Assembly: GCA_003388505.1 (NCBI GenBank)
Contig: QQVO01000012.1
Coordinates: 1 to 64,000 of the forward strand
Reading direction: 5' to 3'
DNA: 64,000 nt
DNA from: Planctomycetota bacterium
GTDB taxonomy: Bacteria; Planctomycetota; Planctomycetia; Planctomycetales; Planctomycetaceae
This document shows, piece by piece, positions 1 through 64,000 of this stretch. The translations under genes were made by a program, and so were the position numbers. The notes beneath the pieces were generated by a model. It saw only the letters and a list, made by a program, of their open reading frames with translations. It was not told where the DNA came from and made no database searches. Every line of letters begins with the position of its first letter. The stretch's first letter is position 1.

Positions 1-50
1 CGCAACTTGTCCTCAGCACTCCAGCGACGTCGCTTCTTCTTTCTCGACAT
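1..50 (-). CDS. Transposase OrfA start (partial, runs off the left edge)
   Basis: Only the first 17 codons are visible. They read MSRKKKRRRWSAEDKLR, which resembles the start of OrfA-type (IS3-like) transposase helix-turn-helix proteins. The ATG is at 50-48. An element end presumably lies between 50 and about 110, where the ArdC-like reading frame stops. Too little is visible to name the family with certainty. Confidence 0.45.
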   Translation of the reverse strand, partial: MSRKKKRRRWSAEDKL

Positions 51-94
51 GGCCTCGCTCCTCGTTCCGGGTCTGCGAGACCGCCATCCTAACT

Positions 95-604
95 TCACGA
101 CTGTCTCACTTCCGCTGAAGCACTACACGTTCCGAACGGAAGCTCCTCATACGAAAGGGCAATGCCAGATTCTTGAACAACGTCTTCGAGTCGCTGCAAC
201 AGCTCTCCCGGATCACCGCTGATCTGCGCGAATTGCGGTAGGTCGTCACCGTCGGTTTGACTGATGTCGAAGACGTGGACGACTTTGAAGCTCGCGATGC
301 TGTTTATCGCCTCTTCATTTGGGTCATCAGACTTCCTGCGAAAGCGCAGTGGCGCAAAGATGGCGATTCCTTTCTCACCCTTGCGAACGTACCGGCCGAG
401 CTTCAGCCAATTACGAAAGCCAGCCACGTGAGTCGCTTCAGGCATCTGGGCCGCGATGAGCATGCAGTTGTTCCACGAGTACTTGTGGAAGCGACTCATC
501 ACATCGAGATACCGCTCCAGTGCCTCGCTACGACCAGCGTTCAGGGCTTGCTGAAGGTCCTTCAGTGCGTTGTCCGCGATCTTTTTTGCTTCATCTCGTT
601 TCAT
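95..604 (-). pseudogene. ArdC-like antirestriction protein, N-terminal domain only
   Basis: The 169-residue product matches the N-terminal single-strand-DNA-binding domain of ArdC-type antirestriction proteins. The recognisable stretch is WNNCMLIAAQMPEATHV, followed by GFRNWLKLGRYVRKGEKGIA at about residues 45-80. ArdC proteins normally continue into an M78-like metallopeptidase domain with HExxH; here the frame stops just after SYEELPFG, where that domain should begin. A transposase gene starts about 45 bp further on, so insertion of that element is the likely cause of truncation. The start at 604 follows AAGGAG at good spacing; an upstream in-frame ATG at 640 lacks this. ArdC-type proteins protect incoming plasmid DNA from restriction, which fits a mobile element. 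Whether the remaining domain works is unknown. Confidence 0.7.
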
Positions 605-696
605 GATGGATCTCCTTGCGGATAGTTCTGCATCCGGCACGTGCAGAGCCGATCAGTTGGAAACGGGCCTGCCGGCGGCCCGAGCAAACGAGCGGA

Positions 697-780
697 CCAC
701 GGCAGGTCAAGGTGGAGACTTTCGCGCAGGCGAAAGCAGCAGCGAACGCCCTCGGCGGTCGCGGACCTTGACCGCCGTGG
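697..780. other. Long imperfect hairpin between genes
   Basis: Arms 697-713 and 765-780 (CCACGGCAGGTCAAGGT against ACCTTGACCGCCGTGG) pair over about 16 bp with a single bulge. A second hairpin sits inside (CTTTCG...CGAAAG, about 719-736). It lies 25 bp beyond the stop of the zinc-ribbon gene on the minus strand. It may be a terminator without a T-run, or a processed RNA. Confidence 0.35.
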
Positions 781-804
781 CAGAATTGGAAGGACCGAGC
801 GGCG

Positions 805-1374
805 TCAGCGACCGTGCGTTCTCTGGCACTCAGGGCAGACGCCCAGATGCGTGTACCACTCGGTTGGCGAGCGCGTGGGATCGTCCGGCGTCACTTCATC
901 AAGCGACTGCTCGTAGGACTGGAACTCGTCAACATCGACCCAATCAGCAGGAATCTCGTTCACGCCATCGTAGTCACCCGTGTCACAGTGTATGCAGGCC
1001 AGTCGGATGCGACCGGTGTCGCGACATGTGATTCGGGATCGGGCCTCTTGGATATTGTCACCCAGGTTCAGCTGGATAAACCGCAACGTCTCCGCAGGTG
1101 TCAATTCCCGGCCGAAGTATGCATCGCCGTTCCGCCAGAACAAACGCAGCGGACCAAATCTGGCGCCAGATGCGAATGCAATGTCGTTCTTCCAGAACGA
1201 TGTTGAGTGGAAGTGTGCGTAAATGCTCTCGTCAACTTCGCAAACAATACCTGGTTCAAACCAAGGCGGTTTGGAAGAGTCGTCCAGCCGAACCGGCTCG
1301 CCTTTCATAAGCTCGGCGAGAAGCCCCCGAAGTTCTGCTTCGCGCAGACGGATACTACTTGGTGGTGATGCCAT
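805..1374 (-). CDS. Hypothetical protein with C-terminal zinc-ribbon-like cysteines
   Basis: A 189-residue protein that I do not recognise. The start at 1374 is chosen because AAAAGGAGGTG, a near-perfect ribosome binding site, lies just upstream; the open frame continues further 5' without such a site. Near the C-terminus are two CxxC pairs (CIHC at about residue 128 and CPEC at about 181), spaced like a zinc ribbon. The middle is acidic and carries no catalytic motif I can name. It lies between the truncated ArdC-like gene and the first copy of the 566-bp repeat. The strong ribosome site and regular codon use suggest a real accessory gene of the mobile element. Confidence 0.6.
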   Translation of the reverse strand: MASPPSSIRLREAELRGLLAELMKGEPVRLDDSSKPPWFEPGIVCEVDESIYAHFHSTSFWKNDIAFASGARFGPLRLFWRNGDAYFGRELTPAETLRFIQLNLGDNIQEARSRITCRDTGRIRLACIHCDTGDYDGVNEIPADWVDVDEFQSYEQSLDEVTPDDPTRSPTEWYTHLGVCPECQRTHGR

Positions 1375-1578
1375 CGAGCACCTCCTTTTCGTCGTGAGGA
1401 ACGAACTACAACCACAGACGAAAACCGGTGCACGCCACCGGCTTCGCTCCAACGATGGGTGGAACGAAGCCGTTGGGTCGGCATCTCCCCAAGCTCCCAG
1501 CGAAAAGGAACAGACAATTCCGACTGGTTTGGGATCAATAGCACATTGGTGCCGAAATGCCAAAACGGAGCCACATGC

Positions 1579-2144
1579 TGTGCATGAGCAACATAATTGA
1601 TGGGAAAACGGCGATTTTCGAGCAACTTACGTGAGGCTTTTCAGATTTCACCCTCACGAAGCTCGATCGAGTAATCGCGGTCTTTGAGGGCGTTGATCCA
1701 CGATTGAGTCTTTGAAACGTACGGATGTCGGGTAGCCTTCCCCCTTTGTTAACCATGACCGCAGGGAGTCCCGGAGTCGAGTTTGTTGGATGGTGTCGAG
1801 TCGCGGTCGTCGGTCAAGAAATTTGACGTGAAAGTGCCCATCTCGCTGATGGTCCGTGGTGACATCCTGGGAAACAGCAACGACTTGTCGGCGTCCGCTG
1901 CGGTCCAGCGGCGACATCACCATTAGAACGGATAGAGAAGAGGCCACCGGTACTTTATGCCACGGGCAAGTCCGCTCAGCAGGTTGCTCGCGACTGCCCG
2001 TTCCCCGTTCCCTATATAGGGAGAGGGAACGGAACGATCTCTCAACCGAAGGACGCGAGAACAAAGACAGCCGTCTGACGTCGCCGTCCACCTGGGACAT
2101 CGATTATCTCGATCAGATGTATGTCAGATATCTTGCTCGCGCTC
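1579..2144 (+). repeat. 566-bp direct repeat, copy R1
   Basis: This stretch is repeated almost perfectly at 44208-44773, same orientation, offset 42,629 bp. I see one mismatch near the right end (2138 C versus 44767 T) and sharp loss of identity outside. A 148-codon open frame on the minus strand (1654-2100) is identical in both copies but resembles nothing I know. Another minus-strand frame reads SKTQSWINALKDRDYSIELR before a stop, so it may be a decayed gene. No terminal inverted repeats were seen. Confidence 0.9.
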
Positions 2145-2175
2145 ACATGCAAAGCGGCGCTGGAAGAGGTCAACG

Positions 2176-3084
2176 TTAGAAGTGCAGCTTGATGTTACTC
2201 TTGATCCGGGCCCGAACATCTTCGAGGGCCTGCTCCAGCGCCTCTTGGACGTCGTGATACGTTCCGTCTTTCTTACCTCGAATCACGACATACCAGCCGT
2301 TCTCTGCCGGGAAGGTCAGCGTGGTGCGTTGGCGAGTTTCTTTCGGCTTGCCTCGCCGCTGGCGGACGGCGTTGGCCGCCTGTTTGTGTGTCATGCGGCC
2401 GCTGGCGGCACTCTGGGCGAGTCTCCGACGTGCCTCGTCGCCCGGAAGTTTGCTGATTTCATACGCCGACCGCGCCGCGAGCTGCCCGGAGTCCACCTGC
2501 TGTTGTACGTCCTCGGGCAGGTTCAACAGCGCCAAGGCGCGACTCACTTTCGACGGATCGATGTGCAGTGCGGCTGCGAGTTGTTTGCCGTTCCACCCGT
2601 TGAGTTCCATCAGAGAGGCGAATGCCCTCGCCTCTTCGATCGGCTTAAGGTCTTCGCGAAGCAGGTTTTCGACAACCTGCTGCTCCAACAGCTCGGACTC
2701 TGAGAGCGGGCCTTCATGGAAATAACAGTCGATGGACTCCAGGCCGGCTGCCTGAGCAGCGCGCCAACGCCGTTCTCCTGAGATGATGATCCAGGCCTGC
2801 TGCTGCTCGTCCCACCGCACACGAATTGGAAACAATTGCCCCTTACTGTGGAGACTCCGTGCCAAACGTGCAATAGATTCGTCGGAAACCTCCTTGCGCG
2901 GCTGATGTGGATCAGGCAAGAGGCGGTTGATGGCGATTTTCCCGAAACCGCCCGCGGGCTTGCGGCCAATATCCTTGGGTGCGGCTACGGGGCTGAGCTG
3001 AGATCGTCGTCTATCGCGCCTTGCGCCCATCGACTCATCAAGATTGCTGCCTAGCTGTTCCAGCGTCCGTCGGGTAGTGGCCAT
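2176..3084 (-). CDS. parB: ParB-family partition protein
   Basis: A 302-residue ParB/Spo0J-type DNA-binding partition protein. The ParB N-terminal domain covers about residues 45-140, with ISGERRWRAAQAAG (box II, the CTP/parS-clamp motif) and then ENLLREDLKPIEEARAF. A helix-turn-helix region follows (LAAALHIDPSKVSRALALL, about 170-190). The C-terminus is a short basic/acidic helix region. ParB binds centromere-like parS sites and stimulates the ATPase of ParA to segregate low-copy replicons. Its ATG overlaps the ParA stop by one base (TAATG), so the two are translationally coupled. The pair sits immediately inside repeat R1, which suggests the interior segment is or was a plasmid-like unit. 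Confidence 0.93.
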   Translation of the reverse strand: MATTRRTLEQLGSNLDESMGARRDRRRSQLSPVAAPKDIGRKPAGGFGKIAINRLLPDPHQPRKEVSDESIARLARSLHSKGQLFPIRVRWDEQQQAWIIISGERRWRAAQAAGLESIDCYFHEGPLSESELLEQQVVENLLREDLKPIEEARAFASLMELNGWNGKQLAAALHIDPSKVSRALALLNLPEDVQQQVDSGQLAARSAYEISKLPGDEARRRLAQSAASGRMTHKQAANAVRQRRGKPKETRQRTTLTFPAENGWYVVIRGKKDGTYHDVQEALEQALEDVRARIKSNIKLHF

Positions 3085-3896
3085 TACGCAACGTGTGTTC
3101 GTTTGTTACTCATAGCAATGTGGTCGAGAATCTCACGGCTCAATTGCTTTGTCAAAACCGCGGCCGCCGATCGGGGGGCGTGGATTGAGACGGGCTGACG
3201 GCAGGCAAGCGCGACTTTGAATGCTGAGAACTCCGGAATGACTGTCTCCAGCACCGACTGCCCGTACAACTCGCGAAGTCGTTGCTCGTAAGCGCGGTGG
3301 ACCAGCAACCGGCTATCGGACCGAGTGACAACGTGTCCCAGGCATTGAAGCCCAGGATTCAACCGTCGTGCCTGCTCTATTGCCTGATGCACGACCCGCA
3401 ATCCCTGAGTGCCAAAGTCTTCTGGTGGAACGGGCACGAGGCACCAGTCACAGGCCACCATGGCGGACCACGTGCAGCGGTATAGATTTGGCGGACAGTC
3501 GACGAGAATGACGTCAAAAGCAGTGAGGTCGTCTACGAATTCGCGTAGCGCGAATTGTGCGAGGCCGGTAGTTTCCGGGGCGGGTGTGTTCAAGCGAGCC
3601 GAATGCGAATTGGCGGGACAAATTGCGATTCCGTCGAATTGGGTGCGTTGAATCACACGCCTTTCCCCGAACCCAGCCTTTTCCGGGGCCAGCAGAGCAG
3701 CCACGGTCAGCTCGGGAGGCAGGGCTTCGACAAACTCCGACCCAAAAAAACCCTGGCTAAGAGACCCCTGCGGGTCAGAGTCGATCAGCAAGACGTGCAG
3801 GCCGGTCTGAGCGAAAGCGCCGGCGAGGTGAAAGCAGATGGAGCTCTTACCGCAACCACCCTTTTGATTGATCAGGCAAATCGTCGTCGCAGTCAA
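3084..3896 (-). CDS. parA: ParA-family partition ATPase
   Basis: A 270-residue deviant-Walker ATPase. The P-loop KGGCGKSS at about residues 11-18 has the signature first lysine of the ParA/MinD/Soj family, with Ser where Thr is more common. The DSDPQGSLSQ stretch (Walker A' region, about 40) and LVDCPPN (Walker B, about 131) follow. ParA proteins form ATP-dependent gradients on the nucleoid that move ParB-parS complexes. The start is most likely the TTG at 3896, preceded by a GAGG site; no ATG is suitably placed. The gene is first in a two-gene operon with parB. Confidence 0.93.
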   Translation of the reverse strand: MTATTICLINQKGGCGKSSICFHLAGAFAQTGLHVLLIDSDPQGSLSQGFFGSEFVEALPPELTVAALLAPEKAGFGERRVIQRTQFDGIAICPANSHSARLNTPAPETTGLAQFALREFVDDLTAFDVILVDCPPNLYRCTWSAMVACDWCLVPVPPEDFGTQGLRVVHQAIEQARRLNPGLQCLGHVVTRSDSRLLVHRAYEQRLRELYGQSVLETVIPEFSAFKVALACRQPVSIHAPRSAAAVLTKQLSREILDHIAMSNKRTHVA

Positions 3897-4442
3897 GCGT
3901 CCTCATCTGTGGTGGAATTGCCAGTGACAATTCTCTGTAAGTCGTCAGAATCCCTTTCGATAATCTGTCATGGCCTGTCAAAGGTCGTCAATCAAATTGT
4001 TCCTCCGGTACGCAGTCAGCTTGTTGTGCATTGCGGAACGTGTCGTGGTTTCACCTTTGCCGCCTTCGCAGGCGACGAAAATTCTCGTTGCCCGTACCGG
4101 CCTAATAACGCTACGTTTTGGAGGAGTTTATTAACTTGGGCCCGGCGTGAAGCCCGGGCCATCCGTGGAGGACAAGACGACGACATAGACGACCGCCGCC
4201 GAAAGTAAAGAAAAAAGCGACCTCGTTGGGAGCGACGTCGCTTCTTCAGGATCCACGGCCGCACGAATCGACGGAATCCGTGGTCAAACGGATGACTTGA
4301 CCTCACCTTATTTCACTTTCCGTCGAAGAGTCAACTGGCAAACGTCATGGGTCCGCAGGGCAGGTGCGCCCTGAGACATGCATCGCGCTCGCGCGGTTCG
4401 GGCGAACGGATCGGTGCGTCTTCCGCGAAGGGAGCGAATCCA
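3897..4442. other. Intergenic region between parA and the winged-helix gene; candidate replication/partition control region
   Basis: The region holds no credible gene. It holds two hairpins: GGCCCGG...CCCGGGCC near 4138-4160, and AAGCGAC...GTCGCTT at 4215-4243, flanked by A-rich and T-rich sequence like a terminator. It separates divergent genes (parA minus, putative Rep plus), so it must hold both promoters. I could not identify a canonical parS palindrome or iterons. Confidence 0.4.
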
Positions 4443-5681
4443 ATGGAAACAGAGACTTGGAAGGTAACCGAAGATAAACCGCCTGGCGGCTACGTGGTGA
4501 TTCGAGCAGACCAGCTGTTTGCCGTGTGGTGGTGCTATGAGACGGGTAGCATTGAATTGGCAGACGTGCGGACATGGTTTGCGTTGCAGGAAGTTGTCGC
4601 CAGGCGTTGCCTCGCCAGAACGCACCAACCACTCAGATTCACGACCGACGAACTGATGGTATTGACCGGTCATCGTCGCCGTGGAACCGTCAAAAAGTCG
4701 CTGCGGCGATTGGAGGAAGCTGGCCTGGCACGGCCACGACGCACGTCGATTCGTTTTCCCAAGTGCATCGATGACATTGATCTGGTCGACAGGAGTGCCT
4801 TTGCCCAAAGATTATCTTTGGTTCCCAATTGTCGCCGCCCCGTGCCGGTGCCTCGAAGAGTACTCCGCTGGTTGGCTGCTGGATCGCGATGCGTAACGAT
4901 TGCGACCACATTGGGGCATCTGCTACGGCTCCTGTACTTGCGAAACGGTCTCTGCAGAGCTGATGGGAACTGCAAAGCATCGTGGGTTGCGGCGGCTTTT
5001 GGAATCAGTGTTCGCAGCGTAAAGGAGGGAAGGAAGCGGCTGGTCGAACGTGGGCTGCTCCGGCCTCAAGAAACGCCGCAATGGTATCGGAATCGGTATG
5101 GATGGCGCGGCAGCGTGAATCTTCAGTGGGCTGTGGATAACACTGGCGTGCCGATGGCTCGGCGCAGGAAACGGACACCACCCCCGCACGGTTTACGCAC
5201 CAAACAGTCACCCCCAAGACAAAACCAAAAACTCTCTTCGAGAAGATCAAACCAAAAACCTGCCAGCAGACGAATTGGTTCCTGCGGAGTGGAAGGGCTG
5301 GGTGAAATCACATTGGATGATCTCCGCGAGGACCGGCGGACCATGGACCTTTGGCAGCGAGCCGTCGGGAGCGGACTTGTCGGACGGGGGGACCGATTGA
5401 ACTTCTTCGCGGCAGCCGAGCATGCGTTGCGTGTCGGCACTAGCAATCCTGCGGGATTGTTCGTCTGGCTGCTCGCAAATCGCCGGTGGGACTACATCAC
5501 GCAAGGTGACGAAGACGCGGCGTGTAGGCGATTGCAGCAGGTCGACGAATCAAAGGTCCCTCTGGAACTGAATCTTGGAACCGACCGAAGCCAAGCAAAA
5601 CAAGGTCCGCGCAGGGGCAAAGACACCAGCGCCGGTTTGGCTCATTTTGTGGCTGCCATCGAGCGATGTCTCGCCGCCTGA
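4443..5681 (+). CDS. Double winged-helix DNA-binding protein, candidate plasmid replication initiator
   Basis: A 412-residue protein with two segments that read as winged helices. The first is at about residues 60-105 (FTTDELMVLTGHRRRGTVKK, then a recognition helix and a basic wing). The second is at about 180-225 (WVAAAFGISVRSVKEGRKRL). A basic linker (about 240-290) leads to a C-terminal helical domain. Two winged helices in tandem are the architecture of many plasmid Rep proteins, and the gene is divergent from parAB across a 550-bp control region, which is the usual place for rep. I see no full Rep signature, so a regulator remains possible. The start at 4443 is supported by an upstream GGGAG; the frame is open 5' of it. 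Confidence 0.5.
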   Translation: METETWKVTEDKPPGGYVVIRADQLFAVWWCYETGSIELADVRTWFALQEVVARRCLARTHQPLRFTTDELMVLTGHRRRGTVKKSLRRLEEAGLARPRRTSIRFPKCIDDIDLVDRSAFAQRLSLVPNCRRPVPVPRRVLRWLAAGSRCVTIATTLGHLLRLLYLRNGLCRADGNCKASWVAAAFGISVRSVKEGRKRLVERGLLRPQETPQWYRNRYGWRGSVNLQWAVDNTGVPMARRRKRTPPPHGLRTKQSPPRQNQKLSSRRSNQKPASRRIGSCGVEGLGEITLDDLREDRRTMDLWQRAVGSGLVGRGDRLNFFAAAEHALRVGTSNPAGLFVWLLANRRWDYITQGDEDAACRRLQQVDESKVPLELNLGTDRSQAKQGPRRGKDTSAGLAHFVAAIERCLAA

Positions 5682-5694
5682 ACGACTGGCCACA

Positions 5695-6348
5695 TCATGC
5701 GACAGAAGACAAAGTCTGATTTTGCTCGTACTGCCGCATGGCACGGTAGAGTTCCACAGTCGCCCAGACATCGTTAATGGCGTCGTGGAATTCGTCTTGC
5801 CTGAGTGGCACGCCAAAGTACTGGCAGAGCGTGGCCAGTTGGAAATCGGCGGGTGGGGTGAGTTGCTTGTATTCCTGAAACAGCCAGTACGCCCGTTGCT
5901 TCGTACAAAACACGCTGTAGGTTGCGGGACAAAACCGGTCAAGTTGGCGAAACCAAGCGTGAATCAGCGGGCCATCGAACCGCTCGGCATTGTGGGCGAC
6001 GAGTTGCGCTAGGCGGTACGGCTTGCCGCTACGAGACATCTTGTCGACCGTGGCATGCCGTCTCAGGAATGCGGCAAATCGAGCGGCTGCAACCGTCGGT
6101 GGTAATGCGTGACGAACCCAGATGTCCGCGTCGTAGTGATTCTTCGACAATGCAGCCGCGTCAGCATCAACTTCGTCAAATTGCACTTTGACTTCAAACG
6201 TTTCGCAGTCGCGATCGTCGCGATCAATGGCGATCGCGGCGATTTGAATGATGGGCCTGGTGACTTCCACCTCTCCGGCAACGATGTCGAAGAACCCCGC
6301 CGTCTCAATGTCAAAGAAGACGAGCCGCTCGTCGAATGAGCACGACAC
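5695..6348 (-). CDS. DEDDh 3'-5' exonuclease (DnaQ/RNase T-like)
   Basis: A 217-residue exonuclease of the DnaQ-like superfamily. All three motifs are visible: Exo I FDIET (residues 12-16, supplying D and E), Exo II HNAERFD (about 142-148), and Exo III with H-x4-D (FHDAINDVWATVELY, about 190-204), which makes it the DEDDh subtype. These enzymes use two metal ions to remove nucleotides from 3' ends of DNA or RNA. It is a stand-alone nuclease domain with no polymerase attached. It is convergent with the putative replication gene, so a role in element replication or DNA processing is plausible but not shown. Confidence 0.88.
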   Translation of the reverse strand: MSCSFDERLVFFDIETAGFFDIVAGEVEVTRPIIQIAAIAIDRDDRDCETFEVKVQFDEVDADAAALSKNHYDADIWVRHALPPTVAAARFAAFLRRHATVDKMSRSGKPYRLAQLVAHNAERFDGPLIHAWFRQLDRFCPATYSVFCTKQRAYWLFQEYKQLTPPADFQLATLCQYFGVPLRQDEFHDAINDVWATVELYRAMRQYEQNQTLSSVA

Positions 6349-6353
6349 CTCGG

Positions 6354-6686
6354 TTACTCCACAGCCGGCGAAGTATTCTCAGAAGTTCGCCGCCGGCCGT
6401 TGAGAGACCGCTCCGGTAGTCCGTCGGCCGCCTGGGGATTTTGTTCAATCCAATCGGATGCCAGATCGGCCACTTCTTTAATCCCGTCTCGATTACGGGC
6501 ATAAAACCGCGTCGAATAGCCTTCCCGGCTGGCGGTTTTCCAGGATCGGCTGATTTCATAGTCGAGGTAGGTATGCCCGTCCTGGGACGTGCGACGGAAA
6601 ATGTTCGCGGCGATGGCTGGGCATGCTTCGCTCCGAACGGTCGTAACGTAATTGGATTCTCGTTTCTTGCTGGACTGCTTCGACAT
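6354..6686 (-). CDS. Small basic protein, member of an element-specific paralogous family
   Basis: A 110-residue protein starting at 6686 behind GGAGG. It contains IAANIFRRTSQDGHTYLDYE, then a tyrosine-rich strand and a C-terminal helix ending DLASDWIEQNP. The same order (an I-x-A-x-IF/IW strand, a DG turn, an SR-x-W/Y strand, a terminal amphipathic helix) recurs in proteins at 42386-42670, 52907-53173, 53830-54228 and 54313-54558. The predicted pattern of four strands and one helix resembles PC4-like single-strand-binding folds. That comparison is mine and rests on pattern only. Function unknown. Confidence 0.55.
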   Translation of the reverse strand: MSKQSSKKRESNYVTTVRSEACPAIAANIFRRTSQDGHTYLDYEISRSWKTASREGYSTRFYARNRDGIKEVADLASDWIEQNPQAADGLPERSLNGRRRTSENTSPAVE

Positions 6687-6737
6687 GGCTCTCACGGCCT
6701 CCATGCGTTTTGGTTGACATTCCCGACCGCATATCAC

Positions 6738-7079
6738 GGAATTCGCGGCAACGTCAAGTCGTCACAGGACCATCACCGCGGGATGACAAACAGGTGACAA
6801 AACCGATGGCTGTGCTATGGTTCGCGCGAACACATCGCCAGAACGCGAGCGTTCTTCGGTGTGGCGTTCGCGGAAGGTCTGCCTGCGAAACCCCGGATTT
6901 ACCACCGGGGTGAAGGGAGAAGGTGCTGCTTTTGTATCGCAGTCATTCGGCGTCGGCTGTCAACCGTCGCTCAGTCCTCCGCTTGGCGGCGGATGCATCG
7001 AGAGGTGCTTGTCCGTCGCGAGGGGTATTTGTCGGTCCAAGTCGTGATGAAGTATCTACGGCGAATCCCGTCATCTGAC
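6738..7079. other. Non-coding stretch upstream of the structured RNA
   Basis: No credible gene. A hairpin CCCCGG...CCGGGG lies at about 6891-6909. The segment may hold the promoter and 5' part of the structured RNA that follows; its boundary with that RNA is not defined by the sequence. Confidence 0.35.
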
Positions 7080-8640
7080 CCCATTCACCATTGCGATCAC
7101 GGGCGACCGAGACAAGCTTTGGTCTCGCGGTTGGAAGTTTCATCCGCTTGACCAGAGTCGTGACAAGCAAAGGCCGTGCGCGACAAAACGTGCGGCGGGA
7201 TAATGTGCTCGACGCACATTATCCTCGGGTGAGAGACATCGACGTCTCAAATACTCCGCATACGGGGACAGCCGAAAGCGGTTGCGGTGCCATAAGGCAT
7301 TGCAGGGACCAGGGTACGGCCGAAGGGTCGCGCCTGCGTGAAGGTGATTTGCTTTGGGAAATCACTGACACACCCGGTCAACGTATCTCGGTGGGGGAGC
7401 CATCAGCGGCGAAAGCCGCGATGCCGCAGATCATCCATGGTCTGCGGGCGAGCTGCGAAATCGGCTCGCGTGAATAGCTCAACCGACCAGAAGCCCGAAC
7501 GGGCGACCGAGTAATGAGTTGGTGCCTGATGGACAGGCGGCGCCGAGTCTTGCCCTTCGGGAGCGAGACGATGCGTCAGAGACGGGGGACCAAGCTGTCT
7601 GCGAGGTCCCGATTGAAGCCGAATCGCAAAAAGGTGTTGGGGAGATGCAGTAAGCCGGTGCTTGGGTGTTCGGCCGGCTGAAAGCTCACAGGTCATGCTG
7701 AGTGAGACGGAGCGTCGCCGAGAGGCGGAGCTCTACCCCAACGGTGCGTCCTGAACGCGCCTCTGAGCCTGAGGGGACGCAGAGTCCCCGGCGACGTGAC
7801 TACCAACTCGACGACATGCTTGTCACTAATCGGGGAAGGCTTCAGCCGTGAGCGGGATTGACACCCCGCCGTGTCACCGTGGTGACACGATGCGAGCTGA
7901 TGTCCGGGAGCGTGGTCCGAGGGTCCGCGGTAACGCGGGCTGTCAGTAGAAGTCAGTGACCGGAGTCGGCGAGAGCTGACCGAGTTGCTGAGCGGTGTTC
8001 CGGGGGAAACTCCGGACATAGTTGCTGCGTGGGCAACGCACTGGCCTCAGTCCTGTCGCGAGGCAGGCCGTCAGTGAAGCGTTTACGTGGGAATTCAACT
8101 GTGCACGGCAAGGCAGTCGTGACCCGTTTGCTGTGAACCGGGCTGGTAACCCGGCGAGCGACGACGAAAGGACCGAGGCGGTTGTCGGCTCTGCCGACGG
8201 AAAACCGCGAACGCCATGCCCTGTCCCCTCGGCCTGCTTCGGCAGCCGGGGGGACAGTGTTCGAGAGGATTGAAGACGGAGTCTGAATTGTTGTTCCGAG
8301 AGGGACGACAGTTGAGGCAACGCTGTCGGCGGTGGCGGCTCGACGTACTCGTGTGCGTGCGAGTCCACCGCGAAGGTTTTTACGCGGACGTGGGTGAGGG
8401 TGTCTCCTGAGTGCGAACTGCATTTGGGCGTGATTGCGCGGACTTCGGTTCGTTTTTATCGACGCATGCATGAGCATGCGGCTGCAATCTTGAACACTCC
8501 ATGCACCGGCCGCAAAGAGGAATCGACGGGCGGTTCTGCACAAGGTCAGCGTTTTGCAGACAAGGAATTCAAGCATAGGAATCGGTTTCGTGGGGTTGTC
8601 CGTCAACAACCTCACACCTTCTTTCGAGGGCTGTTGGAAC
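7080..8640 (+). ncRNA. Candidate large structured RNA (about 1.5 kb)
   Basis: About 1.5 kb with no credible reading frame but dense strong hairpins. Examples are GGATAATGTGC/GCACATTATCC (7198-7224, 11 bp), GTGATTT/AAATCAC (7344-7365), GTGTCACC/GGTGACAC (7871-7888), CTGTCCCC/GGGGACAG enclosing a TTCG-capped stem (8221-8257), and GCATGC/GCATGC (8464-8479). GNRA-like and TTCG loops recur. Some 5' sequence resembles group II introns: GTGCGCGAC at 7176, ACAGCCGAAAGC within 7264-7281, and CAGTAGAAGTCAG at 7944-7956. However, no reverse transcriptase and no obvious domain V are present. The RNA reads in the same direction as the adjacent 238-aa gene. Ends are approximate. It may be a degenerate group II intron or an unrelated giant RNA. 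Confidence 0.5.
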
Positions 8641-8653
8641 GAAAGAGGAAAAC

Positions 8654-9370
8654 ATGAATCGAAAGCAGTACCGCTGCGAAGCCCGGAGCGTAGCCGGGTT
8701 CGTGGCACAGATCGTCCGCTACGTGGCCAGCGGGCACTATTTCTATGTGCGGGTGCTGATCCCCGAGCACAAAGAGCCCCGCCTGGTCGATGAAAAGCTG
8801 TTGCGGTTGTACGACATCGCGCGGCCGGCCTGGCGTCGCGAACGCCGCCGCCTCAAGAGGTCCGCCGGCATTCACTACCTGCGGTACGACCGCCTCGCGG
8901 TGATCATGTTGACGAAGGGCCGGCATGATCAGTTCTACCAGGACCATGGCCGGTCCGTGGCCGACATCCGCCGGCAGGCGCTCAAGGTTCTCGGTTACTC
9001 AATCCGCCTCAGCTACTCAACTGCCGAACAGCGCACGAAGGTCTTCATCCGATTGGACGAAGATCGCTACCGCGAACTCAAGAACCACTTCATCACTATG
9101 TCTGCTTGGGAATCATTCCGCGACCCACTGCGGTTGGAACGTGAGTTCCGGCGTTTGCCGGTGCTGGCCTATGACCCGGTGTTCGATCAACTCGTGGCCA
9201 TCGCCCGGCAGGTGAACCGAACTCGCCGGCGCCGCGGCTTCGCTCCGATCCGCCTACGTTGTCTCCCTTGCAAGGTCCAGCCGACCAAGGTCTTCACAGA
9301 GCAGGCGGACGGCTTGAGCAAAGCCAACCTGCGGAGTCCAGTGATATCAACCGGAGCATCATCGCAGTAG
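8654..9370 (+). CDS. Basic protein next to the large structured RNA
   Basis: A 238-residue, strongly basic protein. It contains ARPAWRRERRRLKRSAGIHY (about residues 56-75), a central region with MLTKGRHDQFYQDHG, and an arginine-rich tail NRTRRRRGFAPIRLRC. No catalytic motif is recognised. The start at 8654 follows AAAGAGG, and a 9-bp hairpin (about 8600-8625) precedes the ribosome site. Direct placement behind 1.5 kb of structured RNA, with many Arg residues, suggests an RNA-binding partner. I infer this from position and charge alone. An IS3-type transposase starts 12 bp after the stop, so the last 20 or so residues may be altered by that insertion. Confidence 0.6.
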   Translation: MNRKQYRCEARSVAGFVAQIVRYVASGHYFYVRVLIPEHKEPRLVDEKLLRLYDIARPAWRRERRRLKRSAGIHYLRYDRLAVIMLTKGRHDQFYQDHGRSVADIRRQALKVLGYSIRLSYSTAEQRTKVFIRLDEDRYRELKNHFITMSAWESFRDPLRLEREFRRLPVLAYDPVFDQLVAIARQVNRTRRRRGFAPIRLRCLPCKVQPTKVFTEQADGLSKANLRSPVISTGASSQ

Positions 9371-9381
9371 GAGGGCATACA

Positions 9382-10491
9382 ATGATGAAACCCAAGCGAC
9401 AGAGCCCATCACAAATCGTTGAGTCACTGAATCGGGCTGAGCGGATGCGCAACGATGGCCAATCGATCGCATCCATTTGCCAGGAACTGGGCATTAGTCG
9501 ACCGACATACTACCGATGGAAACGCGATTACGGCGGCATGACCTCGAGGCGGGCGGAAGACTGGGCAGCAATGCTGCAGGACCGCAAGGGCCTCCTCCAG
9601 TCGCTCGGTGAGCAGTCGAAGCAAGTCGAGATCCTGCGCAACGTCGTGGAAGGAAGCCTCGTCAGTCCGTCTCGCAAGCGAGAAGCCATCCGTTGGCTTG
9701 ACCGGCAAATGATCATCAGCGAGCGTCAGGCCTGCCGGGCGCTGTCGCAACACCGCTCCACGCAACGGTACCGTCCGCAGACCTCGCAGAAGGAAGAAGC
9801 GCTGCGGGAACGCGTCGAAGTCCTCTCTCAGCGATATTCCCGCTTTGGGTATCGCCGTATCTGTGCCATGCTCCGCCGCGAGGGGTGGCACGTGAATCCG
9901 AAACGGATTCATCGTATTCGGCGCAGTCAGGGATTGACCGTAAAAGCCTTGCGGAAACGCAGCGGGAAGGGCGGAGCGACACTGGAACCAGAGAATGTGA
10001 TTTGCGCGGACGGAAAGAACGTGGTCTGGGCCTGGGACGTGATTGATGGCTGGCTCGCAGGCGGCCGGTCCGCCAAATGGCTGACGGTCATCGATGAATA
10101 CACGCGTGAACTTCTCGCCCTCGAGGTGGCCAAGAGAACGTCGGCAACATGGGTCATCGCAACTTTGGAACAGATCCTCACAGAACGCGAGCCACCAGAA
10201 TTCCTACGAAGTGACAATACGCGGCCATTTGTGACTGATCAGGTCGATAAATGGTTGCGTTTGGCCGGCATACCCGCAGTAAACATAACCCCCGGCTCCC
10301 CATGGGAGAACGGACACGTCGAGGCCTTCCACGCCCGATTGCGGGACGAGTTCCTCAACGTCGAGGAGTTCGCATCTATGGATGAAGCAAAACGTCGCAC
10401 GGCTATATGGCGAGATCACTACAATCACGTGCGTGTCCACAGCGCCCTGAATTATCTGACACCAGCGGAGTTCGCGGCAACTCTGGAGTGA
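9382..10491 (+). CDS. IS3-type transposase, OrfA and OrfB fused in one frame
   Basis: A 369-residue transposase. Residues 1-60 are a helix-turn-helix (ICQELGISRPTYYRWK). Residues 120-200 match the OrfB lead-in (SRFGYRRICAMLRREGWHVN). The rve/DDE core follows, with D in VWAWDVIDGW, D in FLRSDN and E in HVEAFHARLRDEF. Most IS3 members need a programmed frameshift to join OrfA and OrfB; here they are continuous. The usual DNGPEF motif reads DNTRPF, which may weaken it. The start follows AGGAGG at 9369-9374. I could not define terminal inverted repeats confidently. Confidence 0.85.
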   Translation: MMKPKRQSPSQIVESLNRAERMRNDGQSIASICQELGISRPTYYRWKRDYGGMTSRRAEDWAAMLQDRKGLLQSLGEQSKQVEILRNVVEGSLVSPSRKREAIRWLDRQMIISERQACRALSQHRSTQRYRPQTSQKEEALRERVEVLSQRYSRFGYRRICAMLRREGWHVNPKRIHRIRRSQGLTVKALRKRSGKGGATLEPENVICADGKNVVWAWDVIDGWLAGGRSAKWLTVIDEYTRELLALEVAKRTSATWVIATLEQILTEREPPEFLRSDNTRPFVTDQVDKWLRLAGIPAVNITPGSPWENGHVEAFHARLRDEFLNVEEFASMDEAKRRTAIWRDHYNHVRVHSALNYLTPAEFAATLE

Positions 10492-10654
10492 CGCTGCTCA
10501 AGCAATCCAGACTAATTTCAGAGCCGTTTTGTTGCTCCCGCCAACCCGACCACTCGATGTGTCTCAGAGGAAACGGACCAAGTCGGAGGGGCTGATGGTC
10601 CAGGAAATGGCGGAGCACAAAAACCCAAAAACCAAACTTGGAGCTCGTCCAGAT

Positions 10655-13600
10655 TCAGTCAAACAAGCCGGGGAAAGGCTCAGTGGCAAATTCTTCCCAA
10701 AAACGGTCGAACGCATCGCGCGGCGACTCCACGTTTTGAGGGATTTCCGTCAATTCATCCAAGTTCACATTCGATCGCCACTGGCGTAGCCTGAGATCCG
10801 TGTTTTCAGAACCTGGTACGAATGTGTAATTCCCGCTGGACCGAGAAAACACATTTGTAACTCGGTTTTCACCGACGCCGGTGGTCAGCACGATGTCCAG
10901 GGCATCGGACCGATAATGAACACCGCGATGCCGGTTATCGCCATCTCCGAATTCGTAAAACACCTCGAGATGATCGGATCGAAAAACGGACGATCTTGTA
11001 ACATTATCGCCATCGCCAAAAACGCCGATGAGAGATGCGTTATCAGATTTCCAGAATCGTTGATGGGACCAGTTGTCGCCATCTCCGGCCTGGAATGCGA
11101 GAACGGCTTGGTCTGAATGCCAGGCGCTTGCAGAGAATCGGTTGTTACCGTTCCCGGCCTGAGCGATCAACCCGGCCATTGGAGAGTTCCATAGATTCGC
11201 TGAGATGCGATTGTTCCCATGTTCCGCATGAATCGCCATCGAGGTATTGGCTGAATTCACGATGTTTGCCATGAATCGATTGGCACCGCCACCGATATCA
11301 GCACCAAAGTGCGAGTCGGAGGAACTCCAAGTGATCAGCCGAATATTGTCGTTTCCCTCTCCAGTGGAAAAGGACCAGGTACCTGCCTGAGAGTCCCGAA
11401 TGTAGGTTCGGATACTGTCGGCGCCCTTTCCGCCAGCAATTTCAGCGTTTACGGCTTGCGACTGAGTGGAAACAACCGAGAGCAAGTTGGAACCGTCGAG
11501 CAGTTGAATGTCGAGGTCGATTCCATCCGCATTCCGCAGGTGAACGCGACCCGTGTCCTTTTGCAGTCCGCCGATGATTTCAACGACTGCACCCGGAGCG
11601 CGCACATCCAAATGGTAAGTGTTCTCGTCCAAAGGTGATTGGTCGCGGGTTCCGCCCAAATCGAGAATGATTTGCGCATCGGCGTGCCGAACGTGAAGGT
11701 TTACGTTGTCGGGTCCACCGAGTGCTGTGACATAGATAAACTCATTCGGCTGGGTGGTGCTGATGTGAAAGACGTCGGCTTCGTCCGTGCCGACATGGGT
11801 AGGCTCTGGCACTTCGTCACCCCCATCAGAGACCGGAGCACTAACAAAATAGGCACTCCCTTCCACCGCGAAATTGAGATTAACTCCGTCGAAAAAGACA
11901 TCGTTAATAGCGAGTATCGGCGTGGGCAATACCAGACCGAACTCAGCAAGCAGCCACTCGTCAAACAGCCGAATCCCTGTAAAACTCTCATGCCAGATGA
12001 ATCCGCCAAGGTCGCTCTCGCCGACTGCATAACCGTTAGCGGAAACACCTAGAACATCGCCCGCGAAGGCGTCGCCGTTCACATCTGCAAGAAGGGTAAG
12101 CTCGGTCCCATTCCAAACGGCTGCCTGTTCAACTGTTTCGAACGTATTGAAATCAAAGAACGAAACAGAACCGCCAATAAAACTACCGTCAGATGAAACA
12201 TCGTTTGCAATACTTGAAAACTGAAAGGGATCCTCTAAGAAAGCAAACGAACCATCGCTCCAAATCGCGGCTTGAGGTGTACTCAGGGTGTTCTGTGCAA
12301 AACCAACCACGATATTACTTGTATCAGAAATGGCAGTAGCGGCTGAGGCGGTACTCGTTGAGGTAAGCCCTTGAATTCCATCACTTTGATCCCAGGTATA
12401 TGCTACTCGACCTCCGTCAGCATCACCAACTACAACACCACCATTCGAAACGTAAAAAGCCGGAGACTGATTAGCTGTTCCCAAAAACCCCACCCCAGTC
12501 GCCACCCCCGGATTCCCAACTTCCCACACAGCACCTTCTCCAAGCCCTTCAGAAAGCGCCGACACCGAGTACCCGGAGATAAACTCCCCGTTATGAGAAA
12601 TCCCCGTCGCAAAGGTATCACCCCCCAACGACCCCAGCGTCGTCGAGTTCACACTGGAGCCATCCGCCGACACGGTAAACAGCACGGCCTCATTCGTCTG
12701 CGTATTATTATTGAAAGTATTCCCCACAAGAAGCGCCGTACCATCCCCCAGCCTCGTCACCCCGACAACTTCTACCTCAGAGCCCAAAGCGACAAGAAGA
12801 GGCTCCTCCGGCGGTTCATCCACGTTGAACGGATTTTCCGCCATCACGAGACGCGCCGAACCGGAAGCTGCAAACAGCAACTGGTCGTTGGCGGCATCCT
12901 CGACAACAGCGCGAACACTGGTGGTGGCAGACCCGAAGGTCACCCCGCCGGGCTGCGCTGCCGCCCAGACGTCGAAGCTGGGAGCACCGACGAAGGGAGA
13001 ATCGACGCCGTTGAACGACGGGTGCCAGATGAAGCCCTCGTTGTCGCCGGTGTCCTCGCCGACGACGACAAGGTCGTTGGTGACGTCCAGGGCCTCCCCT
13101 TCGAGCGGACTGCCGTCGGGGTTGGTCAGCAGCACCAGTTCGGTCTGGCTCGGATCGCTGATGTTCTTCCAGACGGCCACTTGTTGGACCGTTTCGAAGG
13201 TGTTGAAGTCGAACCAGGAGACGAAGCCGACCGCGTGTTGGCCGTTTGGGGAAGTCTTCAGGGCTAAACTTGCCACTTGAAAGGGATCCGGAAGAAAGAT
13301 CGGAGTCGACTGGCTCACCACAAGAGCCTGTGAATTACCAGGACTAGCGATGGCCGAACCCACCAGAACAGTCCCGTCGTCAGATGTTGCGGTCCCAACA
13401 CTGACAAGACCCGTCGCGACGTTCTGAATTCCTCCGGTCACATCCCAACGATAGAAGATCCGACCACCGTCGGCGGCACCCACAAGAACATGGCTGTTTG
13501 ACACGTCCAGTGCGGGAGAGTCCTTGAAACTTCCAATGAATCCGGTGCCGATCGGGTTTTGGAGGTCGGCAACAGCGTAGAGCACACCCTCACCAAAGCC

Positions 13601-14002
13601 AACAGAGCCAGGCGTAGTCGAATAGGCACTGATTCCCGAGCCATCGCTCGAGATCCCAGTCCCGGTCGTCTTCGTGCCCAAGTTCACCAGGAACTCATGG
13701 CTCATTGACGTTCGCGCCGCATCCGTTCGAAACAGAACTGCTTGGTCTTGGTGATTGGCGAGAATCCGAATCTCGCCGCTGGGAGCCACGCCGAGGTCCA
13801 CCACATCGACGGGCACGCCGCCGACCATCAGGTTCATGAAATCCACCGTGGGGCAGATCCTTCGCGGCAGCTCTTCGAAGCCTTCGCCGATACGGTGGAG
13901 AGCCGCGAGGCTAGTTGGAGTGCGCTTTTTGTAGCTCGTGTGAGTGCGTGGCAAGGATGGAAGAAACCCTTTGATAAGATTATGCACGGTGTAAAGCTCC
14001 AA
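10655..14002 (-). CDS. Large HAF-type repeat protein with internal duplication
   Basis: An 1115-residue protein built of repeats. Two related blocks of about 290 residues (about 86-380 and 405-690) share landmarks such as GFLG/GFIG, VGDADGGR, LEDPFQ/LPDPFQ and WFDFNTFETVQQ/FFDFNTFETVEQ. Each contains units like LGSLGGDTFATGIS, the signature of HAF extracellular repeats. The C-terminal third has about ten Asp/Asn/Gly-rich units (GDGDN, AGNGNN, HGNNR), about 30 residues apart, like calcium-binding beta-rolls. Such proteins are usually surface or secreted. No signal peptide is evident at the chosen start, so the true start may lie elsewhere or the 5' end may be lost. No partner genes adjoin. Confidence 0.7.
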   Translation of the reverse strand: MELYTVHNLIKGFLPSLPRTHTSYKKRTPTSLAALHRIGEGFEELPRRICPTVDFMNLMVGGVPVDVVDLGVAPSGEIRILANHQDQAVLFRTDAARTSMSHEFLVNLGTKTTGTGISSDGSGISAYSTTPGSVGFGEGVLYAVADLQNPIGTGFIGSFKDSPALDVSNSHVLVGAADGGRIFYRWDVTGGIQNVATGLVSVGTATSDDGTVLVGSAIASPGNSQALVVSQSTPIFLPDPFQVASLALKTSPNGQHAVGFVSWFDFNTFETVQQVAVWKNISDPSQTELVLLTNPDGSPLEGEALDVTNDLVVVGEDTGDNEGFIWHPSFNGVDSPFVGAPSFDVWAAAQPGGVTFGSATTSVRAVVEDAANDQLLFAASGSARLVMAENPFNVDEPPEEPLLVALGSEVEVVGVTRLGDGTALLVGNTFNNNTQTNEAVLFTVSADGSSVNSTTLGSLGGDTFATGISHNGEFISGYSVSALSEGLGEGAVWEVGNPGVATGVGFLGTANQSPAFYVSNGGVVVGDADGGRVAYTWDQSDGIQGLTSTSTASAATAISDTSNIVVGFAQNTLSTPQAAIWSDGSFAFLEDPFQFSSIANDVSSDGSFIGGSVSFFDFNTFETVEQAAVWNGTELTLLADVNGDAFAGDVLGVSANGYAVGESDLGGFIWHESFTGIRLFDEWLLAEFGLVLPTPILAINDVFFDGVNLNFAVEGSAYFVSAPVSDGGDEVPEPTHVGTDEADVFHISTTQPNEFIYVTALGGPDNVNLHVRHADAQIILDLGGTRDQSPLDENTYHLDVRAPGAVVEIIGGLQKDTGRVHLRNADGIDLDIQLLDGSNLLSVVSTQSQAVNAEIAGGKGADSIRTYIRDSQAGTWSFSTGEGNDNIRLITWSSSDSHFGADIGGGANRFMANIVNSANTSMAIHAEHGNNRISANLWNSPMAGLIAQAGNGNNRFSASAWHSDQAVLAFQAGDGDNWSHQRFWKSDNASLIGVFGDGDNVTRSSVFRSDHLEVFYEFGDGDNRHRGVHYRSDALDIVLTTGVGENRVTNVFSRSSGNYTFVPGSENTDLRLRQWRSNVNLDELTEIPQNVESPRDAFDRFWEEFATEPFPGLFD

Positions 14003-14171
14003 GTTGAAGTGTGGGTCGTAGTGGTCTGCTCCCCGAATTCTGGCCCGGCGGTTGAGAGATCACGAACTGCATGCCTGTAGCGCGAGCGCTGCTGCAGAGC
14101 TCTTTTTCCTTGCACTCTGTTGACTTTTCGATCCGTGCGTCGCATAAGCGGATCGTTGTCACGGAGTTGTT

Positions 14172-15974
14172 ATGGAGCAGTGCCGCAGAAGTTCTATTCA
14201 TCCCTTTCAGCGTCAGACGCCTTTCATCGCGGGCAATCGCCGCTTGCGGGAACCACAAATTCAAGGCTATCGAGCGCTTCAATCGCACTTTGCCGTCGAA
14301 CGAGAACCTGCTTTGGTGCAGATTCCGGTGGGATGCGGAAAGACCGGATTGATGGCGCTGCTTCCGTTTGGAATTGCAGAAGGTCGCGTTTTGATTGTGG
14401 CGCCCAACGTGACAATTCGAGAAACAGTGTTTCAGGCGGTCGACTCGGCGAACACCAATTGTTTTTGGAGACGCGCCGGGGTCGCGAAATCTAGCCCGGA
14501 AGGCCCATTTGCAGCTCGCATCGATCGCAGCGCGCACCTTTCGGACTGCATCGAGAGTCATTTTGTCGTCACCAACGTCCAACAGATCGGCACCAGTCGA
14601 AATCGTTGGCTCGAACGATTCCCGCAGAATTTCTTTGACATGATTCTGATTGATGAAGGCCATCACAATCCGGCGGCGAGCTGACGGCGGCTGATCGATC
14701 ATTTTCCAAACGCTAAGGTCGTCAGCCTGACCGCGACCCCGTTCCGAAGCGACGGCGCAGCCCTGATCGGTAAGCCCGTTTATCGATACTCGTTCCTGAG
14801 AGCGATGAGCCGAGGCTACATCAAACGGCTGCGTGCCATTCACGTGCAGCCGCGCGAGTTGGCCTTCACGTTTGCCGACGAGCGCAGAGAAGTCGGCCTG
14901 CAGGAAGTCCTTCGACTGCGGGAAGAAGTGTGGTTCAGCCGAGGCGTTGCCTTGGCCCCGGAGTGCAACCGGCACATTGTCCGCGCGAGCATTGCCGAAT
15001 GTGAGAGGCTGCGCCAAGCACGACAGATCAAGCATCAGGTTATCGCCGCAGCCTGCTCGGTGCGGCATGCCGAAGAGATAGCCCAGCTTTATCGCGAAGA
15101 AGGTTACGCGGCCGAGGAGATTCACAGCCGGCAAACCAAGATACAGAACCAAAACGTCATCTCTCGTCTGAAAGATGGTCGGATTGACGTGATCGTCCAG
15201 GTCGAGATGCTGGGCGAAGGATTTGACCATCCCCCATTGTCGGTGGCAGCGGTGTTCCGACCTTTTCGGTCGTTGTCTCCGTACGTGCAGTTTGTCGGCC
15301 GGATCATGCGCACGCTGCGAAGTGGTCCGAGTGATCCGGACAACTGTGGTGTCGTCGTCTCGCATGTAGGTTTGAACACGGAACGTCATTGGTCCGATTT
15401 TCGGTCGCTGGATAAGCCGGATCAAGAACTGTGGTCCGGATTGGCCGGGGGCGAAATCGTAGCTGCGTCGGCGTGCGACACGGGGAACGGAGTTGCACAA
15501 GCATTCGCGCCAGACATGCTGGTCACTGCCGAGATACTCGGTGAGTTCCGGCAATCGCTGTTCGGACAGCCTTCCACAAGGGGAGAACAACAACCGTTGC
15601 CGCTCCTTGACGAGACGTCGTCGATGGCGGGTCCGCAGCAGAGACGTCATCAGGCCAAATCCCGGCTGCAGGATATGGTCAACGATTCGATCCGTACTAC
15701 ATTGTGGGCAAGTCAGTTGTCTGGAACGGGTTGGCAAGTTGGCCGCCGCTTCGCGTTTGTGCGAAGACAGAACAACTGGGCCGCGGTGCGCCAGTGGACC
15801 TATCAGGAGCTGAACCGCCGCTTGAGCCGCCGTCCTGGTCGAGGCAAGGAATGGACTCTGGCCGAGATCGAGCAAGCGACGGACGCTCTGCCAGAAGTTC
15901 AACGCGTAATCACGGAACAACTGCAATCTTGTTTTCGGCGTAAGAAGAGATGGCCAAGGTCCGACAGATTCTGA
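14172..15974 (+). pseudogene. SF2 DEAD/DEAH-box helicase interrupted by one in-frame TGA
   Basis: A single reading frame of about 600 codons broken by TGA at 14682-14684. Before the stop are the P-loop VGCGKTG (about residue 55) and the DEGH box (LIDEGHHNPA). After the stop the same frame gives LIDHFPNAKVV, then motif III SLTATPFRSDG and the second RecA domain, with VQVEMLGEGFDHPPLSVAAV and YVQFVGRIMR (motifs V and VI). The TGA sits where related helicases would plausibly have Trp, so a single TGG-to-TGA change is the simplest cause. The start at 14172 follows GGAG. The downstream part could restart at the ATG at 14805, but that would lack motifs I-III. Neighbouring small genes overlap its end, so it was once first in an operon. 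Confidence 0.8.
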
Positions 15975-16345
15975 AGCACGTGCACGTCGAGATTGCGAAA
16001 GGAACTCGCCGCTGCCGAAGAAACCGCGATCACCGGATACGCGCCGGGGAGCCATGTCTGGTAATTCGTGATGATGCTGGTCCCTACAGCAAGAACTACT
16101 GCCGCGAATGTGCCCTGCCGATTCTGAAGCTATGCGCGGCGGACCTACGGCGCTTTCGCGATGTGCTCTTTCCTGATCTGATCGAACAGGCCAAAACGGT
16201 GGCACGGCGACCGGTGACCACAGAGGCCGTGACAATACGAAAGGACGTCGAACGTATTGTCGGCCGGCCCGTGAATGTGACGTTGGGCGTGCCAATCCGA
16301 GATCGCAGGATCGTGAGTGATGCGGGGGGCGAGGAGAAACAGTAG
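15950..16345 (+). CDS. Small zinc-finger-like protein downstream of the helicase
   Basis: A 131-residue protein overlapping the end of the helicase frame by 25 bp. Residues 20-60 hold Cys/His ligands (CRRNRDHRI, GEPCLVI, NYCRECALPI) spaced like a treble-clef or PARP-type zinc finger. The remainder is basic with no recognised motif. Overlap implies co-expression with the helicase, and AAGAAGAG stands just before the ATG. Function is unknown; nucleic acid binding is plausible. Confidence 0.55.
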   Translation: MAKVRQILKHVHVEIAKGTRRCRRNRDHRIRAGEPCLVIRDDAGPYSKNYCRECALPILKLCAADLRRFRDVLFPDLIEQAKTVARRPVTTEAVTIRKDVERIVGRPVNVTLGVPIRDRRIVSDAGGEEKQ

Positions 16346-16559
16346 TGGTAGCCGACCCAGGTCGGTCCGTCGCACGCGACGCGAGCAGGTGGAGACTTTG
16401 ATTCGAATCGATCGACTGCTGGAAGAAGGGCTGACCAGGAGCGACGCCTGTGACTACGTCGGAATCAGCAGCAGTACACTTCACCGATGGCAAGTGCAGC
16501 ACGGCCTGTGCGGTACTGCAAGTCAGCCGGTTTCGGACTGCGCGAAAACCGTTCTGTAG
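16320..16559 (+). CDS. Small helix-turn-helix protein
   Basis: A 79-residue protein overlapping the previous gene. A homeodomain-like helix-turn-helix spans about residues 20-60 (RIDRLLEEGLTRSDACDYVG, then SSSTLHRWQ). Such a fold occurs in small regulators and in transposase N-termini. It follows the helicase and zinc-finger genes with overlap, suggesting one transcription unit. The start could be the GTG at 16317 or the ATG at 16320. Confidence 0.45.
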   Translation: MRGARRNSSGSRPRSVRRTRREQVETLIRIDRLLEEGLTRSDACDYVGISSSTLHRWQVQHGLCGTASQPVSDCAKTVL

Positions 16560-16742
16560 TTGTGTCATTCCAAAGCTCCAGCTTCGCCCGGATTACGGGC
16601 CGCTTGTCGTCCCTAGAATTAGATGTGCGCCGCGCCACGAGAAATTGAGATGGTCGCGCAACATCTTAGAGGGGAAAAGGTTGCGGGATGAGCGGGTGGT
16701 TGCGGCGAGCTACTGAAATCCACCGGCGGGCTTCGGCCCCGT

Positions 16743-19424
16743 TCAGGGAGTCTGTTGTTCCGTAACAGAGAGCTCCGTCATCGCCGCCTTGATTTCGGCG
16801 TCGGTGAAATCGGACTCCACTGCCGAGCCGGGCGGCAGCGTTGCCTGCAGAGTGGCGATGCCTTCGGCGGTGACATTCGTCTGCTGGATGTGCAGGTGCA
16901 CCGGCATTCTCTCCTCCAGTCCCCAGCCGTGCAGGTGCCGCAAGCCGGTATCCGTCACAGCGGTGTTGTTGAGGTTCAGTCGCTGGAGATGAGGCAGCGT
17001 CGCAATCTGAGCCACGATATCGTCGGTCAGAGATTCTAGGTTTTCATTCACGTAGAGCAAGCGGAGCTGTTGGAGTTCGCGCAACACGCTCCAGCCGTCC
17101 TCTTCCACGCCCAGCAGCGTATTCGCATACAGAATCTCCAGCGTGTCGCGGTAACGCGTGAGTCCTTGAAGCCCCTCGCTGGTCAATTGACGCGAATTGA
17201 TTCGAAGCTCCCGCAAGTGCGGCCAGTCCGGCGCGGCTCGGAGTTCCTCATCGTCAATTGGGATCTGTGCGACCAATAACACTTCAAGGTTTTGACAGTT
17301 GGCCAAACGTTGCAGCACGGCTCCGGTGACCTTCGTGCCGCTCACGTCGATCCACCTCAGATTCTGCAATTGGGCAACATGTCGCATACCATCGTCAGAA
17401 ACCTCCGTGTGGCTGACATCAAGGGATTTAAGGTTGGGAAAACGGCTGAGATATGCCAAGCCATCGTCGGTGATTTGCGTACGCGTGACACTGAGATCCT
17501 TTAAGGATGGGAGATTTGTCAGCAAAGCCAGCCCTCGATCCGTCACGGGCATCAACCGGCTACTGGTGCCACTCAAGTACAGGCCCTCCAACTTCGGCAA
17601 GTTCGAGAACCAGCGAAGATCCTCGTCAACGACTGGACAATCTCGTAACGAAACCGAGACGATTTCAAATGGCTCATCCGGAAGTTGCTCGGATTGACTG
17701 CATTTCACGTTGTCATTGACGTAAATGTGGCCGCCAAGCGCAAACACCTTCTTCGCAACAGCGCGACTGTCTGCAGCAACGACCGGCACAACTCCGCGAC
17801 CAAGAACTTTGCCGTCGCGCAGCACCTGCACTTCGCCGTCTAGGAGGACGACACGCAGCGACACTTTCTCTCCGCGTCGTAAGACGAAGCTTTCGGTGTC
17901 GAATTCCAGGTCGCCCCTCGTCACGTGCAACTTGTGCTCGCCCGGTTTCACGGTAATCGGATCACCGGACTTGTCCTGCCGGGTGATGCGGATTCCTCCG
18001 TCAACGGCGGTCACCTCAATCTGATCATCGTGAATTTCGACGACGAGCGTCCCTTTAGCCGTCTGGATGTACAACGTTATGGCCGCGAGCACAGCAAGCC
18101 CTACGCCGGCTATCAAAGCGAAAAGCCGGGGCCGACTCCGACTGTGTCGTAACGGGTCAGTACCAACTACCCGTGCTGGCGAATCGTCGGGCGACTTCTT
18201 GGGGCTGTGTGCGACAGTGCGGCGAGCATCAGAAAGAGATTCCGTATGGCGGTTGGGTTCGAGCAATTGGTCCAGATCGTGCTCGGTCGCAAATGGAGCT
18301 AGGGCGGTGGCGACGTCACTGGCCGAAGGAATGCGGTCCTGCGGATTGCACGCCACCATGCGATCCACCAGCGAGACGAGTTCGTCGGGCAGATCGTCAC
18401 GGAATTCGGCCAACGAAGGAGCTGCGCCGCTTGCTTTGGCCATCATCAACTTGAGCGTTGAATTGTGACGGTCGGGCGGAAACGGAGTGCGGCCGCTCAA
18501 GAGCTTAAATAGCGTCGCACCGAGGGAATACACGTCGGCCCGTGCGTCGACAGCGTGGCTGTCCGTTCCTTGCTCGGGCGCCATGTACTCGACGGTTCCC
18601 ATGATGTTGCCGGCCGCCGTGAGCTCTGTGCGATCGGGTGCGTCGGCTTCATGTAACAGTGCCAGGCCGAGGTCGAGGACCTTGACCTGCACGTCGCCGA
18701 CGGCAGTACGCGTGAGCATCAGATTGGCGGGTTTGATGTCGCGGTGAATCATCCCGAACTGGTGGGCGTGAGCGATTCCAAGGGCCGCCTGCCGGACGAT
18801 CTCGCAAGCGTTCGCTACCGAGAGCGGCCCGCGTTTTCTCACGACGCGCGCCACGTCGATGCCGTCGACCAGTTCCATCACCAGATAGTGCATTCCGTCG
18901 GTCTCCCCGGCATCCGTCGCCTGCACGATATTTGGGTGACTGAATCGTCCGACTGCTTTCATTTCTCGTCGAAAGCGTTCGACGATACCTTTACTCTTTA
19001 GCCTGTCCGGCGGCAGCAACTTGACGGCGCAAAGCCGGTCAAGGTGTTCGTGGCGGGCCTTGAAGACGGTGCCCATTCCGCCCCGGCCAAGTTCCTCGAT
19101 GAATTGGTAGGGACCGAGCGACTTGATCGATTCAGCACTGAAGTGCTCGTGCCGAGGTTCATCTTTGTCAGCTGACGCGACCCGGGGCCGCATCGACTGC
19201 ACGACCGCGACGAGGTCCTGGCATTCCGGCTCCTGCTCAAACTCTGGTTCCGGTTTCGGGCCACGGAGTTCACGAATCAGCGGATCAGAGGGAGACGCCT
19301 CCAGTTCCCGCACGGTATCGCTACATGCGACGCACGTGTCTACGTGGTTAGCGATTTGCTCGAATGCTTCTTCCGCCAGAGCTCCGCCGGCAAATTCGTT
19401 CAGCTGATCGTGGCTGGGGTGCAT
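16743..19424 (-). CDS. Membrane Ser/Thr protein kinase with zinc-finger N-terminus and leucine-rich repeats
   Basis: An 893-residue protein starting at 19424 behind AAGGCGG. An anti-sigma-like zinc-finger segment (HVDTCVACSDTV, about residues 24-35) comes first. A complete Hanks-type kinase domain covers about 105-370: GRGGMG loop, the AVKLLPP lysine, HRDIKPANLM, DLGLA in place of DFG, and MAPEQ. One transmembrane helix lies near 433-453 (LFALIAGVGLAVLAAITLYI). Beyond it, at about 590-870, are leucine-rich repeats (LKDLSVTRTQITDDGLAYLS type). The topology implies a cytoplasmic kinase and outer LRR sensor. The adjacent ECF sigma gene is 157 bp upstream, a pairing frequent in planctomycetes. 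The combination of zinc finger, kinase and sigma factor suggests regulated transcription. Confidence 0.9.
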   Translation of the reverse strand: MHPSHDQLNEFAGGALAEEAFEQIANHVDTCVACSDTVRELEASPSDPLIRELRGPKPEPEFEQEPECQDLVAVVQSMRPRVASADKDEPRHEHFSAESIKSLGPYQFIEELGRGGMGTVFKARHEHLDRLCAVKLLPPDRLKSKGIVERFRREMKAVGRFSHPNIVQATDAGETDGMHYLVMELVDGIDVARVVRKRGPLSVANACEIVRQAALGIAHAHQFGMIHRDIKPANLMLTRTAVGDVQVKVLDLGLALLHEADAPDRTELTAAGNIMGTVEYMAPEQGTDSHAVDARADVYSLGATLFKLLSGRTPFPPDRHNSTLKLMMAKASGAAPSLAEFRDDLPDELVSLVDRMVACNPQDRIPSASDVATALAPFATEHDLDQLLEPNRHTESLSDARRTVAHSPKKSPDDSPARVVGTDPLRHSRSRPRLFALIAGVGLAVLAAITLYIQTAKGTLVVEIHDDQIEVTAVDGGIRITRQDKSGDPITVKPGEHKLHVTRGDLEFDTESFVLRRGEKVSLRVVLLDGEVQVLRDGKVLGRGVVPVVAADSRAVAKKVFALGGHIYVNDNVKCSQSEQLPDEPFEIVSVSLRDCPVVDEDLRWFSNLPKLEGLYLSGTSSRLMPVTDRGLALLTNLPSLKDLSVTRTQITDDGLAYLSRFPNLKSLDVSHTEVSDDGMRHVAQLQNLRWIDVSGTKVTGAVLQRLANCQNLEVLLVAQIPIDDEELRAAPDWPHLRELRINSRQLTSEGLQGLTRYRDTLEILYANTLLGVEEDGWSVLRELQQLRLLYVNENLESLTDDIVAQIATLPHLQRLNLNNTAVTDTGLRHLHGWGLEERMPVHLHIQQTNVTAEGIATLQATLPPGSAVESDFTDAEIKAAMTELSVTEQQTP

Positions 19425-19581
19425 GCTTCCGCCTTCTGCTACCTGCGATGGTGTGGTGTGATACCACCGTAGGATGTCACACGCGCCACGCGAAAACGCG
19501 CGCCTGTGGCGCAACCATCTCCAAGTGTTGGTGTTGCGTCGTCTCGCCGCCATGAAATCCGGGGGTAGCTGCTTCGGGCGG

Positions 19582-20172
19582 TCACGAGAGTTCCTCCACT
19601 TCGCGGCGGAGTCGCTGCAGCACACGGTACTTCGCCTGACGCACCGCCTTGCCCGTCATACCATACTCGGCGGCGAGATCGGCGGTATCGTCTCCTTCGA
19701 CCGTCGACCGCCAAAAGATGTTCCAGGTGCGCTCCTCGAAGTCGTCCCGAACGAGATTCATGAGCCGGTGCATGAAAGCCCGCTCCGTATCGTCGTTTTC
19801 GATGGTCGACGGATCATCCAAACCCTCGATGTCGACGGCCGGCAGCAACTCTGCCTTTTCACCCATCAACTCCGGGTGTTTGGCTTTTTTGCGGAAATGC
19901 TCTTTGAGCAGCAGTTGCGTGGATTGAAACAACCAGTTCCGAAAACTGCCCGTCCGCCTTCGGTCGAAGTCGGATAGTTTCACTGCCAGCAACTGAAACA
20001 CTTCCTGTCCGACATCTTTGGCATCTTCCTCCTGCAACCCCGCCCGCCGCGCCCACGCATAGATCCGGGGCGCATACAGCTGCGACACCTTGTCCCAGGC
20101 GCCGTCGTCGTTGCGTTTGGCACGCTCCAGGAGTGTGGGTGACGTTGAGTCGGAGGAGAACGATTCACTCAT
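19582..20172 (-). CDS. ECF-type sigma-70 family RNA polymerase sigma factor
   Basis: A 196-residue sigma factor of the extracytoplasmic-function class. Region 2 is at about residues 20-90 (LYAPRIYAWARRAGLQEEDA, then GQEVFQLLAVKL and FRNWLFQSTQ). Region 4 is at about 130-190, with helix-turn-helix DLAAEYGMTGKAVRQAKYRV. It is transcribed just ahead of the LRR kinase, whose N-terminal zinc finger and kinase domain may control it. Length and motif order are normal for the family. Confidence 0.9.
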   Translation of the reverse strand: MSESFSSDSTSPTLLERAKRNDDGAWDKVSQLYAPRIYAWARRAGLQEEDAKDVGQEVFQLLAVKLSDFDRRRTGSFRNWLFQSTQLLLKEHFRKKAKHPELMGEKAELLPAVDIEGLDDPSTIENDDTERAFMHRLMNLVRDDFEERTWNIFWRSTVEGDDTADLAAEYGMTGKAVRQAKYRVLQRLRREVEELS

Positions 20173-20341
20173 CGGCTATGGTTCTATAGCTACGGCCTCT
20201 CCGTTTCTTCAAAGTAACAGCGTCAGTTATATCGCAACTCGAGTGAGATACCACGGTTCGGTCGAGTGCGGCTGAATACCAAACTCGAAACGCCGAACAG
20301 CGGACAATCGCGTGGCCTTGGTGGCCGCTCAAGGGTAGATG

Positions 20342-21070
20342 TCAGAGAACAAACGCTTCCAACCGGAGCTTCCGCTGTTCCCAATCCGGCATGCAGCGGG
20401 TTAGTAGCCGATAGAAGTCGCGGCTATGATTGTGGATCTGTAAGTGGCATAGTTCGTGCATTATCACGTATTCGATGCAATATAGGGGTGTTTTGACGAG
20501 TTCGGTATTTAACAATATTCGGCCGGACTTCGTACAACTGCCCCATCGCTTTTTCATCTGTCGAATAATGATCTCCGGCGTTGATACCGCTAGGGAACGG
20601 GTGGAGTCGAGACAGAAGTCCAGCCGACGGGCGAAGATATCCTTCGCGTGGTGTCGGTACCAGGCGTCGAGCAGGCGTCGGACCTTTTCGGTGTCGTCGC
20701 GATCGGGCAGATGCACCCGGAAAAACCTGCCGACGAGTTTGACGGACGCGCTCTCGTCCTCAATCAGTTTCAACCGATACTGCCGACCGAGGTACAGGTG
20801 GGTTTCTCCCGGCACGAAGCGGCGACTGGGAGTGAGGGGCTGGAATTTTTCAAAATGGGCCCGCTGCCTGGCAATCCAACCCGCCCGCTTCTGAACACGA
20901 TTGACGACCTCGGTGATATCTCGGCCTTCTGGGGCGAGTACGGTCACCGAGCGGTCGGGATGGACACTGATTGCCAGCCGCTTCCGGTCCCGAAACTGCA
21001 CCTCGAATGGAATGCGCTGCTTTCCAAACGTGATCTCGTGAGTTTGGCCGTTGCGGTTTTTGGTCGTCAT
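20342..21070 (-). CDS. YgjP-type (DUF45) zinc metallopeptidase linked to Type I restriction
   Basis: A 242-residue protein of the YgjP/DUF45 metallopeptidase family. The zinc site HELCHLQIHNHS is at about residues 195-206 (HExxH plus a third His), preceded by the family signature KKRWGSC (about 160). Genes of this family commonly sit beside hsdR in Type I restriction loci, although their job there is not established. Its ATG overlaps the hsdR stop (ATGA), so it is translationally coupled as last gene of the cluster; an upstream ATG at 21103 is also possible. Proteolytic control of HsdR, as ClpXP does in enterobacteria, is a possible role but is inference. Confidence 0.88.
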   Translation of the reverse strand: MTTKNRNGQTHEITFGKQRIPFEVQFRDRKRLAISVHPDRSVTVLAPEGRDITEVVNRVQKRAGWIARQRAHFEKFQPLTPSRRFVPGETHLYLGRQYRLKLIEDESASVKLVGRFFRVHLPDRDDTEKVRRLLDAWYRHHAKDIFARRLDFCLDSTRSLAVSTPEIIIRQMKKRWGSCTKSGRILLNTELVKTPLYCIEYVIMHELCHLQIHNHSRDFYRLLTRCMPDWEQRKLRLEAFVL

Positions 21071-24000
21071 GACGCGTACCTCAGCCGTGCGATTTCCAGG
21101 CACTGCTCCATGATGCTGTCCATGTCCTCGAACGTGAGGTCAAACCCATGCTCTTCCTTGAGTTCGAAGAGGTAGTCCTCAATGTCCGTCTTCATCTGGT
21201 TCTGGACGTCGGGGTTCGTGGTCCAGTTAACGATCCGCCGTCGTTGAATGATGTCGTCGATCTCTGCACCGGCCTCTGCCCCGATCACTTGCGGGTCAAC
21301 GCCGTTGTCTGCGTACCGCGAAAATACCTCGCGGGCAACGCCGTAGAACGCTTGAGCGACCTTCCGGCCCCGAAGCCGTTCCGGCAACTCGTCGCCAGTG
21401 CGGGTGCGGACTGACTCACTAATCTCAGATACCTGGCGCAGGTATTCCGCATCGGAGAGTCGCTGTTCGCGAAAAGCACGAATGGCATCTTCGAGCATTT
21501 CGGAAAATCGTCGGTAGAATGCCGGGTCCTCCTGCATTCTCTCCTCAATCGTCCGCTTCGTGCGAAAGGCGATCGTATCCGCTTTCGACGCGGTGCCCTC
21601 CAGCTTTTCGACTTCTTCGGCGAATGCATCAGCGTCGAAAATGTTGACCAAGTCGGTGATCTTCTCGACCTCGCCGGTTCCGATGTATGTGTCCACGAGC
21701 TTCTGGATTTTTGGCTCGTATTCTTTGAAATCGATGGCTTCGGCGTACCGTTTGCGGACCGACGTGCGGAGCTTCATAAAGAACTTCAGGTCGGCCTTGT
21801 ACTTGTCGATTTTGCTGGCCGGCGCTTCTTCGAGAAACTTCGCTGACGCCAGTGCGATGGCGAGGCACCGGGAGTACGCCGAAAGACGTTCATAAAATTG
21901 AGTTCGGACCTCTTCGTCGGCCAGCAGCCGCTCGTAGGCCTCCTCGTCCTTCTTGTTTCGCAGCGACTTGAACAGATCCCACAGTTGCGAGTGCTTCTCA
22001 GGAAGTTTGCGAATCACCGCACTGACGTCGGTGAGCGTCCCGGCGAGGTCCTCCTTGGCAAATTCCGGCAGGCTGCTGTACAGATCAAGCGCGCTGTCCA
22101 ACTCCTGCAGGACGCCGCGATAGTCGATGATGTAGCCGAACTCTTTGCCCTCGCAGAGACGGTTGACGCGTGCAATCGCCTGCAGCAAGGTGTGGTCCTT
22201 GAGCTTCCGCGTCAGGTACAGGACCGTGTTCCGTGGCGCGTCAAACCCGGTCAGGAGTTTGTCGACGACAATGATGATTTCCGGCTCGTCGGCATGTTTG
22301 AACGCGTTGATAATCTGCTTGTTGTAGGTCGTCTCGTTGCCGAAGCGCGTCATCATCTTTTTCCAGAATGCCTGGACGCCCTCGGGGTTCGTCTCTTCGA
22401 CCTCCTCGTTCCCCTCCCGCATGTCCGGCCCGGAGATCAAGACTTCCGACGTCACCATGCCGAACTCGTCGAGGAACTTCTTGTAGAGCAGCGCAGTCGA
22501 TTTGTCCTGCGTGACGAGCTGCGCCTTGTACGGAGTCCCCTGCCAGTTGTCGCGGTAGTGAACGCTGATGTCCCACGCAACTCGCATAACCTTCTGCTGC
22601 GCTTTGTTGAGCTGGTCGGTCGTTGTGAATTTCTTCTTCAGGTCGGCGCACTGTTCCTTCGAGAGACGATCCGTTAGCCGCTCGAACCAGTCGTCGATAG
22701 ACTCGCTTTCGACCTTCTGCTCGACGTGCCGTCCCTCGTACAGGAGTGGCACCACAGCCTTGTCTTCGACCGCCTGGCGGATCGTGTACGCCGGCTCGAT
22801 CAGGCCGCCGAACCTGTCGATCGTGTGTTTCTCCTTCTTCATCACCGGCGTACCAGTGAACGCTATGAAGCAGGCGTTCGGAAGGACGTTTCGCATCTTT
22901 GCATGCATTTCGCCGTACTGGCCCCGGTGTCCTTCGTCGACCAGTGCGAAGATGTTCGGGTTCTCGTTCCGCACTGCGTGCTTGCCCACGGCCGCGTCGA
23001 ACTTGTCAATCACCGTCGTGATGATTCGCGATTTGTGGCTGGCGATCAGTTCGGCCAGGTGCTTGCCTGTCTTCGCCTGGACAGGCTCCGTCCCACAGTG
23101 CCGGAAGGTCTTGTAAATCTGGTCATCCAAATCCACGCGGTCCGTAACGAGAACGACCTTGTAGTCGTTGATGGCCGGGTCCGTAGCGATCGCGTTGGCC
23201 AGCATCACCATCGTCAATGACTTGCCGCTCCCCTGTGTGTGCCAGACAACGCCTCCCAGCCGCCGACCGTCTGTTCGCACGCCACCGATGCGATCGAGAA
23301 TAGTGCGCACGGTGAAGTACTGTTGGTAACGAGCAACCTTCTTTTCCCCTGCATCGAACAGGATGAAGCGCTGCATCAGTTCCAAGAGGCGTTCCGGCCG
23401 ACACAGGCAATACAACGCGCGGTCCTGCTCGGTGATCTCGCGGCCGTCGCGTTTGATCCCGTCGAAGTAATCACGGACGTACCGGAACCGCCCGGCGAAC
23501 AGCCTGTCTTTCTCCTCAGGCGCGAGAGGTTGGTTGATCAGCTTCGAGAGATCGCTGTCGATATTCATTCGCTCCTTCCACACCGCCCAGAACTTCAACG
23601 GCGTGCCTGTGGTCGCATACTTGGCTTCGTTCTTGGAGATGGCCATGAGGAGCTGCGAGTAAAGGAACAGTTTCGGAATGTGGTCGTCCCGCTGGTTCCG
23701 AAGCTGCTGTGAAATCGCCTGGTCGATTGGATCCTTCATATCGGGCCGCTTGCACTCGATCACGCAGAGCGGGATTCCGTTGACGAACAGGACAATGTCG
23801 GGGCGGCAGGTGTCGTGGCTGCCGGATCGTTCGACGACGAACTCTTCCGTGACGTGAAAGAGATTGTTCGAGAGGTCGTTCCAGTCGATGTACTGAAGTG
23901 GGAAGCTCTTCGTGTCGCCGCGGATCGACTGTTGCAGGCTCTTGCCCCATAACAGCAGCTCGTAGATTTTCTCGTTTGTGCGAACCAGGCCATCGAACGG

Positions 24001-24258
24001 CAATTCCTTCAGCGCCTGGACGGCCGACTGAATGTTCCCCTCCGAGAATTCGAGCTCATCGCCTTTGTAACGGATCTTGTTGATCTTCCGGAGTTGCTCC
24101 TCGACGACACCGTCGAGCAGAACGGAACTCAGCCGGCCGCCGCGAAGCGTCACCGCTTCATCTTCGGTCAAGTACCGGTAGCCGAGGTGTTGCAGCAATT
24201 GCAGCGCCGGTACCTGCGAGATGTGGTCTTCTTTGAACGAGGGCAGATCGTGCGGCAT
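21067..24258 (-). CDS. hsdR: Type I restriction enzyme HsdR subunit
   Basis: A 1063-residue restriction and translocase subunit. The N-terminal PD-(D/E)XK nuclease has RPDIVLFVNGIPLCVIECKR (about 150-170). The SF2 motor follows: P-loop QGSGKSLT (about 340), DEGHR (about 440), and the helicase C domain with LLTGFDAPR and ARVNRL. The C-terminal helical part (about 780-1063) binds the modification core. HsdR cuts unmodified DNA after ATP-driven translocation, in complex with HsdM and HsdS. A ribosome site GAGGAG precedes the ATG. All catalytic motifs look intact. The gap to the upstream PD-(D/E)XK gene is 5 bp. Confidence 0.96.
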   Translation of the reverse strand: MPHDLPSFKEDHISQVPALQLLQHLGYRYLTEDEAVTLRGGRLSSVLLDGVVEEQLRKINKIRYKGDELEFSEGNIQSAVQALKELPFDGLVRTNEKIYELLLWGKSLQQSIRGDTKSFPLQYIDWNDLSNNLFHVTEEFVVERSGSHDTCRPDIVLFVNGIPLCVIECKRPDMKDPIDQAISQQLRNQRDDHIPKLFLYSQLLMAISKNEAKYATTGTPLKFWAVWKERMNIDSDLSKLINQPLAPEEKDRLFAGRFRYVRDYFDGIKRDGREITEQDRALYCLCRPERLLELMQRFILFDAGEKKVARYQQYFTVRTILDRIGGVRTDGRRLGGVVWHTQGSGKSLTMVMLANAIATDPAINDYKVVLVTDRVDLDDQIYKTFRHCGTEPVQAKTGKHLAELIASHKSRIITTVIDKFDAAVGKHAVRNENPNIFALVDEGHRGQYGEMHAKMRNVLPNACFIAFTGTPVMKKEKHTIDRFGGLIEPAYTIRQAVEDKAVVPLLYEGRHVEQKVESESIDDWFERLTDRLSKEQCADLKKKFTTTDQLNKAQQKVMRVAWDISVHYRDNWQGTPYKAQLVTQDKSTALLYKKFLDEFGMVTSEVLISGPDMREGNEEVEETNPEGVQAFWKKMMTRFGNETTYNKQIINAFKHADEPEIIIVVDKLLTGFDAPRNTVLYLTRKLKDHTLLQAIARVNRLCEGKEFGYIIDYRGVLQELDSALDLYSSLPEFAKEDLAGTLTDVSAVIRKLPEKHSQLWDLFKSLRNKKDEEAYERLLADEEVRTQFYERLSAYSRCLAIALASAKFLEEAPASKIDKYKADLKFFMKLRTSVRKRYAEAIDFKEYEPKIQKLVDTYIGTGEVEKITDLVNIFDADAFAEEVEKLEGTASKADTIAFRTKRTIEERMQEDPAFYRRFSEMLEDAIRAFREQRLSDAEYLRQVSEISESVRTRTGDELPERLRGRKVAQAFYGVAREVFSRYADNGVDPQVIGAEAGAEIDDIIQRRRIVNWTTNPDVQNQMKTDIEDYLFELKEEHGFDLTFEDMDSIMEQCLEIARLRYAS

Positions 24259-24263
24259 GTCAA

Positions 24264-25535
24264 TTACTCCTCAGTTTCCACGCCGGAAACAAACAGGTTG
24301 AACAGGAACACGTGAACGATGACGTGCCGCTGTTCATCTTCGGCCGATCGAAACTTGTACCGCCACTCGCCGGCCTGATCAGAGTTCAGTGCACGAACGC
24401 AGTTGGGATGCTGGCTCAAAGCTTCCGGTATTTTCTGCTGAATGCCGGTGAAACCCGCGACATCCTTGTTGAAGAAGATCAACGCAGCCTTGCAGTCTCT
24501 CCAGGTCAAATAACTCAATAACTGATCGACGGCTTTGGTGAGTTCTTTTGGGCCCCGCCAGACCTTGCATTCGGCGACGAATGCTGCGCGATTCTGGTCC
24601 TCGATGCGGATGTCGGTCTTGCCGTGCCGACGAAATGTCTCACCCGTCGCATCCCCTTCGAAATGACCATTCAGGTGAGCCACAATAATGTCGCGCAGCT
24701 CCTCTTCGTCGTGAACCGCGAACGTGCGCGGCGTTGCCTCGAATGTCCGGCCTTCGTGACGGATCACCTTTAGAATGTGCGTGTAATCTTCGTCGCGAAT
24801 TCCTGGTTCGGGAGGACGATTCGATGCCGCAGGCAACGGCTTCACCAGTCGTCGTTTCACGGGTAGCGGTGAAAAGTCCGGCGACCCGGGCTTCCGTTTG
24901 AGAGGGATGTTCAGCACGCTGGCGATCTGCGAGTGCGTTCCCAGTCTCGCCCGTCGCTGGGCTACACACTGTTGGATGTGGGTGTGCAACTTGTGATTGT
25001 GCGCGTCTACATCGCGTTTGCTGTTTTCCAAATAACTTCGAATGCTGGAAAGCATGTTGTCGATCTCGCGTTTGAGTTCGTCTCCGCTGACATTATCTGC
25101 GGGGCGGGATTGCAGTAGTTCGATCTCCCCACTTTGGTCACCACGGCCACTCAGGACGTTTGCTCGCGGTGGATTCAGGCCGAACGTGCTCGGCTGACAC
25201 TTCCAAAGCACTGCATCACCCGTAAACGGGATGGTCACTCGCACATTGACGGCGGGGATCAGTGCTGGGCGACTGCGGTCGAACACGGCTCGGTCAAAGT
25301 GGTGCCGAACATCGACCTGCGATTCCTCGGTCTCCATCTCCATGCGGTCCTCATGCAGTTCGAGCGGCACGGCCTCGCACTTCGAGAACACGTGGGCGGT
25401 AAGCTCGTCATCGCTGGCCTGCAGAAACTGCTTCTCCGGGATTCCGTCGACCTCTTGCCGCGCCCGCTGCAGGTTGTTTTCTAGCGTTTGGCGAAGGTCA
25501 AGTTCATGGAATAGCAGATCGGGCAAATCTCTCAT
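24264..25535 (-). CDS. PD-(D/E)XK nuclease-like protein embedded between hsdS and hsdR
   Basis: A 423-residue protein. The C-terminal third has GKTDIRIEDQ (about 304-313) followed by AAFVAECKVW (about 315-324). This is the D...E-x-K arrangement of restriction-endonuclease folds, and a helix with QLLSYLTWR follows. The N-terminal 230 residues show no known domain; a helical stretch lies near 165-195. Its ATG overlaps the hsdS stop (ATGA), so it is co-translated with the Type I genes, yet it is not one of the three standard subunits. It may be an additional effector nuclease or an accessory to HsdR. Catalytic residues look intact. Confidence 0.75.
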   Translation of the reverse strand: MRDLPDLLFHELDLRQTLENNLQRARQEVDGIPEKQFLQASDDELTAHVFSKCEAVPLELHEDRMEMETEESQVDVRHHFDRAVFDRSRPALIPAVNVRVTIPFTGDAVLWKCQPSTFGLNPPRANVLSGRGDQSGEIELLQSRPADNVSGDELKREIDNMLSSIRSYLENSKRDVDAHNHKLHTHIQQCVAQRRARLGTHSQIASVLNIPLKRKPGSPDFSPLPVKRRLVKPLPAASNRPPEPGIRDEDYTHILKVIRHEGRTFEATPRTFAVHDEEELRDIIVAHLNGHFEGDATGETFRRHGKTDIRIEDQNRAAFVAECKVWRGPKELTKAVDQLLSYLTWRDCKAALIFFNKDVAGFTGIQQKIPEALSQHPNCVRALNSDQAGEWRYKFRSAEDEQRHVIVHVFLFNLFVSGVETEE

Positions 25536-26740
25536 GGTGGACTTGTCCTTTCGTCATTCGAATGCAGGAAGCGTGACAACATCTGCATCAACCCTCGCTT
25601 CTGGGAGCAGAGCTGACTCAATTGCTGATGAAGTAGCGCCAACTCGGTATCGGCTGTTGTCAACAGATCAGCAATCTTCCGTTGTTCCTCGCGTTGCGGC
25701 ATGAGAATCGGCAGCTCGGCAATCGATTCTTTCTGGAGACGCCCAGTACCGTGACCGGAACGGGTCACCATCCTGATCAACTGGTTTCGTCGTCCGACGA
25801 GCGCGTAGGCAAGAAAGGTTGGATCGACATCATCATTCGCACAGATTGCACGTACATCTTGGTTGAAAGCTGCTTGTGTCGTCGTCACGCCAATCGGCAC
25901 GTCCTTGAGCAAGGTCATTCCCCTGACGAGGATTAGTATTGTTCCAGGCCCGACGATACGGGATCCGCTCGTTGCGCCGCTCTCCGTAATCTGGATCTGC
26001 GAGGCTGCCAGCCGAAATGACTTCAGGTCCTTCGCGGTGTACCAAGGGTAGTTACCACCCCAGAACTCTGGATTGTCCTTTCTAGGGGTGCCGCCAGACA
26101 GAATTCGCGCGAGTTCGATCAGCTCCTTCCTTTTCCACCCAAATGGCATCGACCGCGAGCGAATCGGATCCCCAAAGTGAGACAGTCGGAGTTGTCCAGT
26201 AACGAGGCCGTGAACGAGGTGGTCCCTGAGTCGCTGTTTCGCTCTGATCAGTTCCTGTGTCTGCAGAATGGCCTGGTCGCTGGTCCGCAGCGCAGTTGCA
26301 AAACGTCTCTGATCTGCAACGGGGGGTGGTGCCGCCGGTATTTTGGCAAAGTCCTTGAAGTAGAGGCGAAGCCGGTCGTTGGTCAGGCCGTAGGAGTACG
26401 CCCAGAACAGGTAGATCATTCGAGGCGACTTGAACCAATACGACGCGAAGAGCGGATCGATTCCGCTGTTCGGGGCGACAACAACATAGGCGGGGCTGAC
26501 GATTCCATCTTGCTCGGCCAATCCGGATGCGCCCTGCCACATGCGCATCATGTTGTAGGCTATGTCTCCCTTTTTGATAAGCAGATGCTCCTCGTCGGCC
26601 AGGTTGGTGTCCGTTTTCCGGTCCAGCGTGTCTCGGTGGACGAGCCCGTTGTTCATCGTCACCGAAAACAACGGCAATCCGGGCTTGCCCTTCTCGCTGC
26701 GCTTCTGGAAGTAGTCACCAAGGTGTTTCTCACTTTGCAT
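25532..26740 (-). CDS. hsdS: Type I restriction enzyme HsdS (specificity) subunit
   Basis: A 402-residue specificity subunit with two target-recognition domains (about 1-150 and 200-345). Each is followed by a conserved helical spacer (DQRRFATALRTSDQAILQTQ and EQRKIADLLTTADTELALLH). HsdS reads the bipartite DNA target and docks two HsdM. The start overlaps the end of hsdM by 11 bp, and GAAGGA precedes the ATG. The length is typical and both halves look complete, so this alone could specify a standard enzyme. That makes the extra half-HsdS upstream of hsdM unusual. Confidence 0.94.
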   Translation of the reverse strand: MQSEKHLGDYFQKRSEKGKPGLPLFSVTMNNGLVHRDTLDRKTDTNLADEEHLLIKKGDIAYNMMRMWQGASGLAEQDGIVSPAYVVVAPNSGIDPLFASYWFKSPRMIYLFWAYSYGLTNDRLRLYFKDFAKIPAAPPPVADQRRFATALRTSDQAILQTQELIRAKQRLRDHLVHGLVTGQLRLSHFGDPIRSRSMPFGWKRKELIELARILSGGTPRKDNPEFWGGNYPWYTAKDLKSFRLAASQIQITESGATSGSRIVGPGTILILVRGMTLLKDVPIGVTTTQAAFNQDVRAICANDDVDPTFLAYALVGRRNQLIRMVTRSGHGTGRLQKESIAELPILMPQREEQRKIADLLTTADTELALLHQQLSQLCSQKRGLMQMLSRFLHSNDERTSPP

Positions 26741-28229
26741 AGCCGAGTTCCTTCATGTACTCAGCCATCTTGGCGCGTGTCTCGGCCAGTTCCGCTTCGA
26801 GTCGCGTGATTTCGTCTTGGACTGCGTCAATGTCGACCGGTTCTTCTTCTTCGTAGGTGTCGACGTACCGCGGAATGTTCAGGTTGAAATCGTTCTCTTC
26901 GATCTCGTCGAATGTCGCGCGATAGGCGTACTTCTCGACTGTCTTGAACGCCTGGAAAGATTTGGTGATCTTCTCGATATCATCCCCGCGCAGGTAATTC
27001 TGGTTCTTGCCATCCTCGAACTCCCGGCTGGCGTCGATGAACAGCACATCCTTCGCCTTCCTCCCCTTGTGGAAGATCAGGATGGCCGCCGGGATGCCCG
27101 TGCCGAAGAAAAGGTTCGGCGGCAGGCCGATAACCGCCTCCAGCAGACTCTCCTCAATGAGTTTCTGGCGGATGGCCCCCTCAGACCCGCCGCGGAAGAG
27201 GACGCCGTGGGGCACGATCACGCCCACCTTCCCGTCGTCTTCGACGGCTGTCTCGATCATGTGCGTGACGAAGGCATAGTCGCCTCGGCTCTTCGGCGGC
27301 ACACCGCGCCAGAAGCGATTGAACTTGTCCGCCGTCGCTTCTTCCTGCCCCCACTTGTCGAGTGAGAAGGGAGGATTGGCGACGACCACGTTGAACTTCA
27401 TCAACTTGTCGCCCTCGACCAGCCGGGGGTTACCGATGGTATCGCACCACTCGATACGGGCGGCGTCCATCTCGTGCAGGAACATGTTCATCCGGCATAG
27501 CGCCCAGGTGCTGCCGTTCGATTCCTGACCGAAGAGCGAGAAGTTGTCGCTGCCCACCTGATTTCCGACCTTAATCAGCAGAGACCCGGAGCCGCACGCC
27601 GGATCGCAAATACGGTCGCCGGTTTTCGGGTTGACCAGCTTCGCGAGCAGTGTCGACACCTCCGGCGGCGTATAGAACTCACCGGCCTTCTTGCCGGCGC
27701 CGGCGGCGAACTTGCCGATCAGATATTCGTACACGTCGCCGATGATGTCGCGGTCGCCGAGTCGAGACGGCCGCAGGTCGAGCTTCGGGTTGTTGAAGTC
27801 ATCGAGCAGGTTCTTCAGACGGCGGTTGCGCTCCCTGGTCTGGCCCAGCGCTGGCTCCGAATTGAAGTCGATGTTGCGGAAGACGTTTTCGAGCTTCGTC
27901 TTATTGGCGTCTTCGATCTTCTCCAAGGCGATGTTGATCAACTCGCCGACATTGGCCGCGTCGCGGTGTGAGTAGAGGTAGTCGAAGTCGCACTCCGGCG
28001 GCACGACAAACCGCTCCCGGCCGAGCGCCCGTTCGACCCGCGTCTTGTCGCCTTTGTATTTCTCTTCGTAACCTGCCCGCTTGTCCTTCCACATGTCGCT
28101 CATGTATTTGATGAACAGCATGGTCAAGATGTAGTTCTTGTACTCGGCCGGATCGACGGCGCCGCGGAACGTGTCGCAGGCCTTCCAGACGATGTTGAGG
28201 ATTTCTTCTCGTGAAACTTTGGGCGACAT
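26730..28229 (-). CDS. hsdM: Type I restriction enzyme HsdM (adenine methyltransferase) subunit
   Basis: A 499-residue N6-adenine methyltransferase. An N-terminal helical domain (about 1-150, with FIKYMSDMWKDK) precedes the catalytic fold. SAM-binding motif I is CDPACGSGSLLI (about 205-216) and catalytic motif IV is NPPF (about 283-286). The C-terminus has a coiled segment (EITRLEAELAETRAKMAEYM) that contacts HsdS. It methylates host DNA to protect it from HsdR. It lies 15 bp after the half-size HsdS and overlaps hsdS. A GGAC-type ribosome site precedes the ATG. Confidence 0.96.
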   Translation of the reverse strand: MSPKVSREEILNIVWKACDTFRGAVDPAEYKNYILTMLFIKYMSDMWKDKRAGYEEKYKGDKTRVERALGRERFVVPPECDFDYLYSHRDAANVGELINIALEKIEDANKTKLENVFRNIDFNSEPALGQTRERNRRLKNLLDDFNNPKLDLRPSRLGDRDIIGDVYEYLIGKFAAGAGKKAGEFYTPPEVSTLLAKLVNPKTGDRICDPACGSGSLLIKVGNQVGSDNFSLFGQESNGSTWALCRMNMFLHEMDAARIEWCDTIGNPRLVEGDKLMKFNVVVANPPFSLDKWGQEEATADKFNRFWRGVPPKSRGDYAFVTHMIETAVEDDGKVGVIVPHGVLFRGGSEGAIRQKLIEESLLEAVIGLPPNLFFGTGIPAAILIFHKGRKAKDVLFIDASREFEDGKNQNYLRGDDIEKITKSFQAFKTVEKYAYRATFDEIEENDFNLNIPRYVDTYEEEEPVDIDAVQDEITRLEAELAETRAKMAEYMKELGYAK

Positions 28230-28244
28230 CGGTGTCCTTTCGAT

Positions 28245-28871
28245 TCATGAAGGCCGGCGGGCGGCCTTCATGCTGATGGCTTGAATGAGTTGGGATCGTT
28301 TCTTCTGGACGGCTGCCAGCAGCTTCTGCTCCTGCAGCCGGAGCTGGTCAAGTTCGACAATGGACCGCTGCACGGACAGCGGCGGGATCGGAATTCGCAG
28401 CGATTGCACATCGGACTTTGATACCAGGGGAATGTGGGTTCCCCGCATCAGCGGCTTCAGCGCGGCCTGGAACCTTGGCTGGTTGATCCACCACGCCAGG
28501 TATTCAGGACCCACCGTATCGGCTTTGGGCCGCATGATGAAGAAATAGCCCGAGGCGATCGCCCGGCCGACCGGCTGGTCGACCACTGCAGCAAACAGTT
28601 GATGGCCGCGGGCGAGGAAGAGCACGTCGCCCTGGTGGACCTGATGCTTCTCCGACCACCGATCTAGTTGGACTGTCACGACGGTCTCCGGCGTCAACCG
28701 GTGGTCGTCGTCGAAGTCCTTGATCTGGATCACCTGGACGAGCTCCTCCGCCGGCGCAGGCTGGCCGAGACGCCCAGCTCGTGTTTCGTCGAACGGTTCG
28801 ACCTTCCCGCGAAATTGGTAGCCGGTGTCGAAATCTGCCACCTGGCGGAGCTTTGGATTTTTTGATTTCAT
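28245..28871 (-). CDS. Half-size HsdS-like protein (single target-recognition domain)
   Basis: A 208-residue protein with one target-recognition domain (about 1-150) and one C-terminal coiled spacer (LSVQRSIVELDQLRLQEQKL). The LVSKSDVQSLRIPIPPL stretch is the usual boundary between the two in HsdS. Half-length HsdS proteins can dimerise to rebuild a full specificity unit with a symmetric target. Here it coexists with a complete HsdS downstream of the same hsdM, so it could give the methylase an alternative specificity or work with the ATPase module. The frame ends cleanly after a basic tail, so it is not obviously a fragment. Confidence 0.8.
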   Translation of the reverse strand: MKSKNPKLRQVADFDTGYQFRGKVEPFDETRAGRLGQPAPAEELVQVIQIKDFDDDHRLTPETVVTVQLDRWSEKHQVHQGDVLFLARGHQLFAAVVDQPVGRAIASGYFFIMRPKADTVGPEYLAWWINQPRFQAALKPLMRGTHIPLVSKSDVQSLRIPIPPLSVQRSIVELDQLRLQEQKLLAAVQKKRSQLIQAISMKAARRPS

Positions 28872-28936
28872 GTTGACGAAGCCCGTGGGTCAGGGCGGCC
28901 CGGATGGGCCGCCCCGTCCCACAGTTAGAGGAACAA

Positions 28937-30271
28937 CTACTCGGACGCATCCGCCGCGCGGATGGCATCCTCGATGGAGAGCAGCGCCTCACGGATTTCA
29001 TCCCGCAAGGTGGTTGCCTCCGAACTGATGTCGTCCGCGGAACTGCGGACGTCCGTCACCTTGCGGTTGATGCTGGTGACGCGCTTCAGCGCCGTCCGGA
29101 TTCTCTCGATCTGGCATTCGACCAGCGAGCCGTCGAACTCGGGCGACTCCGACCGCAAGGTCCGAACTCGGTGTAGCGCGATCAGCAGCCGCAGCGCGGT
29201 CCGCAGATGCTCATGGGTCGTGGCGATCCACGGGCCAAGGTCGCACTCGCCCTCGGCCCACTCACCAATCTCGCGTGCCAGACCGGCCTGCGACTTACTG
29301 AGGTAGATGCCGGCGGTCGCGCCACGCTCCGACATTTTCGTGGTCAGCTCGTCGGCGACCGCCTTCCGGCCCATCGGCGATTGCCGGTCGCGGGCCTCGA
29401 TGACGATCTTCAGTCCGGTGGCGGCCACAGACGTGCTGGTGATCGTGACCACCACGTCGCCCGGCCGGTTGTCGGAGCCGACGTGCTCGACCTCCGCGCC
29501 GACTTCCCGGGCCCACGGCTGGACTTGAACTACGACCTCTTCCTCGTAGGGCGTGCCCTTGGCGATCGTCTGCATGACGGCCTCTTCGGCTGCCTCCTGA
29601 CCGCGGATTTCCTTGGCCAGGGAGTCGACCTCCTCCTTGAGAGGCTTGATGGCATCCGCGACGACCAATTTGACGGCCTTCGCCAGCTGACCGTCTTCTC
29701 CAGTCACCTTGGTAATGGCGCTTTCGAGCGAGCCCTGAACCGAGTCTTTGCGATTCGGGTCCAGGAGATTTCCCAGCGTCTTGAGCGATTTGCCCAAAGA
29801 CGAAGAGTCCTTGCCGGGGTCGAGCTCGTCAGCAAACAGTTGCTTCACCTCGACGATTCGGTCATTGACCGATTTGGCCACCGTTGTGGTGGCGTCGAGG
29901 ATCGGCTTAAGGACCTGGCCATCGCCGGTGCCGACCTTATTGATCAGCCGGTCATGGACGGCTTGCGGGATGCCGGACACCTTCGTCTCCGTCTCGCTGA
30001 GCAGGCGCTCAATATGACGTTTGACGAACTCGGTGTCCTTCGATGCCGATGCCCTCTCCAGGCAGAAAACCCCAACTTCGATGGCGCGGGTCAGCGCCAA
30101 CGGCCGATCATCATCAGGGAGCGGCGTCAAGTAATCAGCCACATCCTGATTCCGGACACGGAAGTTGTGGACGGTGACGACGTCGCCAGTGACGTCGATC
30201 GAGTCAAAGGGATCAGCGGCAACACTGGCGTCGCCATTCCCAGCCACAGTTTTGGTAGTAGCACTACTCAT
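28937..30271 (-). CDS. Coiled-coil protein with a PD-(D/E)XK-like region
   Basis: A 444-residue protein starting at 30271 behind AAGGAAG; an open frame continues upstream without a site. Residues 1-230 are mainly helical, with predicted coils (LKEEVDSLAKEIRGQEAAEE). Residues about 237-310 read KGTPYEEEVVV, then NRPGDVVVTI, then LKIVIEARDR, in the order E...D...E-x-R. The same order is seen in DUF2130-type members of the PD-(D/E)XK superfamily; the last catalytic Lys would be replaced by Arg, so activity is uncertain. It is first after the second promoter and 65 bp ahead of the half-HsdS. I do not recognise the whole protein. Confidence 0.6.
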   Translation of the reverse strand: MSSATTKTVAGNGDASVAADPFDSIDVTGDVVTVHNFRVRNQDVADYLTPLPDDDRPLALTRAIEVGVFCLERASASKDTEFVKRHIERLLSETETKVSGIPQAVHDRLINKVGTGDGQVLKPILDATTTVAKSVNDRIVEVKQLFADELDPGKDSSSLGKSLKTLGNLLDPNRKDSVQGSLESAITKVTGEDGQLAKAVKLVVADAIKPLKEEVDSLAKEIRGQEAAEEAVMQTIAKGTPYEEEVVVQVQPWAREVGAEVEHVGSDNRPGDVVVTITSTSVAATGLKIVIEARDRQSPMGRKAVADELTTKMSERGATAGIYLSKSQAGLAREIGEWAEGECDLGPWIATTHEHLRTALRLLIALHRVRTLRSESPEFDGSLVECQIERIRTALKRVTSINRKVTDVRSSADDISSEATTLRDEIREALLSIEDAIRAADASE

Positions 30272-30813
30272 TGTTGTTCTTCCTTTGGAAAAACAGGGCC
30301 GGCGGGCGCCGGGCTCACACGAACCTCGGAACCTCGCCCGCCAGCCGATCGGGACTACTCGGTCGTTCGGCACCTCCCTTCGGAATGGCGGCGAGCATTG
30401 ACCGGCGCCCCGATCGGGGCGACAATGAGCAATGGTGCGTCTTGCTCGGGCAATGCTGCCTGGGTTAAGGCATCCAGGCTCCGTGTGACAGCACGGAGCC
30501 TCTTTCTTTCGATCCTCCAGAAATTCTGACGTATAACTGATACCGCGATTCTACCGCGTAACCCGCGGTGTACAAGTGCAGTATTGGAAATACTTCATTT
30601 TTTCTGGAATCGCGGCCGGGCGGCCAGATTGGCCAAACCGACGATCGCTGCAGATGGCATATCGCATGCCGCGACGGAATGATCGCTATAAGTCTCATTA
30701 CGCAATTAACTTACAAAAAATACATGCGTGAGTTGTGAGGGCGGCACCGACGGCTCCGCCCCCCGCAACCGACGCCAGCATCGAGAAACCGCGGACAAGA
30801 TGCGCCGCGGGCG
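30272..30813. other. 540-bp leader and promoter region inside the defence cluster
   Basis: No gene is seen. It splits the cluster into the ATPase module upstream and the Type I module downstream. From the promoter towards the gene it holds a 10-bp perfect hairpin (arms 30476-30485 and 30492-30501, AGGCTCCGTG/CACGGAGCCT) and a 16-bp perfect palindrome CGCCCCGATCGGGGCG (30406-30421). Both would lie in a roughly 270-nt untranslated leader, so attenuation or RNA-level control is possible. Confidence 0.55.
30548..30575 (-). promoter_or_regulatory. Candidate promoter with palindromic operator for the Type I module
   Basis: On the minus strand TTGTAC (30575-30570), 16 bp, TAGAAT (30553-30548). The spacer is filled by an inverted repeat, ACCGCG-GGTTA-CGCGGT (30553-30569). 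A second inverted repeat AGTATT-GGA-AATACT lies just upstream of the -35 at 30580-30594. An operator in the spacer suggests repression. Confidence 0.5.
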
Positions 30814-31959
30814 TCACTCCGGCAAACCGTTCTGTTCGAGCAGATCGAGAATACGAACGACAGTTCGTACCCACCTCCGGGGCGTAGCGTATTCGGGCTG
30901 TTTCGCCAGCCGCTCCACAAAGCTCTGCTTCAGACGGCGCTCACAGCCCCAGGCCTGAGAGTGAATCCCGGCGATTCGATGGAAGAGCTCGACGCGCTGG
31001 GCCGCCGTTAGCTTCGGGCAGCTGTGCCAGCCTTGCCCAGCTTGCTCCTCTGCCTCGCGACTCCACTGATTAAATGTGCGAACTTCTTCCGGCCGAACGG
31101 TCTTCTGGCTGCGGATTTCTCGACCGTAGTTTGACCGGCCCCATGAGTCGAGCATTTCGATCACTTCCGGTGTGGACGCGAAGATGACGCGAACAGCCGG
31201 ATATACCGGCGCCGAACAATACCAGGCGAGCGTCCTGAAGCAGGCGGGATGGCCTCGCGTGCCGATCTGACGAACGACGTTGTCGATCTCGTCGACGAAG
31301 AGCAGTAGCCCCTGGTGCCCGGTGTCTCGGAGAATTCGCTGGACCAGCTGAAGACGGTAGGCCACTGCGAAGCGTCCATACCAGCTCTTGTTGATCAGGT
31401 CTTGTCCGGACAGATATCGCAGGAGCTCTGAAAAGTACCTGGAACGAACGAAGGGCTGGTCGTCCTGCTGCATGTGCCAGAGGTAGCCCCACAGACGATT
31501 CGGATCGGTGCCAGCCGCAGTGTATGGATCTTCGGAATACGCGCCGGATAGCAGCGATACGACAGATTCAGGGTCCTCCTGTTCCATGAATGTGCGAACA
31601 ATTTCTGCAAACCCCTGGCAGTGTTCGAACTTTTTCAAAGAGGAACGTATCGAATCCAGAATCAGGGCGAAGTGACGCTGCGGGTGATTGAGGGCGCCGT
31701 CGTCGCCGTTCACGTCGAGTGATGCCACAGCGTATCCGCGCTCAAGGGCATAGTGCTTCGCGTAGCAGTGAAAATGTGACTTTCCTTCTCCGTACTCGCT
31801 GGTGACGTAAAACCAACGAGGGCTTGCGTCGGGTGCGAGCAGGACATCGAGTTTCTTGCGCAGGCTGCGCATTCCGACAGACAGCTCGTCGATCGCATGG
31901 ACAGGAGGGACGCCACGTTTCAAACGGTCGAGTGTCTGCCGACTGACGATGGCGTCCAT
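30814..31959 (-). CDS. BREX-type (DUF2791/BrxD-like) P-loop ATPase, second copy
   Basis: A 381-residue ATPase. The P-loop is SEYGEGKSHF at about residues 54-63, in the form shared by BrxC/BrxD-like proteins (EYGxGKSH). Walker B is LLFVDEIDNV (about 218). The sensor region has VIFASTPEVIEML. It lies 6 bp after a related ATPase gene and follows AAAGGAG. In BREX loci such proteins act with a methyltransferase and a PglZ-type protein; no PglZ is present here. It probably works with its tandem paralogue on DNA, but no activity is shown by the sequence alone. Confidence 0.78.
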   Translation of the reverse strand: MDAIVSRQTLDRLKRGVPPVHAIDELSVGMRSLRKKLDVLLAPDASPRWFYVTSEYGEGKSHFHCYAKHYALERGYAVASLDVNGDDGALNHPQRHFALILDSIRSSLKKFEHCQGFAEIVRTFMEQEDPESVVSLLSGAYSEDPYTAAGTDPNRLWGYLWHMQQDDQPFVRSRYFSELLRYLSGQDLINKSWYGRFAVAYRLQLVQRILRDTGHQGLLLFVDEIDNVVRQIGTRGHPACFRTLAWYCSAPVYPAVRVIFASTPEVIEMLDSWGRSNYGREIRSQKTVRPEEVRTFNQWSREAEEQAGQGWHSCPKLTAAQRVELFHRIAGIHSQAWGCERRLKQSFVERLAKQPEYATPRRWVRTVVRILDLLEQNGLPE

Positions 31960-31965
31960 CTTTCA

Positions 31966-33291
31966 TTACTCCTTTGCCTCGTCAGCGAACGCCGCTGCGA
32001 CAAACTCCGCAGAGTCGACGGATTGGAGGATGTCGGGATGCTGTTCAGCCACTTCCAGTGCCTTGACGACAGATTTACAGAGCGGCCGCAGACCGCCATG
32101 CTCGCCCATTCGCTCCTCGAAAGACTCGACCAGGGAATTGAGCCATTCGTCCGTCACCAGGGACTGCGGCTGCCAATCGAACGCCACCTCGTGGATGTCG
32201 CGAAGGCGTCGTGCCAGGTCACGACGGTTTTCGGGTGTCAGTGGACTCACGCTCAGATTGAGGATGACCGCCCGATAGTCAATCAGTCCGCGGAGTTGAG
32301 GAATGTCAATGCTGACATCCTCGATGCGGTCTTGAAGGGCGGGGTATTCGCGGAAACCTTTTTCCCCAGTGAACATTACGGGCGTGGCGGCTACATAGCA
32401 TACCGCCCGGCTCAGTCCGACTCCGCTGACGCCGCCATCAACATTGTCGAGTAGTTCGCGAAGATTCTGATATGCCGTTCGGCGGCGGTTCTTCGGATAG
32501 TGCTGGGCGTTCTCCGCTTCGTCAATGAAAATCGCCATACCGCCGTATCCCAGCTCTCGCAGCAGCGAAATCACACTTCGCAGCGTCTGTTTCGCGTTTT
32601 TATTGCTGATTGGCGCGAGCACTCCTCGGCTTTTCAGCTCCGGCACTCTCTCGCACGCGAACCACCGAATTACAGCCTCCTTGAGTTGTTGGTCTTCCGC
32701 GCTGGCGCGATCGAAGGCCGAGCTTGCGTAGGTGCGAACCGCAGAGGCGAAATCACCCGATACATTGGCCTTGCGAAGCAAGAGTTCGAGGGCACTAATC
32801 GTCCGGTCACGGGCGCCCTGTGAATTCGGGTCGATGCCCGAGCCGGATTCGGCCTGGACGTGCCGCTTGATCCAGTCGTCGAGAATCCAGGGCCAACCAT
32901 TCGCGTCACCTGGGTCATAGAGTTGTTCGTGCTCGTCGATAATGCGCTGACAAAGGCAGTTTCTGAGAATCGCCGCGTACAGCTCGTCGAACTTGTCGAG
33001 ACGAACGCCCTCGGCATCGGAAAGCTTGACATAGCTCGTGACCCAATTCCGTTCCAACGCCATCGCGTTGATCATCCCAATGAAGTGGGTCTTGCCGTGC
33101 CCATAGTCAGCGTTAAGAAAACGGATGCTTGCGCCGCCGCCCTCCTGGACGTCGTCGAGCAACCGCTCGACTTCTTTGAAGTATCGCTCTCGCCCGACGT
33201 TTAGGAATGTCACGCCTTCCAGCGGTGTCGTGCCGGCCGAAATCTGGCGGATCATCTTCTTCGCCAGGGGACGGGTAAGTTGTCGCGCCAT
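31966..33291 (-). CDS. BREX-type (DUF2791-like) P-loop ATPase, first copy
   Basis: A 441-residue ATPase with P-loop NADYGHGKTHFI (about 57-68), Walker B MAIFIDEAENAQ (about 249-260) and a sensor-like stretch CYVAATPVMF. The start at 33291 is preferred because CGGAGC precedes it; upstream in-frame ATGs have no site. It is similar in layout to the next gene downstream (P-loop near 60, Walker B near 220-250), so the two probably arose by duplication and may form a hetero-oligomer. It stands 16 bp after the coiled-coil gene. Confidence 0.78.
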   Translation of the reverse strand: MARQLTRPLAKKMIRQISAGTTPLEGVTFLNVGRERYFKEVERLLDDVQEGGGASIRFLNADYGHGKTHFIGMINAMALERNWVTSYVKLSDAEGVRLDKFDELYAAILRNCLCQRIIDEHEQLYDPGDANGWPWILDDWIKRHVQAESGSGIDPNSQGARDRTISALELLLRKANVSGDFASAVRTYASSAFDRASAEDQQLKEAVIRWFACERVPELKSRGVLAPISNKNAKQTLRSVISLLRELGYGGMAIFIDEAENAQHYPKNRRRTAYQNLRELLDNVDGGVSGVGLSRAVCYVAATPVMFTGEKGFREYPALQDRIEDVSIDIPQLRGLIDYRAVILNLSVSPLTPENRRDLARRLRDIHEVAFDWQPQSLVTDEWLNSLVESFEERMGEHGGLRPLCKSVVKALEVAEQHPDILQSVDSAEFVAAAFADEAKE

Positions 33292-33307
33292 GATGGCATG
33301 CTCCGAC

Positions 33308-34201
33308 TCAAGACTCATGTTGGCGAAAGCTAAGGCGGCCACAGGTTGCCAGCCGTTTCGTTTGCGGGAAATACATGAACAACCCGTCGTCAGCGAATGA
33401 CCCGCCAACGATTTCCAAGCTATAATTGACGCCCAACTTCTTCACTGGCGGTGCCCCAGCCGCAAGGTACGACGTGAGATCGGCTCGAAACTGCGCCAGC
33501 GGATACGGCCGAAACTGTTCGCTGGATGGGTCGTGCTGAAACCGCTTGGATTGCCGCTGCCAGCACATCTCTCGTAGCAGGTCGAATACAAGCACTCCAT
33601 CTCCGGGCTTCGTTCCAAGAGACTCAAGGCATTTCCAGACGAGCTCGACAAAGTCATCTGGCTTCGGAATGGCCTTCGTCAGCCGTTCTAACTCGGCCCG
33701 TGCCTCCATAACGAGTGTCTCGGCGCTGAGGGGTGGCGCAAGGGCGCGTCCATTGATCGTCGCCTTGTCCTTCTCCTCGTCGATCTTTACAAAGACGACT
33801 TCCTCGATCACCGGCTCGGGCCAATCCCCAACAATCTTCCAACCCAGATGCTGTGCACCCTGTTCGACGCGCAGGCGGCGAGAGCCTCGCTCAGCGGTTC
33901 GCCACTTTGAAATCGTCTCCGTTAGCTTGCCGATGTACTTCGGCGATTCACTGGTCAGCTCGACGAGTTGGCTGCTCACCTTCTCCGCAGTTCTGGCGAA
34001 ATCCGTGGTTGCAAGCCGGTTCACTGCACCATGTTTTTGTGCATCGGTGACGGCCTTCCGCAGTGTATTGACCTGTCGATGCAGAGCGTCCAAGTGTTTG
34101 CCCAGTTCTTCGATAGCGTTCTCGCACGCGTTGGCTGCGAACCCTCGCGGTGCGTCAAGTGAAACTGGTGTGGTCGGTGCATTGGGGGAAGTCTTTGTCA
34201 T
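33308..34201 (-). CDS. Coiled-coil protein of the ATPase module, unknown function
   Basis: A 297-residue protein that I do not recognise. Residues 25-105 form a long predicted helix or coiled coil (IEELGKHLDALHRQVNTLRK and following). A mixed region (about 115-165) includes EEVVFVKIDEEKDKATINGR. The C-terminal half is a probable winged or alpha/beta domain ending in GLFMYFPQ. Its ATG overlaps the stop of the preceding gene (ATGA). It sits between the HerA partner and the BREX-type ATPases, so a bridging or adaptor role is possible; this is inference. Confidence 0.65.
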   Translation of the reverse strand: MTKTSPNAPTTPVSLDAPRGFAANACENAIEELGKHLDALHRQVNTLRKAVTDAQKHGAVNRLATTDFARTAEKVSSQLVELTSESPKYIGKLTETISKWRTAERGSRRLRVEQGAQHLGWKIVGDWPEPVIEEVVFVKIDEEKDKATINGRALAPPLSAETLVMEARAELERLTKAIPKPDDFVELVWKCLESLGTKPGDGVLVFDLLREMCWQRQSKRFQHDPSSEQFRPYPLAQFRADLTSYLAAGAPPVKKLGVNYSLEIVGGSFADDGLFMYFPQTKRLATCGRLSFRQHES

Positions 34202-35490
34202 TTGGGCGTCCTTTCACGCTGGGAAGTGGGCGGTAGCTGCTCCTCGATGGCATCAATCAGCCCCGGCTTCACCTTGATTAGGAACTCCTGGTCAAGCCGA
34301 GATCCGCCCGAGTATTCGAGATACGGCCTCCAGGGGCCGGCGGCCATTGTTCGAAGAACACTGAACATCTCAGCGATTTCGATAATCCAGCCCTCTTCCA
34401 GCCCTAGTAGGCATCCCGCCAACGCTATCGTGCGCCCCGGTGTGAAGCCAATTTCTCGTTCGAGATATGGAAACCCCCTTGCAAAGTAATAGAGGCGCCG
34501 AAGGTCCCCATCACAGGGTTTTGCATCGAAGTCGTAGATCTCTGCCGCCCAGTGGAAGAAGTGTGTATCAATCAATTCCAGCTGTTGTTCTGTGTCCTCA
34601 CGCAAGGTTTGGAATACGCTTGCTGCACGTGAGCCAGCGTCCGTCGCGACATACGGAACCACGCGGCGGCCGCCGTCATCAGCCTCACTCCGATCGACCA
34701 GCCCCAACTCGAACAAATGGTGGTATCGCGGCTGTGCCTGGTTGCGGGCAACTGCCTTCGACTGCAAACGCTCCGCAAACTGACGGCAAGAGCGTAAAGA
34801 TTCGACATTGGAGATGTCGGTGACATCTACCAGCGAGTCAACCAAATCATTGGCAGCTTGCGGCAGCAACTTCGGCGAATTCGACGGGTCACCCTGCTGG
34901 CTGCTTGCAAAGCGCTTCAGGAGAAATGGCGTCAATATGTCGACCGACAACAATGCGTACAACAAGAAAAGCTGCAGCGCCGGTCGTCTCGCGATTGCAA
35001 ATGGGTTGGCTGTTGGTGCACCATCGAGGACTCCCGGCATCGTCGCCTGAAGGAACTTGTTGAGGAAAACTCCTTTTTCGGAAAGAGCATACCCCGTCGT
35101 CAACAGTTCGAATGACCGTCCCATCTCAAGAATACGCGTGGCGTTCTTCTCGGTCAGAAGTCCGAGGTGTGAAGGAATATCGCGTTGCGACAGCCAGAGC
35201 GCCTGCAGCTGGTAAGCGGGCGCTGAAGTATCCGTCATCCCAAAGAGTTCGTGTAGCTCCGCCGTCTTCTCATCTACGGGAGTTCGCATGCGCTGAAGCT
35301 CGTTGCGGTCAACGCTTTTGGCAAACTCAGGCCACCGTGGATCCGCTTCGTCGATCATCTGGAATACGAATCGGCCAAGTCGATCGACTAGTGCCTGCCG
35401 CGTGTCCAGTTGTCGTCCTGCGACCAACGAGAGGCAGCATAGATATCCCAGGCGCAGCTGCGAAGGCTCCATGTGTGTGATCAGTTTCAT
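34198..35490 (-). CDS. Unknown 430-residue helical protein coupled to the HerA-like ATPase
   Basis: A 430-residue protein rich in leucine and predicted helices, with no motif I can name. The start at 35490 follows GGAGAG and overlaps the HerA-like stop (ATGA), while its own stop overlaps the next gene (ATGA); such tight coupling on both sides suggests subunits of one complex. Landmarks are LTTGYALSEKGVFLNKFLQA (about 130-150), GLVDRSE (about 265), and HFFHWAAEIYDFD (about 315). Partners of HerA ATPases are often nucleases (NurA); I see no NurA or PD-(D/E)XK motif here, so it may be a DNA-binding or scaffold subunit. Confidence 0.65.
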   Translation of the reverse strand: MKLITHMEPSQLRLGYLCCLSLVAGRQLDTRQALVDRLGRFVFQMIDEADPRWPEFAKSVDRNELQRMRTPVDEKTAELHELFGMTDTSAPAYQLQALWLSQRDIPSHLGLLTEKNATRILEMGRSFELLTTGYALSEKGVFLNKFLQATMPGVLDGAPTANPFAIARRPALQLFLLYALLSVDILTPFLLKRFASSQQGDPSNSPKLLPQAANDLVDSLVDVTDISNVESLRSCRQFAERLQSKAVARNQAQPRYHHLFELGLVDRSEADDGGRRVVPYVATDAGSRAASVFQTLREDTEQQLELIDTHFFHWAAEIYDFDAKPCDGDLRRLYYFARGFPYLEREIGFTPGRTIALAGCLLGLEEGWIIEIAEMFSVLRTMAAGPWRPYLEYSGGSRLDQEFLIKVKPGLIDAIEEQLPPTSQRERTPK

Positions 35491-36917
35491 CGGGTCTCTC
35501 CACCATGCACACAAACTCGTGGCCGGACGTTCATGATGAAGCTACGCGCCAGTGCTCCTTCGCGCTCCAATCGGATGTGCGAGCTGGATACGACAGCCTG
35601 TCCGATTCCCAGTGTGCGAATGAGCCCGGAATAATCCAATTCGCGTTCCCGCAGTTTCACGCTCTCGGGCCACGCCGATTGCATGTCGCGCCATGTTGTC
35701 TCAATATCGTTCTGCGTCATGAGGCTATGGACAATCGTCGTATCCACCTGGGCCCGGACCTTTGAACTGATGGCACCAACGCTCGGCCGCTGTGTCGCAA
35801 GGATCATTGACAATCCGTAGTTTCTGCCAAGAAGACAGAAATCTTCCAGTGCCTGACGTGCTTCTTGTCCCTCATCACCGACCAATTCTTGGGCCTCGTC
35901 GAGCGCCAATACTGTCCGCGGAATCAGTCGCGCCAAATGTGCCTCTAACCCCTGGCGTTCTTCCTCTTCGATGTCGGGTTGGAGATCGAGACGATTGCGG
36001 ATCTGCGAAGCCTCTTCACGCTCCCGCATGATCCGCCGGATCAACAGCCTTGTGAGAACCCGACGCAAGTCATGTCCGACGCGACTGGGAAGCATCAGGA
36101 CGGACAAGCGCCCCTCTTGAATCATGTCCGTCAGGGGCGTTCCTCCAGCCGAGAAGAGCGGCAACCGTGCGTAGCCCCGAAAACTACGAAGCAGCGCTCG
36201 GCAGGTCTGCGTGGCGTGGTCAGTCAATTGGCCGTTGGCCACGGACGACCGTAGCATCTCCAAGTAGGCAATGATGTCCTGGATCGTGTATTGCCGCTTG
36301 GGAGGACGCCGACGGCCGTCGCTGTCCTGCCAACCATCTTCCCGAATTGCGTCGAGCGCCTCGGCGAGCAGAATCCCCTGCGGATCGCGGATCAGATTTG
36401 TTCCAAGAATGTCGGCCCAATCTGCTGCGTCGAGATCAGCGACGTCGACGTGAAATTCCTGAATGTTCGGGTGGTCTGTGTCGCGCTTGAAGCCAGCTGG
36501 AATCCAAACGACGACGTTAATGTCTTCGGGATTGCAGCCCCAACCTTCAAACATTTGAAACTGCTCGCGGACCCGGGGCTTTCCATCGCCTCGGACGGGA
36601 ACCAGCGACGTCCAGAAGTTTCCCATCGGATCCAGCATCAACACACCACGACGTTTCGAAATCTTCGAGATGGAAGTCTCAGGCTCTGCTGTGCACAACC
36701 CCTCCAGAAGCGAACCCAAACAAAAGCTCTTTCCACTTCCGCGTTTCCCGATAATCAGGGAGACGAATTCCTTGGAAGCGTCAAAGAAGACCCGACCGGC
36801 GCCTCCAAATTCAGCCACCTTTCCGAGGTAGACTTGCGTTTCTCCTCCTTCGGTCCCGATCGCAATGTCGCCCTTGGGAAGCGCTGTCTCAACGATGAAA
36901 GTCTTTTGGTTGAGCAT
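35487..36917 (-). CDS. HerA-like (FtsK/HerA superfamily) ATPase
   Basis: A 476-residue ATPase. A small N-terminal beta-rich segment (YLGKVAEFGGAGRVFFDASK, about 30-49) resembles the HAS-barrel lead-in of HerA proteins. Walker A is IIGKRGSGKSFCLG (about 55-68), Walker B is VLALDEAQELVGD (about 333-345), and the Q/sensor motif is MILATQRPS (about 369-377). HerA-type ATPases are hexameric DNA pumps that partner with nucleases; related proteins are found in several phage-defence systems. It lies 15 bp after the preceding ATPase, with GGGAG before its ATG. Confidence 0.85.
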   Translation of the reverse strand: MLNQKTFIVETALPKGDIAIGTEGGETQVYLGKVAEFGGAGRVFFDASKEFVSLIIGKRGSGKSFCLGSLLEGLCTAEPETSISKISKRRGVLMLDPMGNFWTSLVPVRGDGKPRVREQFQMFEGWGCNPEDINVVVWIPAGFKRDTDHPNIQEFHVDVADLDAADWADILGTNLIRDPQGILLAEALDAIREDGWQDSDGRRRPPKRQYTIQDIIAYLEMLRSSVANGQLTDHATQTCRALLRSFRGYARLPLFSAGGTPLTDMIQEGRLSVLMLPSRVGHDLRRVLTRLLIRRIMREREEASQIRNRLDLQPDIEEEERQGLEAHLARLIPRTVLALDEAQELVGDEGQEARQALEDFCLLGRNYGLSMILATQRPSVGAISSKVRAQVDTTIVHSLMTQNDIETTWRDMQSAWPESVKLRERELDYSGLIRTLGIGQAVVSSSHIRLEREGALARSFIMNVRPRVCVHGGETR

Positions 36918-36932
36918 TGTTCTGACTCCCGA

Positions 36933-38099
36933 CTACGCGTTGATCCCGTGTTGAACCAAAAAGTCTTCATTGATCAGCCGTTTCTCCTGCATGAATGCTT
37001 CAGCAGCCAAGAAGTCCAGTTTGGGGATGATTTCCGCCGGTTTGCCGATCTTCGGTTGTTCGCCGAAATAGCGGCAGAATTTCCGGAATGCCTTTTCTGT
37101 GAATGGGTAGTATTTGGGATCATATCCGGGTACCTGACTTGCCCAATCTTCTTTCGCCTCAAGTGCCTCCCGTTTCGATGGATCAACAAGATGAGTCAGG
37201 AGGTCCTCAACGAAGGCCTCCGCATCAGCGGTTTCGTATGCCGCCATCTGAATGTACTTGTCTACGGTGAACCGACGGACAATTTCAGCCGCATAGACGA
37301 TTGCCGGAATACCATCAACGCGGGAAGCACCAATGGCGAGAACAATGCTGAGATTCGGGATATCCAGGACGGCGCGAAGAGTTTCAACCCAGCGAGCTTC
37401 CGCATTCTTGTTCGTGATCTTCGAGAGCGCCTCGACCTGGTCGACCATGTAAAAGAGTTGCTTGCCCCATTCCATTTCAATGATGGTGGCAAAGAGCTTC
37501 AGCACGTCGGCAAACTCAACGGAGCTGTCGAGGCAGTTCTTATGGACGTTGGCCACTTGCATCTCGGTTTTGACGTCCTGGCCGGCAAGAAATCGCCAGG
37601 CAGTTTCCGCAAACCGTTCGTTGTCTCCCCCAAGCACACGAAACGCATTGTGAACATCCTCTGATGTGGTCAGTTGCTCGAATGGGATCGGGCCCGACTC
37701 GCCAGTCCAGAGTTTTTTCGCATAGGAGACCGTCGCCTTCCGCATCTCATCAAACTTCAAGCGGCTGATGAGCTCGTAGTGGAGTTGTTCAAATCCGGAT
37801 TTATCCTGCAAATCTCTCGTCGTAACTACGACTGGATAGAATGACGGATTCTTGTCGGCAAATTCAGTGTTGATAAGGTGCTCCATATACCGAAGCCGCT
37901 GAGTCTTTCCGATGCCGTAGTCGCCCCACCAGACAATTCTGACGGGATTGCTCAATAGCAAGGCGCGTTGCAGCTCACGCCGAATGTCCTCTCGCCACTT
38001 CACGTTTCCAAACATGAAATGATGGTCGCGATCGGGACGAATCTGGAAATTCGCCCGGTCGGCCTGCAGGCAAAACCATTCAGCAAAGGTAGTGGACAT
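36933..38099 (-). CDS. P-loop ATPase of the defence module
   Basis: A 388-residue ATPase with P-loop RIVWWGDYGIGKTQRLRYME (about 51-70) and Walker B QLFYMVDQVEAL (about 218-229; D followed by Q rather than E). A sensor-like segment IVLAIGASRV follows. The start at 38099 is preferred over 38117 because AAAGGGAA lies upstream of the former. The C-terminal 100 residues (YPFTEKAFRKFCRYF and after) look like a helical lid. It resembles STAND/BREX-type ATPases in the order of motifs but I cannot assign a family firmly. The tight gap to the HerA-like gene implies joint function. Confidence 0.7.
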   Translation of the reverse strand: MSTTFAEWFCLQADRANFQIRPDRDHHFMFGNVKWREDIRRELQRALLLSNPVRIVWWGDYGIGKTQRLRYMEHLINTEFADKNPSFYPVVVTTRDLQDKSGFEQLHYELISRLKFDEMRKATVSYAKKLWTGESGPIPFEQLTTSEDVHNAFRVLGGDNERFAETAWRFLAGQDVKTEMQVANVHKNCLDSSVEFADVLKLFATIIEMEWGKQLFYMVDQVEALSKITNKNAEARWVETLRAVLDIPNLSIVLAIGASRVDGIPAIVYAAEIVRRFTVDKYIQMAAYETADAEAFVEDLLTHLVDPSKREALEAKEDWASQVPGYDPKYYPFTEKAFRKFCRYFGEQPKIGKPAEIIPKLDFLAAEAFMQEKRLINEDFLVQHGINA

Positions 38100-38170
38100 A
38101 TTCAGGTTCCCTTTCATTTACGAATGTATCGGTCTGTGCACGCAGTTCGACTGCTGGAAGCTGAACTTTC

Positions 38171-39484
38171 TCATCGCACACAGCGCGACTTCCATCGTCC
38201 AAGAGTCGTCTCGGGGTCTTTGGCATTTGGAAAGAGCCTCTTGATCTCAGGCGGCTTTAATCGCTGCTCTGCTTTGAACGCGCACACCGCGCTCGTTACA
38301 AGGTTCTCGAAAAACTTGATCAATTCGTTCGGTTGGCCGGGTGGAGGTTCGTCGCCGTCTAGAACACGTTGCAAATAGATCGCCACGATTTCGTTGATGC
38401 TGCTGGCAATATCGCCGCTGGATGCCTCGTCTGGCCTGAAATCCAGCAGCCGTTGGGGTGCGAGGACCTCAGCGAGTCTCTGGTGGCCATTGCGATACAC
38501 GTATAGTTCCAGTCGCTGCCGGAGTTCGCGGATGTTTCCCGGCCAGTCGTAGCGGGCGCACCATTCAAGGTCTTCGTTTGTAAGAACGAGGACCCAGTTA
38601 GAAGCGTGCGGCTTGCCACCCTCCCAGTCATCTTCAGGCAGAAGGCAAAAGTGGTCTTCTTTGGGGTTGAGTGACGGTCCGGACTTTTGGTGGCCGCGAT
38701 GGCGGTGATTGACAGAACGGAGAATCGACCGTGTGAGGTCTTCAAGCACTTCCTTACGGGCACGTAGCGGGGGAATTTCTATGCGGTGACCCTGAATCCG
38801 CCAGTATAAGTCCTCGCGGAATCGTTCTTGCTTTACCCATTCCAAGAGGGGGCGATTGGTCGCAAGGAACAGGCGATGTGCTGAGACTCGTTCATCTTCC
38901 GCAGTTCCACCGACCGGGCGAAACGTTCTTGTTTCCAGGAATTGCAGCAGTTTCGCTTGCACAGCCGGGATAAGATCTGCAATTTCATCCAAGAGAATGT
39001 CGTCGACCGACTCATCACCAAAGATTCCTTGGTGTTCTCGTTGAGCTCCGGTGAAGGCGTGCTGTTTGTGGCCAAACAATTCGCTCGCTGCTAAGTCATC
39101 CGCCAGTTGTGGCCCCAGGACCGTTGCCAAACGGCATACGTAGCGCGGCTTACTCCCGCGCTCAGGAAGGTGTTCTTTCATCAGCAGCTGCTCGATGAGT
39201 TGAGCGGCCGGGAATACAATTCCGCCTTGGTCGTCATAAAAAAGTTCGCGGCGCTCATCGTCGGTGAGCGTGAGCCATTGGGAATGAGCGGAAATCGCGC
39301 GAGCTGTGAATGTCTTGCCAACGCCAGATTCTCCGGTGAACAGGACACAGGGAATGGAACCTTTGTAGCGTTGGCAGTAGCGATTCAACTTTTCGATGTC
39401 GAGCCGGAAGGCGCGCATTTCTGCTGATGAACCGGGGAACACGTGACACAGGAAATCGTCGGTGGTGTCTGAGGGTGTGGTCAT
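38171..39484 (-). CDS. NtrC-type AAA+ protein without receiver domain, first gene of the defence cluster
   Basis: A 437-residue protein with a sigma54-activator-type AAA+ domain. Visible motifs are TGESGVGKT (Walker A, about 48-56), ELFGHKQHAFTGAQ (the L1 loop, with HAFTGA for GAFTGA, about 132-145), LLDEIADL (Walker B, about 165), FREDLYWRIQ (arginine-finger region) and WPGNIREL. No receiver or GAF domain precedes it. The last 110 residues are helical, ending with a possible helix-turn-helix (LKPPEIKRLFPNAKD). The start at 39484 is behind GAAAGG; the open frame extends upstream. It may be the regulator of the cluster, or an ATPase recruited to the defence machine. Confidence 0.8.
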   Translation of the reverse strand: MTTPSDTTDDFLCHVFPGSSAEMRAFRLDIEKLNRYCQRYKGSIPCVLFTGESGVGKTFTARAISAHSQWLTLTDDERRELFYDDQGGIVFPAAQLIEQLLMKEHLPERGSKPRYVCRLATVLGPQLADDLAASELFGHKQHAFTGAQREHQGIFGDESVDDILLDEIADLIPAVQAKLLQFLETRTFRPVGGTAEDERVSAHRLFLATNRPLLEWVKQERFREDLYWRIQGHRIEIPPLRARKEVLEDLTRSILRSVNHRHRGHQKSGPSLNPKEDHFCLLPEDDWEGGKPHASNWVLVLTNEDLEWCARYDWPGNIRELRQRLELYVYRNGHQRLAEVLAPQRLLDFRPDEASSGDIASSINEIVAIYLQRVLDGDEPPPGQPNELIKFFENLVTSAVCAFKAEQRLKPPEIKRLFPNAKDPETTLGRWKSRCVR

Positions 39485-39622
39485 GGGAGACAGCCTTTCA
39501 CGCTCTGGAATCCAGAGGACATGCCCAGCATTAGCACTCTGTGCGCCAAAGGAGACGCGAGCTGTAAGTTGCGACTGATAAAACAGTTGCGTATAGACCA
39601 AGGAAACAAACCTGGGCTCGCC

Positions 39623-39666
39623 TCGACGCTATCGTCGATTACAACCGACGCTATCGTCGGCTGCAA
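39623..39666 (-). promoter_or_regulatory. Candidate promoter with two palindromic operators for the ATPase module
   Basis: Minus strand: TTGCAG (39666-39661), 17 bp, TGTAAT (39643-39638). The spacer contains the palindrome CCGACGATAGCGTCGG (39645-39660). A near-identical palindrome TCGACGATAGCGTCGA (39623-39638) lies 22 bp downstream, over the expected start point. Two sites two helical turns apart suggest a cooperative repressor or activator. Confidence 0.55.
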
Positions 39667-39676
39667 GGTGTTCAGG

Positions 39677-40675
39677 TCAAATGGAGATCCGCTCGACGAC
39701 GTTTCTGGTTACTCGCCTTTGCCGTCGGTCGTAGAGCCGGGTCGTACGAGGATCGGCGTGACCGGCAAGCAGCTGTACGTCCTCCAGCGGGAGCCCGTGG
39801 GTGAGCAGGTCGGTGATCGTCGCAACACGGAATGAGTGCGGCGATAGCTGGGTCGGCAATGCGGCATCGCGGAGCCTGCGTTTGACCATCCGCGCCATGT
39901 CGCCGGCTGTCATACCGTTCATTGTGATCGCCTTCGTTCGTCTGATCGTTGTGCGGAACAGCGGCATCGCCTTGTCCGCATATTCGAGACCAGCGGCGGC
40001 GAGATAGTCTCGGAGAAAGCCGCGTAGGTCATGACGGACCGGGATTTCACGGTACTGCGTTCCCTTCTCGGTGAATCGCAGACAGTACTGATCGCCGGCA
40101 TCGTAGAAGTCAGCTCGTCGCAACCGGGAGACGGCGCCAACGCGGGCAGCGGTGTAGATCAGCACGGCAATGATCGCGCGGTCGCGCAATCCAACGACGT
40201 GCGATGTGTCAATGCTGGCCAACAACCGACGCGCCTGCTGAACGCTAATTTCGGGTGTCTTGCCCTCGATGGCCCGTAATCTTTCGCCACGAACTGAAGC
40301 GGCCGGGTTCAGAACCACCACGTGTCGTACGACGAGTTCATCGAAGAAATGCCGCAGAGCTGACAGGTGCAGTTTCTTTGTCGCCGGGGAGAGAGACAGA
40401 CCGTCCAAATAACGGCCGACGTGGGCCGGAGCGATGCGAACGAGTTCGACCCGATGTTGTGCACACCAAGCGAGGAATCGATCCACAGCGTGCCGATACG
40501 CGCGTCTGGTGCCGGGATTGCGAAGCTTCCCGTAAATGAACTCTTCCCAGGCAAACTGGGCGGCATTCCCGCAGTCGCGGACCAGCGCGGGAGCCGGCTT
40601 CACATCTTCCGGAAGTTGTTCGGCTATACAAACTTCGCATGGCATAGCCAGATTGTTGTCCGATTCTCCTTCCAT
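39677..40675 (-). CDS. Tyrosine recombinase (XerC/D-like)
   Basis: A 332-residue site-specific recombinase. The N-terminal SAM-like core-binding domain is at about 40-130 (RNPGTRRAYRHAVDRFLAWC). Catalytic residues are visible as ARVGAVSRL (Arg I), SPHSFRVATITDLL (H-x-x-R), LLAGHADPRTTRLYDRR (His and the Tyr nucleophile). Such enzymes integrate elements or resolve multimers. It sits immediately upstream of the defence promoter and at the boundary between defence cargo and element backbone, so it may mobilise the cluster or resolve dimers of a circular form. The N-terminal start is uncertain (40675 or 40645). Confidence 0.92.
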   Translation of the reverse strand: MEGESDNNLAMPCEVCIAEQLPEDVKPAPALVRDCGNAAQFAWEEFIYGKLRNPGTRRAYRHAVDRFLAWCAQHRVELVRIAPAHVGRYLDGLSLSPATKKLHLSALRHFFDELVVRHVVVLNPAASVRGERLRAIEGKTPEISVQQARRLLASIDTSHVVGLRDRAIIAVLIYTAARVGAVSRLRRADFYDAGDQYCLRFTEKGTQYREIPVRHDLRGFLRDYLAAAGLEYADKAMPLFRTTIRRTKAITMNGMTAGDMARMVKRRLRDAALPTQLSPHSFRVATITDLLTHGLPLEDVQLLAGHADPRTTRLYDRRQRRVTRNVVERISI

Positions 40676-40894
40676 CTCCTTCGGGGCGAATGGAACGTAT
40701 CTGCAAACCTGTTTTCAGGATGCATTACCAAGTGCCGATTGGGTCGCCACGCCATTCGTTTACGCACCCGTGGGGTCTGAAATTGCGAGTCTTCCAAGTA
40801 CTTTTGCCTGTCAGCACGGTAACGCCTGAAAACGTCCTTTCTCAGGCATTACGACATGGATGATGGGCGATCGTCAAGCACAACTCAGGATGTT

Positions 40895-41215
40895 TTATCG
40901 GGCGTCTGGGTCTGGGGATTTCGTGCCGCTCCGTGCTCGGAGCCCGAGAGAGTCTTCTGGTCGCGTGGGCCGCACCTCGTTAACGATTGTCTCAGGCGAG
41001 ACAACGAACATTCCGGCGGCGACTTCGAGCATCTCTTGAAACTCCTCGACATCATCGGGTGATGGCGGCTCCCCATGAAGGTATTGCACGACGCAACTGC
41101 CGTCATCGCTCTTCTCGTCAAGGCCGACCCAAACGCCATCGTAGATCCGCACGACAATGTCTTCGTCCCAGGCTTCATCTGGAAAATCTGCCATTTTCTT
41201 TACACTTTCGTACAT
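40895..41215 (-). CDS. Small acidic hypothetical protein
   Basis: A 106-residue acidic protein with an excellent ribosome site (AAAGGAGAT) before the ATG at 41215. It reads DEAWDEDIVVRIYDGVWVGL near the N-terminus, then a helical middle (VEEFQEMLEVAAGMFVV). I do not recognise it. It is in a run of small minus-strand genes, each with a strong ribosome site, typical of plasmid backbone accessory genes. Confidence 0.6.
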   Translation of the reverse strand: MYESVKKMADFPDEAWDEDIVVRIYDGVWVGLDEKSDDGSCVVQYLHGEPPSPDDVEEFQEMLEVAAGMFVVSPETIVNEVRPTRPEDSLGLRARSGTKSPDPDAR

Positions 41216-41304
41216 TGCGATCTCCTTTCTGAATGCTCATGTGCTCAATGGCTCGGAAGCTAAAAGGTTTCCGGCCATTTCAATATGACGCGAGCGCCAC
41301 GCAG

Positions 41305-41724
41305 TCAGTAATCCTCCGGGAGAAGGACGGTCGTTGCCTCGCGGTTCCGCTCGGTAATGACGTAGAACCGAATTTCGAAGCGGTCATCGTTTTTGTCGGG
41401 GACATGATATGCGGAGAAGAGTCGCTCATCGTTCTTGAGGGCACACTCGTTCGACGCACGGTCCTCCTCGTCGAGGTGGCCCCAGTCGCCAAGCCGGTGT
41501 CGCATAAGACAGGTGAGGACATCGGTCGGGTGAAGGACGTGGGCCGCAGCCGGCGTGATGACGAGCTCGCCAAGCGGGAACTTGCCGTCAAGGGAGCGAA
41601 GCGTATCGAGTCTTGGGATTATCGTCCCATCCTCTGGGAGTTCATGGCGAAGGAAGTCTTCCAGCCGTCGAAGGACGCCATCGCTGATCGCTTGCTGCCG
41701 TGTGTAGGCATAAATGGTTTTCAT
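41305..41724 (-). CDS. Plasmid-type hypothetical protein, related to the one at 53231-53653
   Basis: A 139-residue protein preceded by AAGGAGG. It starts MKTIYAYTRQQAISDGVLRR and has LMRHRLGDWGHLDEEDR in the middle and ends FYVITERNREATTVLLPEDY. A related ending, FFVVTDREELKTAVVLPEEV, occurs in the 140-residue protein at 53231-53653, so both probably belong to one family. Proteins of this kind are frequent on plasmids and integrated elements; no function is known to me. Confidence 0.7.
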   Translation of the reverse strand: MKTIYAYTRQQAISDGVLRRLEDFLRHELPEDGTIIPRLDTLRSLDGKFPLGELVITPAAAHVLHPTDVLTCLMRHRLGDWGHLDEEDRASNECALKNDERLFSAYHVPDKNDDRFEIRFYVITERNREATTVLLPEDY

Positions 41725-41739
41725 GATATGGCCTCCTTG

Positions 41740-41994
41740 CTAAATCAAGCCGATGAATGCGAAGTCTTCCAGCAGCGCCGCAAAACCATCGATGTCGTCT
41801 CCGAGCATCAATGCGAGTTCTTTGAGGGCATCCAGATCTTGGCAGGCCTTCTCAGTCAGGTCTTCCGGCCGTAGCCCTTTGCAGCATGGACAGCCGGAAA
41901 TGAGCGCTCCCGTGCGTTCAAACGATTGGCGGTCTTCGTGCAACACATGCATCACATCCCAAGGTTCGCCGCAGCAAGTACAGAGTATGTCCAT
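41740..41994 (-). CDS. Small cysteine-rich, probably zinc-binding protein
   Basis: An 84-residue protein starting at 41994 behind AGGAGAAG. Two CxxC knuckles (CTCCGEPWDV at residue 5 and CPCCKGL about residue 38) form a likely zinc-binding unit, followed by an acidic helix (ALKELALMLGDDIDGFAALL). It lies 15 bp upstream of the 139-residue gene and is presumably co-transcribed with it. Similar small proteins occur with plasmid maintenance genes; role unknown. Confidence 0.6.
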   Translation of the reverse strand: MDILCTCCGEPWDVMHVLHEDRQSFERTGALISGCPCCKGLRPEDLTEKACQDLDALKELALMLGDDIDGFAALLEDFAFIGLI

Positions 41995-42385
41995 CGTGAG
42001 CTTCTCCTGTTTCGTGTTTCCCAATGCGGCTCAAAGCCGAGCCGCTGAACGATGGGAACCGGAGAGTCACGCCAGGAAAGGGGAAGTCTGGCCGAACAGA
42101 CGCGGCCCACGGATGGCCGCTTCGGCCAGCAGCAGCAAGGAGGCGGCCCTTGGAGGGCGTGATAGGATCAATGTCGTTCAGCGCGTTGCAGTCAGACCGG
42201 CGCTCGCGGGCATTCACATCGGTTGGTCGGATCAAAAGGTGTGCCGACAGGTGACCGTTTGGTGGCCGGCGGTCTCAACCTTTCGGTGAAAACCAAGGGC
42301 CACCCGGACGCGCCCGATTGGAAACGGAGCAGCGCCCGCACTCGGGGTTCGGAGACTGGTGCAAACGAAAGTCGCACCGAGCGGT
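41995..42385. other. 390-bp gap without a gene
   Basis: I see no coding region on either strand. A GC-rich inverted segment (GGCCG...CGGCC near 42110-42130) is present. It may hold the promoter for the small minus-strand genes. Confidence 0.4.
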
Positions 42386-42670
42386 TCAGAAGCGAACTTC
42401 CTCCTCATTACGGCCGTTGTTATTGGAGCCCCCCGCCGCCTGATCAAAGATCCAAGAGTGGCAGCGGTCCAAGACTTTGGTGACGAGCGGCAAGTCGTCC
42501 CGACCGAAACTGGACGAATCCTTCCAGTCGTCTCCGTCCTTGTAGAGCCGCGTCACGGTCACGTTGTGCCGCGTCCCGTTTTGGGTGTCGTTCTCCCAAA
42601 TGGCCGCCCGAATCCGGCCGAGACGAATCTCGTGGACCGGACCAGACTTTTTGACGGATGATTTCGCCAT
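42386..42670 (-). CDS. Small PC4-like-patterned protein, close paralogue of 54313-54558
   Basis: A 94-residue protein with AAAGGG before the ATG. It shares a clear signature with the protein at 54313-54558: PVHEIR-x-G-x-I, IW-x-N, RHxV, KDGDxW, FGRDDL, and HSWI. The order suggests four beta strands and a C-terminal helix, as in PC4-type single-strand-binding proteins. The fold assignment is inference from pattern. Several more distant relatives are encoded in the same element. Confidence 0.7.
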   Translation of the reverse strand: MAKSSVKKSGPVHEIRLGRIRAAIWENDTQNGTRHNVTVTRLYKDGDDWKDSSSFGRDDLPLVTKVLDRCHSWIFDQAAGGSNNNGRNEEEVRF

Positions 42671-42771
42671 CGTTCTACCCTTTCATAGAAGAGACTGTGA
42701 AACTGCAAACAACGAACAGTGAGTCGTCACGTTCTGTCGGTAGGTTGTTGTGGACGTTCGGCCAGGTACAC

Positions 42772-43797
42772 TCAGGCCGCGAGTGAAAGAAGCTGGCTGA
42801 TCTTCGCATCGAGCTCCGAGCGGTCGCCGGCGAAGGTGATCGATCCGGAAATCCGCGTCAGAGCATCCACGAGCGAGAAAAGCGTTGCCCGACCGCTGCG
42901 CATGGCGTTGGGCAACGCCCTTTTGGCAAGCCTTGCCGGAATCCCTTGCTCACCGAGTAGCTTGACGACGCTGTCAGCGTCTTCGCCAAACGGCTCGTGC
43001 ATTGCCTTCTCGATGACCGACGAAAAGCGATCGCGACGCTCGTCCCGGCGGGCGATGAGCCGCTCGATATGGCGACGGATATCGTCAAGCGCCTCGCGCA
43101 CATGAGTTGTGTGCTTGCGCGAAAACTCGACCACTTCCACGGCATCCCACACGATGTGATTTCCGCAAATCCGCTGATACCAGAACGTCTGGATGCCGAG
43201 CGAACGGCGGCCGACCTCGCTATTCCAGGCGAAGAATCCTGGCGCGAATTGCTCGTCTCCGATCTCGGTCCAGCCCGTGGGATCGACCAGAAAAACGAAC
43301 AGGTCCTGCTCACCGCAATACAAGCCCGTGCCGTGGCCGTTGAACGCCCGCTGGGGCGGTTCAAAGTCGGAACGGAACTCGGCGATCACGTCGAGCAACT
43401 CGTCGTTCCACAGCCGCGTGTAACTGACGCCGTGAACCGCCCGCGCTCCATGGCCGGTCTTCAGTAATTGGATCGGCTTCGAGGCACTGGGCAGCGTCTC
43501 GCGAATCGCCAGCGCGGCCGTTGCCGGTTGAAGACGATTGATCGTTTGGCGGCTGATTCCACACAGGCCACACAGCTGTCCGAAGGACCAATCGTTGAGT
43601 GAGCAAGGAGTGCCGTCATCCAGAGACAGCCGCAGCACGCCGTTCCCCTCGGGTTCCAGCAACTGCGGAAGCTGCCAGTGTTCGACGGATTCCTCGTGGC
43701 GCCGCCGGCATGCTGCGTGTAGCGTCTCAAACGCTTCAAAACACTCGTCCGGCTCCCGTTTGAACAATTCACGATGTGCCTTGTCAAGATGGGCCAT
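42772..43797 (-). CDS. DUF932-family plasmid/phage-like protein
   Basis: A 341-residue protein preceded by AAGGAGGT. It matches the DUF932 family (phage/plasmid-like protein), with LNDWSFGQLCGLCGISRQTI early, VHGVSYTRLWNDELL in the centre, and the conserved FFAWNSEVGRRSLGIQTFWY followed by CGNHIVWDA. The family is found on plasmids and integrated elements across bacteria; biochemical role is not established. It confirms that this part of the island is a conjugative or plasmid-derived backbone. Confidence 0.85.
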   Translation of the reverse strand: MAHLDKAHRELFKREPDECFEAFETLHAACRRRHEESVEHWQLPQLLEPEGNGVLRLSLDDGTPCSLNDWSFGQLCGLCGISRQTINRLQPATAALAIRETLPSASKPIQLLKTGHGARAVHGVSYTRLWNDELLDVIAEFRSDFEPPQRAFNGHGTGLYCGEQDLFVFLVDPTGWTEIGDEQFAPGFFAWNSEVGRRSLGIQTFWYQRICGNHIVWDAVEVVEFSRKHTTHVREALDDIRRHIERLIARRDERRDRFSSVIEKAMHEPFGEDADSVVKLLGEQGIPARLAKRALPNAMRSGRATLFSLVDALTRISGSITFAGDRSELDAKISQLLSLAA

Positions 43798-44207
43798 TGG
43801 TTAAACCTCCTTCACGCAAGAATCGGATTCCCGACCACAACGGCCAGGCCACAGACCACCCGCAGGAGACAGCCTGGGGCCTGACGGTTGGGAAGCGAGA
43901 GAAGCGCAAGGAGTTGAAAAGATTGAGAAAACCTCGTGAGACCACCGGCCTCTCCAACTCGCAGGGGCGAATTCGAGAGGCGGTATTCGCGTCTACACAG
44001 AACGGTCCATTTCAACAGAACTCGCAGGCACGGATGATTCCTTATCACGGCGTGCGGGATTTGTCACGTCCCGTCCAGCGACCGAGGGGCAGCGGGGGAG
44101 GCACTCACGAGCACCAGAATGGCCAACCAGAGACAGGTTCCGGTCGGCCGACGTTGTCAGATTGTCGTGGCGAAGGCGAGTGCCGACGACAAATCATCTG
44201 TTGGAGG
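43798..44207. other. 410-bp gap without a gene
   Basis: No convincing gene on either strand. It lies between the DUF932 gene and repeat R2 and may hold the promoter of the DUF932 gene. Confidence 0.4.
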
Positions 44208-44773
44208 TGTGCATGAGCAACATAATTGATGGGAAAACGGCGATTTTCGAGCAACTTACGTGAGGCTTTTCAGATTTCACCCTCACGAAGCTCGATCGAG
44301 TAATCGCGGTCTTTGAGGGCGTTGATCCACGATTGAGTCTTTGAAACGTACGGATGTCGGGTAGCCTTCCCCCTTTGTTAACCATGACCGCAGGGAGTCC
44401 CGGAGTCGAGTTTGTTGGATGGTGTCGAGTCGCGGTCGTCGGTCAAGAAATTTGACGTGAAAGTGCCCATCTCGCTGATGGTCCGTGGTGACATCCTGGG
44501 AAACAGCAACGACTTGTCGGCGTCCGCTGCGGTCCAGCGGCGACATCACCATTAGAACGGATAGAGAAGAGGCCACCGGTACTTTATGCCACGGGCAAGT
44601 CCGCTCAGCAGGTTGCTCGCGACTGCCCGTTCCCCGTTCCCTATATAGGGAGAGGGAACGGAACGATCTCTCAACCGAAGGACGCGAGAACAAAGACAGC
44701 CGTCTGACGTCGCCGTCCACCTGGGACATCGATTATCTCGATCAGATGTATGTCAGATATCTTGCTTGCGCTC
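44208..44773 (+). repeat. 566-bp direct repeat, copy R2
   Basis: Nearly identical to R1 at 1579-2144 and in the same orientation, including an intact copy of the 148-codon minus-strand frame (44283-44729). To its right, a minus-strand reading frame from 45024 runs into the repeat and stops inside it, which suggests the repeat was inserted into, or recombined with, an older gene here. Confidence 0.9.
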
Positions 44774-45024
44774 AGAGGCAGGATCGTCCCGAAGTCGACT
44801 GCGTGTCTATTGAGCAAATCAAATCCCTGGTGGAAGCGGCCGCAGCGCACCTGCTCGGCGATATACCGGCCAGCTGGCGGAGGAATGAGTGCCCAGAAAC
44901 AGATCGCTTCGTTGGTCGAACGGGCGTATGCTCGCTTGAGCAGGAACGGCATACAGTGCTTCGTTTCCACAACGAAGAATTCCACGCCATTTCTTGTGAC
45001 GATGCCTGCGTACGATTCGACCAT
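44671..45024 (-). pseudogene. Possible small gene truncated by repeat R2
   Basis: From 45024 a frame reads VESYAGIVTRNGVEFFVVET, then PFLLKRAYARSTNEAICFWA and FHQGFDLLNRHAVDFG, a plausible globular protein. At 44773 it enters the repeat and continues to a chance stop at 44671. The ribosome site is poor. I judge it a fragment rather than a functional gene. Confidence 0.35.
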
Positions 45025-45097
45025 TCCGCTTGAGTACCATGATTTGGCGAATTGAGTAAAGCACATAGCGCAGCGCCGCTTGCACGCGTTGCCGCAT

Positions 45098-45379
45098 TCA
45101 AAGCCCCAACGCCCGGAAGAGCAGAATCAGGCCCGCGAAAACCAGCATCAGGACTCCGTACGCAACCAGATTTGCCACGATACCAACGGCCACGCTGGGC
45201 TCATTGGCCGAGGTCTCGACGTTCTGGGGCCACGATTGCCTGACATCCACCGGGTGTTCTTCGTGCGCGTCGGGATTGCACGCTCCGGGTGAGAACAGTC
45301 CGGCGATGAACGAGAACACGGCAAGTGCGGTAAAGACGATGACGAGAACGGCGACGGTGACGAGAAATAGTATGAGCAT
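45098..45379 (-). CDS. Small membrane protein with two transmembrane helices
   Basis: A 93-residue protein starting at 45379 behind GGAGAAGG. It has two hydrophobic helices: residues 1-27 (MLILFLVTVAVLVIVFTALA and on) and about 68-90 (ANLVAYGVLMLVFAGLILLF). A polar loop between them carries one cysteine. It belongs to the minus-strand run that includes the coupling protein, so it may be a small mating-channel or entry-exclusion component; that is inference. Confidence 0.6.
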   Translation of the reverse strand: MLILFLVTVAVLVIVFTALAVFSFIAGLFSPGACNPDAHEEHPVDVRQSWPQNVETSANEPSVAVGIVANLVAYGVLMLVFAGLILLFRALGL

Positions 45380-45532
45380 GAGATGATCCTTCTCCAATTG
45401 GCAGTCGCGGAGTGGGGTAGCGGGGCTCTCCATCAGCCGCAACTGGCGGACTCACGAATTCACGGCGTTAGACCAGCAACTGACGTGACGCGGCAGGATC
45501 TCGCGGTATAATGCCCTGCAATCTGTTCCCCT

Positions 45533-45597
45533 GCCGCCGGGAAGCGAAACATAAGGCGGACTGACCCCACCCGCCGGGCAGCAAAACATATGGCGGG
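45533..45597 (+). repeat. Stem-loop motif pair A
   Basis: Two tandem units: stem CCGCC (45534-45538) with GGCGG (45555-45559) around loop GGGAAGCGAAACATAA, then CCCGCC (45570-45575) with GGCGGG (45592-45597) around loop GGGCAGCAAAACATAT. Each loop is 16 nt. The same units occur as pairs at 52179-52244 and 52778-52842. Confidence 0.7.
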
Positions 45598-45621
45598 ATT
45601 TCTTTTGGATACCCAGAACCT

Positions 45622-46107
45622 TTATTCATCGATCCTGGGTCTGACAAATACTCGGCCACGGGCGGGCGGGGGCGAAACCGTCCTAGGCGCTTGAACAACG
45701 GTCGCGAGTTGATTGCTCAGCGATTCGGCCCGCCACATGATGTCCGCGTCGATCTTTTTCGACGTATCGGCTCGCACTTGCTGCAGGTGCTCGCGAATTT
45801 CAGTCAGCTCACGTCGCTCCAGCGGAGGTGGTGAGAGGTTCGCGAGATGTCGAGTGCTGCGCTCCAACGAATCGGCCTTTGAGGCGAGCCAGGCTATGGC
45901 TTCGTCCCGCGAGTTGAACTGCGCGAGCAATGCCTGCCGGCGGTCCTTGTCAGTGGTTTCACCCCACCCGCGCGGAGCAACAAGCGGCAACAAGAAGTAC
46001 CCGATCAACACACCGGCCATCAATCCGGTCACCAGCCGAAACAGGCCGGTCGTGGTGGGAGCCGGCGCGATGGCCGCGATCTGACGAGTTCTGTAGTCTT
46101 CTTTCAT
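45622..46107 (-). CDS. Membrane-anchored coiled-coil protein in the coupling-protein operon
   Basis: A 161-residue protein, AAAGGAG before its ATG. One transmembrane helix (LFRLVTGLMAGVLIGYFLLP, about residues 22-41) precedes a helical region (RDEAIAWLASKADSLERSTR and REHLQQVRADTSKKIDADI). It starts 12 bp after the stop of the TraG/VirD4-like gene and is therefore very probably co-transcribed with it. It could be an accessory of the conjugation channel. No close family is recognised. Confidence 0.6.
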   Translation of the reverse strand: MKEDYRTRQIAAIAPAPTTTGLFRLVTGLMAGVLIGYFLLPLVAPRGWGETTDKDRRQALLAQFNSRDEAIAWLASKADSLERSTRHLANLSPPPLERRELTEIREHLQQVRADTSKKIDADIMWRAESLSNQLATVVQAPRTVSPPPARGRVFVRPRIDE

Positions 46108-46119
46108 CGTCGTTCTCCT

Positions 46120-49100
46120 TTAGATAATGGGCAGTTCGGTGTCGCTGGATTGGCCCTCTTGCGGGGAGACATCGTCGGTTGCCGTCCCCTCGTCATCTTC
46201 GTCCTCGTCGTCTGTAACGAGCGGGTTTTTGATGTCTCTAACCTTCCCGAAGCGCCCTCCTCCATCTGCAGGAGTGTCTGGTTCCTCTTCGGAAGGCTCG
46301 GGCGGAGGGACGTCGGGCTTGATCGTACCCGGAACGGAGTCAGGCCAAGCGGCGGCCTGGCGTTCTCCGTATGTGGTTTCGTCGATGTGAAACTCGGAAT
46401 GCAGGACAAATGGCATCCCACCGTATTGAGCGTAACCCGCGCCACGTCGGATCTGAACGATGCTCTGATTCGGATGATCACCCGCTAGCAGGATGTCATT
46501 GATGGAAAGGCGTGGCAGCGACTGTTCTGAGCCGGCGACCGTCTTGCCGCGCTCTTTTTCAAAGAACAAACCTGTATCAAGATGCTGACCGAGCGTGAGG
46601 TTCAGAGAGACGGAGTCACCGCCCGATTCAGACAGGTGCTGTAGCTCTTCCACATCGGTAACCGAAAACATCTGTTTGAACCGACAGTTCGCGCGCACAC
46701 TCGGAATGAGATTGACGGATCTCTTCCTCAAGTCGGCCAACGTCTGGTTGGCTAGGATGACCCCGATGTTCATGCTTCGGGCCTGCTGCAAAAACAGTTC
46801 GAGGTTGTTCGACACGATTCGCTGGAATTCGTCGATGAAGAGGAAGACTTGCGTGCGTGTCTTCGGGAGACCGTCGGGACCCGTTTCCCGCGATGCGTGC
46901 TTGGCTGCCAAAAGGAGTGAATAGAGGACGAACCGGGCGAACTCGGCATTCGAGGCTGTTCCAATCGCAGAAGGCAGGTAGAAATAGAGCACCTCGGGAG
47001 ATCGAAATACGTTCGTGATGTCGTATCCGACTTGCGACGAATCTGCGGATGGGTCCACTGGATCAGAGACATTCAGGACAGGCGTCTCGGCAAGGCCGCG
47101 GACTATCGATCGAACGTGTGAGGCGGCGTCAAAAAGCTTGCGATCAACTCCAAGTAGTTCCCGATCATTGAGATAAGTGGCGAGTTGCGAAAACGAGCGC
47201 GGATTGGGACAGAGTCTCAAAGCCCGCCGCAGGAGCTCGGCGTTTGATTCGGCATAGTATCCCTCTCCGTATCCAGTGCCGTACTGAAGTCCCATGGCCG
47301 ACGTGAGAATGTCGGCCTTCTGGGAGATGGACAAGCGGTGAAACGCAGGCTGCAACAATGGATTGAAGACAAAGGTGCTCCGGCCGAATTCGCTTGTGAA
47401 CCAGCGAAAGGGATAGCTTCGAGGAGGACGGCCCGCCTCGCGATCCGCTTTTCGCATCCGTGCTTCGGTTCTCTCAGACTCGCACAGTGCATTCTGAAAA
47501 AGGGACATCTCGTCGCCCTTGAGGTCGATGACAACGATCGAGTACCTGCCAAATCGAATAAGTTGCGACATCAGCGGAGCCAACCCCAGCGCCGTCTTTC
47601 CCGACCCCGAGTCGCCAAGCATGTGGGCGTGCTCTTCGAAGACCTTGACGGGAACCACGACCGGTGTGTGGTCGTAAGCGTTCACACCGAGAAAGAGGCT
47701 CTCGCATTCGTGCTTGTTGTCAGATGCTCGGAGCCGATCGACGACTCCTTCCCAGTCTTTCTCGTTCGAGAGACATGCCGGATCAGACGTCAAGGGAGCC
47801 TCCCGGAGCCGCAGGCAGGCAAATCGCGCAGCAACGGTGAGAACGTACACCCGAAACAGCAGTGCCGGCACAAACGCGGCGGCGATCACCGGGTAGTACC
47901 AAATGACCTTTAAATACAGCGTACCCAGGAACAGCAGTGCCATGTTTTGTTGTAACGCCTTCTGGTCTTCGACGTAGGAGCCCGTGTTCATAGGTAGAAA
48001 GAACGGGTGAGTGGGCGGGGAATTGGTCGTGCCAGTGGATGAATCGTTGTCTGTCGTCGGAGATTCTTTCTCATCTTCAACCTGATCGTTCTCCGAGTCG
48101 GCAAAGATGCTCGATTCAGGTTCAGACTCGTGGAAGAGGTCTCCGCTCGACGACTTTGATTCCGCAAAGATTGCAGACGGCTCAGAGGAATCTGCAAACG
48201 CCGATGCCGGCGAACTCATGCTGTAGATTGGCTTATCGTTGAGATAGAGGAAAGCCTCCGGCGCGGCAGTCTTCTGCAGTTCCCACTTGACCAATATGGC
48301 CCGCCACCAGCCCGTGGACTGGGCGATGGCAACGGCAAGCAACACCAGGCATGCCAGGCTCATTCGCCACCGCGCTTTGTGTCCGCCAACGGGGCTTTTG
48401 AGTACTCCGGGGGCCTGCGTGTCTTGACGGTCATAGGTGAACCAGACTGAGATTGCTGAGCGGAGGCCACGACGGAGATCGGGGAACAACAACACGCGCC
48501 GTCTGCTCCACACGGCTGCGAACAGCTCCAGAATCAATGAGAGACCAACGGGCGCAAGCACAGTGAACACGATGGCCAACAAGCCGGGAAAGTAGATCGA
48601 ATATGGGCGGTAGACGAACAGCAACACTGCTGGGAGCAGGGCGCAGGCCAATGAAACGCCATAGAATTCCAGACCGTATGGGCACCGAAAGAACGGGAAG
48701 ATCAAGCGAGACCAGTTCCAGGACTTACGTTGCAGCTGAGCCTCGGCTTTTGGCGTCGGTGCCGTTGTTGCCAAGTAGAGATTCAGTTCGGTCATACGGT
48801 CTGCAAGACGGATGACGGCAATCGTAGCGACGAGAAAGAGAAATGGGGTCGTGAGAAAGTCGACCGCAGCCCAGGTGACGGCGATCAGCAACACGACGTA
48901 GCCAAACATAAAACTCGCGAACACCCACCAGTGTCGTCGCGACGCCATAAGGTCGTAGTAGAGGAAGACGGCCAATGCGCCCAGAAAGAGCACGTGTTCA
49001 CCGACCGAGGGGGCCACCCGAGTTGTCAGAAATGACTCCAACATCCCGACCACCGCTCCGACAATCACGGCGATTCTGAAGAAGCGGCGAATGTATCTCC

Positions 49101-49266
49101 GGTTCTCCTCGGGTGATTTGCTTTGAGTTGGAAGATCTAGTTCGGCGGCAGGATCGTCGCGTTTGGCGCGGGGAATACGATCAAGCTGAAGCGGATTCTC
49201 ACGCGACTGGTAGTCGCTTTTGGGACGCAGGGTCAGAAACTCGGGCCACCAGTCGGGAACTTGCAT
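46120..49266 (-). CDS. TraG/TraD/VirD4-like conjugative coupling ATPase
   Basis: A 1048-residue protein starting at 49266 behind GAGAGGAG. The first 500 residues hold several transmembrane helices and an acidic low-complexity stretch with many E/D/S residues (about 375-415). The ATPase has Walker A HMLGDSGSGKTALG (about 545-558) and Walker B VFLFIDEFQRI (about 805-815), then VILANQTLADL. This is the arrangement of type IV coupling proteins that pump DNA into a mating channel. The N-terminal membrane part is longer than in VirD4. It supports a conjugative or mobilisable origin for the island, although no relaxase is visible in the window. Confidence 0.85.
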   Translation of the reverse strand: MQVPDWWPEFLTLRPKSDYQSRENPLQLDRIPRAKRDDPAAELDLPTQSKSPEENRRYIRRFFRIAVIVGAVVGMLESFLTTRVAPSVGEHVLFLGALAVFLYYDLMASRRHWWVFASFMFGYVVLLIAVTWAAVDFLTTPFLFLVATIAVIRLADRMTELNLYLATTAPTPKAEAQLQRKSWNWSRLIFPFFRCPYGLEFYGVSLACALLPAVLLFVYRPYSIYFPGLLAIVFTVLAPVGLSLILELFAAVWSRRRVLLFPDLRRGLRSAISVWFTYDRQDTQAPGVLKSPVGGHKARWRMSLACLVLLAVAIAQSTGWWRAILVKWELQKTAAPEAFLYLNDKPIYSMSSPASAFADSSEPSAIFAESKSSSGDLFHESEPESSIFADSENDQVEDEKESPTTDNDSSTGTTNSPPTHPFFLPMNTGSYVEDQKALQQNMALLFLGTLYLKVIWYYPVIAAAFVPALLFRVYVLTVAARFACLRLREAPLTSDPACLSNEKDWEGVVDRLRASDNKHECESLFLGVNAYDHTPVVVPVKVFEEHAHMLGDSGSGKTALGLAPLMSQLIRFGRYSIVVIDLKGDEMSLFQNALCESERTEARMRKADREAGRPPRSYPFRWFTSEFGRSTFVFNPLLQPAFHRLSISQKADILTSAMGLQYGTGYGEGYYAESNAELLRRALRLCPNPRSFSQLATYLNDRELLGVDRKLFDAASHVRSIVRGLAETPVLNVSDPVDPSADSSQVGYDITNVFRSPEVLYFYLPSAIGTASNAEFARFVLYSLLLAAKHASRETGPDGLPKTRTQVFLFIDEFQRIVSNNLELFLQQARSMNIGVILANQTLADLRKRSVNLIPSVRANCRFKQMFSVTDVEELQHLSESGGDSVSLNLTLGQHLDTGLFFEKERGKTVAGSEQSLPRLSINDILLAGDHPNQSIVQIRRGAGYAQYGGMPFVLHSEFHIDETTYGERQAAAWPDSVPGTIKPDVPPPEPSEEEPDTPADGGGRFGKVRDIKNPLVTDDEDEDDEGTATDDVSPQEGQSSDTELPII

Positions 49267-49433
49267 AGGTATGCTCCTCTCAGAAATCGGTGCGACGTCG
49301 CCCCAGAATTCCTTGGTCGCGACACAAGCGAGTCGATGTGCGTTCTTTGCTTTAAGATGAGCGATGCGCCACGCGAGAAATCGATTGGTCATGAGAATGC
49401 GGACACCCGGCGCCGCGTGACTCGACCAAAGCA

Positions 49434-50150
49434 TTACCAGAGCTCGAACAAGCCCGGGACGCCCTCGACGCGAAAACGGATTGGCCAGGAGCGACGGAGA
49501 ATGGCTTCGCGGATCTTCTCGGCACGCTGACCGTTGAGGCGGTCGGTGGTCGCGATAGCAATCTCAAACTGGCCATCCATGATCAGCTGTTGGAATGCCG
49601 GTACTTCCATGCGTTTGCGAATATCATCTTCACATTTACGCATGAGATTATCGATCGTCGAGCCGTAGTCGACGCGAATGAAGACCAATGTGTCTGATTT
49701 GGGAGTCAGCTCTCGATAGTAAGGGCCAGTTGCCAGCTTTCCCTTGACGAGTCCGGAGTCGTAGCGTTGCAATTCGCTAACTGTGAGGCGTTCGCGCGGC
49801 TTCCTTCCGAGACAGCAGTAGGCCAAGGTGCCGTATTCATCGACGATTGCCTGTTTGCCGATCGGCTTACACCGTTTCTCATTCAGTCCGAACAATCCCA
49901 CACCGTTCTTTCCAAGGACAAAGTACTTTCTTGGAGCTCCAGAACGACGAGCTCCTGGGAAATTATAAGAGGCAAGACATTCGAGACGTTCAAGTCGGCT
50001 GGTCACCTTGGAAACCGCGGTGGCTTGGCAATCGGCGAATAGCGTATTGTGCAAAGCGTCTCTTGTCGTCATGCGGTAACGCATGACGTGTTCCAGAATA
50101 TCCCAGTCACGGTCTCCGGTCGGCCTGGGTTGTCGGTTGCGACGTCGCAT
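49434..50150 (-). CDS. Replication-relaxation-like winged-helix protein, copy 1
   Basis: A 238-residue protein resembling the replication-relaxation family found with plasmids and conjugative elements. An N-terminal winged helix (DWDILEHVMRYRMTTRDALH, about 14-33, then a recognition helix AVSKVTSRLERLECL) is followed by a domain with YRELTPKSDTLVFIRVDYGS. It lies 4 bp after a related gene (50154-50798) and upstream of the coupling protein. The family is thought to act in DNA processing at transfer or replication origins. Confidence 0.7.
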   Translation of the reverse strand: MRRRNRQPRPTGDRDWDILEHVMRYRMTTRDALHNTLFADCQATAVSKVTSRLERLECLASYNFPGARRSGAPRKYFVLGKNGVGLFGLNEKRCKPIGKQAIVDEYGTLAYCCLGRKPRERLTVSELQRYDSGLVKGKLATGPYYRELTPKSDTLVFIRVDYGSTIDNLMRKCEDDIRKRMEVPAFQQLIMDGQFEIAIATTDRLNGQRAEKIREAILRRSWPIRFRVEGVPGLFELW

Positions 50151-50153
50151 GCT

Positions 50154-50798
50154 TCACCAGATCTCGTACGGAAGGGCTTTTTTTCTGCAGTACCGATGAA
50201 ACGACTCCAATCGTCGACGGTCGTATGCGCCGCCAAACTCGATTGCCCTCTCGAAGCCCCGCCGGTCAGCCTGTTCAATCAAAGCGTCGGGCACTTTCTG
50301 GCCTTTCGCGAAACGCAACATGTCTTCACCGACCCATCGTCGGGCTTTATCCGGTTCTGCAATTCGGAACTGCAAATAAACTTCGGCTGTGCCAAGGTCG
50401 TGCGTTACTTGCAGTGGATTGAGAAGCTGGCGGTTGAGTCCGCCAAGACGCTTGGCTGCGGTCGTCGTGGCAAAGCAGATGGCGGTCGAGGACTGTGGCG
50501 AATCCCAACGCGACTGGAGTTGCCACGCGACCGGGCCAAAACGGGGACGCGGAAGTCGCGGCCGCCAACTGACGAGCGGGACTTCAAGTCTCGGAAGGGG
50601 CCGCACGAAAACGCGCCGAATGCTCAGCAAATCACTCACCGACAGCCTTTGCAATCGGCGAAGTGCGGCGCGCTTGGAATTCTGTGAATCGCACCACCAA
50701 GTCTTAGCGATCTGTTCGACCGAGAAGACTCGGACCTTGGAGAGCAATGCCAATAGAATCTCCTCATCACGCGCAGTCAATTGCGTCCGATCTGCCAT
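50154..50798 (-). CDS. Replication-relaxation-like winged-helix protein, copy 2
   Basis: A 214-residue protein. The start at 50798 gives MADRTQLTARDEEILLALLS, which opens directly into a winged helix like that of its neighbour (ARDEEILLALLSKVRVFSVE). The C-terminal half has VYLQFRIAEPDKARRWVGED and a basic tail. The frame is open upstream of 50798, but that extension is Cys/Arg-rich and unlike a protein. Tandem with 49434-50150, probably by duplication and divergence. Confidence 0.65.
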   Translation of the reverse strand: MADRTQLTARDEEILLALLSKVRVFSVEQIAKTWWCDSQNSKRAALRRLQRLSVSDLLSIRRVFVRPLPRLEVPLVSWRPRLPRPRFGPVAWQLQSRWDSPQSSTAICFATTTAAKRLGGLNRQLLNPLQVTHDLGTAEVYLQFRIAEPDKARRWVGEDMLRFAKGQKVPDALIEQADRRGFERAIEFGGAYDRRRLESFHRYCRKKALPYEIW

Positions 50799-52178
50799 CG
50801 ATTCCCACAATCCTGTCCGAAACTCGGATCCCACGTGAACGGACCTACTCAGAGCTGACACGTTGCAAGCTGAAATGGCACCAAGTTTAGGCTGAAGAGC
50901 GCCTCGCCCGAAAAAGACGGCACCTAGACCGGCATCTACAAGACAGACCCTGAGTGCCATGCCGAGTGATGCATCGGCAAGTCGACCGCCACGGCTTTCG
51001 TAGTGAAATGATTTGGGCGCCACGCCAGCGGTGCGGTCGCGATCGGTCGGTCAAAGCGGACACGTCCCACATGATCGAAAAACTGCTGCCCGGCGGCCTC
51101 AATTGCTCCGACCGGACTATCGGCAAACAATCGAAGGCTGAGTCGAGCAGCTGCCGTCGCCGCTGATCATTCCAAAGGCACCGACACTCACTCGGCGTCA
51201 GCTCGGGCCTACGGCAATGACCAGTCGGAAGCGTCCCAGCCAAAACACAGACGATCCGAAGCCGCGTGAAGGCGAACACTGACCACACCTTGCGCTGAAA
51301 TGAGTGGTGACAAGCCAGGTTGGGTTAGCGAACTCTGACCGAGGCAATCACTGCAAGTGTTCCTGCCGTCACGCCTCGCCAATTTAAGGGCGTGGCGGCA
51401 GGGACACGTCCTGCCCGAACGCCTTGTCTTGGGAAGGAGTTCGCTTCGGGTCCCAACTGGCTTTCCGACCGGCGCGGTCAGGTAGGGCGACTCAGAGTTC
51501 CATCCGGTTACCCCTCAGCACGCAAGAGCCAATCGAGTTCTGTCGGGTGGGCAGGGAGACGTTGGCTGGGAAGTTGGACAGAGATGCGTTTCAGACGAAA
51601 CCGTCATCATTTTCACTGTCACTCCTCGGCCGTCTCGGCGAGTTCACCCTTGATTGGTCGCTGCCGCGATGTCCCTTGTTCGTTTCGTGAACAGGCGACT
51701 CACATGCAGCGGTCCGAATCGCGCAGCCCCTTCCGGTCCGACCTTTGTGGTGCCGAGGCGAGGTGCATTCGCAGTTCCAAACCGCAATAAAGATCGACGA
51801 CTTACGACGAGCCGGCGCCAAGCCCGGTTCCCAGCGTCGAATTCGAGATTGAATAACTCAACGTGCCCTGGGACTCGCGCTGCGGAGACTGGCACACGGG
51901 GCCGTAGGATTGCGTGAGTCTCTGCTTCGTAAATGCCGTTGTAGATGCCGTTGCGGATGCGTGTTTTTTGGGCCGTCCGAGAAGTCTCGTTACGCTGGAC
52001 GCGTCGTGCGTGGGGTGAATCTCGGAGACCATTCAACGTGGAGGAAGACGGTGATCAGTAGTTGTTGCGGCAGCACTGTTGCCCCGCGGGCCCAGCACCT
52101 TGTCGAGCTGGAGGCAGCTCGGCTCATCAGACCAAAGTATTCCTGCTCCGCGTGCAGTCACAAAACGCGGGTTCCCCT
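50799..52178. other. 1.4-kb stretch with no convincing gene
   Basis: Open frames here are short, lack ribosome sites and have Cys/Arg/Ser-rich translations typical of shadow frames. A minus-strand segment near 50936-51130 (AIEAAGQQFFDHVGRVRF) could be a relic of a decayed gene. It separates minus-strand conjugation genes from plus-strand small genes, so it must hold divergent promoters. Confidence 0.45.
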
Positions 52179-52244
52179 GCCGCCGGGATCTAAAACATAT
52201 GGCGGCCTGTTCCCCAGTCGCCGGGCAGCAAAACATATGGCGAC
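52179..52244 (+). repeat. Stem-loop motif pair B, upstream of a small gene
   Basis: Units: GCCGCC (52179-52184) with GGCGGC (52201-52206), loop GGGATCTAAAACATAT; and GTCGCC (52217-52222) with GGCGAC (52239-52244), loop GGGCAGCAAAACATAT. The second stem position changes C-G to T-A with pairing kept. The upstream 40 bp, with CCGCG...CGCGG, are also shared with locus C. Confidence 0.75.
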
Positions 52245-52300
52245 CTTTATTGTTGTTCCGTCAATCGTGGTCGCGGAACTCATAGCTGATGGAGGATGCT

Positions 52301-52675
52301 ATGGCACCATGTCGCAGGATGCAATGGATTTACACGAAGGTTGTGGGACGAGACGCCCCAGCGGGAACCATCCAATACCGGAATTCCAAATCTGGTGTTC
52401 GTGGAGCCGTCAAGCCTGTTCGAACGGTCACCAATGAAAAGCGGTATAGTGCCGCGTTTAAATGGGGTGATGAAGTTCCGTTTGATGCGGGAGAGAAACA
52501 GGACGGTTTCTTCGTTCAAGATGCGGAGCGTGAGGACATCGAGTTTGCCGCAAAGTTGGTGGATTTCGCTGAGCGGAAAGCTGACCAAAAGCGCAAAGGT
52601 AATCGACGATCCGTTCATGATCACCTGAATAACGGTGATCGTGGAGCTTCTCGCAATGCGCAGCGAGTCTATTAA
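52301..52675 (+). CDS. Small hypothetical protein behind stem-loop pair B
   Basis: A 124-residue protein starting at 52301 behind GGAGG. It has a basic N-terminal half (GTIQYRNSKSGVRGAVKPVR), a predicted strand region (RYSAAFKWGDEVPFD) and a helix (EREDIEFAAKLVDFAERKA). The strand-then-helix layout is reminiscent of the small paralogous family in this element, but similarity is weak. It follows the stem-loop pair by 57 bp. Confidence 0.55.
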   Translation: MAPCRRMQWIYTKVVGRDAPAGTIQYRNSKSGVRGAVKPVRTVTNEKRYSAAFKWGDEVPFDAGEKQDGFFVQDAEREDIEFAAKLVDFAERKADQKRKGNRRSVHDHLNNGDRGASRNAQRVY

Positions 52676-52682
52676 CCCACAG

Positions 52683-52711
52683 AGTGGCCCAGTCCGACAC
52701 AGGACTGGGTC
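52683..52711 (+). terminator. Hairpin terminator candidate
   Basis: GGCCCAGTCC...GGACTGGGTC forms a 10-bp stem just after the stop at 52675, followed by a pyrimidine-rich stretch (ACTCACCCTTCTATT). Weak T-run. Confidence 0.5.
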
Positions 52712-52777
52712 ACTCACCCTTCTATTACATCACGAATTATTCTGCTCCGCGTGCAGTCACAAAACGCGGGTTCCCCT

Positions 52778-52842
52778 GTCGCCGGGAGTCAAAACATATG
52801 GCGGCCTGTCCCCTGTCGCCGGGCAGCAACACATATGGCGAC
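52778..52842 (+). repeat. Stem-loop motif pair C, upstream of a small gene
   Basis: Units: GTCGCC (52778-52783) with GGCGGC (52800-52805, one G-T wobble), loop GGGAGTCAAAACATAT; and GTCGCC (52815-52820) with GGCGAC (52837-52842), loop GGGCAGCAACACATAT. About 105 bp around it match locus B closely. Confidence 0.75.
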
Positions 52843-52906
52843 ATTTTCACTCCGGTCTCTTGTGAGGCTGGAACCATTAACAAACCTAACTTGGAAAGGA
52901 GGTGCC

Positions 52907-53173
52907 GTGGCACAGAAACAAAAGAAAGCTGACGGTCATAGATTATGGAGCAATAGCATTGGCCCCGTTGTGGCGTCGGTGTTCGAGAACGCAAAGAATG
53001 GCTCCGTGTGGCACAACGTCAGCGTCTCACGTTCGTATTCGAATGGTGGCGAACCGGAATACACACCGTCGTTTCGACACCAGGACCTGATGAACGTGAG
53101 GAGGCTCCTGAATCAGGCGTACAACGTGATTGAGGAGCGAAAGAGAGAGCTCAGAGCTGCAAGCGCTGAGTAG
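52907..53173 (+). CDS. Small PC4-like-patterned protein with GTG start
   Basis: An 88-residue protein whose GTG start at 52907 follows AAAGGAGGTGCC, a near-perfect site. It reads IGPVVASVFENAKNGSVWHN, VSVSRSYSNGG, then a helix LMNVRRLLNQAYNVIEERKR. The pattern parallels the proteins at 42386 and 54313 (a strand with ENxxNG, a basic SR strand, a terminal helix). Fold and function are inferred only. It lies 64 bp after stem-loop pair C. Confidence 0.65.
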   Translation: MAQKQKKADGHRLWSNSIGPVVASVFENAKNGSVWHNVSVSRSYSNGGEPEYTPSFRHQDLMNVRRLLNQAYNVIEERKRELRAASAE

Positions 53174-53230
53174 ATGAGAAATGAGGCCGGTCTGTTCAGC
53201 GCAGACCGGCCTCCGCAAGGGAGTCGTAGG

Positions 53231-53653
53231 ATGTTGACTCAAAACAAGCTTGCCAGGTCATTCCTGGCACGAATCAAGAGGAAAGTCAAGTTGCATGGCC
53301 ACCTGCAGATTCCGGCGGATAGCGACATCATGCGGGCTGTCCGGGGCGTTCGCAAGGACGTGATACTGTTCGGCCCTGGGTTCTGCCCCCCAGAACTCGG
53401 TCGAGTAGTGGTCAGCCACGGTGTGATGCATGCCGTCGCAGAGCGCGAAGTATGGGATGCATTGCTACAGCACCAGTTCGCGGATCGGCCAAAATGGTGC
53501 GATGTAGTTGACGGGCGTCTGTCGCTTCCTGAAGGGGTTGAGCTGATTTCGGCGTATGCGTCGAGTCAGCGCGTTCCTTTCTTCGTGGTGACTGACCGTG
53601 AGGAGCTGAAGACGGCAGTCGTCCTGCCGGAAGAGGTGGCGTGGCGCATGTGA
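53231..53653 (+). CDS. Plasmid-type hypothetical protein, related to 41305-41724
   Basis: A 140-residue protein. The start at 53231 gives MLTQNKLARSFLARIKRKVK; the frame opens earlier at 53174 directly after the previous stop. The C-terminus FFVVTDREELKTAVVLPEEV parallels FYVITERNREATTVLLPEDY of the 139-residue protein at 41305-41724. Two relatives in one element, on opposite strands, suggest ancient duplication of backbone genes. No known function. Confidence 0.65.
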   Translation: MLTQNKLARSFLARIKRKVKLHGHLQIPADSDIMRAVRGVRKDVILFGPGFCPPELGRVVVSHGVMHAVAEREVWDALLQHQFADRPKWCDVVDGRLSLPEGVELISAYASSQRVPFFVVTDREELKTAVVLPEEVAWRM

Positions 53654-53829
53654 CAATGGCATGGGCTGACAAGGATGTCGGCCCCCTCTCTAATTTCCGA
53701 CCTGGTTCATTGCCATGAGATTGTCTCGCGCTGATGCTCGCGCGTCAGCGAGGGGCAAGCGAATGGCCACATGCGGGCCCCTCAGGGTATTGCCGCATGT
53801 GGCGGCCAGAATCAGGAGGCAAACTCCTT

Positions 53830-54228
53830 ATGAAACATGAAAGCACAGAAAAGCGAACAGATGCAAGTCGGGCGTTTGATTTGGTTGGCTCAAAATATGA
53901 ACGCGTCAAGGCAGGTCCACTCGTGGCCAATGTCAAGAGGACGCGTCATTGGAGAGACGGCACAGTCAAATACTCATTCAGTCTGGAGGTACATCGTCCC
54001 GTAATCGTTGACGGTAGCAGAACCACCGTTCCGAGTTTTGAGTTCCGCCCGGATGACATTCGGTTCATGCCGATGTTGATCCGAAATCTGGCGGAATTCT
54101 TCGTGGACGAACGTTGTACCGAGAGCGACTTGCATTGGGATCTCTCGAACATTTCGAGTTGTCTCACAACGACGTTTTGTTTCGAGGAGTGGGAGGACGA
54201 TTTCTTCAAGGACGAAGATCGACCGTAG
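53830..54228 (+). CDS. Small hypothetical protein, distant member of the paralogous family
   Basis: A 132-residue protein behind AGGAGG. It reads VKAGPLVANVKRTRHWRDGT, KYSFSLEVHRPV, then PSFEFRPDDI and a helix (MPMLIRNLAEFFVDE). The order GPxVANV, DG turn, basic strand, PSF strand and helix parallels the 88-residue protein upstream (GPVVASV, PSFRHQDL, helix). The C-terminal 25 residues are highly acidic. Function unknown. Confidence 0.6.
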   Translation: MKHESTEKRTDASRAFDLVGSKYERVKAGPLVANVKRTRHWRDGTVKYSFSLEVHRPVIVDGSRTTVPSFEFRPDDIRFMPMLIRNLAEFFVDERCTESDLHWDLSNISSCLTTTFCFEEWEDDFFKDEDRP

Positions 54229-54247
54229 GTTGAGTCATCAACCTCAG

Positions 54248-54276
54248 CCCTCGGCAGGCATTGTGCCTGCCGAGGG
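54248..54276 (+). terminator. Strong intrinsic terminator
   Basis: CCCTCGGCAGGC...GCCTGCCGAGGG is a perfect 12-bp stem with a short loop, followed by TATTTATT. It closes the plus-strand run of small genes after the stop at 54228. Confidence 0.85.
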
Positions 54277-54312
54277 TATTTATTCCGAGATACAGATCAG
54301 GAAAGCAGAGCG

Positions 54313-54558
54313 ATGTCGAAGCGACCAGTCCACGAAATTCGGTATGGGCTTATCAAAGTGAGCATTTGGCGGAATCAGACAAAGTCGGGAGAACGCCACT
54401 CGGTCTCCGCAGTCCGGCTCTTTAAGGACGGCGATTCTTGGCGGGAGTCGACTCGATTCGGACGCGATGACTTGCTGACTGCGTCCAAAGCCCTCAGTGA
54501 CGCGCACTCCTGGATTTACCATCAGAACGAAAACTCGACAGGCAGTACCGACAGCTGA
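54313..54558 (+). CDS. Small PC4-like-patterned protein, close paralogue of 42386-42670
   Basis: An 81-residue protein with MSKRPVHEIRYGLIKVSIWR at the start and FGRDDL then HSWIYHQ at the end. Over about 65 residues it shares most motif positions with the 94-residue protein on the other side of the element. The ribosome site is modest (AGCAGAG). Predicted four strands and one helix. Single-strand nucleic acid binding is a guess from the fold pattern. Confidence 0.7.
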   Translation: MSKRPVHEIRYGLIKVSIWRNQTKSGERHSVSAVRLFKDGDSWRESTRFGRDDLLTASKALSDAHSWIYHQNENSTGSTDS

Positions 54559-54729
54559 TGCGTACCGGAATACCATGGTACACGGTCTGTTGTCGTTGCA
54601 ATGCAAAGACAATCTCACGGCAGCGGCCGACGACGTGCCCGCGGTGTGGCTCACGTTGTGTGCAGAATGTCCGGGCGGAATGCCCTTGGCTGGCTCGCGG
54701 TGACGGCTTCAGCGAAAAGGGAGAAACCA

Positions 54730-54966
54730 ATGAATCAACGGCCTCAAACTGACACGGAACTGGCTGACGAGCGCGACGGCCCAGTTCTCGTAAGCGCCGA
54801 AACCGTGGCCAAAATGTTGAATATCTCCCCCCGAACCGTCTGGCGACTGCTTAGCGCAGGGAAACTCATCGAACCAGTGCGGCTTGGTGGCAACACGCGT
54901 TGGCGGTCCGCCGAAGTGCTGCAGTGGATCGCTGAAGGCTGTCCGCCGCCAAACAACAGAGAATAA
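54730..54966 (+). CDS. Excisionase-like helix-turn-helix protein
   Basis: A 78-residue protein starting at 54730 behind GGGAG. It is a MerR/excisionase-type winged helix: LVSAETVAKMLNISPRTVWR, LLSAGKL, VRLGGNTRWR, VLQWI. Such proteins (Xis, AlpA type) bind near attachment sites and steer tyrosine integrases towards excision. The integrase gene starts 45 bp downstream on the same strand, so the pair forms the recombination module of the island. Confidence 0.88.
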   Translation: MNQRPQTDTELADERDGPVLVSAETVAKMLNISPRTVWRLLSAGKLIEPVRLGGNTRWRSAEVLQWIAEGCPPPNNRE

Positions 54967-55011
54967 CCAGTCATTTTCCGAAGTAGAGAATTGTCGAAAG
55001 CGAGGTTCCGC

Positions 55012-56400
55012 ATGGCAGCCATTTACAAGCGTGCTCAGGACACTGGCAGGAAGCGAGCCTGTTGGTATATCGGCTACACCGACCACACCGGGAAAAGAAG
55101 GACCAGAAAGGGATTCACGGACAAGGGTGAGACCGAGCGGCTTGCGGCCAAGCTGGAGCACGAAGTGATGCTCCGCAAGCGGGGGCTCATTGACCCGGAG
55201 CAGGAAAGGAACGCTGAAAAACGGCGAATTCCGTTGAAGGAACATCTGGATGCGTTCGAGAAGAGCCTCACAAAGAACACTTCGAAACACGTCAAGCTGA
55301 CGATGAGTCGGATTCGGCGAATCGTCGACGGCTGTGAATTCACAGTACTTGCCGACATTACGATCGAATCCGTTGAACAGTTTCTGGTTGACCTTTGCGA
55401 GGAAGAGGATCTCGGGCACCGCACATACAATCATTACGTGCAGGCGCTCGACTCTTTTTGCAGGTGGTTGGTCGCAACAAAGCGATCACTCCTGAATCCT
55501 GTTCTCGGAATGGAGCGGCTGAATACGGCCGTCGATATCCGGCACCCCCGCCGGGCTCTGACGGCAGAAGAAGTCGCAAAGCTCGTGGGCTCGGCCCGCG
55601 AAAGCGGCAAAATGATCCAGTGCTACGACGGCGAAACACGGGCAAGGATTTACATTCTGTCATACATGACGGGACTGCGGCGCAACGAGCTCGCATCTCT
55701 CACTCGGCGAAGCTTTGATCTGAATGCCGAGCAGCCGACTGTCACAGTCGAGGCCGCCTTCTCCAAGCACCGCCGCAAAGACGTGCTCCCGCTTCATCCG
55801 GAGCTGGTGGAAATGCTCAGGGGCTGGCTCGAAGGGCTCAGGCCAGATGGGTTGCTCTTTCCAAAGCTCGCGAAGCGGCGCACGTGGCTCATGGTCAAGA
55901 AGGACTTGGAGCGGGTCGGTATTCCCTACGAGAACGCCGATGGAATCGCAGATTTTCACGCCGCCGGCCGACACACGCATATCACCGAATTGCTCCGCAA
56001 TGGGGCGACGCTTCCTGAGGCGAAGGAGCTGGCCCGACACAGCGATATCAAGATGACGATGCGGTACACGCACATCGGTATGAAGGACCAAGCCAAGGCA
56101 GTCAGTCAACTCGCCTGGCACGCCTCAGCCGACCTCCCGGCAGATGGAGCGGGGCAGGAATCGGATGAAGAGAACGAAGAGGAATGCTGGGAGCGTTTTG
56201 GGAGTGCCTCAGGTGTCACTCGGTGTCACAATGGGGCACGTAGTGACTCTACATGCGAGTTGCATATAAACGACGCAACCCCTGTCATAGACAGGGGTTG
56301 TCGCCATTTTTCGCCGTCTGACAGCGATCGTCAAAAGTGGAGGCGGCGGGAATCGAACCCGCGTCCTGTGAACCCTGAGATGGGGCTTCTACGTGCGTAG
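55012..56400 (+). CDS. Tyrosine integrase at the tmRNA attachment site
   Basis: A 462-residue phage-type integrase. It has an N-terminal arm-binding part (AIYKRAQDTGRKRACWYIGY), a core-binding domain (about 75-165) and a catalytic domain with TGLRRNELASL (Arg I), FHAAGRHTHITELL (His/Arg II box with an extra residue, as in other planctomycete integrases), and ARHSDIKMTMRYTHIG (His III and Tyr). The last 60 residues beyond about 400 look unlike integrase and run antisense into the 3' end of tmRNA. Functional enzyme may end earlier, or the tail was acquired at integration. The start could also be TTG at 54991. Confidence 0.9.
   Translation: MAAIYKRAQDTGRKRACWYIGYTDHTGKRRTRKGFTDKGETERLAAKLEHEVMLRKRGLIDPEQERNAEKRRIPLKEHLDAFEKSLTKNTSKHVKLTMSRIRRIVDGCEFTVLADITIESVEQFLVDLCEEEDLGHRTYNHYVQALDSFCRWLVATKRSLLNPVLGMERLNTAVDIRHPRRALTAEEVAKLVGSARESGKMIQCYDGETRARIYILSYMTGLRRNELASLTRRSFDLNAEQPTVTVEAAFSKHRRKDVLPLHPELVEMLRGWLEGLRPDGLLFPKLAKRRTWLMVKKDLERVGIPYENADGIADFHAAGRHTHITELLRNGATLPEAKELARHSDIKMTMRYTHIGMKDQAKAVSQLAWHASADLPADGAGQESDEENEEECWERFGSASGVTRCHNGARSDSTCELHINDATPVIDRGCRHFSPSDSDRQKWRRRESNPRPVNPEMGLLRA
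56276..56300. terminator. Bidirectional terminator-like hairpin beside the island end
   Basis: CAACCCCTGTC-ATA-GACAGGGGTTG is a perfect 11-bp stem. On the plus strand ATTTTT follows 6 bp later; on the minus strand it lies 38 bp beyond the tmRNA 3' end. It sits within the 3' part of the integrase frame, which argues that the final codons of that frame are not conserved coding sequence. Confidence 0.6.
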
Positions 56401-56690
56401 ACGGTCGTTTGGGTCTCGCTGCGATCGGCACGGCCGACAGGGCCTTACGCAGCCAGGTCACGACTTGTCTCGCTGCCGGCGTAGTGTCCGTTGACCGGCA
56501 GCCAGCCTGATTTTGTGACCGGCGTTTGGACTCCTCAGGCAGGGATTCCTAGGCCGGGGTCACTTATTTAAGCAACCAGAGCGTACTGCTTGTTGGCAGT
56601 TATTGTGTGATCAGCTTTTTACGTGGCCGGCTGATCAACCACGGCACGCGACCCACACCCGCGGAGAACCAGTCGAAGCCGATCGCCCCC
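56338..56690 (-). ncRNA. ssrA: Transfer-messenger RNA (tmRNA)
   Basis: The tRNA-like ends are clear: 5' GGGGGCG (56690-56684) pairs with 3' CGCCTCC (56345-56339), with discriminator A at 56338. CCA is not encoded. The T arm is GGGTTCGATTCCC. The tag frame reads GCC AAC AAG CAG TAC GCT CTG GTT GCT TAA, giving ANKQYALVA after resume codon GCC, preceded by TAACT. It rescues stalled ribosomes with SmpB and tags proteins for degradation. Its 3' end is the island attachment site. Confidence 0.95.
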
Positions 56691-56882
56691 GAATGCGAGA
56701 GTCGGGACGCGCATGCGTCCCACCCGGTTCTATTCTATCGGCCTGCGGTGCGCGGTCAAACGATTGTTTCTGCTCTCGCGGAGACGCAGAGTCGCAGAGA
56801 ATTCGGGGCGGACGCATCCGCGGGCTGACGCCGCGCGGCTCGCCAGGCTGAGGCTGTGCGGCTCGCCGGCGCGATTCGACTC

Positions 56883-58361
<1,479 letters not shown>

Positions 58362-59400
58362 GGTTGATTGGACCGTACGTCGGTCAACTCGATTCCGGGC
58401 GGATGGCCTTCACTCGGCGTGATGCGACGATTGGGGAAATCCGCCTCTCCTACGTTCGCGAATAGAGCTGGTTGTCGGCGGCGTGCGACGGCAGTCGCCC
58501 GCAGCATCGCAACGTCTGTCCCGTGCCGCGTCACTTCCGACAGCGCGCCGCACGGTTCACCGGCCCCCCGCGCAATTCTGCAACGCAGAATGGGTCGGCG
58601 GGCCGACGCCCACGGATCAGTTCCGGCGCTGCGGCAGGACGACTGTTCAAAGACGAATCGTGCGGAAGGCCGCTCGCAGCCGGAGCAAGGGCACGCTCTG
58701 CGGCGTGCTCAAACGTATGGTTCAGCTTGAACGCAACTCTCTCATCCCTTGTTGCGTGTGACAAAGCCTGACAAGAGGCTTTGCGAGGCGCCGGCAATCC
58801 CTGGTTTGATTCGCGCGGGGGGAGTTCACTCACCTCCGCAACCGGGCAGACTGTCAGCCCTCATTCAGACTCAGAAGGTTTTCCCGCTGTGTCGTTTCGT
58901 GACAGGACACGAGCATGGATTCGGTCGTCGTACGACCGATGGAGACGCACTTCGCGATCGGTGATGCTGACCTCTTCCCTTCGCGGGAGTCCGCAAGCCC
59001 TGCCTGGGCTCCCGGGATCGCCGTGACACCGCGGTGCCCACCGACGAAAAAGATCAACCAACCAGCGATGCGAGAAAGACTCTGTTTTCGTGATCTTGAT
59101 GGAGCGCGCCCGCCAAGCGGCGACGTCCGGTTCCGTTTCGCTGGCAGCTCAAGAACCAGAGACGGCAAAGCAACACTGCCGAACACGCTGCGGCTGAATC
59201 ATAGCTTTTCGCAAGGCCCTGTCAATCCAATCCTGACAATTATCATCGACGATCGGCCGCGCAACCGTCAAGATTGGTTTCCCCTCCCCCGCTCTGATAG
59301 TCTGGATCGGCACAGCCCCCATCAGAGACAGGGCGAAATTTCCACCTTCTGAGCGATCTGCCGGGCCGCATTCGCTCCCTTCTCACGCAATTGCAGCCAG
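58362..59400. other. 1-kb intergenic region between rho and the amidohydrolase gene
   Basis: No convincing gene on either strand. It is divergent between rho (minus) and the amidohydrolase (plus) and must carry both promoters plus any rho leader. Short open frames there lack ribosome sites. I did not find a tRNA. Confidence 0.45.
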
Positions 59401-62400
59401 ATGATGCACGCACCGAGCCATCTCGTCCGGACCAAGACGATTCAACGGGCCGCGCGGCGACTCGCGGCAACTCTTGCCGGTCTGCTCATCACCGCCTCCC
59501 TCGCCGCCGCCCAGGACGACGGGTCCCGCGGCGCCGGCTTTCGTCCGGGCGCCGTCGCGGTGCAGGGAGCGAAACTGGTGATCGCTCCGGGAACGGTGGT
59601 TGAACAGGGAAACCTCGTGATCCGGGATGGACGCATCGTGGCTGCCGGCGCAGACGTTTCGATTCCGGTGGATGCCCGCGTCATCGACGGGGCCGGTCTC
59701 GTTGCCTATCCGGGCCTGATCGACGCCGGCAACGATTCTCTCATTGACGACTCAAAGCGAGACTCCACGGAAGACGGACGAACTCCCGATTTTCGCAGCG
59801 ACGCTCTAGCCGCCACCAGAACCGACCACCGGCGCGGTCTGACGCCCGAGTTTGAGGCGCGTCGAGCGCTCAAACTCTCCGACGATCCACTCGATGCGCG
59901 ACGAAAAGTCGGTTTCACGGCGGTGCATGCGACTCCGCTGCGCGCGGTCGCGGGCGGACAGGGGTGCGTCGTGTCGCTGGCCGGCACGCCGCCGCGTGAG
60001 TCGCTCCTGCTTGATACAGCCTATTGCGTCTTCCGCCTCGAGCCTCCGAACGACGAGCGGCGGTCGAGCACGACCACGTCCTATCCGGTCACCATTATGG
60101 GAGCGACCGCGCATCTCCGGCAGGCGCTGCTCGACGCCGGGCATCATCAGGAACTCCAGCGACTGTTCGCCGCGGGGCATCCCGACGCCGTCCGCCCCGC
60201 TCAGGATCCGGTGCTTGATGTGCTCGCCGAAGTTCTGGAGGGCAAGCTGCGGCCCCTCTTTCTGGCCGACTCGCGCGATGAGATCCACCGCGCGCTCGAC
60301 TTCGCTGAAGAATTTGAACTGACTCCCGCCCTGCTGGGGGGACGCGACGCGCTCGAATGCATCGACCGGCTGGCGGCCGGCAAGGTTCCGCTGCTGCTGC
60401 GGGTCGATCTCCCGGAAAAGCCGAAAGTTGAGACCGAGGAGCCAAGCGAAGAACTGGTCGCCGAGATCAAGGATCCGCTGCGGTATCAGGAGGAAGTCGT
60501 GCGATTGTGGGAGGAGCGAGCTTCAACGGCTGCGAAGTTGATCGAAGCGGGTGTTCCCGTCGCCATCAGCACGCAGGGACTCGACAAACCGGAATCCCTG
60601 CTGCCGAAAGTCCGCATCCTCGTTGAGCATGGTCTGTCCGAAGACGCCGCCCTTGCCGCGCTCACCTCCGCTCCGGCCGAGATTCTCGGCGTCAATCACT
60701 TGCTCGGGACGCTTGAACCGGGCCGGCTCGGGCATGTCGTGCTGATGACCGGGCCGCTCACCGACGAGCGCAGCCAGGTGCGGCACGTCATCATCGAAGG
60801 CCGCACGTTTGAGTACAACAAGGAGGCCGAACCGGTCGGGCCCGATTCCCCCGCGCCCGATGCGATCGACGTCGCCGGACGCTGGGTGGTCGAAATCAAG
60901 TCGGGCGAAATGGAAATGACCAACGGCGAATTGTTCCTCGCCGTCAACGACGGCAAACTGTCGGGAACGTTCTCGTCGGAACAGGGGGACGGCCGGATTG
61001 ACAGCGGGAAGCTGACCGGAACAGGGATCGAGTTCGTCGTGTCGATCGGCGCCGGCGGCCGGGACATCCGTCTGCGCTTCACCGGCGAGTACCAGGTGGG
61101 AGCGGAAGAGGAATCCCCGGACCGGCTCTCCGGCGAATTGAAGTCCCCCTTCGGAGCGCCGACTGCATGGACGGCCGAGCGAATCAAGGAAGAAGACGCG
61201 GCTGCCGACAATCCGGTCGAACTGGCAATCGAAGAAGACGCCACAGCGGATGAGGGAGAACCGGCAAACGTCGCCGTGCAGTTCCCGACCGAACTCGACA
61301 CCGACCGCACCCAGCGGACCGCCGAGACCGGCGGGAACGTGCTCGTTCGCGGAGCGACGGTCGTCACCGGCACGGGGCAGACGCTTCCCGAAACCGATGT
61401 TCTCATCCGCGACGGCAAGATCGCCGAGATCGGAACCGGACTCACGGCTGATGAAGGCATCACTGTCATCGACGTCGCCGGCTGGTTCGTGATGCCCGGT
61501 TTGATTGATACGCACAGCCACATCATGATCGAGGGGGGCGTGAATGAATCGTCGCAGTCGATCGTTCCCGAAGTGCGTGTGCGCGACGTCGTCCGCTCAA
61601 ACGACGTTTCCGAGTACCGCGCCCTGGCGGGCGGCGTCACGACCGCCCGCCTGCTGCACGGCTCCGCGAACGTCATCGGCGGCCAGGATGCGGTCGTCAA
61701 ACTCAAATACGGCCGACCCGCCCATGAGCACATTCTCTTCGACGCACCACAAGGCGTGAAATTCGCGCTTGGGGAGAACGTCAAGGCCCGCACCGACCGC
61801 TTCCCCAACACCCGCATGGGCGTCGAAGCCACGCTGAAGCGGGCCTTCTTTGAAGCGCTCGACTACCGGCGGCGCTGGCAGGAGTACGAACTTGCGCTCA
61901 AACAGGCCGAGGCGGACGCTCCCGCACCCGTACCGCCGCGCCGCGACCTGCGGCTCGAATGCCTGGCCGACATCATCGACCGCGAGGCCTTCATTCACTG
62001 CCACTGTTACCGTGCCGACGAAATCCTGATGCTGCTCAGGACGGCCGAGGAACTCGGCATCCGCGTGCAGTCGCTGCAGCACGTGCTGGAGGGGTACAAG
62101 ATCGCGCCCGAGATTTTGGCCCACGGCGCAAGCTGCAGCACGTTCGCGGACTGGTGGGCCTACAAGGTCGAGGCCTACGACGCGACCCCCTTCAACACAA
62201 CGCTGCTCAACCGGGCCGGAGTCAATACCGTCGTCAAGAGCGACAACGCGGAACTCATCCGCCACATGAATCTCGAGGCCGCCAAGTCGCTTCGCTACGG
62301 CAACATGCCCTTCGAGGACGCCGTCCGCCTCGTCACCCTCAACTCGGCCCGCGAACTCGGGCTCGACGACCGCATCGGCTCGATCGAAGTCGGCAAGGAC

Positions 62401-63780
62401 GGTGATCTGGCGATCTTCAACGGCCATCCCTTCAGCCCGTTCTCCCGCTGTGAATGGACCATCATCGACGGGGAAGTCTGGTTCCAGCGGGCCGCCCAGC
62501 CGACGGCGATGTCTGCAGAAGCACAGGCTCGCTCGGCACAGCCTCCCCCGTTGCAACTCGCCTCCAGCAGCGTCCGCGATCGAAAACTCGAACTGCCGCA
62601 GGCCGTGCATGCGGTCTATGCACTCACAGGAGCGAAAATCGTCCCGGTGGACGGACCGATGATCGACTCCGGCGTCGTGCTGATAGCAGAAGGCCGCATC
62701 GCGGAGGTTGGTGCTGACGTCGCTGTCCCCGAGGACGCCGTCGTCATCGACCTCACCGGGCTGGAAGTCTATCCCGGTCTGATCGACGCCGGCACCACGC
62801 TCGGCATCTCGGAAATCCGGCAGGTCGCCGCCACGCAGGACGCGCGTGAGAGCGGCCGGTTTCAACCCGACCTGCGGGCCGGCACGGCCGTCAACGTTGA
62901 TTCGGAACTGATCCCCGTCGCCCGCACCGGCGGCATTACCACCGCGTTCATCCGTCCCGGCGGCGGAACAATCTCCGGCCAGTATTCCCTGTTGCAGACC
63001 GCCGGCTGGACCTCGGAAGAGATGGTCCTCAACTACCGCGCCGGCCTTTCTGTGGACTGGCCCGGCGACGAGGAGCGAGTCGACGAATTGCGCGAATTTC
63101 TCGAAACCGCCCGGCTGTACGACCGCATCCAATCCCAGCCGGAGGAGGAACGTCCGCCGGTCGTTGAAGACCCGCGTTACGAAGCGATGCGCCCTTACCT
63201 GAGTGGCGAGAGACGGATCTTCATTGAAGCCGACAGCCGCCAGGCGATCGTCGAAGCGATTCTCTTTTCCGAGAAGGAAGAACTTAAGATCGTCATCACC
63301 GGGGGCACCGACGCCTGGAAAGTGGCGGGGGAACTCAAGGCCCGCGAGATCCCGGTCATCGTGGGTCCTACCATGCGGTCCCCGGTCTCCGGCTGGGATC
63401 CGTTCGATGCGACCTATGCGAACCCGGGCCGCCTGTACGAGGCCGGGGTCGAGTTCTGCATCCGCTCAGACGACGCCAGCAACAGCCGCAACGCCCCGTT
63501 TGAAGCCGCGATCGCCGTCGCCTACGGACTGCCGGAGGAAGAGGCGCTTAAAGCGATCACCTTAAACGCCGCCCGAATTCTGGGGATCGATGAGCGCGTC
63601 GGTTCCATCACGCCGGGCAAGACCGCCAATCTCGTCATCACCGACGGCTCCCCGCTGCAACCGACAACACAGATCAAGGGAGTTTTCGTTGCCGGCCGGC
63701 CCTTCCCCCCCGAAAGCCGCCAGACCCGATTCTACGAACGCTACCTGCAACGGCTGGACAATTCGCCAGCGACGGATTGA
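59401..63780 (+). CDS. Secreted triple amidohydrolase-like fusion protein
   Basis: A 1459-residue protein. A signal peptide spans about residues 14-38 (ARRLAATLAGLLITASLAAA). Three imidazolonepropionase-like amidohydrolase units follow: about 60-480, 650-1065 and 1090-1455. Between units 1 and 2 is a beta-rich insert (GELFLAVNDGKLSGTFSSEQ). Only unit 2 keeps metal ligands: LIDTHSHI (about 701-708), IHCHCYR (about 865), QHVLEG (about 894) and KSDNAE (about 948). Units 1 and 3 read LIDAGND and LIDAGTT instead, without HxH. It is probably periplasmic or exported, acting on unknown amide or peptide-like substrates with one active centre. ATG codons at 59401 and 59404 are both possible. Confidence 0.88.
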   Translation: MMHAPSHLVRTKTIQRAARRLAATLAGLLITASLAAAQDDGSRGAGFRPGAVAVQGAKLVIAPGTVVEQGNLVIRDGRIVAAGADVSIPVDARVIDGAGLVAYPGLIDAGNDSLIDDSKRDSTEDGRTPDFRSDALAATRTDHRRGLTPEFEARRALKLSDDPLDARRKVGFTAVHATPLRAVAGGQGCVVSLAGTPPRESLLLDTAYCVFRLEPPNDERRSSTTTSYPVTIMGATAHLRQALLDAGHHQELQRLFAAGHPDAVRPAQDPVLDVLAEVLEGKLRPLFLADSRDEIHRALDFAEEFELTPALLGGRDALECIDRLAAGKVPLLLRVDLPEKPKVETEEPSEELVAEIKDPLRYQEEVVRLWEERASTAAKLIEAGVPVAISTQGLDKPESLLPKVRILVEHGLSEDAALAALTSAPAEILGVNHLLGTLEPGRLGHVVLMTGPLTDERSQVRHVIIEGRTFEYNKEAEPVGPDSPAPDAIDVAGRWVVEIKSGEMEMTNGELFLAVNDGKLSGTFSSEQGDGRIDSGKLTGTGIEFVVSIGAGGRDIRLRFTGEYQVGAEEESPDRLSGELKSPFGAPTAWTAERIKEEDAAADNPVELAIEEDATADEGEPANVAVQFPTELDTDRTQRTAETGGNVLVRGATVVTGTGQTLPETDVLIRDGKIAEIGTGLTADEGITVIDVAGWFVMPGLIDTHSHIMIEGGVNESSQSIVPEVRVRDVVRSNDVSEYRALAGGVTTARLLHGSANVIGGQDAVVKLKYGRPAHEHILFDAPQGVKFALGENVKARTDRFPNTRMGVEATLKRAFFEALDYRRRWQEYELALKQAEADAPAPVPPRRDLRLECLADIIDREAFIHCHCYRADEILMLLRTAEELGIRVQSLQHVLEGYKIAPEILAHGASCSTFADWWAYKVEAYDATPFNTTLLNRAGVNTVVKSDNAELIRHMNLEAAKSLRYGNMPFEDAVRLVTLNSARELGLDDRIGSIEVGKDGDLAIFNGHPFSPFSRCEWTIIDGEVWFQRAAQPTAMSAEAQARSAQPPPLQLASSSVRDRKLELPQAVHAVYALTGAKIVPVDGPMIDSGVVLIAEGRIAEVGADVAVPEDAVVIDLTGLEVYPGLIDAGTTLGISEIRQVAATQDARESGRFQPDLRAGTAVNVDSELIPVARTGGITTAFIRPGGGTISGQYSLLQTAGWTSEEMVLNYRAGLSVDWPGDEERVDELREFLETARLYDRIQSQPEEERPPVVEDPRYEAMRPYLSGERRIFIEADSRQAIVEAILFSEKEELKIVITGGTDAWKVAGELKAREIPVIVGPTMRSPVSGWDPFDATYANPGRLYEAGVEFCIRSDDASNSRNAPFEAAIAVAYGLPEEEALKAITLNAARILGIDERVGSITPGKTANLVITDGSPLQPTTQIKGVFVAGRPFPPESRQTRFYERYLQRLDNSPATD

Positions 63781-64000
63781 GGGACCGGTCGCGGCGTTGG
63801 GTGCAATCTAGGGTCGATGGATACCAGCACGGCAAGCGAAGGCTCGACGGGCGCTCGGCTTGGTTCAGCACCGGCCAACGCTTCGACAACTCAGGTATCC
63901 GCGAGCCCGGGATCAGTTTCCCAGTTTGTTGATTGCAGCGTCTGCCACGTCTGTGACGACCTGCCTGATCAATTGCCATGATTCGCGATGGTAAACCTCG
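63781..64000. other. Right-end flank without a visible gene
   Basis: The final 220 bases hold no supported gene. The hairpins and frames seen are weak. A gene may begin beyond the edge. Confidence 0.4.

Follow-up and report, generated by a model that had tools for sequence, protein, structure and literature searches.

A probable circularly permuted group II ribozyme in Planctomycetota and its AcpG partner, a protein with a predicted reverse transcriptase-like palm and thumb

The analysis of a 64,000-nucleotide stretch of Planctomycetota bacterium DNA (contig QQVO01000012.1, hereafter the window) revealed a long structured RNA followed by a 238-residue open reading frame, which very probably represent a circularly permuted (CP) group II ribozyme with its associated protein, AcpG. 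As read from its sequence, the RNA is predicted to be a self-splicing group II RNA in permuted form that releases a tiny RNA circle. An earlier note on this DNA had considered an undescribed RNA-protein element; this suggestion falls away, since CP group II RNAs and the AcpG family were both published in 2021 (PMC8637638) and are already known kinds, of which the planctomycete lineage has its own architecture. According to the main text of that paper (Roth et al. 2021), CP group II RNAs carry domains 5 and 6 (D5/D6) before domain 1 (D1) and a GGGCG 5' splice site, have predicted circles of 15-86 nt, and form circles and branched products in vitro; some exist without any acpG. The same text names AcpG from Thermus and other phyla, reports no homology to any known class, and states the biological role of the RNA and of AcpG as unknown in 2021. 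Among the matches listed from the open-access literature, where subscription papers and preprints are hardly covered, it is the only paper having AcpG or CP group II RNA as its subject, other papers touching on circularly permuted group II RNAs only briefly. Neither its main text nor the literature listed was found to describe Planctomycetota or Cyanobacteria members with acpG directly downstream, models of AcpG resembling reverse transcriptase (RT) or Prp8, a recurrent linkage to parA, or introns in CP D5. The hosts found here include Planctomycetota and Cyanobacteria, and neither word occurs in that main text; planctomycete members may be present in the supplementary lists of the paper.

The conserved RNA extends from about 6986 to 8640 on the forward strand (∼1.65 kb, compared with a published average of ∼900 nt in the main text of PMC8637638) and follows the order D5-D6-short linker-D1-D2-D3-D4. 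D5 (6986-7019) reads GCGGCGGA U GCAUC GAGA GGUGC UUG UCCGUCGC, a helix of 8+5 bp capped by a GNRA loop, with CGG instead of AGC or CGC at the position of the catalytic triad. D6 (7020-7084) contains a candidate branch-point adenosine at 7078, bulged as far as can be judged from sequence alone (AUCUGACCCCAU in the window, UUCUAUCCGAU type in relatives), and the 3' splice site falls after CCCCAU (7084). Between the reversed splice sites lies the 16-nt linker UCACCAUUGCGAUCAC (7085-7100), which is the predicted circle and whose final 6 nt constitute IBS1. The 5' splice site GGGCGACC and D1 occupy 7101-7835, with an approximate 3' boundary; the approximate D2 (7836-7905) is taken from the consensus fold and is followed by J2/3 (GGGAGCG, 7906-7912), the approximate D3 (7913-8174, with ACGACGAAAGGACC as 3' strand) and a region of weaker conservation (8175-8640) composed of a D4-like hairpin and more 3' hairpins up to the open reading frame. 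The acpG family gene comes next on the same strand (8654-9370) and encodes a protein of 238 residues with a pI of 10.8 (50 K/R versus 24 D/E), in agreement with the earlier description of an RNA leading into a basic protein gene in the same direction. That description had placed the RNA at 7080-8640; the region stands but its start does not, since the conserved RNA begins at D5. Likewise, the impression of group II-like strings in the 5' part was correct, although the ones that matter are D5/D6 (6986-7084) and GGGCG (7101). The domain order, the GGGCG 5' splice site, the D6 branch adenosine, the small predicted circle and the linked AcpG are all shared with the 'T-large' CP group II RNA, as presented in the main text of PMC8637638. 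In the window's own genome, the RNA and the protein have one match each.

The structured nature of the region was evaluated by folding and by comparison between relatives. The folding energy of 7080-8640 is -714.1 kcal/mol versus -616.4 +/- 9.8 kcal/mol in 30 dinucleotide shuffles (pair span limited to 300; z=-10). Mechanical open reading frames do occur within the RNA region, such as 7953-8708 on the minus strand; the conservation of 7080-8640 is nevertheless of the RNA type, because 45 homologous RNAs show paired, two-sided changes, which bears out the proposal of ∼1.5 kb of structured sequence without a convincing gene. These 45 RNA bodies, window included, come from 52 loci with a D5 pattern after removal of one without a 3' splice-site match and six without a 5' splice-site match, and were aligned with MAFFT and folded with RNAalifold. 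In the resulting consensus, 90.5% of the cells of 234 pairs are paired and 180 pairs (2160 cells) display double-sided changes, compared with 36-43% of paired cells and 116-133 pairs (396-537 cells) with double-sided changes in slid-partner controls; the consensus was derived from the alignment on which it is scored, a bias in its favour. The covariance over homologues found with the 238-residue protein, which had been proposed as a check, is seen as double-sided changes in 180 of 234 pairs.

Covariation also supports a tertiary pair between D5 and J2/3. In J2/3, GGGAG is followed by C in all eight RNAs with a CGN triad and by U or A in all 37 with AGC (35/35 without L093 and L114, in which the D5 read is that of an inserted intron); Fisher's p is 5e-9 for the 8 and 37 RNAs and overstates the association, because related sequences are not independent. 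For the recognition of the 5' splice site, the six bases before it were compared with every D1 position within the first 420 nt in 38 sequences (window excluded, a few 5' splice sites misassigned), using columns with at least 25 sequences. One outlier emerged at alignment column 1015, with 4.68 of six pairs versus 3.85 expected (z=6.2, the next column reaching 3.1). This column, which we regard as putative EBS1, aligns to GUGUUC at 7666-7671 of the window, which was outside the 38 and forms 5/6 pairs with its own IBS1 (GAUCAC, 7095-7100). Besides, a D1-core covariance model (R1) built on 27 sequences drawn from the 80 named loci described below, and containing neither the window nor its nearest relative L032, finds the window at 7370-7538 with 63.4 bits (E=9e-17). 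The same model also finds the RNAs of Leptolyngbya, Calothrix (twice), K2D and Planococcus, and gave no match in the Thermus loci or in pPNAP05 (Polaromonas), whose CP RNAs differ in this respect from those of planctomycetes.

The relatives display the same anatomy. A helix scan recovered D5, a D6 ending in the branch-A/3' splice-site motif, a short linker and GGGCGAYG, with D5 located before D1 and ∼1.1-1.9 kb upstream of the open reading frame. The set examined comprises 68 RNAs, namely the window, L032 and the 69 loci with a model match except L076, L130 and L142; GGGCGA, the pattern sought, is present at the 5' splice site in 63 of them. Predicted circles range from 12 to 220 nt across relatives, some sites being misassigned by the pattern. 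In Rhodopirellula europaea (L080), neither D5 nor the splice-site motif was found upstream of acpG. The scan with a group II covariance model for domains V and VI, also advocated in the earlier note, was positive for relatives and negative for the window. Indeed, Rfam RF00029 (Intron_gpII) matches D5/D6 at the RNA 5' end, ∼1.0-1.4 kb upstream of the open reading frame, in 9 of 25 relative loci (2/8, both just below the gathering score, 5/12 and 2/5) with a best score of 49.4 bits, but it gave no match in the window between 6800 and 9500 even at E<=10, and Rfam at gathering score returned only a tmRNA. An RNA class that is new and unrelated to group II is ruled out by D5/D6, GGGCG and these Rfam matches of relatives. 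A canonical mobile group II intron having lost or replaced its RT would also account for the group II D5/D6 and D1-like features; this explanation is extremely improbable and, as a canonical intron, ruled out by the domain order, because D5/D6 precede D1 in the window and its relatives. Moreover, the splice sites are internal and reversed, and RF00029 gave no match downstream of the open reading frame, either in the window or in the 25 relative loci covered.

Under the preferred reading of a CP group II ribozyme, the activity of the window copy itself is uncertain because its D5 triad reads CGG. Clean triads could be read in 53 RNAs, with 45 AGC (two of which, L093 and L114, come from canonical introns inserted there), six CGC and two CGG, the latter exclusively in the window and L032, neither of which has the AGC-type triad; the homology of the window to AGC-bearing relatives comes from the model match at E=9e-17, obtained with the window excluded. 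Inspection of the other 15 RNAs showed a D5 with one extra base in five (L109, L118, L123, L129, L144), a variant D5 in two (L077, L094) and an inserted intron in three (L079, L132, L150). Judged by its triad, the window RNA may splice slowly or not at all, and the rarity of CGG would fit a decayed CP group II copy that kept its structure, lost catalysis and survives as a leader or as a binding site for AcpG. We hold this possible but somewhat doubtful, since the window and L032, whose identity over 7241-8520 is 85%, agree in D5, in the D6 ends, in both splice sites and in 13 of the 16 bases of the linker, and retain the J2/3 C that accompanies CGN triads.

In five loci (L079, L093, L114, L132, L150), we also observed that the 3' end of a canonical group II intron, with its own D5/D6, lies just ahead of the CP D5's 3' half, which would fit repeated, twintron-like insertion of canonical introns into the CP D5; the 5' ends of these introns were not located. 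L079 (617 aa) and L132 (597 aa, with an internal stop within the aligned length) carry an RT open reading frame with YADD.

The anatomy suggests how the RNA could work. The transcript would fold as D5-D6-linker-D1-D2-D3-D4, and the branch adenosine of D6 would attack the 5' splice site located downstream of D6. The freed 3' end would then attack the upstream 3' splice site, so that the 16-nt linker would be released as a circle and the remainder would form a branched (T-shaped) RNA. AcpG would presumably be translated from the same transcript; if it is, as we suspect, a degenerate group II maturase reduced to the RT palm and thumb and lacking both the fingers and the catalytic aspartates, it may bind and steady the permuted ribozyme in the way Prp8 does with the spliceosome core.

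The association between the RNA and acpG is strongly conserved, another expectation of the earlier note that was confirmed. Of 170 genomes from this bacterial family, 31 contain AcpG matches, counting the window's own; the other matches are 30-78% identical. In the same 170 genomes, the D1 model gave 42 matches in 32 (own included), of which three run off a contig; positions were compared by hand, and acpG lies directly downstream on the same strand in 37 of the 39 testable RNAs. The two exceptions are an intact RNA in G057 (no acpG within 1.5 kb) and a cut-short one in G085. Conversely, the RNA accompanies acpG at 37 of 42 places (43 rows, since one broken gene accounts for two), and the contig extends less than 1.2 kb upstream at the remaining five. 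A nine-sequence profile scan of named genomes yielded 104 relatives, 80 of which were kept as loci (L072-L151). Most carry titles of Planctomycetota groups (Rhodopirellula europaea, TBK1r, Gemmata, Tautonia, Phycisphaerae), a small number are titled 'bacterium', and single metagenome-assembled genomes bear the names Hydrogenedentes, Calditrichota and Deltaproteobacteria. A D1-model match is present at 69 of the 80 loci, 27 of which had built the model, always on the acpG strand; ten of the 11 loci without a match have 1,036 nt or less of upstream sequence and L146 is a true miss, while L142 combines a weak upstream match with a stronger one downstream of acpG. Seven plasmid records also contain relatives (Leptolyngbya, four; Calothrix; Planococcus; Planctomycetes K2D). 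AcpG relatives were absent from the phages searched, single-protein and profile scans confirmed none on viral contigs, and single-protein scans of genome contigs with AcpG found nothing. On one Calothrix plasmid (L155), two CP group II RNA copies (1838-2011 and 3979-4152) precede a single acpG.

The assignment of the window protein to the AcpG family relies on a chain of profiles compared pairwise. Comparison of the planctomycete profile (A1) with the Leptolyngbya/Calothrix/Planococcus/K2D set gave E=6e-47, and hhalign against a proteobacterial profile (A4) gave E=7e-20; A4 contains the pPNAP05 protein adjoining its CP RNA and eight relatives, one from E. coli, and in turn matches five Thermus proteins (A5) at E=5e-14, again with hhalign. 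A1 compared directly with the single AcpG of pTT8 detected no similarity, and a search of pTT8 with A1 was also empty. Through this chain, the window protein belongs with TTHC007 of Thermus thermophilus pTT8, an AcpG that likewise stands beside a CP group II RNA; P0008 and P0002 are taken to be the published AcpGs because of their length and their location beside the RNA. The lineages differ in orientation: the RNA is upstream of acpG on the same strand in all planctomycete pairs found, whereas it is divergent in 4/5 Thermus loci, pPNAP05 and 5/8 other proteobacterial plasmid loci, the remaining three giving no match to the splice-site pattern. AcpG homologues were also noticed on ∼30-kb E. 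coli plasmids (L200, NZ_CP045715, and nine further); in L200, the CP group II 5' splice-site pattern is divergently upstream of the homologue.

What AcpG may be was addressed by structure prediction. AlphaFold models were obtained for the window protein (pLDDT 88, 52-sequence alignment) and for the AcpG of L083 (pLDDT 93.8, 44 sequences mostly common to the former alignment), the two being 34% identical. Among the PDB rows listed by VIA-align, the best 50 for either model consist of RT-type proteins and of spliceosome chains, the latter presumably Prp8. The best matches are proteins of group II intron ribonucleoproteins, 8t2r_D for the window model, with Z 9.8 over 183 residues (rmsd 3.8), and 8h2h_D for L083, with Z 9.9 over 206 residues (rmsd 4.9). 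Models lacking a clear match typically reach a best Z of 7-8, which is not much lower; both alignments span palm then thumb, in order. Foldseek with the window model gave group II-type or retron RTs as the best five (best E=3e-3, none <0.001). At the sequence level, the AcpG profile aligns marginally with 14 RTs (E=0.012; reversed profile 14.3 versus 27.7), with a score that 2 of 120 column shuffles also attain; the mean and standard deviation of this control are unreliable because of one outlier score of 135. In this alignment, the Y-L-R motif (Y-L-R-Y-x-x-x-x-V) falls on the YVRYADD hairpin and GYSI on FLGY. DD at the aligned YADD is found in none of 65 AcpG rows, so AcpG was not filed as an RT, in line with the earlier statement that the element has no active RT.

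These models make an RT palm/thumb fold likely for AcpG. The modest Foldseek value, the hhalign E-value equalled by shuffles and the searches of Pfam, NCBIfam, PHROGs and PDB sequences, whose best hit is a DUF in one member (E=0.007), would also be expected of an unrelated small RNA-binding or replication protein in which a chance alpha/beta arrangement resembles a palm. This explanation seems unlikely, given that two members so divergent both retrieve RT-type proteins or Prp8 in their best 50 rows, that the Y-L-R and GYSI motifs align with the YADD hairpin and FLGY, and that the partner RNA is itself group II derived. The best structure rows and the loss of the YADD aspartates suggest a degenerate, fingerless and polymerase-dead group II maturase, a role that we hold with less confidence than the fold. 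With group II RT/maturases and Prp8, AcpG would share the predicted palm and thumb, the group II-derived partner RNA and an open reading frame 3' of D4; planctomycete AcpG differs from group II RT/maturases by its ∼200-240 aa, the absence of fingers and YADD aspartates, no DNA-binding/endonuclease part being seen, and a marginal sequence similarity. The idea that an intron had swapped its protein is therefore probably wrong, since the protein resembles a shrunken dead RT/maturase in the usual place. The main text of PMC8637638 presents TTHC007/AcpG as lacking homology to a known class, in contrast to the RT/maturase-like fold predicted here. If AcpG is a pseudo-RT maturase, its association with CP RNA would be explained and the origin of the element would be clearer, its gene having kept the position 3' of D4 that is expected for an intron-encoded protein; it would also offer a directly testable ribonucleoprotein paralleling Prp8 in the spliceosome.

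The gene neighbourhood offers a lead to biological function. In the window, a ParB-like gene (2176-3084, one of two ParB in the genome) and a ParA-like ATPase gene (3084-3896), both recurrent neighbours identified with Pfam, form a pair on the minus strand (2176-3896), opposite to the RNA and a few kb upstream of it. Of the 47 loci whose upstream sequence reaches at least 4.8 kb, 26 carry a ParA P-loop motif on the opposite strand and 21 lack it. The single-contig genome G014 has a parB whose end lies 4.6 kb ahead of acpG. The recurrence of parA, the position of the CP RNA near the origin of plasmid pPNAP05 reported in the main text of PMC8637638, and the parAB genes nearby on plasmid pLBX together suggest, from gene context, a link to replicon maintenance. 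The widest reading sees AcpG as the miniature dead maturase of a circle-making ribozyme, an independently simplified bacterial counterpart of the Prp8-snRNA core carried by parAB replicons of several phyla, in which the branched ribozyme or the circle would act in replicon maintenance; our confidence in it is evenly balanced. TBK1r, Gemmata sp. IIL30, Tautonia sociabilis, Leptolyngbya boryana and some E. coli plasmids make the system approachable.

Several other elements were observed around these loci. The RNA also has rep or par genes close by on some of the plasmids. An RNase_T/DnaQ-type exonuclease is encoded in the window at 5695-6348 on the minus strand, and its cluster has members at 11 of 82 loci. 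Directly after acpG stands an IS3-type transposase (HTH_Tnp_1, HTH_21, rve; 9259-10491), also present in L032 with 70% DNA identity. A 90-nt palindromic repeat (GCGTTAGGGATG...AACGCCC) is found downstream of acpG in L072, L073, L074, L075, L089, L109, L122, L127, L129, L132 and L139, in two copies in L072 and L074, and is preceded in several loci by a 130-nt hairpin repeat; these ∼90-nt repeats may be a dispersed repeat or a recombination site, an integron attC or REP-like origin having been considered. Finally, the window contains a tmRNA gene at 56335-56690 on the minus strand, with the tag ANKQYALVA.
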